From positions 5,106,501-5,170,500 of the forward strand of contig JAGUCH010000007.1 of NCBI GenBank assembly GCA_019096065.1: DNA of 64,000 nucleotides, written 5' to 3'. Shown piece by piece: positions 1-64,000 of the stretch. Under the pieces are notes generated by a model. It was given only the letters and a program-made list of their open reading frames with translations. It had not been told where the DNA came from and ran no database searches. The number at the start of each line of letters is the position of its first letter. Within the stretch, counting starts at the first letter, position 1. The position numbers and the translations under genes are program-made. The DNA is from Paracyclopina nana. Its lineage: Eukaryota > Arthropoda > Copepoda > Cyclopoida > Cyclopettidae.

Positions 1-990
1 GCAAACCTTTCAAGCCGAGCCAAACTAAGAATACACTACAGCAGCGAAGAAAACAATAACAGGTTTACAAATGGCCCAGGCAAAATACTGCTTCCATATG
101 CAAGGTAGGCTGAATAGCTCATTATTTTTCATACTACTATTTTTGCAGGAGAAGAATAAAGGAGAAAAAATGGCTTGGTTTGCAAAAAGGGGGGAAATGC
201 ACGTCAGTTCAGTATGATTTGGCTGAAATTGAATTTGGATAGAAACCGAAGCAAGTTTAGGGTGTTATAATTAGGGAATGAGCAGGAAGTTTCCAACAAC
301 AAAAAATGAAAACTATCGTAAGGTTGACTACCAGAAAAATAGGTCATTTAAAACCTGTCCTAAACATGGATTTTTTTTTGGTTGGGCTTTTGTAAATAAG
401 CTTCCCAACCAGAATTTTGCCGAAATTATCGGTTAATATTCGGGACCATTTTGATATCAAATTTGATCTTGAATACTTCGCGAATCGGGGTTTAATCCGT
501 GACGGAATTCACTGCTGAGAAATCGATTTGCTCATGAAAAGTAACTGAAATTTAATGTTGATTACTTACTGATTGTTTCATATGCTTGGCCACTTTCAGC
601 AGAATGTTCAGGAACTTTTCAGGAACTTTTCAGGAATTGATTTCAGTTAATATTCAAGGACTTGATTTCAGTTATTATTCAAGGACCTGTCAAAAATTAA
701 TTTTTGGGGGAGCTTTCTAGCTTTTTGATTAAGCTTTCTCTTTCTTTAGACTATGATGGATTTTAAGTGTAAGAAAGAAAGTCAGAAAAGCTAGAAAGAA
801 AGTTTACCCATGGTGGATTCGAACCCATGAACCTCAGATTCCTCAGATTTGGAATCCAGTGCCTTGCCTCTAGACCACAGATGTCCCACTCTGATTTAGG
901 CTTTTTTTAGCTATAATATTGCGCAGAATATACTCTAGATGGAGCTAGCTTTAATTTTTAGAGGGCTTGAAAATGTCTTTTAAGTCCATT
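1..990. other. Gene-free flank
   Basis: No convincing coding exon. The stretch is AT-rich. It holds a small foldback whose arms are CTTTCTAGCTTTT at about 711-723 and its near-complement at 785-799, and the tRNA-like sequence listed separately at about 812-895. Nothing else is supported. Confidence 0.6.
812..895 (-). repeat. tRNA-like sequence (SINE head or tRNA pseudogene)
   Basis: Read on the minus strand it carries an A-box-like TGGTCTAGAGG and a canonical B box GGTTCGAATCC with tRNA-like spacing. The 5' and 3' ends do not pair into a 7-bp acceptor stem, so I do not call a functional tRNA. A tRNA-derived SINE head or a decayed tRNA gene is the best reading. Confidence 0.45.
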
Positions 991-999
991 TGTCACTGA

Positions 1000-1570
1000 A
1001 TAGTTCTTGAACTATGAAAAAATAATCATTCTGGAAAATTTATTGACATGAACACTCCTGAATTGTAATTGAATATTCAAGTTTCATTCATTATTGAAAA
1101 GCTACTGAACATAAGCTCTTGCATAGTTCTTGAATTGTCAAGAAGCTTTTGTTGCTGAAAAGTTGCTGAAATGAACATTACTGAATAGTTCTGGAAAAAT
1201 TAAGCTTAATTTCTTGTTGAAAAGTTGATGATTGAAAGTTCTTGAATAATTCTTGAATTATCAAAAAGTATTCCTTATTGAAAAGTTGTTGAATTTAACA
1301 TTACTGAATAGTTCTTGAATAGTCAAGAAGTATACATTGTTGAAAAGTTGCTGAAATCAAAGTTTCTGAATAGTTCTTGAATAGTCAAGACATATTCATT
1401 ATTGAAAAGTTACAGAGCTAAACCTATTGAATAGTTCCCAAGCAGTCAATAGCTTTTCACACAGAGAAGTTGTTGAAAAGTTACTGAGCTTAAAGTTCTT
1501 GATTTGTTCCCGAGCACTCGAGTAGTTTTCATCAATGAAAAGCTCCCGAAAAGCTCATTTTGCCAATTCG
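1000..1570. repeat. Degenerate ~62-bp minisatellite, about nine units
   Basis: The core TTGAAAAGTTGCTGAA recurs at about 1095, 1157, 1217, 1277, 1341, 1401, 1465 and 1536, a spacing of about 60-70 bp. It alternates with TTCTTGAATAGTCAAGAAG. Units are diverged, so this is an old tandem array. It contains no sustained open reading frame. Confidence 0.75.
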
Positions 1571-4300
1571 GGAACTATTCAGGCCCGAATCGGTAACTAA
1601 AATTCTGGTTGGGTTATAGATACACTTTGTCAAATGTTCCGTGCTCGGTATTTCAAGCACTCTAAAGAAATGGGTGCACAGTGAACCAGCTAGATCATAA
1701 GCTCTAGTGTTGTTCAAGCAATTTTCAGGCCCTGTAACTTTTCTTTTTTGGTATAGCGCTAGATGAGGAAAATAACACATAAGAACTTTTCCCCTACTAA
1801 CGCTGCTCATTTTTTTCATTAAGCACCATGAGAGATGAGATCCCATTCATGGCCACTAACTGTGTTAGTATATCTTTGAAAAATTTCCGATCATCCTTCT
1901 CATCGGAAATTCTCGATTTTACGGGGCACCCTTTAATTGCGCTATTTTCAGGCTCATTACACTCTTCAGGCTTAGGTGAAGCAATTAATGGGCAATTTAA
2001 GGGTGCTGTTCGATTTTACAATCATTGATCACCATTAATAGCGCGAGGATATTTCGTGATCACTTTGTGAGTGTGGTGCTTATAGAGAAAAGCAGCATTA
2101 CATTGCCATTACAGACATGTCACTCAGAATTATGTTCTGCTGGGCTTTAAAGATTGCATCTGCTTATGGAGGACAACATGTCTGTTACATGTTAGATTCG
2201 ATTAATCCAATATAGCAAGGAAAATGAATAAATGTTTCTCCCATGCATTTGTTCCCATCATCTCAATCAAATGGAGTATGCAGCTGAAGCCTTTTATCCA
2301 TTCGCACATATCCACTCATATTCTGGACACACATATAGTAGTACTAGCACTAAAGTTGTGTGCTACTGCTTTTACTCAATATATGTCACTTTTCATCTCT
2401 CACTCAAGGCTTGCCCTTATATGCTGCCCTAGTGGCAGAGGAAAACTCATTTGTCAAAGACTTGTCCTACTGCATCTTGGTATAGATGCCTTGCTAGGGG
2501 TCTCAACATGTTGAAAAAAATGCCATTTTCCCCAGTGAAGAAAGAGATCATTTGTTGCATGTCCGCTCTTTTGCGTCGCAGGACTTTAGGCGCAATTCCA
2601 CGTGTCACGCAACCTCGCGCACCATTCATTAAAGTCAATTATTAGATGTTCAAGATCACAATTACAGCTAAAATTAGCTACATTTGCAGATTGAATTGTT
2701 AGTGCAAATAAACATTGGAAATATGCTCCAAGATGCATATAGTCTCACGAAAACTGGCCAGTTTCACTGGTACGATTTCAGTGAGTCAATCTGTATTGTA
2801 AAAAGCATGAGCTCACTTGTTATGGCCTACATTTTGACGAGCATATCTAATCCTTCTCAGAAGATAAAAAGTGAGGCTAAAAAGGTCCCAGAAGGCTTGC
2901 ATCATGGAAGGCAATCCTGATTAAAAACCTCATATCCCAGACCTCGTTTGTTCAAGGTAGGGAAAGGCCTCATGGAAAACAAACACAATCCATAACCTCC
3001 TGTGCAAACACTTCTTCTGACCAGAAATGTTTGCACACCAGCTACTACTAGCTGCTGTGGCGCAATGTGAAAGCCAATTGATTTCAGCTTTCATATTGCC
3101 AGTCATTAAAATCTTTGCTAGGGATGGTGGTAAAAGTCCCAAGGGACTCGGCATCTTGGCCAGTGGAGCATGTGCTTACCCCAGTAAGTAGTCAATGTAA
3201 AGCAGCCTCTTGAGACCCTTCTAGTATATGTCCTTCCTGCGAGGATGCCCGGTGAAAACTAAGAGAATTTCGGAGGCTGCACACTCGAGGCTGCTGTTGA
3301 GGCCACCACCACAAAGCAGAAGAAGAAGAGAAGAGCAAAAGAAGAACGGTCTTTCACCTTCAGAATCTCGCGCGCGCAAAATCTCATAAGTTATGACGTC
3401 ATCATATCCCCTACATATCAAAGAAATCATTTTAGAAAGCAACGGCATTTTCCCCAGGTTTTTGGCCGAGGAAAACTGCTGATTTTGTTGCATCGACCTT
3501 TTTGCTTCGAGGATGCTCAGAATAACCATAAAAAGGCTGAGAGGCTTTGGCCATTTTCAGGACGATCCCAGGGAACCAAAGACAGGAGAAATATGGCGAG
3601 GGAAAAATCCCCCAGCTCCCTTTAAAATTAGGGAGAAGGCTCAATTTTGCTTGAGGCCGTCATCATCATCATCAACTGAAAAGCGAGCTTGAAGTTTTGA
3701 ATGCTTGATTTAAGCAGCTTATCCTAACTATATGCTAGTAGTATGCTTAAGCATATACTGCAAGAAGCTATAGCTGGTTTTGAAATGGAATAGATTTCAC
3801 CTACACACACACTCACAAAGGCTTTGGGAAGTGGAAAGTCGAGCAAGTCCCAAGGGAATCAGTGCCATATAAGGCCAGCAGCAAGCAACCAGCGGCCAAG
3901 CTTGAAAAATTCTGCAAGAGAAGAAATTGAAACCATTACTTCTAAACGGCTCAAGAGTTGCATTTTCGAGCCTGAAAGGTCTCTGCAGAAGCAGCTATAA
4001 CACATTTGCCGCCTAGAAATTATTCTACACGAGTCCCATTATTATCTCGCGAGCACAAAACGAGTTGAAATAATGCAGTGCAACGGACCGCGTAAAAGAT
4101 GATCTATTTGCATGCATATTTCATGATGTCTTCTCACCTGCTTCCTAAATAAATTCTGTGTTCTTAACTAGCAAAACTGCCCGAAAATATGGCAGATAAT
4201 TTTTTGAAGATAAGAAAAGCTAATCATTTGCTAAAAGTCGACAGAATTAGAAAGGATGCACGAAATCTACCGCTACATCAAATGGTCGCTGAGTGACAAT
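1571..4300. other. Intergenic region without supported genes
   Basis: Only short open frames (under about 105 codons) are present. None has recognisable domains, splice context or homologous character. A short CAT trinucleotide run lies near 3661-3672. I see no supported gene here. Confidence 0.5.
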
Positions 4301-4306
4301 CAGTAC

Positions 4307-4386
4307 ACAGCCTGAGTCGTCAAATACTTTACACTTACAATCCATAAGTTTTTGTAACGTTTAAAGTATTTGACAACTCAGGCTGT
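4307..4386. repeat. Hairpin with 25-bp arms
   Basis: Arms 4307-4331 and 4362-4386 are reverse complements with a single mismatch, separated by a 30-base loop. This may be a very short MITE or a structured remnant. Confidence 0.7.
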
Positions 4387-4401
4387 ATATGTCATTAAAG
4401 C

Positions 4402-4498
4402 TACCCGAATTTTGAAAACAGCCCGAAATTTGAAAACTGTCCTAATTTTGAAAACTGCCCGAATTTTGAAAACCGCCCGAATTTTGAAAACTTCCCGA
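4402..4498. repeat. 18-bp tandem repeat, about six units
   Basis: The motif CCCGAATTTTGAAAAC recurs about every 18 bases with small substitutions. It lies directly after the hairpin and just before the composite repeat at 4670. Confidence 0.8.
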
Positions 4499-4669
4499 AA
4501 TTGCGATTTCAAGCCGCTGAACAGCCACACTACTTGCTCATGAAACCGTGTTTTATTGACTATAAAAACAAAGGAAGTCAGGTTTCTCTTCCAATGCTAT
4601 TTTTCAAAAGGAGGCTTATTGCTGTTATCGCCCGAAAAGACGACTATTGCCCGAAAGTAAGGCTGCTTA

Positions 4670-5147
4670 TAGTTATTTATTTCGAGCTGGGGCACGTAAA
4701 GTAGGGTCATTAAATAGCTGAGCGAGGATTTTAAAATGGGAAAACTCGAGTACAGCTTTACTAGCCCGAGCCTCTTAACTCAGTAGTCTAGGGTTCAAAC
4801 CCCAGTCATACCTTAACTTTTTTTATTTCTTTATCTGGCATAAGTCATGGTAAAGTCCTGTTCATAGCATGCAATTTTCATGATGTTTCCATAGAATGTT
4901 GATCCAACTTTCTGAGGTTCGAATCTTGGATGATCCTCTCTTTTTTCTAACTTCTTTGGAATTTGGATTAGTTCCATGGAATATGAGGGCATTAAATTAC
5001 TTAAAATCCCTCAAATTTGATTCCAGGGCCGTTAAGTATTTAATATCCCCTAAATTGCTTAGAAAAAACTGTGATATAAAAGAGCTGAGTCGGATCGGTA
5101 AACTGAATTATAACACGAGGAAATCGTATTACAGCATATAAAATAGA
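4670..5147 (+). repeat. Composite dispersed repeat, copy 1 (internally deleted)
   Basis: It begins with the block containing GAGCTGGGGCACGTAAAG and ends with AATCGTATTACAGCATATAA. It matches 42615-43422 closely over both ends but lacks about 310 bp of that copy's middle. Remnants of two tRNA-like modules remain (GGGTTCAAACCCC near 4793 and GAGGTTCGAATC near 4915). Related blocks occur at 35900-35985, 38668-39290 and 40255-40340. Copy number and sharp ends indicate a mobile family. Confidence 0.8.
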
Positions 5148-6242
5148 AAATAAACAAAAAAGTGGCCTTGCAGTTGGAAAATTCTATTTTAAATGCAATC
5201 AGAATCGACTTGGCCGGAAAAAGCCTCAGTCAATCTCGAAAGTAGCTCAAGACGTTTTATTGCACACCATAACGTCCCATAACTCGATTTCCAGCAATTT
5301 CCTCGAGGAGGCAAGCCAAGCAATGAGCCTTTTTCTCCTGCTAAGATAGTCCATAATACATTCCAACCGGGCAAGAAATCCGGATTCACGTCGGTTTCAA
5401 TCGTATATATTTTTTTCCATTTTTTTATGATACTTTTCACAAAACCCTATGTACAAAAACTTGTGAGCTGACATAATAATTGTCGGATTTCATCATTGTT
5501 TTCCATAAAAGTAGGGATAGATAATAGCAGAGGGGGGCAGACATAAAAAGCTTTCAAGGGTGTGTTGTGTTATTAGCTGCTTCTTTGTACAAGATGTATT
5601 TTTCCTAAGGACGTTCATCATTATAGTAAGATATGAAAATTGGCCTTTTTTCGCATTATTGATCTGAAGGAAAATAACCTGGTTGTTGTTGCTCTTGCGT
5701 TGCAAAATTGACGGGAGGATACGGTAAGGAGAAAAGTTTGTCGATCACAATTCAGTAGTTTCCCCCAAAAATGTCCCACATTGTGCAGGATTCCATTTTT
5801 TACCACATTTCTTAATAATATTGATATAATAATAACAATCACACATTGGAACTTGATTTTCTATTAATTATCATCATCATCATGATTTTTAGTAGTAGTA
5901 GTAGTGTTTGTAGTTGTTGATGGTACAATTTTTCTTTTTTCATAACAAGGCAGATATTACTCATGGTTTTTTGTTTGGTTGACAATAGGAAGACATTTTT
6001 GTGTAGTTTCCAGCAAAGTCTTGATCAAATATCCAGTGTTCAAAAATCCGATTCTTTTGTCCAGTTCCAGTTCAGCAGCTGCCATTGGTGATGCAACGAC
6101 GATTCATAATAGGTAATAAATGATAAAAAACAAATGGGCTTTTTTTGCAATAGTAAAAAAACGACAACAAACTTAGCAGATAATAAGTAATTATTTTAGC
6201 TGTACAAGAAAAGTGGGAGGATTTTCAAAAGAGCCGCATAAC
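5148..6242. other. Vigilin 3' flank
   Basis: AT-rich sequence without coding signal, including ATC and TAG trinucleotide runs near 5866-5905. The vigilin 3' UTR must lie in its right part, but I could not fix a polyadenylation site. Confidence 0.4.
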
Positions 6243-9200
6243 TTAACGTTTAGGTCCCCAGGCTGGAGCAGCTGACATGGCAGGGGCGGAGCCACCAGCC
6301 CCGCCTCCCAAGGTGGGGAAGGCATCGTCACTGGCTCCATGCCACCTAAAAAGAAAAAAACATAAGAAAAAAGCCAAAAATGGACACCATCTCGCAAGTG
6401 GACAATAGACTCAGTGCAGATATTGGTGGTATCAATTTCTAAATTCATTGCCAAGCTCATTTAGCAAATACTGTTGTCATCACAGATATCATGAAATATT
6501 CATCTAAAATTGACAATAAGCCATGAAATACGATCATATCTTATCGTTTCTCTAGATGAAATCTTGATAAAAACGGCAGACTTACGGTGCTTTGGCCACT
6601 TTGAATCCATCCAGTTTAGTTTTCTTTTCTTGAGCCTCGTTCGACTTGGACGAAGGCTTCAAGTATTGCTCCATTGCTTCTTTGTCAAACACCTCTTGCT
6701 CGAACTCTTCAGCCAAGTTCAAGAGATGATCCTTGCAATCCAAAACGTTGTCCTCGTCGCTTCCAATAATCTGAAATGGTCAAAAATCCATTCAGTAAAA
6801 GACGAGAAAAAATTTTCATAAGCAATCAAAAGATGATAAATTCAGTGCAGATATTGGTGGTATCAATTTCTAAATTCATAGCCGAGCTCATTTAGCAAAT
6901 ACTGTGTCATCACAAGAGTTTCATATATAAAGAAAAGTACAGTGGCACTTACGGTCACCATGTCCGGATCGGAGTCGTTTTCACGCGGCAACTTGATGTC
7001 CACCTTGAAATCCTGCATGATTTTCTTGATTCCAAAGCCACGACGGCCAATGATCATGGAGTGGACCCGGTGATCAATCTTGACAGTCTCCTTGACCAAG
7101 TTTTCCTGGAGAAAAAGGAAGCATTCAATCAAAAGCTGCACTCAAAAAACTTATATATAGCAAGTAAAAAAGTAATAATTTCAGTGGGATATTGGTGGTA
7201 TCAGTTTTTATGTCATTGACACTCTCATGTAGCAAATACTACAGTCATCATTGCATAATAGAGCTGAAAATGGGCAAAGGAATGGAATACTCACAAATTC
7301 ATTGACAATCTTGAGGATGGCATCTTTGGCCTCCAAGGCGTTCTTCTCATACCCAGTGATGGTGATGGAGCAATCATCCTTGTCATCCTTTTTGGGCAAC
7401 TGGATGTTCACATCATAATCTTGCCTCAGCTGAGTGATGACAGCTCCTCGCCTGCCAATGATTTTGGGGTGATACTCCGGATTCACCTCGATCTTGACCT
7501 CAAAGCTTTTGAGCTCCTTGTCGGCCTTTTCACTCTCGAGGTCAGTGACCCTGGAAAGGAGAGCCACTTTGGCATTCTCCACGTTGGCAGGAGCTCCTGT
7601 CACCACGATTTGGGATGATTGGTCATCCGAGGCTGGAACCTTGATGTTCACATCAAACTCGTTCATCAGCTGACGAACTCCAACTCCCTTCTGGCCAATG
7701 ATGAATCGATGGAATTCAAAAGGAACTTCAACCTAAGAAGAAAAGGATATTTCTGAAATATTGCCTTCAATGTGATTCAAATGTGGAGCTTAGTTCATCT
7801 TCAGATAATTATATAAGGAACGGAAACACTGTTTTCTTTTCACGGTTTCTCAACTGGGAAGATGCATTCATCATTTATTGAAACATGGTAGAAAAAGAAG
7901 GAAAGACCTACCTCAATGTTGATGGGCACCAAGGCCTTCAAGGCTTTGGCAGCTGCATCGCAGTTCTCCTTTTTCCCACTGATTTTGATGATGTCACTGT
8001 CTCCATGGCCATTGGCATTGGCATCGCCGTTGACCACATCTCCATTCACAGATCCAGCTGGCTTGGCCTTTTCAGGGAACTTGATCTGCACATTATGCTC
8101 AGAGGTGATTTTTTGCACGTTGTTGCCCCTGGGACCCATGATGGTCCTGTGATGTGCCTGCGAACACAAATCATTTTTAGCCACGTGGCACCACTTTGTT
8201 TACATTTATAATACAATGGATTTGTTATCAGCATTAGGTGTGGTTATGCTCATTGCAAACGCTCAACAGTAGCAAATACTAAGACATCATTTAGAGCCAA
8301 AAAACTTGAATATTTTTTCCAAAAAAACAACTCACTTGCTCAATCTGGCATTCAATGGAGACCTGAGAGTCCAAATCGTCAACAATATCCAAAATACGTT
8401 GGCGAGCACCTTCAACACAATCCTTTGCACCTTTGAGAGTGACCTGAAAAAACAATTGTCATATGGATTATTCGATCCTCATCCCAAGCAATGACGGATG
8501 AAAATTAAACTTGCCAAATCGTTACTCTAGCATTCTTTGCTCCCGTTACAGGAAATCGAGAATTCCTCTAATGGGTATTAGTAAATGCAAATTAAAAACA
8601 AAATTATCATCCATACCTTGTCACTGGTGACTCCAGGGCGGGGAAAGGAAACGACCACTCCCCCAAACTCGTCGCCGATATGCTTGAGGACTTCGCCTCG
8701 CCTGGCCACAAAGTATCGGTGATGCTTGGGATCGACTGTCATGACCTCCTCAACCACTTGATCCAAATCCTTGATCCTTGACTCCAACTCCTTTTTGGCT
8801 GCAGCCACGGCCTCCTTGGAGCCCAAAATGGTGATCACCTCCCGATCCTCATCTTTCTCGCTGGGGAAAATGATCCTGGCGCCAGTCTTGTCCCTGACAG
8901 TCTGGATGTTCACTCCCTGCCTGCCAATCAGGAACTTGTGGTGTTCAGGCTTGGCCCTGATGACAGCAGTGATGGAATTCAGCTGCTTTTCAGTCGACAT
9001 CTCCAGCATCATCTTCTTGGCTTTCTCCACATCCTCCTTAGGACCACGAATAGTCACCTTGTCAGAGTTGGAGTCCGAGGGCGGGAACTTGATGGCCACG
9101 CCCCCACAGTCGTCGGAAATGGACTGGATGAGCTTGCCACCGGCACCGATCATGGTGTTGTGGATCTTGGCAGGAATGGAGACATCCACGGAGACGACGT

Positions 9201-12200
9201 TGGCCATCTCAGCCTGAATCTGGGTGAGCTTCTTCTGGGCTTTCTCCACGTTCTCCTTCTTGCCAGTGATGATGATGACATCCGAGTCACTGCTCGACTC
9301 GGGCAAGTCAACCTTGGTGTCAGTCTCCTTGCGGATGGTCTTGATGGTGCTGCCACCCTTGCCAATGATGTACTTGTGGAACTGCTTGAAAATCGGCACC
9401 TTGACCTGATAGTTGTTCTCCAGCATTTCCTTGGCCATCTTGTTCAGAGTGCGAGCGCATTTCTCGACGTCATCGCGGGGCCCCCTAAGCTTGACAATGT
9501 CGGATTTGCTGCCAAGGTCCGGAAAGCTGATTTGCACGGCTGCATAATCGTCGCGAATCTTTTGGATGTTTTCTCCCTTGGGACCAATGAGCTGCCTATG
9601 GAATCGGGACTCGATAATAAGATCCTTTTCACGCTCATTCTTCATCTTGTCCACAAGAGACTCCAATTCCTTAAAGGGAAAAAAAGCAATATTAGGCCTT
9701 GTAGCTTTAACTGTCAAGATTTGAACTATTTGACGTTTGGTCAGCATCAAAGGTGAAGTTATGCTCATTGTGGACACTCAACAGTAGCAAATACAAAACA
9801 TCACTCAGATATTTCATGTGGAGTTCATTATCAAGATATGAACGCCACATTTCAGGTCAATTATAAGAGATAAGGAAATGACAAACCTCTTTGGCCTTCT
9901 TGACACCATCTTTGTTGCCTTCTATGCGAATGGAGTTGGAAGGAGCCTTCTCGTTGTCAGGAATGTTGATCATGACATCAGCTTCCTGCTTGAGCTTATT
10001 CACTGGAACAAAAAAGAAATGTCTCAATTTCAAATAAATCTCAGCTTGGCAAGATCGCTGATCTTTAAGCATAAAAGTGATTTTCATCTAGCACAGTTGC
10101 GAACTCAAAGAGTCAAAGAAATGAAACTCTTAGAGCTATTGAAAGTGCCATTGCAGAAGATGACCAAAAGTAGGCTCTTAAAGTACCTGTGGAGCCTCCT
10201 TTTCCAATGATATGCTTGTGGTACTTGGCATCCACAATGATGTCAACAAAGTCCATCTTGTCCATCAACTCCTTGGCTTGGTTTTCAAGGATCTCGCGAA
10301 CCTTCTCAGAGTCTTCGGGAGGGCCCTCAATCTTGATGGCATCTCCAGCATCAACAAATTCAATATGGACCTAAATTAAAAAATAATGAGCATATAAAAT
10401 CAAGGCTCAAAATAAAGCACTCAAGTGCAAATTTCAGGGTTTGCAAAAATGTGTAATCATACGAAATCAGATGACACGCAGAAGTTTCATCAATAATGAC
10501 TATTTCCGATTAACATAAAAAGGCATTTGTACCTGCTTTTGCAAATCTCCCAGCAAGTTCTGCAACTTGGAGCCCTTCTTGCCAATGATGTACTTGTGCA
10601 ACCAATTTGGGCAATTCACATCGTGGCTCACAACAGAGTTGGCTTTTTCATACACCTTGGTCAAAGCTGAAAAAAAGCAACATTTAGCAAAACATAAAAA
10701 AAGGCTCGCGAAAAAGGTGAGATTAACCTCAAGTTTCAGGCTCATTAAATCACTAACTGTCACTATTTATCCAGTCTAAGTTTGTCATCATAAAAATAAT
10801 TGTTTCTAAAAACAAAGGTAGAAAATATGGCTTACCAAGTCCAAGTTTGTCCTGGGGTCCTCTCAGAGTGATGGTTTCACTTGTGGAGTCCGAGGCCGGC
10901 ATTTCGACGAAAACACCAGTGGCAGCAAGGATTTCGTTGATGCTATTGCCCTTGGGACCAATGACGTACTTGTGCTGAGACTTCTTCACCTCCACACTGA
11001 CAATAGCTGCCTTACGTTCCTGTAATATGAAATTCACTTTATTGCCATGAAAGGAAACTCTACCATTACTAATGGAGAAATGCTTTATCAGATCTATAAG
11101 TTCTCATCAGATGTCAGGAGAACGAAAGTAATAGTAAATACATCACTTAGATTTAAGCAAGTCTGAACAAATGAGAAAAATTTCCTTTGCTCAGGATTGC
11201 CTTATAAAAGTGTACTCACAATATCTTTGAAGAGCTTCATGATTTTCGCCTTGACAGCCTGAACTCCTTCCGTCTCTCCGGCAACAGAGAGCTCATCCTT
11301 GTTGACTGACAAGGGTGGAATGTTGATCCTGACATTAGGGTGATCAGCCAGCATTTTCTTGACATTCTCACTGTTGGGCCCGTTGATGAATGGGTGGTAA
11401 ATCTTGGGAATCGACAAAACCTCATAAGACTGCTTGGACTGCTCGTCGGAAATGATGCGAATCTCATGCACAGCTTTGTCAATACCCTCTTTGGGACCGG
11501 AAATGGTGATCTTGTCGCTCTGGTCGGTGGCCTTGGGCATCGTGATCTTGGTGGCTGTTTTCTGCTCCAACTCTTGCAATTTGCTGCCTCCACGGCCCAA
11601 AATGTAGCGGTGGTGATCTTTTGGAATTGGGATGGAAACCGAGGCTTGGGTCTAAAAACAATTGCCATTTTTAACTCAAAGTCGAAAGGAAAACTGATCA
11701 CACTCAGTAATGACAATAATTTCAGGCTCATTAAATCACTTGCCATCATGTGAAAATCAAGATTGGTTTTGTCATCACTAAGGCATAATACGAAGGATAC
11801 ACAGGAGGTTAGCTTTAATATGTCAACACTGCCAATTCTACCTAATTTGTATGTATGATTTTTCCCCTAACATACTATTGTAAAAGCATTTAGTAAGGTA
11901 TTTTCAGAAAGTTTCGAAAAAAAATTCATTCAGACACAGTAGCCCTAAATTCATAAATATTAAAAGAAAATTACGGCTAAAGAATCTCAATATGATTTAT
12001 AAGCATTGGCTTTTTAGAAAAAAATATATCGGTAAATATCTCACGTCACCGCTTATTTTTGTAAATATTTCTGCATAGCTAACCAATATTTTGTACATGC
12101 CGTGTCTTTGCTTTTCATATCAGAATGTCAGATCAACTTTTTCCCCTGTTTCCCTTCGCAACTATAACGCGAAAAATCTAGCATTTCAGCCTATCAATCT

Positions 12201-12733
12201 ACCAGATAAAATTGAATCAAATTGAATAAAAGCTAACTCCCAAGCAGCCTTCAAACTTGAGTAGAGTAAGTAAGTACCTGAAATTGAACCAAGAGCTCCC
12301 TTCTGGCTTTTAAGACCGTCTCTTGCTTGCCAGAGATGAGGAAGGTCAACGACTGGTCCTTGTTAGAGGACATTTCGATCTTGGCGCCCGTCTTCTCCAT
12401 AACATTTTTTATCAATTTGTAGGAGTCCTCGGCGGACCTCTCTCCAAAGTTGCCCGTGGCCTGGTCCTTGCGCTCCTCCAAAGGGATGTGGAACACCTGA
12501 GTGACAGTCGAGCTCATGAGCATGGGCTTCTTGTTCCAATCACCGATGGGGTTGGATCCGGCGCCGGACGCGTTGTTCTTGGGCGCAGAGGGCAGCGATG
12601 GGAAAAGGTCATCGTACGTTTGCGGTTGTTCGGCCGCAGCAGCAGCGGCCGGGGTGGCGACAGCATCTGAGTTGGTTGTCTCCTTGTTGTTCTCCATGTC
12701 TATGTTGTTGTTCTCCGCACAGACACTGTCCAT
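6243..12733 (-). CDS. HDLBP: Vigilin (multi-KH-domain RNA-binding protein)
   Basis: Thirteen coding exons join in frame: 12278-12733, 11220-11651, 10836-11019, 10533-10666, 10187-10370, 9887-10002, 8617-9669, 8336-8443, 7912-8157, 7295-7732, 6953-7105, 6586-6770, 6243-6345. They give about 1263 residues, against about 1268 for human vigilin. The product is a string of KH domains, seen as repeated I-I-G-x-x-G loops (for example IIGKGGSTIKTIR, LIGRQGVNIQTVR, IIGRRGFGIKKIM), each followed by a hydrophobic strand and a VTI-x-G segment. The tail ends APAWGPKR, as in the family. Vigilin binds many mRNAs and tRNAs, associates with polysomes and the ER, and helps heterochromatin silencing in flies (family knowledge). 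The start at 12733 is the first in-frame ATG after a splice acceptor at 12761. The introns carry snoRNA candidates, listed separately. Confidence 0.97.
6411..6483 (-). ncRNA. Intronic C/D-box snoRNA (vigilin intron 12)
   Basis: Minus strand: C box GTGATGA (6477-6483), D box CTGA (6411-6414), 73 nt. It differs from the intron 11 copy at only a few positions across the body. Confidence 0.7.
6842..6913 (-). ncRNA. Intronic C/D-box snoRNA (vigilin intron 11)
   Basis: Minus strand: C box GTGATGA (6907-6913), D box CTGA (6842-6845), 72 nt. It is nearly identical to the intron 12 copy while the flanking intron sequence differs, so selection acts on the RNA segment. The guide TACCACCAATATCTGCA faces 28S GCAGATCTTGGTGGTA with one mismatch. 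Confidence 0.7.
7181..7251 (-). ncRNA. Intronic C/D-box snoRNA (vigilin intron 10)
   Basis: Minus strand: C box ATGATGA (7245-7251) and D box CTGA (7181-7184). The D guide includes GATACCACCAATATC, nearly complementary to 28S GATCTTGGTGGTAG. The D' guide region includes TATTTGCTAC. It is a paralogue of the intron 11 and 12 copies. Confidence 0.65.
7800..7874 (-). ncRNA. Weak C/D-box snoRNA candidate (vigilin intron 9)
   Basis: Minus strand: C box ATGATGA (7868-7874) and D box CTGA (7800-7803) 75 nt apart, with a possible D' TTGA. No rRNA complementarity was recognised. The call rests on boxes, spacing and location. Confidence 0.35.
8228..8290 (-). ncRNA. Intronic C/D-box snoRNA candidate (vigilin intron 8)
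   Basis: Minus strand: C box ATGATGT (8284-8290), D' CTGT, D CTGA (8228-8231). It carries the same 28S-complementary D' guide (TATTTGCTACT) as the intron 6 copy. The D guide differs between the two. Confidence 0.6.
9741..9805 (-). ncRNA. Intronic C/D-box snoRNA candidate (vigilin intron 6)
   Basis: Minus strand: C box GTGATGT (9799-9805), D' CTGT and D CTGA (9741-9744). The D' guide TATTTGCTACT is complementary to AGTAGCAAATA, an 11-nt conserved 28S segment. It shares its body with the intron 8 candidate. Confidence 0.6.
10434..10493 (-). ncRNA. Intronic C/D-box snoRNA candidate (vigilin intron 4)
   Basis: Minus strand: C box TTGATGA (10487-10493), exact D' CTGA, C'-like TATGATTA and exact D CTGA (10434-10437). 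The spacing suits a box C/D RNA. Guides CTTCTGCGTGTCAT (before D') and TTTTTGCAAACC (before D) have no target I can name. Confidence 0.55.
10736..10791 (-). ncRNA. Intronic C/D-box snoRNA, U57-like (vigilin intron 3)
   Basis: Minus strand: C box ATGATGA (10785-10791), D'-like CTGG, C'-like AGTGACA and D box CTGA (10736-10739). The antisense element GTGATTTAATGAGC lies immediately before D. Like the intron 1 candidate it pairs with 18S GGCTCATTAAATCA, so the two are paralogues. Confidence 0.75.
11088..11146 (-). ncRNA. Intronic C/D-box snoRNA, U59-like (vigilin intron 2)
   Basis: Minus strand: C box GTGATGT (11140-11146), perfect internal D' CTGA, C' TGATGAG and terminal D CTGA (11088-11091). 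The guide before D' is TACTTTCGTTCTC. It is complementary over 11 nt to the conserved 18S segment AGAACGAAAGT. The predicted target is the A of AAGAAC, matching the U59 class as I recall it. Confidence 0.65.
11722..11778 (-). ncRNA. Intronic C/D-box snoRNA, U57-like (vigilin intron 1)
   Basis: Minus strand: C box GTGATGA (11772-11778), C'-like ATGATGG (11743-11749), D box CTGA (11722-11725). The antisense element before D is AAGTGATTTAATGAGC. It is complementary over 14 nt to the near-universal 18S segment GGCTCATTAAATCA. The fifth nucleotide from D pairs with the A equivalent to human 18S A99, the site attributed to U57. Confidence 0.7.
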
Positions 12734-12760
12734 ATTTCTCGCCGGGGTCGATCAGTAATG

Positions 12761-13545
12761 CTGCAACAAGGGAAAAACTCGTTCTCAACAAAAGAGGGAA
12801 GAACAGTAAACACGTGTTTTTCCGAGAAACCGGAATTTCTGTTTCCTCTACCCTCTTCCTTCGCCATGTCATTGAAAAGGAAAGCATGTAAAAATAGCCA
12901 GCAAAACCACGTGGTAAATTACTTGGGGACAACAACAAACGCTTTTTCCGTTAAAACGCAGCGCGGAGTCAACATAAAAAAGACTCGCCAGGAAATAGGG
13001 CGGATTTTCGTAGAGGAGGCACAAAAAGTTGCGAAAACGCAACACGTCACCAACATCGATTCCGAAAATAGTTTTCAACCCCGTTCCCGCATCTCGGCTT
13101 TCTAGCAAGTGAAAATCTAGACCCGACGCCATTTTGACGAGAGGGGGTGACGGTCACGGCGGCGGCCTCGCCCAACCGAGAAAACCATAAAAATAATGGC
13201 AGTCCCCAGCGGCAGCGAAAAAACTGTACACAGCATCTTTTGAAAAACGGCAAGACACCAACTTACTGTTACTGATTTCCGGAGGTATCCGTCCTATGTT
13301 TTCACGAAATTCGACGCCACAGTTCCTGGTGGTGAGCAGGTTCTGCAAAAAGCAAGACAGAATGGCGTTACGGGTGAAAAAGGAAAATCCAGGTAGCTAA
13401 AGTTAAAGGCAGCAAAGAACTTGTCCTTCCTCACCTCTGGAGCCGCTCGAGTTCAGTACAAAACTAAGATCTGTGTTCGTCGGCGGCGGTGAACGGAAAA
13501 TTTGGCGTGGCACGAAATGTGCAGTGAACTGAGCCAGCCATTTTC
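12761..13545 (-). promoter_or_regulatory. Vigilin 5' UTR exons and promoter region
   Basis: Upstream of the start codon, minus-strand splice signals suggest two noncoding exons. One is about 13267-13341 (acceptor TTTTTGCAG, donor GTAAGT). A first exon ends at about 13437 (donor GTGAGG) and begins near 13545. The region is GC-richer than its surroundings. A spliced 5' UTR is expected for a snoRNA host gene, but exon ends are inferred from splice consensus only. Confidence 0.5.
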
Positions 13546-14343
13546 AGGCGAGTTCAAACGAAACGTAAGCTATTGTTTTTATTTCATGGAAACTTTCGTT
13601 TCATTTATGCCCTTGACAGCATTATTTCACGTAAATAGCTAAGGCGTAGCAGTATAGCAAATGCATGTTCGAAAGTTTGCTTCATGTGATATGATGCTTT
13701 TTTCTTGGAATTCAAGATTGACTTAATGACGCGATACTGTCATGATTTCTCAACATTGCCGCGTGGACAGTCAACGTGGTGATAGCTGTCAAATAGTCCA
13801 CCGCATAATGCAGATGTTCTGCCTTACTTTGGTAACGGTGGTGGAGCGTTTTTCCAGTTTATGATTTATTGAATAATTTTTCAAAGTATTCTTAATATTT
13901 GACACCTAATGTAGTACTTCGCTGTTAACCGGATTTTATCTGTTTACGCCGACACGCTGGCATTTTTCCTGGAATTCTTCCGCGCACTTTTTCTTTGCCC
14001 GCGAAATTCAAAGTGAGGTGGTCACTCAGCCTAAATTACCTTGATGTACCTACGTTCATCAAAACTTATTGTGCAAATTGGATGCCAAAATAATTTATTT
14101 CTAACCCTGATTAACTACTGCATTTAGACTGAGATTGATTCGAATGGCAATTGAAAGACAATGACAGTTTATGTAAGAGGTTTTATTGCTAAGTGAGTGC
14201 GGTTGTATAAAAGATCTTCATTTTGAAAGCCTTAAAAATTGTATCTGTAATGGGTGAAGAAATATCATGAGAAAAATAGACATGATTATGATTGCGAGTA
14301 GGCACGTGCATATTAATATTTGATGAGGTTCCCTTCTCCAAGT
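13546..14343. other. Intergenic spacer between vigilin and ALDH
   Basis: No coding signal. A minus-strand AATAAA (plus TTTATT at about 14181) lies downstream of the ALDH stop and is a plausible polyadenylation signal for it. Confidence 0.5.
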
Positions 14344-16124
14344 CTACAACCACTCAGGCACTTCATGGTCAAGAGCCTTGGCGACCGCTTTGGAGGCAAT
14401 GACAATGCCAATACCAAGGCCAACGCATGTCAAATATTTAATGAAGGCCGGAATTGAAGGCAATTCTGTGACGCTCAGCAAGGTTCTCGCTGTTGTCACG
14501 GTAGATGGAGAGTAGGGTGGATATCTGAATGATCCAAGCTTCTCGCCCAGAAAGCCAAAATCTCTGATCAAGACGGACTTTTTGTGGCTGAATGTGTCAT
14601 AAGAATACCTGAACAAAACAAAAGGCTTTGAAAGCATTCATAAAAAATTGACTGATTTTTCCAGCTCTTACTTTCCGTGATAGGCTCCATATCCAGATTC
14701 TTCCACTCCTCCAAAAGGTAAAGTGTCAACAGAGAGCTGCACAATGACATCATTGACGCACACAGAGCCGGAAGACGTGTTGTCAATGATGTCGTTCATC
14801 TTGTCTTTTTTCTGGGTGAAGATGTACAATGACAAGGGCTTTGGTTTGGCCTTGATGAAGTCAATGGCATCCTTCACTGATTCCACAGTGACAATGGGCA
14901 AAATGGGGCCAAAAATCTCCTCCTGTTCAAAATAAGTGCAGATCATTAGCATATGAGACATGAATATATAAATCAAAGGTCTTAAGCACCTGCATGACAG
15001 CATCATCTCCAGTGACATCTGTTATAACATGCAAGTCAATAAATCTCTCCTCAGGAATGCAAGTTCCTCCCTGGACAATTTTGCCTTTGGTCTTTTTGAT
15101 CAAATCTGTCAATCGATTGTAGTGCCTGTCATTGATGATTCTGCACAGGTCAGGACTCTTGGAAGAATCTGGACCGAAAAACTCTTCAGTCACCTTTGCC
15201 AGCATTGGCAGTAGCTTTTCTCTCACTTGAGAGCTGCATAGGATGTAATCAGGGGCCACGCAAGTCTGGCCAAGGTTGATCATTTTGCCCCATATGATTC
15301 GCTTTGCTGCCAATCTAATGTCAATAGTGTCATCCATGTACAAGGGACATTTTCCCCCCAATTCGAGTGTGCAAGGAGTTAAATGCTTGGAAGCAGCTTC
15401 AGCCACAATTCGGCCCACTGTGGCACCTCCAGTGTAGAAAATATGGTCAAATTTCTCCTTTAGTAAGCTGGTGGTTTCGGGAATTCCACCTACAACCACT
15501 TGGACAGTTTTGGGATCCATGTACCTTGAAAAACAATCACGATTGCCTCAATTCATTTTTTACGAACAATTACGAAGAGTACTTTGCTATGAGCTTCTCC
15601 ATCACTTTGGCAGAAGCTGGAGCCAATTCACTGGGCTTGACAACCACACAGTTTCCAGATGCAATTGCTCCTGTCACAGGTTGAAGTGACAATTGAACCG
15701 GGTAATTCCAGGCACCCATGACAAGTGCCACTCCAACTGGTTCCCGATGGATGTAGGTAGTGTCCATCATGGTAAGCATGTTCTTCTCGACGAACTCATC
15801 CTTGCCCCACCTTTATAAAAATTCAATAAGTTTCAGGAAAAAAAGGATGACAGTCGTTTACAAAAGTAGCACATACTTTTCCAAGGATCCAAGGGCATTC
15901 TTAACAAAGTTCTTGTTAAAATCAATCTCAAAGTTGATGGCCTCAGCGTAAGGCTTGCCAAGGTCATGTTTTAGGGCTTCAACGAGCTCGCCTTCGCACT
16001 CGTCATACAACTTTTTGAGCTGTTTCAATTGCTCAATTCGGTACTGCCTTGGAATGGTGATGCCCTTCTTGAAATTGGCACGCAAAGTCTCAACCATTTC
16101 ATTGTAGGAATTCATATTGGCCAC
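14344..16124 (-). CDS. ALDH3-type (fatty) aldehyde dehydrogenase
   Basis: Five exons (15877-16124, 15583-15810, 14990-15524, 14672-14922, 14344-14608) join in frame to 508 residues. ALDH3 enzymes oxidise medium- and long-chain aldehydes to acids with NAD(P). Visible marks are the NYPVQLSLQP segment, the cofactor loop FTGG (here YTGGATVG), the general base Glu in LELGGK, the nucleophile Cys in GQTCVAPDY, and the PFGGVEESGYG motif. A C-terminal hydrophobic stretch (YLTCVGLGIGIVIASKAVAK) suggests a membrane anchor as in ER fatty aldehyde dehydrogenase (ALDH3A2), rather than soluble ALDH3A1. It is divergent from PSMD11 and the two share about 1.1 kb of upstream DNA. Confidence 0.95.
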
Positions 16125-17279
16125 TTTTTAAAGCTTGCAGGAAAAATGATCCCTTGTTAGTTGGGCTTCTTCACTACAAGTAGCTGTAGGCAGGGCGTAA
16201 ACACAGACTTTTAAGAAAAAAGAAACTTTGGTTACGTAACAGAAATACAAAAAATATAAATGTCCAGTTGAGATTTTAAAATTATTTCTTCTGTAGTTTG
16301 GAGATTCGAAATTAACCAAGTTACATAAATCACAGGTTAAACAACTGTCTGACAAAGGCAATTTTTTTTTCTTATTTACGTTCTTAAATTTTCCGCCAAT
16401 CATTGAACGAAGAATGACTAGCGCGTTAATCGAGAAAAGAAAACAAATACATATTTTCTATATTTTTTGGGATAACGCATCAGCCTTGGTTCAACGTGAG
16501 TCGCGTTACCAAAAAGAGAAAAGCACAAAGGAAGAAGCTAGTTTGTTGACTATAACGCCTTAAAAAGTTAGTAAGTTGCATTCTCATCAAAATGGCGTCT
16601 GGTGGCCTCATGTGCGAAGTTTCGACTGTGCCGAAAATCGGCCACAAAATCGAGAGCATGGAGTTCCTCGAGTCCTTGGGTGAGTTCATTAGGTCTCTAA
16701 GCATCCGGGGAGACAAGTTTAGCCCGAGAAAAACTCGGATTCAAGTTAGATTAGTTGAAAAACGAATGCCGAAACTTTGTTGTCTTTTGTCAGTTGCGCG
16801 CGCACACTATTTCCTACGTAAACCTAGCATGAATTGACAAATTTTTCTTGCTCTTAGATTTAGTCTGTCTTCAACTTTCAATCTTTGTAGTCGCGAAAGT
16901 TACCTTTTAATACAAGTTCATAATGCATCAAACAATGCAAGCTTTTGAGATGGAGCTCTTCCATAACTTCAAAGGTGAATTTTCTGATATTCTTGGTACA
17001 TTTCAGCTTTAATTTAAAGAACATATTTTACTGACTAATAGTTTCAAATATTTATTTTATGTTAAGCGTTTTAAATACGTAAGCAACGTAAGATGACTGA
17101 TTTTATGGAAGTTCTTTGTCTTCATTGTACCAGGAAGTAAAAGTTCTTTTTTGCTTGTTCTTGCTTCTTCTAGCCTTCTTTTCCGTTGAATTGGCGTTGG
17201 ATAAAAGTTCCATAAAGCTGTTAGAGTCATCTGATTTTATTTTTCGTTAAATCGCCGAGGATAAAAGCCCTCAAAGCTT
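16125..17279. promoter_or_regulatory. Shared upstream region of ALDH and PSMD11
   Basis: It contains the 5' ends of two divergent genes. A possible alternative first exon lies at 16592-16679: ATGGCGTCTGG, 29 codons, donor GTGAGT. It does not splice in frame to anything I can identify. A second ATG-containing segment with a possible donor lies at 16922-16974. Just before the PSMD11 start, two similar blocks with GGATAAAAG (about 17183-17220 and 17240-17278) look like a diverged tandem duplication and may be core promoter elements. Confidence 0.4.
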
Positions 17280-19042
17280 ATGAATTTAGAAGGCAGTTTC
17301 GAAAGTGGTAGAAATATGACTGATTGGAAAAAATTGCTTCTAGATGTGACCGAGGCTCCAAGCGAGGAAATCCTCCGCGATCAGGAAGCCAATATTTTGC
17401 AGCTCGGTGAAAAATTGCGAGAAGAAGGAAAAACCAAAGAGATGACCGATTTGATCCAGAAAGTCCGTCATTTCCTCCGATTCATGTCAAAAGCCAAAGC
17501 TGCTAAATTGGTGCGTGGCCTTGTGGACATGTTCCTCGAAATGGAAAGATCAGAGCCACGCGGAGAACGTGAGGTTCAGTTGTGCAAGGTAGAGTACATT
17601 GCTTCTTAGCCACGAGTTTTTGCCTCTAATAGAAAGCGTCTTTGTCTAGGAGTGCATTGAATGGGCCAAAGATGAGAGGAGAACGTTTCTGCGTCAATCC
17701 TTGGAGTCCAGGCTGGTTGGCCTTTACTTCGAAACCGAACGCTACCAGGAAGCTTTGTCACTAGGCACAAATTTGCTGAAGGAGCTGAAAAAGCTCGACG
17801 ACAAGCATCTCTTGGTTGAAGTTCAGCTCCTGGAAAGCAAGACCTACCACGCTCTTGGAAATTTGCCCAAGGCTAGAGCTGCCCTGACCTCTGCCAGGAC
17901 CACTGCAAACTCTATTTATATCCCTCCAAAGGTCCAGGCTCAGCTTGATCTTCAGGTATGAGTTCTATCTACTTTTTATATTTATGAAAGAATGATGTAA
18001 CTTTTCACATACAACTTGAAAATTCGTGAACGTTTGCTAGATAGTATCTGACAGCATTGTATCTGTGAACATGGTGCCAGTGTCCTGTTAACATATGCTA
18101 ATTCTGCCTCGTTCTTGCATTTCAGTCTGGTATTCTGCATGCCTCAGAGGAGCGCGATTTCAAGACTGCTTTTTCTTATTTTTATGAGGCTTTTGAACAG
18201 TACGACTCCGTGGAGGACAAAAATGCACTGACAGCCCTGAAGTATATGCTGCTGTCCAAAATCATGCTTCAATTGTAAGTAGACACATTAAAATTTGACT
18301 TTGGTTACTTATGATGTAAATTTCAATTAACTACCTTGATCTTAAGGATGAAAGAGTTGCTAGATAGTATCTGAAAGCTTTGAAGCCTTATCTTGAAAGT
18401 CTGTTCTGTTTTGATGGCGTCAATTCAATTCTGCCTCACTTATTACAGGCCAGAGGAAGTGCAAAGCATTGTGAGTGGAAAGCTTGCCCTGAAACACAAT
18501 GGCGCCGACATTGAAGCCATGAAAAGTGTGGCTCAAGCTAGCAAGAACAGATCCCTCGCAGACTTCCAAACCGTAAGACACCTTGAAGGGTTAATACTTA
18601 TATTTTGCTAATCTTAGTTTGCTGTAGACTTTAGCAAAGTACAGCAAAGAGCTGAAAGAAGACAAGATCATTGCCCGACACTTGGATTCACTTTACCAGA
18701 CCATGCTGGAGCAGAACTTGTGCAGAATCATCGAGCCCTACTCCAGAGTGCAGGTACTTTTTTCCCATCATAATATTTTTGCTTTGTGATTTTAACGCCG
18801 GTTTTGGTAAGGTTGCCCACGTGGCCGAGAAGATCAACTTGCCCGAAGCAGAAGTGGAGAAGAAACTGTCTCAAATGATCCTGGACAAGAAGATCCAAGG
18901 CATTTTGGATCAGGAGACGAGAGTGCTCATCATTTTCGAGGGCAAGGAGCGAGACGTGACCTACGATGATGTTATTGAAACAGTTTCAGCCATGTCCAAG
19001 GTGGTGGATCGATTGTACCAAGCTGCTCAGAAGTTGACTTAA
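17280..19042 (+). CDS. PSMD11: 26S proteasome regulatory subunit Rpn6 / PSMD11
   Basis: Six exons (17280-17588, 17650-17955, 18126-18274, 18449-18572, 18628-18753, 18812-19042) give about 414 residues, against 422 in human. Rpn6 is a PCI-domain lid subunit that clamps the 19S lid to the 20S core. Near-invariant segments are visible: [73 protein letters not shown]. The C-terminal [13 protein letters not shown] matches the human VVDSLYNKAKKLT. The family's first ~25 residues are replaced or missing. The ATG at 17316 (MTDWKKLL) is an equally good start. Two introns each carry a snoRNA candidate. Confidence 0.96.
17992..18051 (+). ncRNA. Intronic C/D-box snoRNA (PSMD11 intron 2)
   Basis: C box ATGATGT (17992-17998), D'-like TTGA, C'-like CGTGAACG and D CTGA (18048-18051). 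The guide GCTAGATAGTA before D is complementary over 11 nt to TACTATCTAGC, part of the strongly conserved 28S segment TACTATCTAGCGAAACC. The fifth nucleotide from D points to the U of CTACUA. Confidence 0.7.
18311..18374 (+). ncRNA. Intronic C/D-box snoRNA (PSMD11 intron 3)
   Basis: C box ATGATGT (18311-18317), D' TTGA, C' GGATGAAA and D CTGA (18371-18374). It has the same guide GCTAGATAGTAT as the intron 2 copy, in otherwise different intron sequence. The two are paralogues predicted to guide the same 28S site. Confidence 0.72.
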
Positions 19043-19397
19043 GTTTCCCCCCCGATTATGATCCCAAGGCCTGTGATTTGTCTGAAGCTGGGAAACTGGA
19101 GGATAATAACCCTACGACAACATTTTCAGCTACTAAGCTAGTATTTGTATACCCCCACTTTTTCTTGGGTCATCAGCATCTTCAACAACATGTTTGTAAT
19201 AATAGTCACTTAAAAAATCATCAATACAATGTTAAAAAAAATCTGATTGATTCTTGTTCTGTCTAGGCTCAAAGATGCTGTTAATTATGTGCGAATGATC
19301 TCTTTGAAAGGAACTGGAAAATGATTGTGCCTGGCTCAGCCCAATATATTTAGAGTGGTCCAATGACAAAATCTGCGCGCAAATAGTGATGCCTTTC

Positions 19398-21914
19398 TTA
19401 ACCAGCGCATTCCACTTGGAAGAAGTCAAAGTAGAATCCGACAATGCCACCCGGTGCTTTAGCTTGTTCATTAGTGGTTGCAGTCGTGTCAGAAGTCACC
19501 TCGTTTCTATCTGTGGTGAAATGGAACGAAAAGGGCAACCTTTGAGCTGAAAAGAATGTGCATTTCTTCAATTGTTCATTAATACCTACGATAATTTATG
19601 CCAACTTACAGCAAACCGTCGCATGGGCCGTTTGACGGTTCCCAGCAGACCAAATTCGTCCGCAAAGTGCATCTACGGCGTCATTAATAATGGCTTTATC
19701 GGCAACTTCAGCTGCATTCAAGGCTTTGGCACCATAAAACTGCACTCAACGTTATGAGTTTAAAATGAGGTGAGCAAAGAATAAGACTCATATAATGTAC
19801 TCACAAATATTGCGTCATCAATGCAATCTGCTTCAAGATCGTTCTCAGCAGCAGCCGCGTTAGCTGAGATGGCAAGACCATAGCTAGCCTGAAATAAGGA
19901 TTTTTTCTAGAGATGTAGCGGGCCTAGAAAAGTCGGGCTCGGGTCGGGCTTTCAAAAAATGACTCGGGCAGAGCTTGAATTTTTTTTCAGGCTTCGGGCT
20001 TTTTTCGCGTCGAGATGAATACTACTATTTTTCAGGAAAAATCTGAATAATAATCACTTTTAGTTTAGAAATTCACCTAAATTGATGTTAAAATACAATA
20101 AAAGTGAAAAGCTTGAAAAAAGCTTGAAATTGTCGGAGTTTCTGAAAATCGGCCCGAGTCGGCCAGAAATTGGCATCGGGCTTTCGGGCATGCTACTCTG
20201 GTAACAGTGGGACAACCTGCATGTAAATAAATTCATTCAAGCGTCTCACCTGAGCTATAACTGTGGTTCCAATAATATGAGGGGTTAAGCAAATCGAACA
20301 AGCTGTCACTGCCTTTCTGAAGCAGACTGTATAATCTTGTCCACTGAGATGCGTCACTACAAAAGTAACAAAAGAGGATAATTGCATTCGAATAAAATAT
20401 ACTACATTTAGGCTTATCACCTGTTGATCCGACCGTAGCTAAATTGGTAGGAAAATTAAATCTGAAATTGAAAATGCATGCAGTTTGGATAAGATTTTGC
20501 TAAAAGAAAGCAAAAACTCCTTACGACGCAACTGATCCCGAAGTAGCTGAGAAATACTGGAGGCAACCTGGAGGACCACCTGGTTCCTCTCCGCAGATGT
20601 ATTGCAAAACCTACGTGCCAAGGTTGAAAAACCCAGCCATAAATGCGGAAATAACACGAGTAAGAACACACCTTTATGTTGGCCTTTCTTGTAGTTGAAG
20701 AATCAAGCGTGTTGAAGTTGAATGAAGCTGAGATGCAAGTATCACCCACATCAATGAACACTGGAATGGATAAGTGGTCTACTAACTGGCTACCATACAG
20801 ATTGTCCCACAATAATCGGAGCAAAGTAATTAGATCGGGCTCCAAGTCGAGCTGAAAGCCCTACGCGGTGCGTGCACGGCACCTTTAAAATTACTCGTTG
20901 CCTGATTATATGCCTTAGAAACATAGGCTCGGTACATCTGACCAGTTATTTACTCCGAAACAGGTGGGACAATCTGTGCGTAAATATCTTTATGCTTACT
21001 GTGCTGGCCAGTGTTGTAGCCGCAAATTACCGGTGACCCTTTCAGCCCTGGGGACATGACCGAAAACGAATCTCCCACACAATCTCCTATGAAACCTCCC
21101 AAGTCAACTACGCCAGCATCCGCGACTGTCCCAGTGACAGGTCCTCCAATTTCGAATGACTGTACAGAAACGCAGAGTGAGGCATGAACGAGAGCAGGCA
21201 AATGAAAGCTTACAGTGAATTCCAGCTTGATTCTACACACTTTTGTGTTGGTCTTGCAAATGGTAAATATGCAGGTTTGTTCTGCGGTGGTGAATGACTG
21301 TTTGGGCCCAACGTTCAAGTAAGTGCTATTCTCCCGAGTGGAAGAGCCACATCCCAGGGAAACTGGAGAAAAAGTGTACTCATGAACTTTTTGGAAAAAA
21401 AAGTATTTTTTTATATACTTACAAATGCAGCAGACTCCATATCCATTCGCGCATTGGCCTGACCCAGTTCCACCTCGATCCGCACATTCAGTGCTTAACA
21501 GAGAATTATGACATATTCCTTGGCAATACGGTATGACAATATATTCTGTAACTTTTAAATATACCTCGTGTAGCACGTTCCATTGTAAGGAGAAGCAATG
21601 CACATATCATTCTACGCAAGGTAATGCATTATTAACCAGATCCGTAATAATATTTAATTCTTAATTGACTTACTGGAAATCTCACCACGTTGAAGATTTT
21701 CCCCGAGGATCCTTTGTTAGGGTCTAAATTGCATTGAATGTGGAAAAACAGTGAAACTCAAGGAGAAAACAGAAAAACTCACTTTGGGTCTGATCATCTG
21801 AAAACGCTAAAGGAATTGACGCGAGCCACACGACAAAAGGAATGACTGTGCCTGTAAGAAGCAAAAAAAAAAAGGCAAAACTAATAATGCTTCATTCTCC
21901 AAAGTACCTTTCAT
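19398..21914 (-). CDS. Secreted CUB-type protein A
   Basis: About 14 small exons. Start at 21914 (MKG), with a signal peptide continued in 21781-21852. Approximate further exons: 21675-21722, 21566-21617, 21422-21490, 21233-21363, 21006-21160, 20672-20760, 20524-20640, 20418-20462, 20250-20357, 19806-19890, 19610-19740, 19398-19549. It has the layout of arthropod secreted CUB proteins: an N-terminal Cys segment ending GQCANGYGVCC, a CUB-like block (CGSSTRENSTYLN; VCRIKLEF; GDCVGDSFSV; ICGYNTGQH), then a second block with PGCLQYFSATSG and LSGQDYTVCFRK. It ends GGIVGFYFDFFQVECAG. The function is unknown. It lies head-to-head with a paralogue. Internal exon edges are approximate. Confidence 0.8.
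19915..20205. repeat. TCGGGC-rich dispersed-repeat-like insertion in a CUB A intron
   Basis: TCGGGC or GCCCGA recurs near both ends (for example GTCGGGCTCGGGTCGGGC at about 19943 and ATCGGGCTTTCGGGC at about 20176). The outer edges GTAGCGGGC and GGGCATGCTAC are weakly inverted. This suggests a small transposon remnant. No target duplication was found. Confidence 0.4.
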
Positions 21915-22316
21915 CGTGGCAATCAAGAATCAACTGTGTAATCCAGCCGATGAGGAAAATCTCTGACTAAAAATTAAACTGGTTCTCTTTTTTTGCAACG
22001 CATCTTTTCCTGAATGACCTCAGCAAATTTTCAGTGCACATTGGCTAATAATTGGACATTTAGGCCTCAAATGTGCCTTAATGCGTGAAGCAACGCGGCC
22101 GTTTTAGAGGTAAGATCATTGCAAACAAAGGCTTAATATTGCCTGAAAATTAGGGAAGATTTTAACCGGTTAGGCCCTACAGTGGGCCAGGCTAGGCCTA
22201 GATGATCTAGCAATAAGCCATCAATCCGGTGTGTAATCAAAGGCAAGGGTTACAGGGCTATTTTGAGCTGGGCTTCCAACTTAACAGGCATTCTTGATTC
22301 ACACAACTTTGAAGCA

Positions 22317-25300
22317 ATGATGAAGAAGCAGCAATCACTGGGATACTTCCTACTTTTAGTCGCACTAATTTGGGCTGAGGCTGGTGGGGAGGAAAAAGAG
22401 GGGAAATTCTCCATCTTTTCCGTCATCAGATTCCCGAACAAGTACAGACAAGCTTAACAGTTTTTGTGGCTCATAATTTGTTCTTTGAAAAAATAGGCAA
22501 TGCGTAGCAGTCTCTGACGCGACAATGATGGGCACTTGCATGACTTCTGGCGAATGCGATTCAGCTTCGGGATCCAATGATGGAAATTGTGCCTCTGGAT
22601 TTGGAGTGTGCTGCGTGTTCTAGTAAGAGACTTTTGTTGTGACGCGCGCAAAATTGCACTTTTCACTTAATTACGAATTTGCCTAGCTCGAAAACCTGCG
22701 GAAATGTGGATGTCGTGCATAATTGCACGTACATAACGAATCCTTCCTTCCCAACCGTCAACAACGAGATGGGTCAAACTTGCATCTACAATGTGAAAAG
22801 CACGGGCTTCAACGAGGGTTCGTATACAACAGCCTTCTTTTCTTAACATGTCCCATGCCTCCGACGCGTTTTAGCAGTTGGCTTTTGAAGTATTTTAGCT
22901 TTTATTTGAATTCCAAAAATTCGGGTTTTTGCTATAGCAGTGTCGGCTGAAAATCCCAGCTGTTGCCATGAAAGGCCGCTAGGATCGCCCTACATCATTT
23001 TTTTTTCACTGATGCTAATGTGAATTTCAAAAGCTCGTTTTTTCTCTCAAGCAGTGTCAGCTGAAAATCCCAGCTGTTGCAATAAAAGGCCGCTGGGATC
23101 GCCCTACATCAATGTTATTGTTCTGATACTAATGAGAATTCTCCACAGCAATTTGCCAGTTGAGGCTAGATTTTGACACGGTGCGACTGGCTCAGCCGGC
23201 CGATGCTTCAGGCAAATGTTCTGCTGATACTTTTGTGGTTACATCTCCCACCTCAGCCTCACCTCGAGCAATGCCAACTCTTTGTGGAACTCTGACTGGA
23301 TCACATAGTAGGCTAATAGCTTAAACTCCTGCGTAAAAGTGAATTCAAATTTGCCATTTTCAGTGTATGTTGAAACTGCCCGCAGGGAAAATGCAGCATC
23401 TATCAAAGTTGCTATTGGCACCAGTGTGTTCTCCAGGATTTGGAAAATCAAAGTCACCTACATAGATTGCTTCTCTCCAGTGAGGTACGTATATAGAGGT
23501 ACCTTCCCCCATCACTATTTAGCAATAGCCCAATTTAGGCATGGTTCACCTGCTGATATTTTGCCCTTGATTTGTTCAAAATATCGGAGCGAAATGATGA
23601 GAAACTGCATGAGAAATTTGAAACCATGATAGGATGACTTTTTGTGTCAAAAGTCTGATTCCTTAAAAAAAATAAAAAATGATAATTTCTGGAAGCATTG
23701 CTGTTACGCAAATTGATTATTAGAGTTTCAGCTTTAATTTGGGTTTTTTGAAGTGTATGCAGAACCTTCCTGTAAAATGCTAAAAGGTCAAGAATTTTGG
23801 CATTAGTGAACGTTTTGCCTTTTTATGCCTTTCAAAAACATTATTTGAAAAAAAGCCATCTATAGTAGTGAATTATTGCCAAAAAGGATTGGAGCTTCAA
23901 GCTACCTATACTACATTTAGGCCCTGTTCACCTGCATTATTATCAGCAAAATTACGCGCGATATTATGATGAAATTTGCAAATATCTGGTATTTGTAATA
24001 TCATTTTTCAGATTTTGACTTCGGAATCGGTCTATTGGTACCAAAAGCCATCCTACCCCAAAATAAAAATTCTCAGTTTCTCAGTATTTCTCTCCAATAT
24101 TTTACCAAAATAACGGCCATAATAAGCAGGTGAACAGGCCCTTAGGCCAAATATTGTGTGTACAACTCAGAAAAAATTGGGCTTGACTGAAAATTTCATG
24201 TATTTCTGCTCCTCAGGGCCCCCACAGATTGCTTGCAATACTTCACTGGGGTGAGTGGATACGTGCAAAGTTATGGGTGGAACACAGGGGCCAAATTCAT
24301 TGCTCCTCAGCTGTATGCCAGCTGCTTTCGTCAAGAGCTCGGCTATTGCGCTCTAGATTTTGGAGCTGACAGCGATGGAGCTAACCCGGACTATTTCAAT
24401 CTCCTTAAGCCAGGATCAACTGGAGCGAATGCAATGGTCAGTGAACTTAGTTTGATGGTGCATTGAGAATAGCCCGGTTCCAGCAAGATAAATTGGCATA
24501 GTCAGGACACGTAACTTGACTTTTTAGCATAGTAACCCAACCAGAAATTTTCCCAAGTTATCTGAAAGTTATTGTAACGTGTTCGCACTCCTTCGTTTTA
24601 CCCAGGCCAGGTTGGGTTTATGTCGTTATGTAACATAAACTTCTGTACCACCTATGCAAAAAAATCGAAAAAATAGAAGGTGACATGAGGGGTTAGAATT
24701 TCTGGTTTGGCAGGTCACAGAATAACTTTTTCTGTATTTCGAAACTTAAGGATGGCCATGGGTATATTTTGCACCTTTTCCCTAAAAAAAGAGCCGGTGA
24801 AGCGGCAGCAGTTTTAAAATTCTTATGTAGTGATTGGCGCTAGATTGAGCCATTTACACTCCTGAAAAGCCTAATTAAAAGCTTAAAAGAAAATATTCAG
24901 CATGCTGGGGTGGTTGAATTCATCTAAGCTAGGTTTGCACCACCATAGTATGACTTGCGATTCTTGCATCATCCAAAATTCTGATTCACTATTACAGCGT
25001 ACAGCTGGGAGTTGTGATTCTAATAGAATCAGTTTTGTTCCCTCTTTGACTGAAAGAACAGCAGTGGCAAGTTCACCTACAGCAATGAAGAATGGAGGAG
25101 CCTCGTTTTGTGGCAACCAATTCAATATCATCGGTGGAGCAACCAAGCCAGGCACCGTGAGAAGTAAGCAGAATTTTCTATTAACCATATCAACTGATCT
25201 CAAGTGTATGCTAAATGAGGGTTTTTTCAATTTGCAGCTACCACTCTTCCGTTTAGATTGACCACATTGGCTGTACCTACCGCAGCTGATGCAGTAGCCA

Positions 25301-25338
25301 CTGGCTACAAATTGAGCTTTAGAATGGTGCCTTGCTAG
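22317..25338 (+). CDS. Secreted CUB-type protein B (paralogue of A)
   Basis: Eight exons: 22317-22441, 22497-22622, 22687 to about 22818, about 23149-23310, about 23364-23482, about 24217-24434, about 24994-25163, about 25238-25338. Signal peptide MMKKQQSLGYFLLLVALIWA. Then a Cys segment ending GNCASGFGVCC, a CUB-like block (TCGNVDVVHNCTYITNPSFP; ICQLRLDF; CSADTFVV; LCGTLTGSHMYV) and a second block with CLQYFTGVSGYVQSYGW, CFRQELGYC and FCGN. It ends GYKLSFRMVPC. The order of motifs and matching exon phases show common ancestry with gene A. An AATAAA lies at about 25350, just after the stop. The biochemical role is unknown; secretion is inferred from the signal peptide and cysteines. Confidence 0.85.
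22935..23145 (+). repeat. Tandem-duplicated ~110-bp cassette in a CUB B intron
   Basis: Two copies share GCTGAAAATCCCAGCTGTTG and GGATCGCCCTACATCA with few differences. Each is preceded by a good acceptor (TTTGCTATAG, TTCTCTCAAG). Both are open in the same relative frame, but no donor follows. It could be a decayed duplicated exon or a structured intronic RNA. Confidence 0.6.
23920..24141. mobile_element. Tourist/PIF-Harbinger-like MITE
   Basis: The ends are GGCCCTGTTCACCTGC (left) and, inverted, GGGCCTGTTCACCTGC (right). They are flanked by TTA direct repeats (23917-23919 and 24142-24144). The 222-bp body has no coding capacity. The TIR start and TTA duplication fit PIF/Harbinger MITEs. A partial relative (GCCCTGTTCACCTGG) occurs near 63560. 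Confidence 0.8.
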
Positions 25339-25591
25339 TAGCGATTGAATCGAATAAATGTTTGCAATTTGGAACACCGCTCGTTTATTCTGACATTAAG
25401 TAAGTGAAAAATAAGTTTGGAATGAGGACGCATTGGCTATCTCGCCGCACTCCGCCATGTAAAGAAGTCCCGGCGAAAAATAGGAAGCAGTAAAATAGTC
25501 CCACAAATTGGCAAGTCAAAGTGCTCATGAAAAAGTCATCTAGAAGAGGAGAAAAATTGTCAAGCTGCATAGGTGATTTTCAACAAGTATT

Positions 25592-27176
25592 TTACATGCC
25601 TGGAATGAAATATGCGTCCAAGATATTCCAAATGCCTCTGAAGCTGGCCACGTTTCCAATGAGTGAAATCAAAAGGATCATGTCATACCCCAGAAGCCTG
25701 GCAAACTTTGCCATCGGTCCAATTTCCAAGGGCTTACTGACCAGCTTTTTCTTGTAATGAGACCAAACTACCGGAAGTTGGAGTATGAAAACGAGCAAGC
25801 CACAGGCAAAGCCCAACAGCTGCAAAATAAACAAACTTAACGAGTGCAGCGCCATCTATATCACAATTTTAGACTCACAGCGCATATAGCCCCATTTCTA
25901 GCTAGGCCATGGGGAAATGTATCGGTTGGCTGGAAAATAAAGTCCATGCCAGTCCAGACTCCATAAAAGGCTGTTATGGCAACCAAATTGATGGGAATGG
26001 TGAAGCAAATGTCCAAAATTCTTCCCCTAGTTGAGTCACTCAACTGCAATTTAAATCAATGGCTTATATAACGCTTCTAATGATGACAAAAATATGAACA
26101 TTCCACTTACATCTGATGACATGTATGTTGGTACAGCAAAGTAAGTTTTGGGCCTGTCAATTCCGTTGCCTGAAAGTTGTTAAGAAGATGGTGATGATTT
26201 TTTTCCAAATTTGTCATTTACCCATAGGCGTGCACAGGGCTGTTTTCAGTGTTCTGGTCAGGAGCAAAATAAACGAGCCTCCGGTAAAGCAGGATAGTGA
26301 CAAATACCTTTGAAAAGAATTGTAGTTTGTAGAAAAGAAAACTTTTTAGCCTTACTTACCATGAGGCTCCGATGATAGATGAGAACAAGCCCCAAATGCC
26401 CTTCCACATAGTCAGGTCAAAATAGAATCTGACTGTTGTAAAAATTCTTGAGGCAAAGAAAAATTTGAACCTGAAAGAAAAAAATATATTTGAAGGTTTT
26501 TAGGTGACTAATAGGCTCTACAGATTTACTTTGAGCCTGATTGAGCAAAGGCTCTTGCTTCATGCTGGAAATAAAATATGAGAGCTGACATGAATACTCC
26601 CAAAACTATGGCAAGAATTGATCCATCCACCAGGTTGCCTTGGCAGAGAACATCATCAAACAATGAGTCAGCATTCCTCCATGTGCCCCTCCAAGCAGTG
26701 ACAAAGCATGGGCCAATGACCAATTGAACAAACAAAAAGTCATAAGCTTAATGAAAAGTCATTTGATTAATTTATAGCATATTAGTAATTTTCCATATGT
26801 CAGCTGATATTATCAAATGTATCTCATATGTATGAGATGTCACTTTAAATTGTATCATCTATTGTTTGCTGAATTCATAATAATTTGCACATGATCAGCT
26901 GTTTGTGAAAGTCTGCTGAGCTGATAAAAGTCAGCTAAATTAAGCTGCTATTTTTTTGGAAGAAGTCTGCTAAAACCAGTTAGATTTAACATAAAATTGG
27001 TGTCAGTTAATATCAGTAGTCAACTGATTTCAACAGTCAGCTGATTTCAGCTGACAACACCAGCTGAAATCAAGAGGTTCTTTACCTAAGCAATTGAATA
27101 GGTGGGCATTACTGATTTTCCGTCCAAGTTGCCTTTCCAAATCCAACAAAATAGCTTCATGCAGCGAGTCCCACAT
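25592..27176 (-). CDS. Multi-pass membrane protein, fuseless-like (tentative)
   Basis: Seven exons (27086-27176, 26530-26746, 26360-26470, 26222-26307, 26111-26169, 25879-26043, 25592-25819) join in frame to 318 residues. Several hydrophobic segments are evident (LVIGPCFVTAW; ILAIVLGVFMSALIFYF; GGSFILLLTRTL; IPINLVAITAF; LLGFACGLLVFILQL; MILLISLIGNVA). A motif of aromatic-[RKY]-G-x-W followed by a Gly/Asp helix recurs: WRGTWRNADSLF, WKGIWGLFSS, FYGVWTGMDFIF, FRGIWNILDAYF. This repeat-like theme recalls Drosophila fuseless, a presynaptic membrane protein, but the assignment is from memory. The stop after FIPGM may be bypassed by a donor at that codon; an open downstream segment to about 25386 with another hydrophobic stretch would extend the C-terminus. 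Confidence 0.7.
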
Positions 27177-27237
27177 TTTTCTAGCAATAGTAGTCGTATT
27201 TAAGTTTATTTCTCAAAAAATGTGAAATAAATACAGT

Positions 27238-30200
27238 TTATGCATCATAAGTGGAAGCTGACACTTGCCCGCCTAATCCTGTCCAATTTGTGTGAACAAA
27301 CTTGCCTGGATCATTCAACAGTTCGTAGGTATGAGCACCAAAGTAATCCCTCTGAGCCTGAAAGTAAATGTTTATCCAATGAAAACCAAGCAAGGACTGA
27401 AGAAAAACCAGGCGTGTGAAAGAGAGCAGAGCTCAAACGAGTCTGATGGGTTGATTTATGAGGCGATTCAAGATGGAATCAGCAGAAATCAGTTAATCCA
27501 CAAAAAATGAGCAAAGATAACACAGATATGACAAATATACTACTCAGAATCAGGATTAGATTCATTCTACTTATCAGAAAATGCTTTAGTGTGGATTTGC
27601 TGATTTCAGCAGAACTTGGCCATTTTCTGAAAGTTTCACCTGAATGAGATTAGCAGGAAGCTTCTCAGATCTGTAGCCATCGTAGAAAGCCAAGGCAGTT
27701 GAAAATGCAGGTGTGGGGATGCCGAATTCCACTGCTTTTGCAATCACCTCTCTCCATGCACCTTGGCAATTGTGAACTGCGTCTTGGAAAAACTCATCAA
27801 GCAACAAGTTGGACAAGTCTGGGTCTTTCACAAAGGCATCCCTACAAACCGTTGGAAGCCAGAGTGTGTTACGTGACAAAAATAAATGATTTTGAAGATC
27901 ATTTTACTTGATTTTGCCCAAAAATGCAGATCTGATGATGCAACCACCACGCCACATGAGAGCAATTCCTCCATAATTCAGCTTCCATCCAAAGTTCTCT
28001 GCAGCTTCTCTAAGAAGCATAAACCCCTGAAAAACAAAAAATTAGCAAGAAAAAGTCCATGAATTCCAAGTTTTCAATAGAAGCAAAATCAGCTGATTTC
28101 AGCTGATTTTATTTAAAAAATGCTCATTTCTAATGAAAATCAGCTGAATATTTTTAAAAATCAGCTGATTTCAGCTGATGATAACATCTAGGTTTCATAT
28201 TGAGTTGTAACTTACTTGTGCATATGAAACAATTTTTGAGGCATACAAAGCTTTCCTTATCTTCTCCACAAACTCAAACTTGTTTCCAATCCCACTGACT
28301 TGGCTCTGTTAATGGCATGTTTGACAAAGTGACATTAGATGAATGTTGTGCTAAGTTATTACCTTGTCCGGGCCCCGCAAAATGGCACTGGCTCTGACCC
28401 GTTCCTCTTGCAAACTGGACAAACATCTAGCCAGAAAAGATTGCCAATTGTTTTTGAAAATTCGTCAAGAGGATTACGTAATCTTTGTTTATGTAGCTAC
28501 CTAGCAAAAACTGCTTCAGCTATCAAAGTGACCGGGACTCCATGGTCCAAAGCTGAAATTGCAGTCCATTTTCCAGTTCCTTTTTGGCCAGCTGAGTCTC
28601 GAATTTTGGTCACCAAGGGCATGCCATCTTCGTCCTAGAAATTGCAGGAGTTTCAGCTCAGAAATTACCCATTAATTATCAAAATTGGCAAACCTTGTAT
28701 CTTAGAATGTTGGCAGTGATTTCAATCAGGAAAGAGTCCAATTCCCCTCGATTCCAGTCAGCAAAAGTGTCAGCCATTTCACGGTGGGATTGACCCAAAA
28801 CATCTTTCATTAGATGGTAGGCTTCAGCAATTAGCTGTAATGAAAAAGTATTTTGTTGATTCAGAGCGTTGTTGAGGCAAGGCTTAATTAAAATGTCTGG
28901 ATGAAGCAAACATAGACACATTAAACACAGTCCAACCCAAGTGAGCAAACTATCCACGTGTCCCTTATATCGAGTGACACTTGAGCAATGAAGAGGATTG
29001 AAAATTTGGGTCTTTTCACTGGGAAATTTTTCCTCTTCATTTTGCTGGCCCTGGGATGTTTTTTCCAGGTGAAAGAAAGCGTGACAAAATTCCTTAAAGG
29101 AAGCACTACAAAAAGCACAACCTATGACCCTGCCCATGAGCTGCCTCTACCAACTATGGTCGTTTGTCCAACTAATCCCTACAGGAATTTGGAGAAGCAG
29201 AAGCAAAACAACATGAGCATGTATTCTATGGTGCCACACCATTATGCTTATTGGCCCAACGATACTCAAGGTGTGGCCAAAGCATGGCAGAAAATTACTT
29301 ATGATTTCCACGAGTTGATGAAATCAATGTCTTTTCACTTGAGAGGGTCAAACATCTATTTAGACTCTGCCAAAGTTGAAGCAATCAGTAAAGGAGCAAC
29401 CATCCAGCAAATGTCTGTCAAACCATTTGGCACAATTTACATGGGCAAATGCTTTCTAGTCATCATGAATGAAAGCTTTAGCTACGGAGACACTGCCTTT
29501 TTCAGATTCAATGTCAACAAAGACCATTTTGAGCATGAGAAAGTCAAAGTTTATTTCGTTCCGAGGGGAGGATATGAGCTTGGTTTTCAGGCATCAATAT
29601 TTGATGAAAACCCTTTAGAAATTATCTTGGAGGAACAGGAGGAAACCTTGCTGTCTTTGGAAGTGCATGAGCACAATAAAAATTCTGGCAGTAGCAATTG
29701 TGATCCGAGAATTGATCAAGAAACATTTGCGAACTGCTTTTATCGATTTCAAAAGCAATATATTCGCTTCAATGATGCTACGTCCTGGTATTGCCGAAAT
29801 ATCACCTTTTCAGGCTGTTTGCTCCCTCTCGTAAGTACAAAATATGACTTTTTCATAACTGGTCCCAGCCTTTCCGGACAGAACATTATGTAACAAATAT
29901 GTACTATTTTTGGCTTTTTGTGAACATTTTTGATTGTTAACTGAAGCCATGCCTGGTAATGGCCTAGAAATCAAAACAAAACAACATTTCCACAGGATTT
30001 TAAATTGAAAATTTCACGATCTTTCTTGGCAGATTTCTGATGAAGTTGGCTCATTTTGCACAGATGCTCTATCAGCAAGGTGTTCTCTAGAGCTAACAAG
30101 GAAAACATCTGATGTGAAAGTGATGAATAATTGTGGCTGTCCAAGGCCTTGCAAAAGAGTGAGCTATGGAATTTCAAAAATGACCCTGCCCCTTTTGCCA

Positions 30201-31796
30201 CCAGAAAATGAATCTTGGTATTAACCTTTTCCCTATCATAAAAAATCATAAATGTAATTAAAAATTCACCAGGATTTTCATGAATTTCAACTCCGACACT
30301 CTGATTGTGCATGATGAAGTGTTACTCATAGATATCAACGCAATTATAGCATCAGTGGGAGGATCTATGGGACTCTTCATAGGATTTTCATTCTTTGACT
30401 TTTTCTCAGCCCTAGGGCTAAATGTATTCAACTACATCAAAGAATACCTGGCCAACAAGTCAAAGCTTTGAATGTCAATAAAAACTTACCTGCATGTCTC
30501 CATATTCAATTCCATTGTGGACCATTTTCACAAAATGTCCAGCTCCTTCCTCGCCAACCCAGTCGCAACAAGCATCTTTTTCACATTGAGCGCAAATTGT
30601 CTGAAAAAAAAGTCAACTTTCAATTTTGTTGTGTTTCGGCCTAACGCAACATTCCTCCAAAAACCTCGCAACCTTGACCATCTAAGTGGACTGTGATATT
30701 CTGAATTTTTTACCTGAAAAATATCCTTGATGTGAGGCCAAGCAGCTGAGTGGCCTCCAGGCATCAAAGAAGGCCCATATCTTGCCCCCTCTTCCCCACC
30801 AGACACTCCTGAACCAACGTACAAGATGGCTTTCTTGCCCAATTCACGGCACCTTCTAGTAGTGTCTTGGTGCTCAGAGTTGCCTCCATCAATGATTATG
30901 TCACCCTTGCTCAATAAAGGTGTCAACTTGGCTATGAAATCATCCACTGCTTTGCCAGCTTTGACCATCAGCATCACTTTTCGAGGCTTCTTCAATTTCG
31001 ACACCATTTCTTCCAGTGACTTGGCACCAATGATCTGCAAAGAAAAAATTGTTAGTATTTTAGCTGCAGAATCAATTGGTTGGAGCCACTGAAGAGTTTA
31101 TGAAGCATAGTGACTTACACTGGTGTTTTTGGCCTCATTTTCCAGAAAAGCAGTCACCTTGTCATGTGATCTGTTGTAGGCACAAACCACAAATCCATGA
31201 TCATTCATATTCAGGATCAGATTTTGGCCCATGACTGCCAATCCAATGACAGCAATGTCAGCACTAGACAAATTAAGATGAAAACGATTATTTGCTTCAT
31301 TGGACCAGGTGGAATTTCAGGTAATTGTTCAAAAAAATTTAAATACTGAAGGATGTCTTTCTCATGAAAATAAGCCAATTTTAAAAAACACTCATCAATC
31401 ACATTTCCACACATTGTCAAATATTCCCATCATTGTGTTACGTTCAATGCCAAAAAGAATATAAAATTATGACTGATTTAGAGAAAAACTTGGTTTTTCA
31501 CAGGTGGCGCTGTTGATTTTTCGCTGCTGCCCATCCTGCCGCCGGCCGTACAGCCCGCTCGCCAATCAAAAGGCAGCGCCACCTAGGGGTGAAAACTATT
31601 ACATTATTATTCTTACACAGGATCACTTTTTCCATGCTTGGCTTTGAATGTGAGTGATTTACAGGCTGCGTTTCCCATGATGTTCAACACAAGCACAAGT
31701 AGATTTTCATGCTAACAGAGCTGATCTGAAATTGTGCAGCCGTTTTTGAGAAAATGACGCAAACTCGCGTCGTACGCGCGTGCGTACGCACCTCAT
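27238..31796 (-). CDS. PGD: 6-phosphogluconate dehydrogenase, decarboxylating
   Basis: Eleven exons: 31792-31796, 31119-31263, 30714-31034, 30490-30600, 28694-28834, 28501-28634, 28363-28426, 28216-28305, 27908-28026, 27640-27841, 27238-27357. They encode exactly 483 residues, the human length. The enzyme converts 6-phosphogluconate and NADP to ribulose 5-phosphate, CO2 and NADPH in the cytosolic pentose phosphate pathway. Visible marks are the Rossmann motif [12 protein letters not shown], the cofactor-contacting NRS (YNRSHDK), [33 protein letters not shown], and the catalytic [16 protein letters not shown] with its Lys. Exon 1 is only ATGAG before the donor GTGCGT. It was chosen because it alone restores frame to give MSADIAVIG. 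One 1.65-kb intron hosts an opposite-strand DEG/ENaC gene. Confidence 0.96.
28988..30471 (+). CDS. DEG/ENaC (pickpocket-like) sodium channel subunit, nested
   Basis: Three exons (28988-29830, 30033-30217, 30273-30471) give 408 residues. DEG/ENaC subunits form trimeric amiloride-sensitive cation channels with two membrane segments and a large extracellular Cys-rich domain. TM1 is about residues 9-27 ([18 protein letters not shown]). [11 protein letters not shown] is the usual post-TM1 motif. The Cys-rich region ends [16 protein letters not shown]2 is [17 protein letters not shown] with the G-x-S selectivity motif. It is shorter than usual (500-650), has almost no cytosolic N-terminus, and I do not see the His-Gly gating motif, so an upstream exon may be missing. 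It lies wholly inside a 6PGD intron on the other strand. Its AATAAA (about 30477) lies just before a 6PGD exon. Confidence 0.88.
31502..31584. repeat. Short inverted-repeat element in the 6PGD first intron
   Basis: AGGTGGCGCTG (31502-31512) and CAGCGCCACCT (31574-31584) are perfect 11-bp inverted ends around a GC-rich 61-bp centre, unlike the AT-rich surroundings. It may be a tiny MITE or a structured regulatory site. Confidence 0.55.
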
Positions 31797-32772
31797 TGAT
31801 GAAGGTTTGTGGTTCAACAAAACTTCCTCAATCTCATGCAAAAAGTTCAGCAACAATAGCAATAAATGGTATCCGATTTCTCACGTTGTGAAGCAGCTGA
31901 CTTTTATGGCCACATAGCAAGGCGTTGAATTTCTAGCAAGATATTTGCAATTTTACAGCTTTAGCTGCAATTCCAGTCTCTTGCAGCGCAATTAGCTCAA
32001 CTTTTGATTGGATCTGACATCAAACTGCAATTAAAATATGAGGGAATGAAAAATGTAGGTCAAGTGACCCTTTCAGCAGTTTTACGCAATTTTTGCGTAC
32101 CCTCATTTTATCTTAGCTTGGGGCAGTTTTCAGAGGGGCAAAATATTTTCCTGCTGCTCCTGCGAACTACGAATTTGACGCCACACACGCAAGCTAGGTC
32201 TCGATATCAGCCATAAAGCAATTGCTACTAAAGCTAAAGGTTAGATGAATCACCACGAGTTCAGTCAATCGATTCTGAAATCAATTTGAAAAAATATTAC
32301 ACACAACTTTGCCTCGAGCAAATTCTTAAAAAAGGGCAGGACCACAAAATCGAACAAAACTGCTGTGTACATGTTTTCAATGCCAATTATGTATTGCGCA
32401 CTTTTTTCAATACGCTTCCATACATATGCAATGATCCAATTTTTGAGGGTTCAAGATCATTGATTTTTTGTTCAAGGCTCTTCAAATGAATTTGGATAAA
32501 TGTGCTGATACCTGTAGAATGATGATATATGCCCTTTTTTCATGCTCAACTTTGAGTGTAATAATTTTTAAGCATGCGCCAGAAGCGAAATTGCCAATTT
32601 GAGCAAGTTGCCAATTCAATGTGATAATAACTCTGACCAAAAAGGTTTAAAATGGGTCTACTTCATGTTTTTCACCTTGACAAGGCTACATTCATTCATG
32701 CCATTTTTCTGCTGAAATTTTACCTTTTATGGGTACTTAAAAAATAGGCTCATTACTGTGGCATGTGGGCCC
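31797..32772. other. 6PGD upstream flank
   Basis: Presumed 5' UTR and promoter of 6PGD at the left end, then AT-rich spacer with only short open frames. No other gene is supported. Confidence 0.4.
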
Positions 32773-32847
32773 ATTTTTGGGCTAAGACTGGATACCCAGC
32801 CAACAAATGCAAGCAAAACTTAAGCAACAGAGTGCAATGAGATCAAT

Positions 32848-35160
32848 GCGAACGTTGCGAGCATCGCGAACAATGTGAACATTGCGAACAATGCGAACAT
32901 TGCGAACAATGCGAACATTGCGAACAATGCGAACTTTGTGAACATTGCGAACAATGCGAACAATGCGAACATTGCGAACATTGCGAACAATGCGAACATT
33001 GCGAACAATGCGAACATTGCGAACAATGCGAACATTGCGAACAATGCGAACAATGCGAACATTGCGAACAATGCGAACATTGCGAACAATGCGAACAATG
33101 CGAACATTGCGAACAATGCGAACAATGCGAACAATGCGAACAATGCGAACAATGCGAACAATGCGAACATTGCGAACATTGCGAACAATGCGAACAATGC
33201 GAACAATGCGAACATTGTGAACAATGCGAACAATGCGAACATTGCAAACAATGCGAACATTGCAAACATTGCGATCATTGCGAACAATGCGAACAATGCG
33301 AACAATGCGAACAATGCGAACAATGCGAACAATGCGAACATTGCGAACAATGCGAACATTGCGAACAATGCGAACAATGCGAACAATGCAAACATTGCGA
33401 ACATTGCGAACAATGCAAACATAGCGAACAATGCGAACAATGCGAACATTGCGAACAATGCGAACAATGCGAACATTGCGAACAATGCGAACAATGCGAA
33501 CAATGCGAACAATGCGAACAATGCGAACAATGCGAACAATGCGAACAATGCGAACATTGCGAACAATGCGAACATTGCGAACAATGCGAACAATGCGAAC
33601 AATGCGAACATTGCGAACAATGCAAACTTTGTGAACATTGCGGACAATGCGAACATTGCGAACATTGCGAACAATGCGAACATTGCGAACAATGCGAACA
33701 ATGCGAACATTGCGAACATTGCGAACAATGCGAACATTGCGAACAATGCGAACAATGCGAACATTGCGAACAATGCGAACAATGCGAACAATGCGAACAA
33801 TGCGAACAATGCGAACAATGCGAACATTGCGAACATTGCGAACAATGCGAACAATGCGAACAATGCGAACATTGCGAACAATGCGAACAATGCGAACATT
33901 GCAAACAATGCGAACATTGCGAACATTGCGAACATTGCGAACAATGCGAACAATGCGAACAATGCGAACAATGCGAACAATGCGAACAATGCGAACATTG
34001 CGAACAATGCGAACATTGCGAACAATGCGAACAATGCGAACAATGCGAACATTGCGAACATTGCGAACATTGCGAACATTGCGAACAATGCGGACATTGC
34101 GAACAATGCGAACAATTTGAACATTGCGAACACTGCGAACATTGCGAACAATGCGAACAATGCGAACATTGCGAACATTGCGAACAATGCGAACATTGCG
34201 AACATTGCGAACATTGCGAACAATGCGAACAATGCGAACATTGCGAACAATGCGAACATTGCGAACATTGCGAACAATGCGAACAATGCGAACATTGCGA
34301 ACATTGCGAACAATGCGAACATTGCGAACATTGCGAACAATGCGAACATTGCGAACATTGCGAACATTGCGAAAAATGCAAACAATGCAAACATTGCGAA
34401 CAATGCGAACATTGCGAACATTGCGAACATTGCGAACTATGCGAACATTGCGAACATTGCGAACATTGCGAACAATGCGAACATTGTGAACATTGCGAAC
34501 AATGCGAACATTGCGAACATTGCGAACAATGCGAACAATGCGAACATTGCGAACAATGCGAACAATGCGAACATTGCGAACATTGCGAACAATGCGAACA
34601 TTGCGAACAATGCGAACAATGCGAACATTGCGAACAATGCGAACAATGCGAACAATGCGAACAATGCGAACATTGCGAACATTGCGAACATTGCGAACAT
34701 TGCGAACAATGCGAACAATGCGAACAATGCGAACATTGTGAACAATGCGAACAATGCGAACATTGCAAACAATGCGAACATTGCAAACATTGCGAACATT
34801 GCGATCAATGCGAACAATGCGAACAATGCGAACAATGCGAACATTGCGAACAATGCGAACATTGCGAACAATGCGAACATTGCGAACAATGCGAACAATG
34901 CGAACAATGCAAACATTGCGAACATTGCGAACATTGCGAACATTGCGAACAATGCGAACATTGCGAACAATGCGAACAATGCGAACATTGCGAACAATGC
35001 GAACAATGCGAACAATGCGAACAATGCGAACAATGCGAACATTGCAAACAATGCGAACAATGCGATCATTGCGAACATTGCGAACAATGCAAACAATGCG
35101 AACATTGCGAACAATGCGAACAATGCGAACATTGCGAACAATGCGAACATTGCGAACATT
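32848..35160. repeat. 9-bp satellite array, left arm (~2.3 kb)
   Basis: Two 9-mers, GCGAACAAT and GCGAACATT, alternate irregularly about 257 times. Point variants are rare (GTGAACATT, GCAAACAAT, GCGATCATT). The unit length is a multiple of three and no phase contains a stop, so all six frames are open. The resulting long predicted peptides are composition artefacts. Confidence 0.97.
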
Positions 35161-36215
35161 GGGGATATACTAAAATACGCAACATGCGCAATATGCGCAA
35201 TATACGCAATATGCGCAACAAACTGCTAAAATGCGCAACATGCGCAACTACTAAAATGCGCAACATGCGCAACTACTAAAATGCGCAACATGAACAATAT
35301 CCATGAATATATATATTTTAAAAACAAATACTTTCTGTACATCCTTTAAACTTGTGAAATACATTTTGCTGCTGGAATAAATAAATGGAATTAAAATCTT
35401 AGAACACCTTACATTTCACAGACTAAACTGCTGATTTATTATTGTTACTTATTTAAGGTTTATTGAAACTGTCCTTCATCTAAGGCACTTTTTAATACTA
35501 AAGCATTGGTTTTTTTTGTAATAATAGCATTTTAATGAGTCTTCCTTTAGCCAATTCATTTTTTGGCTGTTTTTGGATGAAAGTTGAAGCATGCTGAAAT
35601 GGGCAACATATGCAAAATCACATCTCTTTATTTATATTTCTCTGCTGTTTTCTTTAGCTTGAATTTCACATAAAATTCAAAAAGATTTTGACATTAACAT
35701 AAATGTCAGCTGTTTATTTTCATTTTGTCAAATATATTTCTTAGTAAGAATAAGACAATAAAAAAATCAGCTGCTTATTTACATTTTATCAATTACATTT
35801 TTTGGCAATAATAAGACTAATCACAAAAAAGTCAGCTGCTAACTTATATTTTATTAATTATAATTTTCAGCAAGAATGAGACTTGTAATCAAACTTTTGA
35901 AGAGAAGTTTTCCCATTTTAAAATCCTTGTTAAGCTATTTAATGACCCTACTTTTCATGCCCCAGCTCTAAAAAAATAACTTATTATTATTATTACACAT
36001 GTATTAGACTTTTTTTTATTATCTTGTAAGGCTGACATTTTAAATAAGCATGTATTAGAAAATGACTATAATTAGAAAATTAAACCAGTTGGTTTAAAAA
36101 AAAATCTGATACTATCACGGAAATTGTCCTTCTTGTACATTTTAGTAGTTGCGCATGTTGCGTATTTTAGTAGTTGCGCTTGTTGCGTATTTTAGTATAT
36201 CCCCGAACATTGCGA
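35161..36215. repeat. Left-arm stuffer of the foldback element
   Basis: AT-rich sequence matching 40025-41068 in inverted orientation almost base for base. It is bounded by ATGCGCAAC and CTACTAAAAT repeats. It contains a GAGCTGGGGCAT-type block (about 35876-35985) of the dispersed composite family. No gene. Confidence 0.85.
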
Positions 36216-36224
36216 ACAATGCTT

Positions 36225-38262
36225 TTTGCTAGTTTAATCTTGGTCATGAATTTCGAGTTTTATTAGCAGTAGAATTACCGCGCGATGCGCAAGTTTTCAC
36301 CCTTGCGAACTCAAAATGAGTCAAAAGTTTAACTTTGCCTCACAGTTTGAGTCAAGTTGACTCAAACTATCTGCTGCAACTGACATTTTGACTCAAATTC
36401 GACTTGGTCAAGAATTGCATGATTTATTAGCAGTTAAGTAGAAATACGGGGCAATGCGCTAGTTTTCACCCTTGCGAACTCAAAATGAGTCAAAAGTTTG
36501 ACTTTGCCTCACAGTTTGAGTCAAGTTGACTCAAACTATTTGCTGCAACTGACATTTTGACTCAAATTCGACTTGGTCAAGAATTTCATGTTTTATTAGC
36601 AGTTAAGTAGAAGTACCGCGCGATGCGCAAGTTTTCACCCTTGCGAACTCAAAATGAGTCAAAAGTTTGACTTTGCCTCACAGTTTGAGTCAACTTGACT
36701 CAAACTATTTGCTGCAACTGACATTTTGACTCAAATTCGACTTGGTCAAGAATTTCATGTTTTATTAGCAGTTAAGTAGAATTACCGCGCAATGCGCAAG
36801 TTTTCACCCTTGCGAACTCAAAATGAGTCAAAAGTTTGACTTTGCCTCACAGTTTGAGTCAAGTTGACTCAAACTATCTGCTGCAACTGACATTTTGACT
36901 CAAATTCGACTTGGTCAAGAATTTCATGTTTTATTAGCAGTTAAGTAGAAGTACCGCGCGATGCGCAAGTTTTCACCCTTGCGAACTCAAAATGAGTCAA
37001 AAGTTTGACTTTGCCTCACAGTTTGAGTCAACTTGACTCAAACTATTTGCTGCAACTGACATTTTGACTCAAATTCGACTTGGTCAAGAATTTCATGTTT
37101 TATTAGCAGTTAAGTAGAAATGCCGCATGATGCGCAAGTTTTCACCCTTGCGAACTCAAAATGAGTCAAAAGTTTAACTTTGCCTCACAGTTTGAGTCAA
37201 GTTGACTCAAACTATCTGCTGCAACTGACATTTTGACTCAAATTCGACTTGGTCAAGAATTTCATGTTTTATTAGCAGTTAAGTAGAAATACCGCGCAAT
37301 GCGCAAGTTTTCACCCTTGCGAACTCAAAATGAGTCAAAAGTTTGACTTTGCCTCACAGTTTGAGTCAAGTTGACTCAAACTATTTGCTGCAACTGACAT
37401 TTTGACTCAAATTCGACTTGGTCAAGAATTTCATGTTTTATTAGCAGTTAAGTAGAAGTACCGCGCGATGCGCAAGTTTTCACCCTTGCGAACTCAAAAT
37501 GAGTCAAAAGTTTGACTTTGCCTCACAGTTTGAGTCAACTTGACTCAAACTATTTGCTGCAACTGACATTTTGACTCAAATTCGACTTGGTCAAGAATTT
37601 CATGTTTTATTAGCAGTTAAGTAGAAATGCCGCATGATGCGCAAGTTTTCACCCTTGCGAACTCAAAATGAGTCAAAAGTTTAACTTTGCCTCACAGTTT
37701 GAGTCAAGTTGACTCAAACTATCTGCTGCAACTGACATTTTGACTCAAATTCGACTTGGTCAAGAATTTCATGTTTTATTCAGTTAAGTAGAAATACCGC
37801 GCAATGCGCAAGTTTTCACCCTTGCGAACTCAAAATGAGTCAAAAGTTTGACTTTGCCTCACAGTTTGAGTCAAGTTGACTCAAACTATTTGCTGCAACT
37901 GACATTTTGACTCAAATTCGACTTGGTCAAGAATTTCATGTTTTATTAGCAGTTAAGTCGAAGTACCGCGCACTGCGCAAGTTTTCACCCTTGCAAACTC
38001 AAAATGAGTCAAACGCTTGACTTTGCCTCACAGTTTAAGTCAACTTGACTCAAACTATTTGCTGCAACTGACATTTTGACTCAAATTCGACTTGGTCAAG
38101 AATTTCATGTTTTATTAGCAGTTAAGTAGAAGTACCGCGCAATGCGCAAGTTTTCACCCTTGCGAACTCAAAATGAGTCAAACATTTGACTTTGCCTCTT
38201 ATTTTGAGTTAAGTTGACTCAAACTGTCTGCTGCAACTGACATTTTGATTCATTAGCAGTTG
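36225..38262. repeat. 169-bp tandem repeat array, twelve units
   Basis: CTTGCGAACTC begins at 36302, 36471, 36640, 36809, 36978, 37147, 37316, 37485, 37654, 37821, 37990 and 38159. This is an exact 169-bp period apart from one 167-bp unit. Each unit contains four TGAGTCA/TGACTCA heptamers and the inverted repeat TTTGAGTCAAGTTGACTCAAA or its CAACTTG variant. Diagnostic differences show units 5-7 and 8-10 repeating as a trimer. Confidence 0.97.
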
Positions 38263-38667
38263 GTACAAATGCACACTTTTTATTGGGACAAAAGCACACT
38301 TATTATACAACCAAAGCTGTGGATCTTTGAAAGTTGCGACACTTATGTATCCCTAATTTAAGGGATTTTCCAAGAACAATTTCCATTCCGTTACAGCCCT
38401 AAGCGCTTCCATTTGGCTTGCTTATACAATCAAAATACAATCAAATATCCTTAAAAAAGCCAAACATAAGAATATGAATATTTTGGTTACTTTTGAAAAA
38501 CCTGAAATGGCTATGACAGAAACATTGAATCAAAGAAACTTTGTTTATATGATGGAAAGCAATTTTTGCATGTATAATTCAGTTTACCAATTCGTCTCAG
38601 TTCATATAACTACACATGCATAAAAGCTCTGACGTTTTACTTTATCAAGTGACACACATTATAAAGT
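38263..38667. other. Loop spacer of the foldback element
   Basis: AT-rich unique sequence between the 169-bp array and the 595-bp TIR element. No open frame or structure is supported. Confidence 0.5.
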
Positions 38668-39262
38668 ATTTTATATACTGTAATACGATTTCTTCGTGTT
38701 ATAATTCAGTTTACCGATCCAACTCAGCTCTTTTATATCCCAGTTCTTTCTAAGCAATTTGAGGGATATTAAATACTTAACGGCTCTGGAATCAAATTCG
38801 AGGGATTTTAAGTAGTTTAATGCCCCTCATATTCCATTGAACTAATCAACATTCCAAAGAAATTAGAAAAAAGAGAGAATTGTCCAAGATTTGAATCTCA
38901 GCCAGTTGGATCAGCATTCCAATACTCTAACCACTGAGCTATGGAAACACCATGAAATTGAAAGCTAAATATAGGACTTAAACATAATTAAGCCAGATAA
39001 AGAAACCAAAAAAATTTAGGAATGACTGGGGTATGAACCCTAGACAGAGGAATCAAGAGCCAAGTGCTCTGACCACTAGGCCATAGGTGCTACTCACAAA
39101 AATTGTATTTTTAAAGTTTCTTTTATTGCTCTCAATCCACTGGATGCTAGCTGATGAGAGCCAGTGTTACATAGCATAAAAACCGAGCAGCATTTTCTAG
39201 GGCACGGGGCAGCCCGGTAACTTCATTAAAACACTCAAAAATCGTATTACAGTATATAAAAT
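38668..39262 (-). mobile_element. 595-bp TIR element with two tRNA-like modules (copy in loop)
   Basis: The 24-bp inverted ends (38668-38691 and 39239-39262) contain TATACTGTAATACGATTT. On the minus strand it holds tRNA-like modules at about 39024-39093 (ACCACTAGGCCATAG and GTATGAACCC as complements of A and B boxes) and 38881-38946 (ACCACTGAGCTATGG, TTTGAATCTC). It is the same family as 42821-43422 in opposite orientation. Confidence 0.8.
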
Positions 39263-39286
39263 TGTATATTTTGAGCTGGGGCACGT

Positions 39287-39450
39287 AAAATTGTTCGCAT
39301 TGTTCGCAATGTTCGCAATGTTCGCATTGTTCGCAATGTTCACAATGTTCGCATTGTTCGCAATGTTCGCAATGTTCGCAATGTTCGCAATGTTCGCATA
39401 GTTCGCAATGTTCGCAATGTTCGCAATGTTCGCATTGTTCGCAATGTTTG
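39287..39450. repeat. Short 9-bp array inside the loop
   Basis: TTCGCATTG and TTCGCAATG units, about 18 copies, in right-arm orientation. It separates the loop element from three inverted 169-bp units. Confidence 0.95.
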
Positions 39451-39451
39451 C

Positions 39452-39990
39452 ATCTACTTAACTGCTAATAAAACATGAAATTCTTGACCAAGTCGAATTT
39501 GAGTCCAAATGTCAGTTGCAGCAGATAGTTTGAGTCAACTTGACTCAAACTGTGAGGCAAAGTCAAACTTTTGACTCATTTTGAGTTCGCAAGGGTGAAA
39601 ACTTGCGCATCGCGCGGTACTTCTACTTAACTGCTAATAAAACATGAAATTCTTGACCAAGTCGAATTTGAGTCAAAATGTCAGTTGCAGCAAATAGTTT
39701 GAGTCAACTTGACTCAAACTGTGAGGCAAAGTCAAACTTTTGACTCATTTTGAGTTCGCAAGGGTGAAAACTTGCGCATTGCGCGGTATTTCTACTTAAC
39801 TGCTAATAAAACATGAAATTCTTGACCAAGTCGAATTTGAGTCAAAATGTCAGTTGCAGCAGATAGTTTGAGTCAACTTGACTCAAACTGTGAGGCAAAG
39901 TTAAACTTTTGACTCATTTTGAGTTCGCAAGGGTGAAAACTTGCGCATCGCGCGGTAATTCTACTGCTAATAAAACTCGAAATTCATGAC
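39452..39990. repeat. 169-bp repeat, three units in inverted orientation
   Basis: Reverse complement of the left array's outermost units, with the same TGAGTCA/TGACTCA content. The junction to the stuffer (TAGCAAAAAGCATTGTTCGC) mirrors the left junction at about 36212. Confidence 0.95.
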
Positions 39991-40024
39991 CAAGATTAAA
40001 CTAGCAAAAAGCATTGTTCGCAAT

Positions 40025-41068
40025 GTTCGGGGATATACTAAAATACGCAACAAGCGCAACTACTAAAATACGCAACATGCGCAACTACTAAAATGTACAA
40101 GAAGGACAATTTCCGTGATAGTATCAGATTTTTTTTAAACCAACTGGTTTAATTTTCTAATTATAGTCATTTTCTAACACATGCTTATTTAAAATGTCAG
40201 CCTTACAAGAAAAAAAAAAGTCTAATACATGTGTAATAATAATAATAAGTTATTTTTTTAGAGCTGGGGCATGAAAAGTAGGGTCATTAAATAGCTTAAC
40301 AAGGATTTTAAAATGGGAAAACTTCTCTTCAAAAGTTTGATTACAAGTCTCATTCTTGCTGAAAATTATAATTAATAAAATATAAGTTAGCAGCTGACTT
40401 TTTTGTGATTAGTCTTATTATTGCCAAAAAATGTAATTGATAAAATGTAAATAAGCAGCTGATTTTTTTATTGTCTTATTCTTACTAAGAAATATATTTG
40501 ACAAAATGAAAATAAACAGCTGACATTTATGTTAATGTCAAAATCTTTTTGAATTTTATGTGAAATTCAAGCTAAAGAAAACAGCAGAGAAATATAAATA
40601 AAGAGATGTGATTTTGCATATGTTGCCCATTTCAGCATGCTTCAACTTTCATCCAAAAACAGCCAAAAAATGAATTGGCTAAAGGAAGACTCATTAAAAT
40701 GCTATTATTACAAAAAAAACCAATGCTTTAGTATTAAAAAGTGCCTTAGATGAAGGACAGTTTCAATAAACCTTAAATAAGTAACAATAATAAATCAGCA
40801 GTTTAGTCTGTGAAATGTAAGGTGTTCTAAGATTTTAATTCCATTTATTTATTCCAGCAGCAAAATGTATTTCACAAGTTTAAAGGATGTACAGAAAGTA
40901 TTTGTTTTTAAAATATATATATTCATGGATATTGTTCATGTTGCGCATTTTAGTAGTTGCGCATGTTGCGCATTTTAGTAGTTGCGCATGTTGCGCATTT
41001 TAGCAGTTTGTTGCGCATATTGCGTATATTGCGCATATTGCGCATGTTGCGTATTTTAGTATATCCCC
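40025..41068. repeat. Right-arm stuffer of the foldback element
   Basis: Inverted near-identical copy of 35161-36215, including the GAGCTGGGGCATG block at about 40261. No gene. Confidence 0.85.
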
Positions 41069-42370
41069 AATGTTCGCAATGTTCGCATTGTTCGCAATGT
41101 TCGCATTGTTCGCATTGTTCGCAATGTTCGCATTGTTTGCATTGTTCGCAATGTTCGCAATGATCGCATTGTTCGCATTGTTTGCAATGTTCGCATTGTT
41201 CGCATTGTTCGCATTGTTCGCATTGTTCGCATTGTTCGCAATGTTCGCATTGTTCGCATTGTTCGCAATGTTCGCATTGTTCGCAATGTTCGCAATGTTC
41301 GCAATGTTCGCAATGTTTGCATTGTTCGCATTGTTCGCATTGTTCGCAATGTTCGCATTGTTCGCAATGTTCGCATTGTTCGCAATGTTCGCATTGTTCG
41401 CATTGTTCGCATTGTTCGCATTGTTCGCAATGTTCGCAATGTTTGCAATGTTCGCATTGTTTGCAATGTTCGCATTGTTCGCATTGTTCACAATGTTCGC
41501 ATTGTTCGCATTGTTCGCATTGTTCGCAATGTTCGCAATGTTCGCAATGTTCGCAATGTTCGCATTGTTCGCATTGTTCGCATTGTTCGCATTGTTCGCA
41601 ATGTTCGCATTGTTCGCATTGTTCGCAATGTTCGCATTGTTCGCAATGTTCGCAATGTTCGCATTGTTCGCATTGTTCGCAATGTTCGCATTGTTCGCAT
41701 TGTTCGCAATGTTCGCAATGTTCGCATTGTTCGCAATGTTCACAATGTTCGCATTGTTCGCAATGTTCGCAATGTTCGCAATGTTCGCATAGTTCGCAAT
41801 GTTCGCAATGTTCGCAATGTTCGCATTGTTCGCAATGTTCGCATTGTTCGCAATGTTCGCATTGTTCGCAATGTTCGCAATGTTCGCATTGTTCGCAATG
41901 TTCGCAATGTTCGCAATGTTCGCATTGTTCGCAATGTTCACAATGTTCGCATTGTTCGCAATGTTCGCAATGTTCGCAATGTTCGCATTGTTTGCAATGT
42001 TCACAATGTTCGCATTGTTCGCAATGTTCGCAATGTTCGCATTGTTCGCATTGTTCGCAATGTTCGCAATGTTCGTATTGTTCGCAATGTTCGCATTGTT
42101 CGCATTGTTCGCAATGTTCGCAATGTTCGCAATGTTCGCAATGTTCGCATTGTTCGCAATGTTCGCAATGTTCGCATTGTTCGCATTGTTCGCAATGTTC
42201 GCAATGTTCGCAATGTTCAAATTGTTCGCATTGTTCGCAATGTTCGCATTGTTCGCAATGTTCGCAATGTTCGCAATGTTCGCATTGTTCGCATTGTTCG
42301 CATTGTTCGCGTTGTTCGCGTTGTTCGCATTGTTCGCAATGTTCGCAATGTTCGCATAGCTCGCAACGTT
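41069..42370. repeat. 9-bp satellite array, right arm (~1.3 kb)
   Basis: TTCGCAATG and TTCGCATTG units, the complement of the left array and about 1 kb shorter. All six frames are open for the same reason as in the left arm. Confidence 0.97.
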
Positions 42371-42614
42371 CACAGTGATCTCATTGTTCTCGGTTGCATA
42401 AGTTTTGCTTGCATTTGTTGGCTGGGTATCCAGTCTTAGCCCATTTTTGACCATTCGTACTCAACTATGCTCGGCCAAAAATGCATTAATTTCATTCTCG
42501 TTAGTAATGCAAAAGGCATCATGCTATACCGTTACATTTCTCTGTTTGTCAGTTTGAAATTAGCCAGGTGTGATAGAGCATGGATGCGATGTCATTGGAA
42601 AAATCCACAAAGTC

Positions 42615-43422
42615 CAATTTTTAGTTATTTATTTCGAGCTGGGGCACGTAAAGTAGGGTCATTAAATAGCTGAGCGAGGATTTTAAAATGGGAAAACTCG
42701 AGTACAGCTTTACTAGCCCAAGCCTGCGAGGGCTGTAATTGTACGAGTGTTTTTCCATTTTAAAATCCGAGGTCAGCTATTTAATGACCCAATTTTACGT
42801 GCCACAGCTCGGAATATACAATTTTATATTCTGTAATACGATTTTTGAGTGTTTTAATGAAGTTACCGGGCTGCCCCGTGCCCTAGAAAATACTGCTCGG
42901 TTTTTAGTTGCTATGTGAATATCACTGGCTCTCATTAGCTAGCATCCAGTGTTTTGGGAGCAATTAAATAGACTTTTAAAATCCATTTCTTCAGATGTGT
43001 GCCTATGGCACAATGGTTAGAGTGCTAGGCTCTTGATTCAGGAGTCTAGGGTTCAAACCCCACTCACTCCTTAACTTATTTTTTTTCTTTATCTGGCTTA
43101 AATTATGGTTAAAGTCCTATACATAGCATGCAATTTTCATCATGTTTCCATAGCTCAGTGGTTAGAGCTTTGGGAAGCAAATCCAACTGTCTGAGGTTCG
43201 AATCTTGGATGATCCTCTCTTTTTCCAACTTCTTTGGAATTTGGATTACATCCATTAATTATGAGGGCATTGAATTACTTAAAATCCCTCAAATTTGATT
43301 CAAGGGCTGTTAAGTATTTAATATCCCCCAAATTGCTTAGAAAGAACTGTGATATAAAAGAGCTGAGTCGGATCGGTAAACTGAATTATAACACGAGGAA
43401 ATCGTATTACAGTATATAAAAT
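42615..43422 (+). mobile_element. Composite repeat copy A: palindrome plus 602-bp TIR element
   Basis: 42624-42806 is an imperfect palindrome with arms of about 80 bp, starting GAGCTGGGGCACGTAAAG. It is followed by a TIR element, 42821-43422, with 24-bp inverted ends differing at one base. tRNA-like modules lie at 43000-43072 (GGCACAATGGTTAGAGTGC ... GGGTTCAAACCCC) and 43148-43216 (TAGCTCAGTGGTTAGAGC ... GAGGTTCGAATC). The whole block parallels 4670-5147 and, inverted, 38668-39290. Confidence 0.8.
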
Positions 43423-43955
43423 TACTTTAAGTCTAAGTTCAGGTGCACATTGTAGTAGATATTTTGGCAAAGTATTCATGTGAACAATGAATCATCATGG
43501 CTTCAAAAAATATTGAATTAGCTCAATCAATATGGAAAATTTGAAAGAAACTTAATTGATTTCCTTTCTTTTTCGAGTTATATTCACCCAAAATACATAC
43601 TGCAAATTATGTGGCAGGCGAACAAGCCTAATATCGCCAAGCAAAATGCATTTTCACGGAACCTTTCTTATTAGAGTCACGCAACCTTAGCTGCAAGCTA
43701 AATTTTTAAGATTTTGAGCAAATACCAGAAATATCTAGTTGAGAAACACGTGTATTTCATTTAATCAAGCATGATCTGGTCATATCACTTTACAAGACCA
43801 GGTTTTCATGTTCAAATGATGCATCTCTCATTTCATTCCTTGGCAGCATGCTAAAAAAGCCGACCAAAGTGGTTTTCATGATAGCAATTCCATACTTAAG
43901 AAGCAATGCTGCTGTGAGAGGCTAATATTCAGTTGGTCGAGCTCAGAGAGCAAAC
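43423..43955. other. Upstream flank of the peptide-precursor gene
   Basis: AT-rich spacer. A TCAGT initiator-like site occurs at 43930, 26 bp before the start codon. No clear TATA box is seen. Confidence 0.35.
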
Positions 43956-45245
43956 ATGAAGAACTTGGCTCTCATTATTGGATTCCTTGTAATTTGGACA
44001 AAAGTTGTGGTTGATGCTCAACCCGGACCACAAACATTGGAGGATGGTCTCACTCATGGAGTAAAGAGAGAGAGTCAAGACTATAGTGGGACTGAACTTG
44101 GCCATCATCATAGTCATGAAAGTAAAAGATCGGCTGAGCCTGAGCCAATCTTGAGGCTGCTTTTTGGAGGCCAATCCAACCAAATCAATCCAAATGGGCA
44201 TGGCTTCTCTGGGATCCCTCACACCTTTGATCACAGTGGTCATCATGGACATGGCGGAAAACGATCTGCAGATCCTGAGCCCATCATGAGACTCTTTGGA
44301 GGTGGTCGAAGCCAATTCCGCCCTAATAGCCCAATCTCATCTGGAATTCCTCACACCTTTGATCACAGTGGTCATCATGGACATGGTGGTAAGCGATCAG
44401 CAGAGCCTGAACCTATCTTGAGGCTGTTATTTGGAGGCCAATCCAACCAAATCAATCCAAACGGGCATGGCTTCTCTGGAATCCCTCATACTTTTGACCA
44501 TGGTGGTCACCATGGACATGGAGGGAAGAGATCTGCAGAGCCTGAGCCCATCATGAGACTTTTTGGAGGTGGTCGAAGCCAATTCCGCCCTAATAGCCCA
44601 ATCTCCTCTGAAATTCCTCACACCTTTGATCACAGTGGTCATCATGGCCATGGCGGCAAGAGATCTGCAGAGCCTGAGCCCATCATGAGACTTTTTGGAG
44701 GTGGTCGAAGCCAATTCCGCCCTTATAGCCCAATCTCCTCTGGAATTCCTCACACCTTTGATCACAGTGGTCATCATGGCCATGGCGGCAAGAGATCTGC
44801 AGAGCCTGAGCCCATCATGAGACTTTTTGGAGGTGGTCGAAGCCAATTCCGCCCTAATAGCCCAATCTCCTCTGGAATTCCTCACACCTTTGATCACAGT
44901 GGTCATCATGGACATGGTGGTAAGCGATCAGCAGAGCCTGAACCTATCTTGAGGTTGTTGTTTGGAGGCCAAGGAAATCAAATTAATCCAATTGGGCATG
45001 GCTTCTCTGAAATCCCTCATACTTTTGACCATGGTGGACATCATGGCCATGGTGGTAAGAGATCAGTGGAACCAAATGTCCAAAATTACTACGACAATCC
45101 TGTGGAAGCTGGACTCACAGAAATCAGCGATGGGCAACTTAATACAGAGTCCGAACATGTAGGATTTATGGTTATGAGATCAGCTGAACCTTTGATTGAT
45201 GATTCAGAATTTGAATTCTACGGACATCATGGCCAGTTGGGTTAA
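43956..45245 (+). CDS. Secreted multicopy peptide precursor (KR-processed, His/Gly-rich)
   Basis: A single uninterrupted 429-residue frame. An N-terminal signal peptide (LALIIGFLVIWTKVVVDA) is followed by seven tandem units of about 37-45 residues. Each starts SA[ED]PEPI and ends HHGHGGKR. Two unit types alternate. Type A (ILRLLFGGQSNQINPNGHG) is units 1, 3 and 7. Type B (IMRLFGGGRSQFRPNSPIS) is units 2, 4, 5 and 6. The KR pairs are furin/prohormone convertase sites, and the preceding Gly would allow C-terminal amidation. The layout is that of a neuropeptide or antimicrobial-peptide precursor. I know no named family. His-Gly richness also allows a metal-binding or matrix role. AATAAA lies about 100 bp downstream. 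Confidence 0.85.
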   Translation: MKNLALIIGFLVIWTKVVVDAQPGPQTLEDGLTHGVKRESQDYSGTELGHHHSHESKRSAEPEPILRLLFGGQSNQINPNGHGFSGIPHTFDHSGHHGHGGKRSADPEPIMRLFGGGRSQFRPNSPISSGIPHTFDHSGHHGHGGKRSAEPEPILRLLFGGQSNQINPNGHGFSGIPHTFDHGGHHGHGGKRSAEPEPIMRLFGGGRSQFRPNSPISSEIPHTFDHSGHHGHGGKRSAEPEPIMRLFGGGRSQFRPYSPISSGIPHTFDHSGHHGHGGKRSAEPEPIMRLFGGGRSQFRPNSPISSGIPHTFDHSGHHGHGGKRSAEPEPILRLLFGGQGNQINPIGHGFSEIPHTFDHGGHHGHGGKRSVEPNVQNYYDNPVEAGLTEISDGQLNTESEHVGFMVMRSAEPLIDDSEFEFYGHHGQLG

Positions 45246-45632
45246 AAGATATCTGCAGAACAGGAGCATAATCATAATCTTGTTGAACTGACACTCACTC
45301 TCAATATGGCTGGAATATCTGACTTCTAAATTATGTTTTTAACTAATAAACTTGGCAACATTGGTAGCAGAGCCTATTCTATTTATTGTTCTAAAAAGGC
45401 TGCTCAAGTCAAATTTCAGAGCTGTAACATTGGTAATAATGAAGCACTTTTGTTTTCCTGCAAAACAATAAAGGAACATTGTTATCTGCACTCACTCAAC
45501 CTCTCATCAAATAATCACTTACTCACTAGTATAAGATTGTCTGTCTTTTTGCATCCTTTCTGTATGCACATCAGGCTGCCTATGATGAAAGACAGTGAAA
45601 TAAAAGTGCCATAATATCATAGTAGGAATAAC

Positions 45633-46746
45633 TTACTGCTGTTCAAGTTCTAGGGTAAATGGCTGCAAAGTCAAAAGCTGTGATTCTTGCAATTCTTTCA
45701 GCCTGATACAACTAAACTTTGTGAGGTCAAGTCCATGGCTGCTATTAGAGCTGTCACTGCCCAACTTTCCATGCTGAGCCAGCCACTTAGTTTTCTGAAT
45801 TTGCATCAGGAGCTTCCTTTGCTTGTCTTTCTCACTATCTTGGAGATCTCCACTGATTTCCTTGCTATCTTGGTCCATCTCCTTTAAGGCAGCCGCATTA
45901 AAAGCTTCCTCCTGTAAGAAAATTCATGTCAACTATATTGGTTATGTTCCTTCAAGCTTACAGAGCTAACCTTTCTTTTGTCAGAGTAGATAAACTTGTA
46001 GGCAATGATAAGGTAAAAAGTGGAGATGATCAAGCAAGGAATCGGGATTGCCAAGGAGTAGAACAGGTGCATTTTGACCTCATCAAGGTCAAGGTCAACC
46101 ACAACAAGGCTAGGGTCTGTCCTTGACACATAACAAGTGTACTGAGTGTGGTTCACTCCATATTTTCCTATAAAACTTTGACAATCTACCACAGGTGGAT
46201 ATCCACATCCCTGGAAAGATATTGGTGAAAAACTCTGCATTTTTATGGCCCTTATATGTATATGCACACATACTTTCACATTTGGGTACAATCTCCCCTT
46301 GGCTTTTGGCATTTCCATCCCATTTCCTGGGCTGACACCAGGCAACTCATACTCAACCAGGATTTGCCAGCAAGTGAAAATCGTTTTGGTGCAGCCTTCT
46401 TCACATGAGGACCACTCACAGAGTGATCTTCCTGATGGATGGAAGCAATTTCTAGAGTACACAGATTGAGTGCTATTTATGGCGTAGTACCTTCAAGGTA
46501 AAGGCTCGAGAAAGTAGAGCATTGCGTCCCATTTGGGTCAAAGTCTGCTTGTAATGTTGACCAAGCAGGATCAATGAAGAATGGCACTAAGAAGACCAAA
46601 GCGAACAATGAAAAGATGGCCAAAAGGACAAAAAAGGCCGTTGTGTAGAATAGGAGCAGGTCCACAATAAATCGACACCAATCTCGGTAAATAGGAGGTT
46701 TTTCTCCATTTTCGTCAGCTGCTGCAGATGTTGTTTCTTGATCCAT
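45633..46746 (-). CDS. TipE/TEH-like sodium channel auxiliary subunit
   Basis: Four exons (46491-46746, 46274-46431, 45971-46210, 45633-45911) give 310 residues. TipE-family proteins are two-pass membrane proteins that raise expression and tune gating of the insect voltage-gated sodium channel Para. TM1 is about residues 33-58 (LLLFYTTAFFVLLAIFSLFA). The extracellular loop has the family motif CEWSSCEEGCTKTIFTCWQI, several further cysteines and N-glycosylation sites. TM2 is LFYSLAIPIPCLIISTFYLI. A cytosolic tail rich in Gln, Lys and Ser follows. The first intron is about 59 bp. The acceptor at 46432 was chosen because it alone keeps the frame. Confidence 0.85.
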
Positions 46747-46749
46747 TGA

Positions 46750-47930
46750 GCTAATAGAAAGGGATTTTGTGCAGTTGCGAATTTTCGCCGCTAGGTGTCA
46801 CTAGTTGAGTTCACTTTATCTGTGGCTTGACATTTAGAGAGATTTATTACTGAAAACACTCTCGTACTGGGAAATTGAAGGGGTGAAGCTTTCCCCAAAT
46901 CATCAATCTTGGTAGAAGTGGCTTTTAACGGTTTTGTTGCGCAATTTGCTAGCAAATGAAAAGCTTACCATCATTTGTTTACTTTGGCCCTCTCAGTAAC
47001 AAATATCCATCTTTGGCTATGAAAATCCAATTTCAAGGCTATAAAACAGGTTTTATGCACGATATTCAGGTGAAAATACTGTTTATAGATGGTGTAGATG
47101 AATCCGATACAAAAGTAGCTGTATCAGGTTTTCCCACTTTGGCGCCAAGCTGTCTGATGGGATTTTCTCGGTGAACTGAAGTGTTGCCCAACGCTTGGTT
47201 CGGTGCGCAACGTGAAAGCCCCAAATGAAAGCTGATCACCGAGGCCTGGAAAGCGCGCAAAACCAGCAAAAAAGCAGCGATATGTGATCAAGCCTCTCGG
47301 CCTCAAAAACTTCTCTCCTTTAGGGATTAACCCATTAAAAAGTTATAATGGACTTCTACACAAAAAATGGGCTCTATTTTCAGATTGTGCTTTCGCCCAT
47401 TTTTTTACTGCCTTGCTTCAATTATTTTCCAAGAATATACGCTTTGCAAAGTGCCAGCAAAATATTGGCAAGTCGCGGCCATCTCGTCAAAGTTCAAGGT
47501 TGGTTTGGTTACGAATAAAGATCGTATTGATCAGACGCTTTGGCATGAATCCTTTGCTTGTTCGAGCCGAGCGAAGCGTGAGCGGAGCCTAATCAATTTG
47601 TGCATGGTGAAGCAGACCTTGACGCATATGCCATTTGGCTTTCTAAATGCGAGCATCACAGTCAATGATGCTTGGATACAAGAAGAGGTGTGCCAATTGT
47701 CCATTCAGCTGAGTGCCAACAGAAATACATAAGCCACAACTGTGTGGTAAAAATAGAAGTACATTACGTATAACCAATGCTAACCTAATTACAATGATGC
47801 AATCAGGCCAAAAATATGAAGAAAATGCATTTTTGTATTACTATAATGCCAGTATTCATGCGATGCTTTTGCATTGTTGGAAAAGTTAGCCGTACAATGG
47901 GAATGAATGTAAGTAGGATCATATTTCATT
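46750..47930. other. Intergenic region
   Basis: Short open frames at about 46956-47174 and 47284-47732 lack recognisable motifs, splice context or signal sequences. I do not support a gene here. Confidence 0.4.
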
Positions 47931-50900
47931 ATGGAATTAGCTGCACTTTTCTGTTTGTTTGCATTGTGGCCCATAAATGCAGTAAACTCGTTTGACTCTG
48001 GCGCGTGCTGTGACGATTTGTATCTTACATCGTCTGTACCAATATCAGACATTCCCGGGGTCCTTGGACCTTATGAGAAACAAGATAGCGTAAGAAGCAC
48101 TTTTAAGAACACAATTCAGAACACAATTCAGAACACAAAGAATATCGTTTTCGTTACTTAATTACTCCTTTTACAAAAATACATAGTACATATTTATGAA
48201 CAAGGTAAATTATGCTAGATACGAAAGACAATATTTTGTTGGAAGATGCGGTTTGCGAGCAAATACCTACATTCTTGTGGGCAAGACACATATTCTGCAA
48301 AATGGCAACATTATAGTGAGCAAAATGCATTTTTGTGGGCAAAATAATTTTTTACAGGGAAAATAGACATGTAAGGGCGTTCTCATATTGCATTTTAGTT
48401 TAACCAAAACTGATACTGGTTAGACCAAACTGACTTTTGTCCGGACAAAAGTCAGCATTCTTGTAGTGTTTAGTTAAACCAGTATCAGCGTGGTTTAACT
48501 AAAATCAGTTTTGGTTAGACCAAACTGCGATATGAGAACGCCCTTTAGGTAGGAAAATACATTTTGTTATGAAAATACATTTTGCTATGTAAATACATTT
48601 TGCTATGAAAATACATTTTGCTAGGAAAATACATTTTGCTAGGAAAATACATTTTGCTAGGAAAATACATTTTGATCGGAAAATGCATTTTGATCGGAAA
48701 ATTAATACTGTTCTTGAAAAAATATGTGCGTAGTACTAGTACATACGTGCAAATTATACTTGCTCGTTAGAAAAGATGTATTTTCAGGTCTATGAATCTT
48801 TAGAAAACGGATACAAACTACTGGCGTGTAATGGCTCCCAAGAGAGTTATGGGTGGCAAATCACTGATTCCGAGGGGAAAGTTTTGCTCTATAACAATCA
48901 AAGTTCAGCCTGCCCAGAGCTAACTTCTAAGTAACAGACTAGACGTTAAAAAAGGGTGGGGAGGGAGCCTAAAAATACTCTTTTTACAGCCTATGGAAGT
49001 TTGAAGAAAACCAAACGTTACACACGACAAATCAGACATTTCTGACACTCAGCGTGGACTGTTTAAACGAAAAACTTGGCAAGTGTTGCCAAAATCCATT
49101 TTTCTACTATGAAGCCATAGGAATGTCTGATGCAGAAATTTTGCATGAGAACATTGACATCATTTTGGGCGGATACAAAACAAGCATTGCAGGCTTACAC
49201 AACAAAGTATTTGAATACATCCAAGTTTCCCCGAGGCATTTTGAGTTTGCTGATGTGTTTGCGACAAAACTTAAGGATATTCCCATCTACATTAAACAAG
49301 TAAAACAACTTTTTCAAGCCTGTAAAAAATTAATTAGTGCCTTTTTTGCTAGAATTATTTTAACGGGCAACCAAGATGGGAAATGTATAGAAGTGACTTT
49401 GATGGATTTCCTGTTGCTTGCACAGAAAGTTACATCACTCCAATTGATGCTTGCATTCCTCTGAATGGATGGAGAATCACTTACGATCCAACAATTAAGG
49501 TATGATGGAGGTTGAGTGATTTAACTTCAATTTGTTGCGTTTAACAGAGTTCATCTTTTAGAATTCTCAAAATGTATCGTACAACGAAAATCACCACTTT
49601 CACGGAATTTGCCTGGATGGTAGCATGACAATAATTCGAAAAAATGTTTGAATTTCTTTTCAGCATTATTTTAGATAATAAGGAGACCATTTGCAGTGCT
49701 TGTGCAAATGACTCGATTTGCAGCTTGAATTTTAGCTCCAAATCATATGAATGCAATTGCTTGCCTGGGTTTGAGCTCGTTGATGGAACTTGCTCACTAA
49801 TCAAAGGTACTTTGTTCCAATCTTTCACAAATTAATTAGTAGCAATTTGTAATGAAAATCAAATGGCAGAATTTATTGGCGAGTGAAGTTTCGCTGAGGC
49901 AATTTCATTTAGGAAATGCCAAGTGTTTTAATTGCTCTGGGGAAATTTGCGAATCGCCCATAATTGACCAAATACATCATTGCACGGTGGGAATACACAC
50001 GTGTAAAATGAACGTCACAGGTGAGTCAATGAAAGCAGTTACGAGGCCAATTTTTAATGATGATTATTTTTTTTTCTTATAAAATAAAGGCTATGAGAAA
50101 TTCAAAAATCTGAGTTTTGCGCGATCGTGTGGAAATTCGGATACTGCAATACATCAATGTATCGGAGTGCGTCGCAGCTCTGCTAGAAAAGATTATCCCC
50201 TTAGCTTAGCAGGTAATTATGATTGCAAGCAAAAAATCAATTGCGTTGCTTACAGGACATTTTCCCTGTAGGAAAAGAGAGAAATGCGTTGTTAAGGGAA
50301 AGTGTGTATTCTAAGGTGCCATTTTATTGCGGGTCCAGCAGGGATTGTATCGGCCAATTTTCCACTTCTGACCAACTTTGGCATATCTTCTGCAAACAAG
50401 TTTGTTGTACTTACATATGTTTTCTGATGGGAAAAAACATGTTTGAAATAATAGCAATTGTTGTATGTGAGGTGTGATGCTAAACAGACCAAATACAGCA
50501 AATACAAAGAGGAAATTGTCAGCGTGGCTTGCAACGGATCAGGCATTGTATTTCGTTACTTGAATGCATCGAAAGCCTTAAAAGTGTATTTAACCTGAAC
50601 GGAAGTGGCCTTTTTACTAGCAAATGATTTCCTTTTTTTACCAAGTATTTTAGCTCATGAAAAAGAATATGACTTGGATTACATAAAGCAATTTATGGAC
50701 TCAGTAGCTGTTCAAGGACAAACTATGTCTGCCATTCCAGCTTATGCAAGGTAATTTAAAAATACTATTTCCTGCTAGTATATTATTATGAGATTGAATA
50801 TATTTCAGATATTTTTTGGATCCAGATGCGCAAGTGGGATCAGATTTTATGTCGTGCTCTGCAAAAAATAATGGCATTTTTTGCGACTGCAACTCGGAAA

Positions 50901-51016
50901 CTTGCAATAGTCTGAATCAAGAGGAATTTATTCATTTCTTCAATTCAGCTCAAGGGAAACGGAACATTTTTCTGCTGACGCTTAAAAGCATTCTCCTAGC
51001 GCAATTGTTTTTATGA
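47931..51016 (+). CDS. Cysteine-rich extracellular protein with EGF-like and Ly6-like modules (unrecognised)
   Basis: Ten or more small exons. Signal peptide MELAALFCLFALWPINAVNS begins at 47931 (first exon 47931-48089). Later exons include about 48788-48929, 48990-49300, 49353-49500, an EGF-like exon at about 49670-49806 (CSACANDSICSL ... CNCLPGFELVDGTC), and Ly6/three-finger-like exons (CFNCSGEICES ... HTCKMNVT at about 49914-50022; SCGNSDTAIHQC at about 50091-50211). The last exon, about 50810-51016, contains CDCNSETCN and then a hydrophobic tail (LLTLKSILLAQLFL) typical of a GPI signal. The exon chain between about 50220 and 50640 is uncertain because one frame meets a stop at about 50312. 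This could be two genes. Its end overlaps the convergent protease homologue. Confidence 0.55.
48373..48545. mobile_element. 173-bp MITE with inverted ends and palindromic core
   Basis: The ends AAGGGCGTTCTCATAT and ATATGAGAACGCCCTT are inverted. The core contains a perfect 26-bp palindrome at 48430-48455 (centre TGTCCGGACA). It lies in the first intron of the Cys-rich gene. Flanks (GT left, TA right) give no clear target duplication. Confidence 0.75.
48550..48706. repeat. 18-bp tandem repeat, about nine units
   Basis: Units of GGAAAATACATTTTGCTA with small changes. They immediately follow the MITE. Related AAAATGCATTTTTGTGGGC motifs precede it near 48323. Confidence 0.9.
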
Positions 51017-52440
51017 TCCAAATCATTGTTTTCACCTCATTGATTGGAATAAAGTCCAGCATCACTGACTCATGTTGACAAGTACTTGATCCAGAAGCAA
51101 TGCCAACCAGTTTGACCCTATCCAAATCCGGAATGGTCAAAAGTGGCCCAACTTTGGACCACTCGCATAATTTCAAATCTGGACTGGATGTACAATAATG
51201 CGTAGCTGAAAAACGATAATGATTTTTTCCTACGAAAAAAGCCTGAATTAAGTTTCCAGGAAGTACTTGAGTTATTTGTTGTTGTCAAGCATTCCGGATT
51301 TGTCTTATTGTTAAACTTGAACTGGACAAAAGAGTCCACAAGATGGCAATCCAAGTGGCCAAAAACTCGACCATGTTCAAGCTCAAGCTTGGACTGGTTA
51401 AGAAACCAAGTGCCAAGTCCTGGTAAACATATGGCATAATTCCTTACTGACGCGTTTACCTAAAAAGCTCCCCTTTTTTTGCTAATAAAATGCGATATAA
51501 AGATTAGGTTTACTTTGGGAATTTCCAAGATCGCCAAATCGTCCAGGGCAAAATAGTGCACTTTTTCCACGTCCATGATTTTGGTGCTATTAGTGCACAT
51601 ATTACCAGCATTAGCTCTAATTTTAAGAGCTTGCTCATTGAGATTTTTCAAGCAAGATTTCCTCGCAATGGCGAATTGCCTGTTGAGGAATGCTCCAATG
51701 CAGTCTGTTTTAGGGTCATATTTGCCAGCATTGCCAATCGTGATTTGCCAGGGCGAGTCCTGCTTGTATTTGCCACTGGCAATCACATCATCGCCCACTT
51801 TTTGAAAATTGTAGTCATCCCTGCTTGAGCCAAGTTGGAAGTCATACAGGTCAAAGTCATCTAGTGACTGGAGGTCATCATAGTTGAAGCTTGACAAGAA
51901 GTCACTGAAGGCTGTGTCACCATTAGCTTCAGTGTCATTTCCGTCTGAGGTCTCAAAATCCGTCTCACTAATGTAATCTAAGAATAAAGCAATCATGAAA
52001 ATTTCCATAATTGGATAATTTGGCATACTAACTACCTTTGAGCTTGAGCTGTTCTGATAAATACCTTGGTACTTTTTCCACAATTATGGTATAGTTAAAC
52101 TCAGTCTCGCTCCTTTTGACCCTGTTTAGCTGGCTGAGGATTTTCTCCTTGTTATTGGTAAATACAAAAGAGCTAGAATGAAATGTAGGTCGAAAATACA
52201 GCAGTCTCGAAAAAAGTTGTGCTAAGCTTTTTACCTATAAGCTTTGTAAAATTCCATTTCAGATAATCCGCAAGGACAACTATTGAAATAGTACTTTTCC
52301 CCGCTGATTTTGGTCATATCCGAGTCCTTAATGAAGACTAAATATGAAGCATTCAAAAAATCAACTCATGATTGAAAATTATCAAGAATTACAGTGGAGT
52401 GGATATAAATCAGCAGAATGGCGAGAGTTTGTGCGTTCAT
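50982..52440 (-). CDS. Secreted serine protease homologue (catalytic residues lost)
   Basis: Start at 52440 with signal-like MNAQTLAILLIYIHST. Approximate exons are 52393-52440, 52242-52327, 52037-52172, 51507-51977, 51211-51458 and 50982-51210. An acidic propeptide-like region (about residues 100-150) precedes a trypsin-fold domain beginning SPWQITIGNAG. The His position reads ARKSC instead of the usual TAAHC. The Asp motif DDLAILEI is kept. The Ser motif reads EWSKVGPL instead of GDSGGPL. Following VKLVGIAS, the final helix MIWII is normal. It should therefore be inactive. Arthropod protease homologues commonly act as cofactors in prophenoloxidase or Toll cascades (inference here). Exon edges are approximate. 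Confidence 0.7.
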
Positions 52441-53308
52441 GTTCTGTCGCGACAAGCATCAATCCTAGTCATGGTGATTTACTACAGCTGATTATTATGA
52501 AATTCCTCGATTTTCGAAGGTGAAACATCGTTGTCGTCGACCAAGATTCACAGCATCGGAGCTGGATCAATCCAGAATGCTCGAATCCCGCACTCAGTTT
52601 CCAGAGCTTTCGCGGTGGGGCGCAACTTTTGTTCAACGGGGGGGAAAACATCAACGCATCGCTGCCCCACTAGAAATTGTGAATTTTCCTCACTTTGGCA
52701 AAAAATCAAAACAAAAAACTATTCCGTAAATGTTTTCCTTTCTGCATAGAATGCGTCTCTGTTTTAAAAATGACAAAATTTCCGAAAGAGCCAAGGAAAA
52801 GCGTGAATATTAAGTGAGGTCGCTGAATGTTTTTTTTTTCGAAAGATGCTTAGATGAGTTTTATAAATTGGTTTTCCTCACATCATACATCAGTTTAAAC
52901 TTAAATCTTTGATATAATCCCAACTTCAATGCTCCAAATAATAAAGGTGAGGTAAAGGTAATCGCAAATATGTAGACAAAGGACCTAGGAAAATCAGTCA
53001 AAAACAGCGCGAAGGGTTTCTGAATTGCGAAGCATCGACTTATGGAAGCCAGCCAAGTCGAAAGACTCAGCAGTCTAACGAGGCCATAATAACTTTCTAA
53101 GTGAAATTTGCGTCAGACTCCGGTGGGGTCGAACCAAAAGTACGCGTCCCGGCGTCCTCTCTACTTTGAAGAGAACAGCGCTACCAGGTCAGCACTTCTC
53201 CGCTTCAAGTTGGCCGCAGTGAATTCCAAGTCTACGGCTCCTTTTGGCCTTTATCTGCGTTGACAGCGCGAGAACACTCTGAAACTGGTCATATCTGGAT
53301 CTCGGGAC
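52441..53308. other. Spacer with a tRNA-like sequence
   Basis: No coding gene. About 53115-53211 on the minus strand carries a B box (GGTTCGACCCC), an A-box-like TGACCTGGTAGCGC and an anticodon-like stem CTCT/AGAG. The T-arm and acceptor do not pair well, so it is a tRNA pseudogene or SINE head. Confidence 0.4.
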
Positions 53309-53345
53309 TATTTAAAGGCCGGGAGGCAGGTTATTCGGCATCAGT
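53309..53345 (+). promoter_or_regulatory. TATA box and TCAGT initiator of the minigene
   Basis: TATTTAAAGG at 53309-53318 lies 32 bp upstream of TCAGT at 53341-53345. This is the canonical spacing of an arthropod TATA-Inr core promoter. Confidence 0.75.
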
Positions 53346-53448
53346 ATTTTCCAAGCGTTCAACTGGTAAGTCGTACACTTTTCACTAATTATAATGACGC
53401 TGTTGCATAAATTCCCCTTAATTGCGCAGATACTAAAACAACCTCAAC

Positions 53449-53544
53449 ATGCCTAAGAAGGGAGAAAAGAAGGGCGATGCTGCCAAGGCCGAAGGCGGTG
53501 AGAAGAAGGAGGCCAAGCCAAAGGCTGAGAAGCCAAAGAAGTAA
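53449..53544 (+). CDS. 31-residue Lys-rich protein minigene
   Basis: The ATG lies in exon 2. Exon 1 runs 53341-53365 (donor GTAAGT) and exon 2 starts at 53430 (acceptor TTGCGCAG). The peptide is MPKKGEKKGDAA followed by Lys/Glu/Ala/Pro-rich sequence ending PKK, with 13 lysines in 31 residues. It has no signal peptide and no cysteines. AATAAA at 53556 is 12 bases after the stop. The gene is complete: promoter, one 64-bp intron, ORF and polyA signal within about 220 bp. Composition resembles HMGN or histone-tail-like nucleic-acid-binding peptides, but I recognise no homologue. The TATA promoter suggests strong expression (inference). Confidence 0.7.
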   Translation: MPKKGEKKGDAAKAEGGEKKEAKPKAEKPKK

Positions 53545-53694
53545 ATTCTCCAACCAATAAACTGATGAAAAAGATGACGACCAATCCGTTTTTTAAGCCA
53601 GTTCAAAATACATTAACTTATTGTTCATTTGCCCTTTTCCGAATTGGTTTTGTCCAATAAATAAAAAAACATGATTCTTATGGTTTAAATAGCG

Positions 53695-56600
53695 TTAGTG
53701 GTAGCCGTTATTTCCTCCGCCGCAAACCTTGTGATGCACTGGCTTGTAAATGGTGCGAGGCACTTGAATTGGCACTTGCTGGCATTGCTCCCTCGGCACT
53801 TGGTGACATTGCTGCGATGGTACTTGTCTTGGCACCGACTGGCAATGCTGCTTCGGCACCTGAAACATGAGGATTTGAGAGCGAGAGCTTCGAAAATGGA
53901 GAAAGTACATATTTTCCTTTGTTAGCGACGGCTTCTACGCATCGCGGTTTTTCCTTGCTACTTCACAAAAAGGTTGACGACTTAAAAATTTGACATTGAT
54001 AATAAGAGGGGATTACAGCATGAAAATATGGAAAACAGTCGTGGAAATAGCAGTTTTCCAGCTTAAATCATAAAATGCTAGAAGGAATTCGTGCTCCTGA
54101 CGAAATGATGCTTTGCGTCAAAAACGCGTTTTTCATCGATAGTTTTTGGTGCCAGCTTGATAAAAGTCAAGAAAGGAGGCGAAGGTTTGGTGCAAAGCAA
54201 GTTTTGAAGGCTGTCATAGCAGAATTCACAAAAATTCATCATGTACATTCTAGAAGGTGATTATTTTCCTTTATTTGGCATTTTCCAGAGCGATCTCAGG
54301 AGCTGAGTCGAGTAAAAGTCCGAGCTACTTTTCCATAAATGCCAAACTCGTTGAAACACGCAAAAATATTAAACGATCGAATATCAATTTTTAAACAAAA
54401 TAAACAAATTATTAGACGTCAATTATATTGCAATCAATGCATCAAAACTATGTAGTTAAAGAGCCTATTCTCTTTTAAAAGTTATTGCATCTGCCACCGA
54501 TTTAGTAGCTCGGTATTTTGACGAGTTTTTAAATCTTGTCGCGAATGATAAAAAAAACTGAGATTCGTCGAAATCCGTCTGAATCCTTCGCATCTCAGTT
54601 CTCAGTGCAACAAAAAATTGTGGTGTGTGTGCAGAAATGGCGATGGCTGATTTTCAGTGTTAGTTTTCGATGGAAAGTAAAATTAGCGTGGAAAACGTAG
54701 TTTTTCCAGAAAAGTTTTGACCCCTACGAGCAAGTAATCATTTCTCGCGAAATGACCAGGTGTCAACGCTCGGCACGAAAGCGATCACGTCAGCTAATGC
54801 GGTAAGCGCTTTTATGTAAGCTAACTTTTTACGCGGAAGAGCATTCTTGGCATGATTTGGATTCTACTGCAATTTCTGCCTTTTTCCAGTCACAGAAAGC
54901 TCGCAAATGTCTAGGATTTCAGCCAAAATTCTGCATTGTCAACTTGGCTGCGGTTCAATTTTTTATGCCCTAATTCTGAAGCCTGTACTGTTTTAAATTG
55001 CGTTTCTTCGATGCGAAGCGTACTCTATAAATGTGTGTATTTTTAGCTATTTTTGGAAACTTGATCTATTACTGTAATGGTTTGCTTTTTACCTTGGAGC
55101 ATTGCTTCGTTGGTACTTGTCTTGGCACGGATTGGCAGCTCTGCTCTGGAACTTGGACACAATGCTCTTTTGGTACTTGCTTCGCAACTTGTCGTGGAAC
55201 CTTTTGGCACTCCTGATGAGGAATCTTTTGGCACTTTTGCCTAGGAATTTGCTTGCAATCCTCCTTCGGCACTGATTTGTATTCTGTATTGCAATGCTGC
55301 TTGGGCACTTGATGGCAAGATTGCTTTGGAATCCTTTTTGGGACTTGCTGGCTCACCTACAAATTTTTAAAAAAATGTCATGCGGACTAGTCGCAAAAAT
55401 TGTATGGAGTTTAATGCAACCTCGATTTTCTTTTCGAGCACTGCTCTAACTTCTATGAATTTTGAAGCTGCTGCCTTTTTCTAATTTGGTTTGTTCTCTA
55501 GAAATCGAATTACTATATTCCATGTCTTTGCGAGAGCTCAGCTTTATGCCATCTTTTCATAAGGTGGCTTTTATAGAAGTTTTAAAGTGAAGCCTCGTAG
55601 TGGTTCTTCTCTAACTTAAGGGCTAATTTTGAGTAGGAGTTTGTGAGTGTTTGTTATTTTTTAAAAAAGAAAAAAGAGCAATTACTGGATGGCATTTTTG
55701 TTGAGGAACTTGCTGGCAATCTTGGCCTCCATAGCTGCCATAAGATGGACGGCATTCTGTCGTGTACTCTGTTGAGCATTGGTTATTGACCACGGTCTCG
55801 TAGGTTGTTTCGTAGGTGGTTGAGCATTGGGATTCGTAGCTTGTGCCGCACTTCTGCTCAGGAACATTTTCGTATCTGAGAAAGACCATATTTTATCAAA
55901 TTGTAAATTGCCCGTTTTTGTGAGAGCCTCCAAATTGCTTGGGAATAACCAACAATAAAGATTATTGAGCTCTAACATCATTTTTCTGCTTAGTCACATT
56001 AAAGATAAATGCTATCAAAAGTAGCTGACATTTAAAATTTACCAGCTACGTAAGGTAAAAATGTAGTCTTCTTACCTGGTTTCACATTTCTGCTCATACT
56101 CAGTTTGGCAACTTTCCTCATATTTAGTAGCACATTGCTCCTCATATTTGGTATCATACACCGTTTCGTAGCTGGTGGAACATTGGGGCCTTGACACCGT
56201 GGTGCAAGCTTGCTCGTATTTGGTTGTGTAACTTGTTTGGCACTGTTCTTCATAGCTCGTCTCGCATTGTTGGTCATATTCTGTACAAATGAAAATAGCA
56301 TCAATTAGAACATTATTGGTGAACTCAAAAATATTGGCTTTAGCCACGAAAAGCCAGGTTTATGATTTTGAAATTGCATTCGATACCTGTGGTATATGTG
56401 GTTTCACATTGGTTTTCGTACGTTTGATGGCATTTTTGGTCATAACCCGTCTCATAAATGGTTTGTGGCACCTGTTTCACAACGTAGTGGCATTTTGCTC
56501 TGTTGTTTCCCCCTCCTTTCCCTGAATGTTGAAGAAAATCCATTAAAATTAACAAAGCCAAAACCGAAAAATATTTTTCACTTTTTTTAAGTGGACTTCC

Positions 56601-56820
56601 TGTGGAAATTATCATTGTCGTCATAGGTAGGTGTATTTCATAAGAAATGAGAGCAAAATAATGTGAATACACTTACCAAAGAAGAGAGGACTTGCGTCGG
56701 CCAACTCCAAGAAAGCCACGAGAATCTATGTTAATTTATGATTTTGATTAGCAGCAATAAATTGATGATGTCATCAGAGTTTACCAGAAAAAGCGAAGAA
56801 ACACCGAGAAGACCTTTCAT
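53695..56820 (-). CDS. Secreted Cys-rich repeat protein (YE-C-T and QVP-C repeats)
   Basis: Seven exons: 56785-56820, about 56677-56725, about 56386-56520, about 56077-56282, about 55689-55874, about 55097-55356, 53695-53860. Signal peptide MKGLLGVSSLFLILVAFLEL. The N-terminal half repeats Y-E-x-x-C-x-T-x-Y (YDQQCETSYEEQCQTSYTT). The C-terminal half repeats [KR]-Q-V-P-x-x-x-C (QVPKQHCQSVPRQVPSQQC). The tail is HKVCGGGNNGYH. Cys occurs about every 8-12 residues throughout. Proteins of this texture occur in arthropod secretomes and cuticle or matrix material; the function is not known to me. Tyr, Gln and Lys richness would suit cross-linking. The last intron is 1.2 kb, much longer than the others. 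Confidence 0.8.
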
Positions 56821-58264
56821 GTTCACTGATTGGTGTCAACTGGAATTGCAACGAGGAACTGATCGTGATTTTAAAGGGTTGGGGGGAGTTCAATTTCTTA
56901 AAAGGCTACAGCATGAGTTGACAAGATGTAGACTAGGAAATGACAAAATAATTCAATTAATCAACGATGATTTGGCTGTGCAAGCACAACAGCTTTAATG
57001 GGCAGTCTTGAACCTATTCTTTGACAATTGCATGGCATAATTCCGCCAAAAGGTTAACCTAGTGCCACCCTCTTTGGCATTTTCCCGCTTTACATGAACT
57101 TGGCCTTGTGATGCACAAACTAAAGCTTTGAAACAAAAGCTGAAGGAAGTTTATTTTCATAATTACCTGCATTCAATTGTCTCATGGCATTGGCTCACTC
57201 TGTGGCTGAGTCATTCTATTTATTTTTTGTGATTAAGCTAAAAAAGGCTGTGTGTGTGTGTAGGCAAATGTTGCATATTTTTCGAAGGACAAGGAGCCTC
57301 TCTGAAGCTAATATTTTTTTAGGCCTCTTGGGATTAAAACATAGCATCAATATTAGCATAAAGTGTACAGATGATACCAACATGTTCCCAATTGACTATG
57401 TATCGAGTATTGATTGATGCAAGATAGTATTTTCGCTGCTTTTCTCGGACATGGCTTTTAAAAAAAGCTGTACGGCTTTTTCTTTTCATGCACAATAACG
57501 CAATTTCGAGATGAAAATTGGCAATTTTTAGCTGCTTCATCAGCTTCTCAGGTCTTGCTTTGAGGTTCACGAGCGAGAAAAAAAAATCTTGCATGAGCTT
57601 AATCCTTAATATCCAAAGGCCATTGTACCCTTGCTTTTAAAAACGGGGTAAACAAAATACAAGAATATACAGCCTTGACGCAGTTTCATCAGAAAAGCTT
57701 TTAAGAGCAGGAACTGTGGTCTGGTATAATGTGTTATGATCATTCTAATAAAGCAATTATGTCTTCATACTTAAAACCCTTTTGTACAATGTCCAAAAAT
57801 ATTTTACGTAATTTTTTTGGTTTGTGAAAAATTAAAAAACGGAGCCATGCAAAGCTCAATTTAATATGATTGGGCATCATCTTCTTCAGACAACCCAGCT
57901 GACCCTTTTCTCGCAAAGTTCCTAAATAAAACAGTAGTAAAAATTTTTTTTAAATAACTTGGCAAAGATAAATAAAGTAATTTAATCAATGACCTTTTTT
58001 CGTTTTGAGCAATTAAAACATTAGTTCTTTATAATAATGTTTTTCTGGGCAGTAAGCGTGAGGATGATTACTCTAAATATTATCTTCCTCGTTAAGGGAA
58101 GGGTCAACTTTCCTTTTAATATGTTGGTGTTACCCCTATTTTCATGAAGAGATCTTCTTTAAAGGAGGCCACCATTAATTGTGTGAGAAGACATGCATGA
58201 AAGATGTATTTTGCTCTTTGTAAAACATGAAAAATGAACAATTTCTTTATTTAGCCTTTTATCA
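56821..58264. other. Intergenic region
   Basis: AT-rich; only short frames without motifs. Promoter of the Cys-rich repeat gene at its left edge. Nothing else is supported. Confidence 0.45.
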
Positions 58265-60460
58265 CTACTCCTCTAGATGGTTAAGGAAGACTGATCTCTT
58301 CTTTTTCTTGGATTTACGGATTCCTCTGATTTTGAGAACTGTCAGTTTCAGTGAGTAATGGTAGCCCTTCCAATGGTACCAATTGACACCATCACCAAAG
58401 CTCTCGTGTTCTCCTCTTAAGTAGAGTCCATTCAGGTTGGAATTGTGGCATGCACTATACCACCAAGCCCCTGAAAATCTCTCGGCGCAGTTTTTGCTCC
58501 AAGCATCGTTATCACGGTCAATTGTGCTGAAATAGTCATTGATTAAAAGTCTTGGTAAAGCCAGTTCAAAAAGCAGTATTTGATCATTAAATTCCAGCAT
58601 GACTTTTTTCAGACTTTATCAGAAATGCCAATTCAAAAGTGATTCAAAAATGATTTAATTATACCTGAATTTGGTGCCTCTGGCAGGCAGGCTTTTGCCC
58701 AGGGGAGAGCTGAAGTTTTTGTAGAAAATTCTGTACCCATTGTCTTCATTGGCTATTCTGAACTCATTCACAAGAACAGCTGTTCTGTTGCCCTCAAAGT
58801 CTTCCAGATTTATTAAAAGCTGTAAGGAAAAGAGGAAAAAAAAGAAATCTCAATTCAAAAGCCGAAAGCTTTCTCATTATCCAATTGTAAGCAATTAGCT
58901 TTGTTGACTCATCTGCAACCTTTAAATTACTCTGGCTAATTTTAAGCTATTTCATAGCTAATATTAGCAACTTACCTGTTGGCTCTCCACATTGGTCAAG
59001 TAAAACATGGGCTCCAATCCCACCCAGAGCTCCTTGTCTGGCCTGCCAAATCCATTCCTGTATTCAGTCCAATTTCTCAGGAAGAAATCTGGAGGGTTGC
59101 CAAAATCACCTCTTCTCTGGATCACTGTCCATCCACCCCCAAGGGTGGCCATGTCACAGAACACACTTTGCTTTTTGTCCCCAAATGTTATATCATAAAT
59201 GCCAGATCTTGTGTTGCCTGATTCTCGCAGGTCTAAGCATGATGTTACTAAAAAGGAAATTTTCTGACATGAGATAAAATGGTGCTTTTGTGGGAATCAG
59301 ATGGGCATGAATAATGGAAATCTTTTATGAGGTGAAAAACAAAGTTGATGAGAGGTAGGTGGATAGAAGCTCTTAATGAGCCTCAAAATAAACCATGCAT
59401 TCAGATTGTGGTAGATTTTCAGTTACCTTTGATGGGGAGTGTGGCCAATGTGGATGAATTTTGGTTGTCTATGGAATCAGTTCCCTCATCAGTGATTTGA
59501 ATGACATCAGCATTGATGTCTTCTGTTGTGGATGTAGTACTTGTTGCTGTTGTAGTTACCACATTTCCTGAAGGTGTCACCTCTAAAGAAGGAGGTACAA
59601 TTAATGGCTGTGTGGTTGACTCAGTAGAAGTTGTGGTTGGCTCAGCAGTTGTTGTTGTGGTTGACTCAGTTGTTGTTGTGGTTGACTCAGTTGTTGTTGT
59701 GGTAGACTCAGCTGTTGTTGTGGTTGACTCAGTTGTTGTTGTGGTTGACTCAGTAATTATGGTAGTTGACTCAGTAATTTTAGTGGTTGACTCAGTTATT
59801 GTTGTGGTTGACTCAGTAGTTTTTGTGGTTGACTCAGTAACTGTTGGCTGAGTTGTACTCTCAGTGGTTGAGGCCAGAGTCGACTGAGCTGTTGTTGACT
59901 GAGTCGGACGCTGAGAAGGTTTTGCCGAGGTTGACGACAGCTGAGGGCTGGAAGTGGATGACACTTCTGAGCCCACTTCCACGGTGGAAGGCAGTTTTTT
60001 CTCGCATTCCTCATACAATTTTGAGCAGAGGTTCTTATTTTTGGGCCAACTATCCACAGCATCAGTGCAAATGTAGAAAATGTACAAGCAGTCATCTATG
60101 TGAGAGGCAAAAAGTAATCTAATTAATGTGTTCAGCAGCACTTATCATCATTCTATGGTGCTTTTTTGTTGTTGTGCTTGCCCTACTATTTTCAAAATTG
60201 TGCTTTATTTTTGTCATTTGCTAGTGCTACAGCTCAACAATAGTACTTTGCACTTGTGTCTTTGGCATGAAAAAAACCATTGAAAGATCCTTACAAAAAT
60301 CCTGAGCTGGGATGTTGACAATTTCGGGTGGCCAACCAGCATTGGCAGGAGCAACTGAAACTGCAAGCAAAACCTCCTTGATTTATTGAAGTCCAATTAT
60401 TTTTGTGATCTACTTACAACATTGTAGACTGAGCAAAATTATATAGGTGAAAACCAGCAT
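58265..60460 (-). CDS. Fibrinogen-related protein with mucin-like stalk
   Basis: Six exons: 60418-60460, about 60297-60361, about 59426-60094, about 58975-59249, about 58664-58819, 58265-58528. Signal peptide [14 protein letters not shown]. Then a short Cys-containing segment ([28 protein letters not shown]) and a Ser/Thr stalk of about 120 residues with repeats of ESTTT, certainly O-glycosylatable. The C-terminal fibrinogen domain has [26 protein letters not shown]-like ELWVGLEPM, the calcium loop [27 protein letters not shown] and an NGLYLRG-type end. Such FReDs (ficolin, tachylectin-5 class) bind acetylated sugars in innate immunity. A basic Lys-rich tail (RKSKKKKRS) follows the domain and is unusual. 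Confidence 0.92.
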
Positions 60461-62298
60461 GATATTGTGCTCGAACTGACATCCATGTGTGTGCACACCC
60501 TGGGTGCCTTGTAAATCTGGAAATTAGTAGTGGCCTGCTTAAAATCCGCTACGTGCTGGAGCAGGGCTTAGCCCTCATTTGCCTTAATATCGGACTCAAG
60601 GTCAGAATTGGTGAATTTGGTCATCCTAAGCGTTACATCACATTTAGGATGGCATAATGTGGTATTAATAGCTATTTTTTTATGTAAGCCAAATGAGATT
60701 AGGTTGTGGCTCATTTCAGCACGCTGTAACTGCACTTTTATCAGCCGTGCTTGATTGACCGATCCGTTAGGTTAAGGTCAACTAGTTTCTTAGGTGATCG
60801 CGAAGGACATGATGTCATAAAGGAATTTTTTCTCCCTCTTTCTATCTCACCTTGAGCTGGTTGAAGGGTAGCTTTGAAAAAAGCTTTACCCCTTAGTGGG
60901 AAATGCTGTCAAAAGAGGGGAGAAATCTTTGGGAATTGCCAACGACGACGACGACTACAAAACAAAGCTGTTATAGAAATTGCATGTTCACTCATCCGTT
61001 CATGCTAAAAAGTCTCCCTTTCATGTCTTATGCTGTACATTTGAATTTCATTCATCGTTTGTCAAAATGTACGTCAAATTACTTAGAGTAAACGCGTGAT
61101 TTTCTTTAAAATTGCTAGGACTATGAAGAAGATGCATAACATGCGTCATATCATAAGTTACCATAATTTCTCAATTAATGATCATTGTTTCATGGTTGGC
61201 TAGGTAAACCCTAAAACTATGTTGATGGCCCATTAAAGTGTATGGCATAAATTGCCTTACTTATTGCATTCATGGAAGAAATGGTAGGCGCTGAGACTTG
61301 TTGCTTTGGAGCACAATGCATTATACGAGTATGTAAACATGCACCTTGCATTTGCTATTATTCATTATTTGTAACACAGTGCTTTTTCTAGAAAAACTTT
61401 TCTCCTTTTAATCAAGTCCAAAAAATATTTAGCGCTAAAAATTAGCAAAATTCGTTTTTGTAAGAACATATTTAATAAGTTCGCCATAGGCATTTAGGAA
61501 GACTTTTTCACAAATTATGGAATGGCATAATAGTATTTTGCACTTTAATAATTAAGAAGAATTATTTTAATGGTTAGCACGCGCTCGTGCTTCTTGCACG
61601 GTAACTTCAAAGTACCGAAAAGCATATTTCCCATTTGCTTTACATAGCACCGGAATCGCTCAAAGATTCAAAAGGTAAGTTTGGCTGCGTCCATTCTTTG
61701 CTTTATGTTTCAGGTACATTTAGGTCATTTACCGAATCTGGTGTTACAAATGAAAGTTTCCCTTGGAAGGCAGTAGTGAAGTAAGCTCTTATTTTAGAGT
61801 GGCCCTGATCACCTGACCAACTTGCGAAATGCTCGAAAACTACGATATTTCATATCACATTAAAAAAGTTTTTGGTACCAAAATAAGCTTTCAAAATAAG
61901 TTAATAATGCAAGCCAGAGGAACGATTTTAAACGTAGACTGATTTTCAAGCAATTTCATAATATCGATTAAAATACTATGAAATGTGTTATCCAAGCAAG
62001 AGTTTTCAGCCGCTATTGACATCAATAAACTCATTACACCCAAAAGCCTTAAAATACCGAAAATGAGCAGTAGTGTGTTAAAGTATCCAAATCACTTAAT
62101 CAGGTGAGCTGGGCCCAAATAAGACTAATTAATGGCTACCATGCATTTCTTTAGGATATTGTTACTTATGCCCATATGAAAGCGTGGGTGGCTTATTTGT
62201 GAAAGCATCTCTCCTTGGCCTGAGAGTTACTCCTACCTACCTAGCGGCCAAAAAAGCGAATAAAACGCTGATGGCCGCCGTAATTGCTATCATTCGCT
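60461..62298. other. Intergenic region
   Basis: No supported coding exon. Presumed promoter sequence of the flanking divergent genes. The rest is AT-rich. Confidence 0.45.
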
Positions 62299-63470
62299 AT
62301 GTGGAGGTTAAAGAGGAGACAAGACCGAATTATTGTTTTATGCTTGGTAGCCCTGCTACCGCCAGCCTCCGAGGCCTGGTTTGGCTACAGATTGGTGGCA
62401 GATGACGAGGTCCCACTCACACCACCTTCACCTGTCGAGCACACATTCAAACCCATTCCAGGTGCTGTGGTGGACGCCCTGTGCACCTGGGAGGTGCGGC
62501 AAACGGTCAAGCCCAATCGAATCCCCTCGGTCATCACCGAGATCTATTGTAAAAATGAGGGCTCAAAGTGTGGCGCAAATTCCATGTATGAAGTAAGTAG
62601 TAATTTTACTGTCGTTGAGAGTTGGTTAAATGCTCATAAATTGGTCCAAATGACCTTCATTGATTTTAGTCTTTTCTTGTCCTAAAAGCCCATAATTATG
62701 AGTGCTCACTATACTCCAATTTTGCTTTTATTTTCACTTCTTTTTATAAAGTTATGCTTTATTCAAAGGCAGTACTTTGGCTAATCAGCAAGAAAATTGA
62801 GAGAACTATCAGAGCTGCTATCAAAGTCATTTTGAGGCCACCAGTTGGGCTGTTGACTTCTGGAGTACGTAGATCAGCTTTCCCATTGCTTGCTTGCATA
62901 ACAAAGAAGCTATTTTGCTGATGTAAATCAAGTTTCGAAAGTATGGCATAACCTGAAAATTCTACTTTTGGAATGATTTTCAAGCTTTCAGCCTACCTTT
63001 GTAGCTCATATCCACTTTAGAGTTTTGAATTTCAAAAGTAAAATTAGAACTGTAATTGGCCTAATAATTAGTGTGAAGTGAAAGTTACAAAAGTAACTTT
63101 TTTAAATCATCTTACAAAAACTAATTCTAATTAGGACTAATCCAACAACTTGCCTTTGCAGTGTCATCAGCTGAATTCTGAGCTGAATGTTGCTTACACA
63201 AAAAAAGTGACAGCATCCAATCACCGCAATTCGTCCATGTCTGAAGAATCCAGCCAAAGCTGTCTTGATGCTGAAGTTATTGTTCACAAACGCACAATTA
63301 TTGTGGGGGTCGGATGCGCCTGCTTTCAAAGCTCCCCTCGAAGAATTGATCACTTTGTTGACTTGATCATGGAGAAACGGCAGCAAGAGGAAAGAAGCAG
63401 TCCACACAAGAAAAAAGAGTCACCTTGGCGAAAGTTCAAATCCAGCCTCAAGAATAAAAGATTTGATTGA
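62299..63470 (+). CDS. IL-17-like cystine-knot cytokine
   Basis: Two exons (62299-62592, 63162-63470) join in phase 0 to 200 residues. Signal peptide RIIVLCLVALLPPASEA. Mature motifs follow the IL-17 pattern: CTWEV (for the SPW/CPW start), NRIPSVITEIYC (for R-x-P-x-x-I-x-E-A-x-C), a downstream Cys cluster, then the strand-ending IIVGVGCACF (for VSVGCTCV). Seven cysteines fall in the mature domain. A basic tail (RKFKSSLKNKRFD) extends beyond the domain. IL-17 relatives are secreted dimeric immune ligands known from molluscs, echinoderms and some arthropods. AATAAA lies at about 63499. Another cystine-knot ligand is possible. Confidence 0.68.
62759..63050 (-). CDS. Candidate antisense exons within the IL-17-like intron
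   Basis: On the minus strand, about 63003-63047 (acceptor CCAATTACAG, donor GTAGGC) reads SNFTFEIQNSKVDMSYK. It joins in frame to about 62759-62950 (acceptor GAATTTTCAG). That segment ends with a hydrophobic tail LKMTLIAALIVLSIFLLISQ and a stop overlapping AATAAA. It looks like the 3' end of a gene for a membrane or GPI-anchored protein whose 5' exons would lie to the right, across the IL-17-like exon 2. Upstream exons were not found. Confidence 0.4.
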
Positions 63471-63499
63471 GTATTTGTACCTACGAATGATGTTGTGCC

Positions 63500-64000
63500 A
63501 ATAAAAGCATTCTTTTTTATTTTCAATTCGGCTCTTTTGCGATGCTTTTTCTTTGCTCAAGCCCTGTTCACCTGGTCCATAATATGCGAATTAAAAATGG
63601 ACCTGTAATAACAACTAAGTTACATGAAGTTTCAAAAATTATTTTTAAATGGACTTATAATAACAGCTAAGTTACATGAAATTCCAATAGCTCAGTGGTT
63701 AGAGCGTTGGTTTCAAAATTCCAACTAACTGAGGTTTGAATCTAGGTTGTCCCTTCCCTTTTTCTTAATTCTTTGGAATTCGAATTAGTTTCTTGGAATA
63801 TTAGAGGTATGCAATTACTTAACATTTCTTTTTGATTTCTGGGCCATATAGGATTCCGCCTGCACCCAAATCCCAAAAGATGGTGCCAGTTAAAGACATC
63901 CAAAGCGTGCGCGTAATACAGTAAATCATTTTTCTTGCTCTATGATGACATCACAGTCTTCATTTGAAATATAAACAAAAACCATTTTTGTTTTCCAGGG
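63500..64000. other. Right flank with tRNA-like repeat
   Basis: About 63681-63752 reads CAATAGCTCAGTGGTTAGAG then GAGGTTTGAATC. It is a third relative of the tRNA-like module at 43148, followed by a diverged tail of the same composite family (about 63753-63830). No gene is supported to the window end. Confidence 0.6.

Follow-up and report, generated by a model that had tools for sequence, protein, structure and literature searches.

Structure of the locus

Within the window, the whole stretch of 64,000 nucleotides of Paracyclopina nana DNA that we analysed, lies an element of 9,662 bp (32780–42441) flanked by two unstranded copies of the 8-bp direct repeat CATTTTTG, at 32772–32779 and 42442–42449, which match exactly at length 8 only. 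The first-pass annotation had recognised a 9.66-kb unit, and this stands, but the direct repeat that it reported as 6 bp long has a length of 8 bp. As CATTTTTG begins with C and ends with G, the inverted end had appeared longer and its boundary one base off in that first reading. The inverted ends themselves, starting (G)GGCTAAGACTGGATACCCAGCC, were rightly seen: their first 43 bp are identical and the next 17 positions differ at 4, so that two end types can be told apart, B on the left and A on the right. Over a 60-bp end, the B-type terminus (GGCTAAGACTGGATACCCAGCC...AACAGAGTGCAAT; 32780–32834, plus strand) is 100% identical to the satellite-side ends of three other genomic copies, C3a, C3b and C5; the A-type terminus (42390–42441, minus strand) has the AACCGAGAACAATGAGATCACTG form. 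Folded as single-stranded DNA, the terminus shows nothing special (z = −0.27).

Inwards from the left end, the plus strand carries the 9-bp array of the B arm (GAACATTGC/GAACAATGC; 32835–35161, TRF 32835–35158), with approximately 258 units and autocorrelations of 0.91–0.92 at lags 9, 18 and 27; a "stuffer" (35162–36203), itself a separate inverted-repeat insertion within the 9-bp array with perfect 23-bp ends (GGGATATACTAAAATACGCAACA); an array of 11.9 units of a 169-bp satellite (36239–38252); and a loop of 1,039 bp (38253–39291) that is common to other copies. The loop holds a small, MITE-like inverted-repeat element (38661–39269, unstranded), the arms of which (38661–38711 and 39219–39269) are 82% complementary; an 86% copy of this small element is found at 42792–43429, just beyond the window element. 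On the minus strand then follow an inner remnant of the A-arm 9-bp array (39292–39452), interrupted at 39452/39453; a secondary tract (39453–41839) that is an inverted copy of 34390–36780, with satellite units, stuffer and inner 9-mers; and, beyond the copied tract, the outer A-arm 9-bp array (41840–42389). On both arms, the 9-bp array, the ~1.05-kb stuffer and the 169-bp array follow one another in the mirrored order noticed in the first reading; the smaller TIR element in the loop is confirmed, and the reported inequality of the arms (2.3 versus 1.3 kb of 9-mers and 12 versus 3 long units) agrees with our measurements of 2,324 bp on the B arm versus 1,322 bp on the A arm and of 11.9 versus 3.2 units. 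The best match between the two arms is 97.7% over 2,941 columns. Open reading frames of at least 80 aa within the element are translations of repeats, consistent with the earlier statement that it contains no transposase.

A dispersed family with target duplications

Searched with up to three mismatches, a 34-position terminus pattern gave 36 matches genome-wide, and its reversed control gave none. The genome contains 23 opposite-facing terminus pairs; among the 18 whose flanks were read, 15 have exact 8-bp duplications, one has 7 of 8 bp matching and two have no duplication at all. None is exact at 6 bp, and a duplication of that length is ruled out. A second copy with the same ends had been made the test of the claim that the whole unit transposes; the search found these ends again elsewhere, in different flanks and with target duplications of their own, and the claim holds. 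The copies make up a family that is present at many sites and shares its ends (GGCTAAGACTGG...), inverted arms of 9-bp repeats and 8-bp target duplications. Between the loop of the window copy and those of other copies there are seven matches of 256–1,039 bp at 98.1–99.6% and one 85-bp match at 89%; near-identical loops among copies suggest recent movement, and gene conversion could be an alternative source of the high identity.

Copies C3a, C3b and C5, the last of them rearranged, run from the A-end through a 9-bp array, the 1-kb loop and the 169-bp satellite array to a second 9-bp array and the B-end: the inversion is confined to the ends of about 50 bp and the 9-bp arrays, the 169-bp array is one-sided, and the stuffer is missing from the corresponding junction. 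C7b departs from this common order, with a partial loop and a short satellite stretch in the opposite orientation, and the lengths of the 9-bp arrays differ among copies. Two copies of 40 kb were considered as autonomous relatives and rejected, as their extra 30–33 kb consists of nested elements with their own borders. Maverick/Polinton elements have ends starting with AG and 6-bp duplications; the window element was also tried as one of these and rejected, its own ends being GGC and its duplication 8 bp, and the AGT ends and 6-bp duplication belonging to a separate element merely nested in C3b.

Related terminus subfamilies were found in the genome, with terminus pairs of G4 at C2:1034137–1043068 and of G5 at C8:17430–20493 and C8:134679–137742 (3,064 bp each) and at C4:9101490–9136689. 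Beside G1, the two other subfamilies whose arms were read (G2 and G3) have inverted arms with a 9- or 18-bp period, other arm sequences and 8-bp duplications; in G2, the autocorrelation is weak at lag 9 (0.52–0.53) versus 0.83 at lag 18. Arms are about 0.3–2.3 kb long in G1, and 1.3–1.5 kb where G2 and G3 copies were read completely. The 169-bp satellite occurs in at least one copy of each of G2 and G3, and hence in three subfamilies altogether. Two traits of foldback elements are found here: long inverted repeats of variable length, made of short tandem repeats, and target duplications at several sites. That the 9- or 18-bp period is kept despite changing sequence in three subfamilies suggests that the arms may be a selected binding array. 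A broader reading, which we consider rather unlikely, would have Foldback-like elements of five or more terminus subfamilies served by an unrecognised transposase, with drifting 9-bp-periodic arm arrays as a strip of binding sites; the elements would be the main vehicle spreading and seeding the 169-bp satellite, and array-to-array copying within copies would create palindromes and inversions.

Origin of the palindrome

The mirror-image shape of the window copy looks like a later rearrangement and not like the design of the family. Identity between the tract 34390–36780 and its inverted copy is 99.4% and falls to 90.4% outside it; the differing columns between the arms number 14 (of 2,391) within it versus 53 in 33849–34389, and the stuffer copies differ by one substitution and four gap bases. 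The array part of the tract (query 41068–41860) is 99.4% identical to the window B array; to the arrays of other copies its identity is 92.9–94.5% over 640–793 bp, with one 157-bp fragment at 98.1%. The outer A array (query 41861–42389) is 92.1–93.9% identical to all arrays over 520–529 bp, and the window B array is not favoured. Judged by these alignments, a B-arm segment of about 2.4 kb (34390–36780) appears to have been copied, inverted, into the A arm, and the stuffer reads as a separate insertion carried along in the copied tract. As for the putative mechanism, the inverted 9-mers supply homology, so that the two arms could pair: the A side of a break would pair with the B array and use it as template for 2.4 kb, across 9-mers, the stuffer and some three satellite units. 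At 39452/39453 the copied end would then be joined to what was left of the A array, on the basis of little homology or none. The first-pass annotation had attributed the asymmetry of the arms to unequal exchange; array lengths do vary, but one inverted copying tract would explain the asymmetry better than exchange alone.

It is highly improbable that the whole palindromic unit is the transposing design, an undescribed family distinguished by palindromic satellite arms and duplications of 6 bp: while the mirrored order and the inverted ends are real, the mirrored satellite and stuffer, once proposed as a hallmark of the family, are absent from C3a, C3b and C5, and of the 18 terminus pairs read, 15 are exact at 8 bp and none at 6. 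An artefact of assembly or library preparation, such as a fold-back chimeric read over a real asymmetric element, would account for a tract 99.4% alike over 2.4 kb, and near-identical inverted repeats do assemble poorly; we nevertheless regard it as improbable, as the tract is imperfect, the differences within the stuffer being among its 14 differing columns, and as the same 8-bp duplication flanks two ends that differ in type, so that both ends are real.

The transposase and the superfamily

No transposase-like frame was seen in the whole G2/G3 copies L048 and L047, nor in 7,300 and 10,000 bases within the larger G3 copies L049 and L050, the frames of L050 being assessed by eye; 10 selected short non-repeat frames of L047–L049 had no Pfam match above the cut-off, two matches being weak (E 0.01–0.03). 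Genome-wide, there were no candidates for the Merlin transposase (DDE_Tnp_IS1595, PF12762), for which the control matched in 1 of 14 genomes, and no matches to the hAT (PF05699) or KDZ (Zisupton group; PF18758) transposases, for which the control genomes likewise gave none. Domains of MULE transposases were matched at five places in the genome and P-type RNase-H domains at 11, P-type copies at C1:7813061 and C5:1232660 among them, three of the latter spanning the whole domain with one internal stop each; none of either kind lies inside the 23 terminus pairs.

Mutator (MULE) elements duplicate 8–11 bp of target, usually 9, and P elements usually 8 bp. The 8-bp duplication observed here falls in the MULE range, off its usual value, and within the 7–8 bp of the P superfamily; with GGC ends, the family also has the 5'-GG ends and 8–9-bp duplications of Merlin. 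Assignment to Mutator, as for Tm1 and, on its authors' suggestion, Tetris, is tentative at best: tandem-repeat-armed Foldback elements with 8–10-bp duplications have been placed there (PMC3169594, PMC4079207), and the domain is present in the genome, but always outside the pairs, and the duplication is one base short of the usual. The P superfamily, to which Galileo with its 7-bp duplications belongs (PMC3573991), is a possible yet doubtful home; the duplication length fits and P-type domains exist in the genome, but these, too, lie away from any pair.

Discussion

Overall, we read the window element, with a probability of about 0.87, as a non-autonomous Foldback-type DNA transposon that is moved in trans and whose window copy was made palindromic by arm-to-arm copying. 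A transposase encoded elsewhere in the genome would bind the ends and probably also putative extra binding sites that recur along the 9-bp arrays; in the cut-and-paste movement that would follow, the 169-bp satellite array and nested elements would travel as passengers. Repeated arm sites serving as extra transposase-binding sites have a precedent (PMC4079207), and recruited internal sequence is described as lengthening the inverted repeats of Galileo copies (PMC3573991). We infer that the family consists of non-coding mobile elements bearing satellite blocks to new genomic places.

The placement of the element nearest to Foldback/Galileo-type architecture is upheld, the closest known systems being Tm1, Tetris and Galileo. 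Tm1 of Meloidogyne (Mutator/Foldback; PMC3169594) is likewise a low-copy Foldback-like family with non-autonomous members, nested insertions and composite inverted ends, in which short terminal motifs are joined to short tandem repeats that vary in number; its repeats, however, are of ~14 bp and not 9 bp, its duplications mostly 9 bp (8–10) instead of 8 bp and its end motifs, asymmetric and 7 bp long, different from ours. One Tm1 copy has a Phantom-type transposase, whereas no copy with a transposase was found in the window family, and the satellite arrays in the body set the latter apart from Tm1 as there described (PMC3169594). Tetris of Drosophila virilis, for which the authors proposed membership of Mutator (MULE), is a Foldback element with tandem repeats within its inverted ends and 8–10-bp duplications, is described as having no conserved frames and is closely linked to a satellite (PMC4079207); its repeats of ~220 bp lie inside both inverted ends, while in the window family the 169-bp satellite is one-sided and adjoins a separate 9-bp-repeat arm, in copies of three subfamilies. 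Galileo of Drosophila (P superfamily) shares long inverted ends with internal repeats and chimeric copies without matching duplications, and its "recombinant TIR" copies, the inverted repeat of which is extended by recruited internal sequence, resemble the window copy; it differs in its duplication length, in the ~210-bp arm repeats of one of its subfamilies and in the existence of copies with (mostly defective) transposase sequence, on the account of PMC3573991. Merlin elements have a conserved terminal 5'-GG, 8- or 9-bp duplications and, in some families, internal tandem repeats (PMC8101967), but the Merlin transposase domain has no match in this genome. The first reading had suggested that the family may be undescribed: no description of a family with these ends and arms was found in the open-access Foldback literature, and to that extent the claim stands, but palindromic arms and a 6-bp duplication are not its marks.

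The satellite lies inside the body of a transposon, in copies with exact target duplications and with loops that are mostly 98–99.6% alike; with such satellite-bearing copies in one genome, the spread of satellites by transposons is testable there. The window copy, in turn, captures an apparent event of arm-to-arm copying, a step that could turn Foldback elements palindromic and unstable.

Termini and target duplications

Comparison of copies gives the element's terminus as GGCTAAGACTGG; the window copy, a member of a Foldback-type family, therefore spans 32780-42441, and its direct repeat is CATTTTTG, 8 bp long, not the 6-bp repeat read from its flanks in the first-pass annotation. Of its two terminus types, the B-end lies at left and the A-end at right. 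Much of the anatomy described earlier is confirmed: both arms carry 9-bp arrays (2,324 bp left versus 1,322 bp right), the 169-bp repeat (11.9 versus 3.2 units) and a segment of ~1.05 kb, the stuffer, and the element holds no transposase, its open reading frames of at least 80 aa being translations of repeats. The window's sole Rfam match at the gathering threshold is a weak tRNA-like one, at 38885-38941 on the minus strand (30.2 bits; cut-off 29), inside the loop's small element. At 43926-45242 on the plus strand lies an open frame whose product looks secreted; its coding sequence includes a tandem repeat of 132 bp, and with its repeated dibasic sites (GKRSAEPEPI...) the protein looks like a peptide precursor.

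The genome of Paracyclopina nana (92 Mb, 10 contigs; the window is G000:C7:5106501-5170500) contains many such ends. A 34-position terminus pattern matched at 36 places versus 0 for the reversed control, and a looser 22-position pattern at 221 versus 28; because the control gave 28 matches, the two-mismatch matches of the looser pattern are partly due to chance. For pairing we used its matches with zero or one mismatch, plus the end at C2:15011389, taken from the 34-position pattern, where it has one mismatch. Like termini facing opposite ways, at most ~40 kb apart, form at least 23 pairs. Flanks were examined in 18 of the 23: exact 8-bp repeats were present in 15 (7/8 pairs in one batch and 8/10 in the other), a repeat matching at 7/8 positions in one, and none in two. 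The duplications vary between sites (CATTTTTG, CAGAATGG, AAAACTTG, CACTTTTT, CAACTGTT, TATTTTCA, CAGTATTG and others), and further copies with the same ends and their own duplications, as anticipated from the window alone, are indeed found by the genome search.

Other copies and the order of the family

The other copies, named by contig, are C3a (C3:3943655-3983695), C3b (C3:4087042-4126890), the rearranged C5 (ends at C5:7206039 and 7226926), C7b (C7:5516251-5521420; 5,170 bp) and the one-ended C3c (C3:747275); shorter remnants of the family were also read. C3a, C3b and C5 share the order A-end, 9-bp array, 1,039-bp loop, 169-bp array, ~35 bp, 9-bp array, B-end, the 169-bp array having 24.8 units in C3a and 37.9 in C3b. 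The same order is seen in C3c within the stretch fetched, with part of the loop missing and the far end not found, and C7b departs from it in its partial loop and in its 169-bp stretch, which is short and oppositely oriented. The two halves of C5 (G000:C5:7203011-7227736; L038-L040), mutually inverted, ~21 kb apart and seemingly one element, have the octamer AAACTTCA in common in inverted orientation, and a 394-bp flank near them is duplicated at 99.5%; the locus seems to be a rearrangement involving the element. C3b sits inside another satellite array of the 169-bp type (near C3 4087000 and 4126890; L032 655-1041 and L036 891-1338), and outward of this host array lie 158-bp and 110/140-bp arrays.

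Autonomy of the 40-kb copies C3a and C3b was considered and rejected, their extra length consisting of nested elements. In C3a, an insertion of 32.6 kb (C3:3945511-3978108; L027-L030) splits the loop at positions 492-496, starts with TG and has a border repeat of 4 or 5 bp. Six of its frames were searched in Pfam (two in L027, one in L028, one in L029 and two in L030): that of L028 has integrase domains over the Pfam cut-off, one of L027 and that of L029 resemble protease, RNase H or integrase at scores under it, and the other three have no Pfam match; the insertion looks like LTR retroelements nested in one another. In C3b, an element of 30.5 kb (C3:4089077-4119610; L032-L035) lies between loop and satellite, with 20-bp ends (AGTAGTATGTAGGGGGAGCC) and a 6-bp duplication (TGCATT). 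Eight of its frames were searched: seven had no match, and one encodes a DNA polymerase domain of type B (PF03175, 2.3e-16). From its ends, duplication and polymerase we take it to be of the Maverick/Polinton type.

Origin of the palindrome

Palindromic arms, at first thought to be the design of the family, did not prove to be so: C3a, C3b and C5 are asymmetric, and the window copy has a tract copied from arm to arm. In the alignment of its arms, 53 of 550 columns differ over 33849-34389 (90.4% alike, near the level seen between arrays of different copies) and 14 of 2,391 over 34390-36780 (99.4% alike). The inner right array (query 41068-41860) matches the left array of its own copy at 99.4%; against other copies' arrays, identity is 92.9-94.5% in matches of 640-793 bp, with a 157-bp fragment at 98.1%. 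For the outer right array (query 41861-42389), identity to every array is 92.1-93.9% in matches of 520-529 bp, with a 165-bp fragment at 94.5%. The 99.4% identity of the tract and the inner array's fit to the left array of its own copy therefore indicate that the A arm received, at 39453-41839, an inverted copy of ~2.4 kb of B-arm sequence. Read from its sequence, the palindrome of the window copy is secondary. At 39452/39453 the A array stops and a satellite unit starts with an overlap of ~1 base, and this end of the tract was therefore joined almost without homology; we infer that one side invaded through pairing of inverted 9-mers and that end joining then closed the other, a route that would fit the sequence. 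An account of Galileo (PMC3573991) describes arms extended by recruited internal sequence, a likeness to the lengthening by the tract here.

The stuffer (35162-36203), an inverted-repeat element whose 23-bp ends (GGGATATACTAAAATACGCAACA) are perfect, lies within the 9-bp array, and no such element occupies the same junction in C3a, C3b or C5; the length of its duplication is unreadable, because a duplication of 9 bp would look like one more unit of the array. The right-arm copy differs from the left by one substitution and four gap bases, and was copied there together with the tract.

Subfamilies and the 169-bp satellite

Our grouping by terminus gives subfamily G1, that of the window copy, and the related G2-G5, with G4 and G5 placed by their shared terminus. 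A G2 copy (L048; terminus GGCTAAGACTGCACAGCC...) and a G3 copy (L047; terminus GGCAAAGTCTGCAGAGCC...), both read whole, have 8-bp duplications, and their arms, 1.3-1.5 kb long, are inverted. The arm repeats differ (GAACATTGC in G1, TGTGCACAACGCGATCAT in G2, TGTGAACAG in G3), and autocorrelation peaks at lags 9, 18 and 27 in G1 (0.88-0.93), at lag 18 in G2 (0.83; only 0.52-0.53 at lag 9) and at lags 9 and 18 in G3 (0.61-0.65). The 169-bp satellite has six matches in L048 (best 87%) and eight in L050, a stretch of another G3 copy (best 86%), with no match in the G3 stretches L047 and L049. Genome-wide it has at least 290 matches, many at 84-88% outside the copies already described; among the matches listed, facing arrays a few kb apart occur on C1, C8 and C9. 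At 1735-8975 of L050, whose G3 copy is 14.5 kb long (C2:7810303-7824813), long inverted 133-bp arrays flank 160-bp and 175-bp arrays, the 175-bp array being related to the satellite.

Classification and spread

MULE domains occur at five places in the genome and P-type RNase H gives 11 matches, none of them inside the 23 terminus pairs and the nearest more than 600 kb off. Genome-wide searches returned no Merlin, hAT or KDZ transposase, and for the latter two no control genome gave a match either. Merlin has GG ends and 8- or 9-bp duplications (PMC8101967), and those of the family would fit; the family differs in that no Merlin transposase was seen in this genome. P and MULE both remain superfamily candidates. 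Because no Merlin transposase was seen, and the P and MULE matches lie outside all 23 pairs, we leave the superfamily unassigned and call the family Foldback-like. Among the open-access papers on Foldback elements and Polintons that were screened by title and opening of the abstract, we saw no description of it, the closest published cases found being Tm1 and Tetris (PMC3169594 and PMC4079207). To judge from its sequences, the family works like a Foldback element, and the identity of the loops, which match between the window copy and other copies at 98.1-99.6% except for 85 bp in C7b (89%), suggests that it has spread recently.
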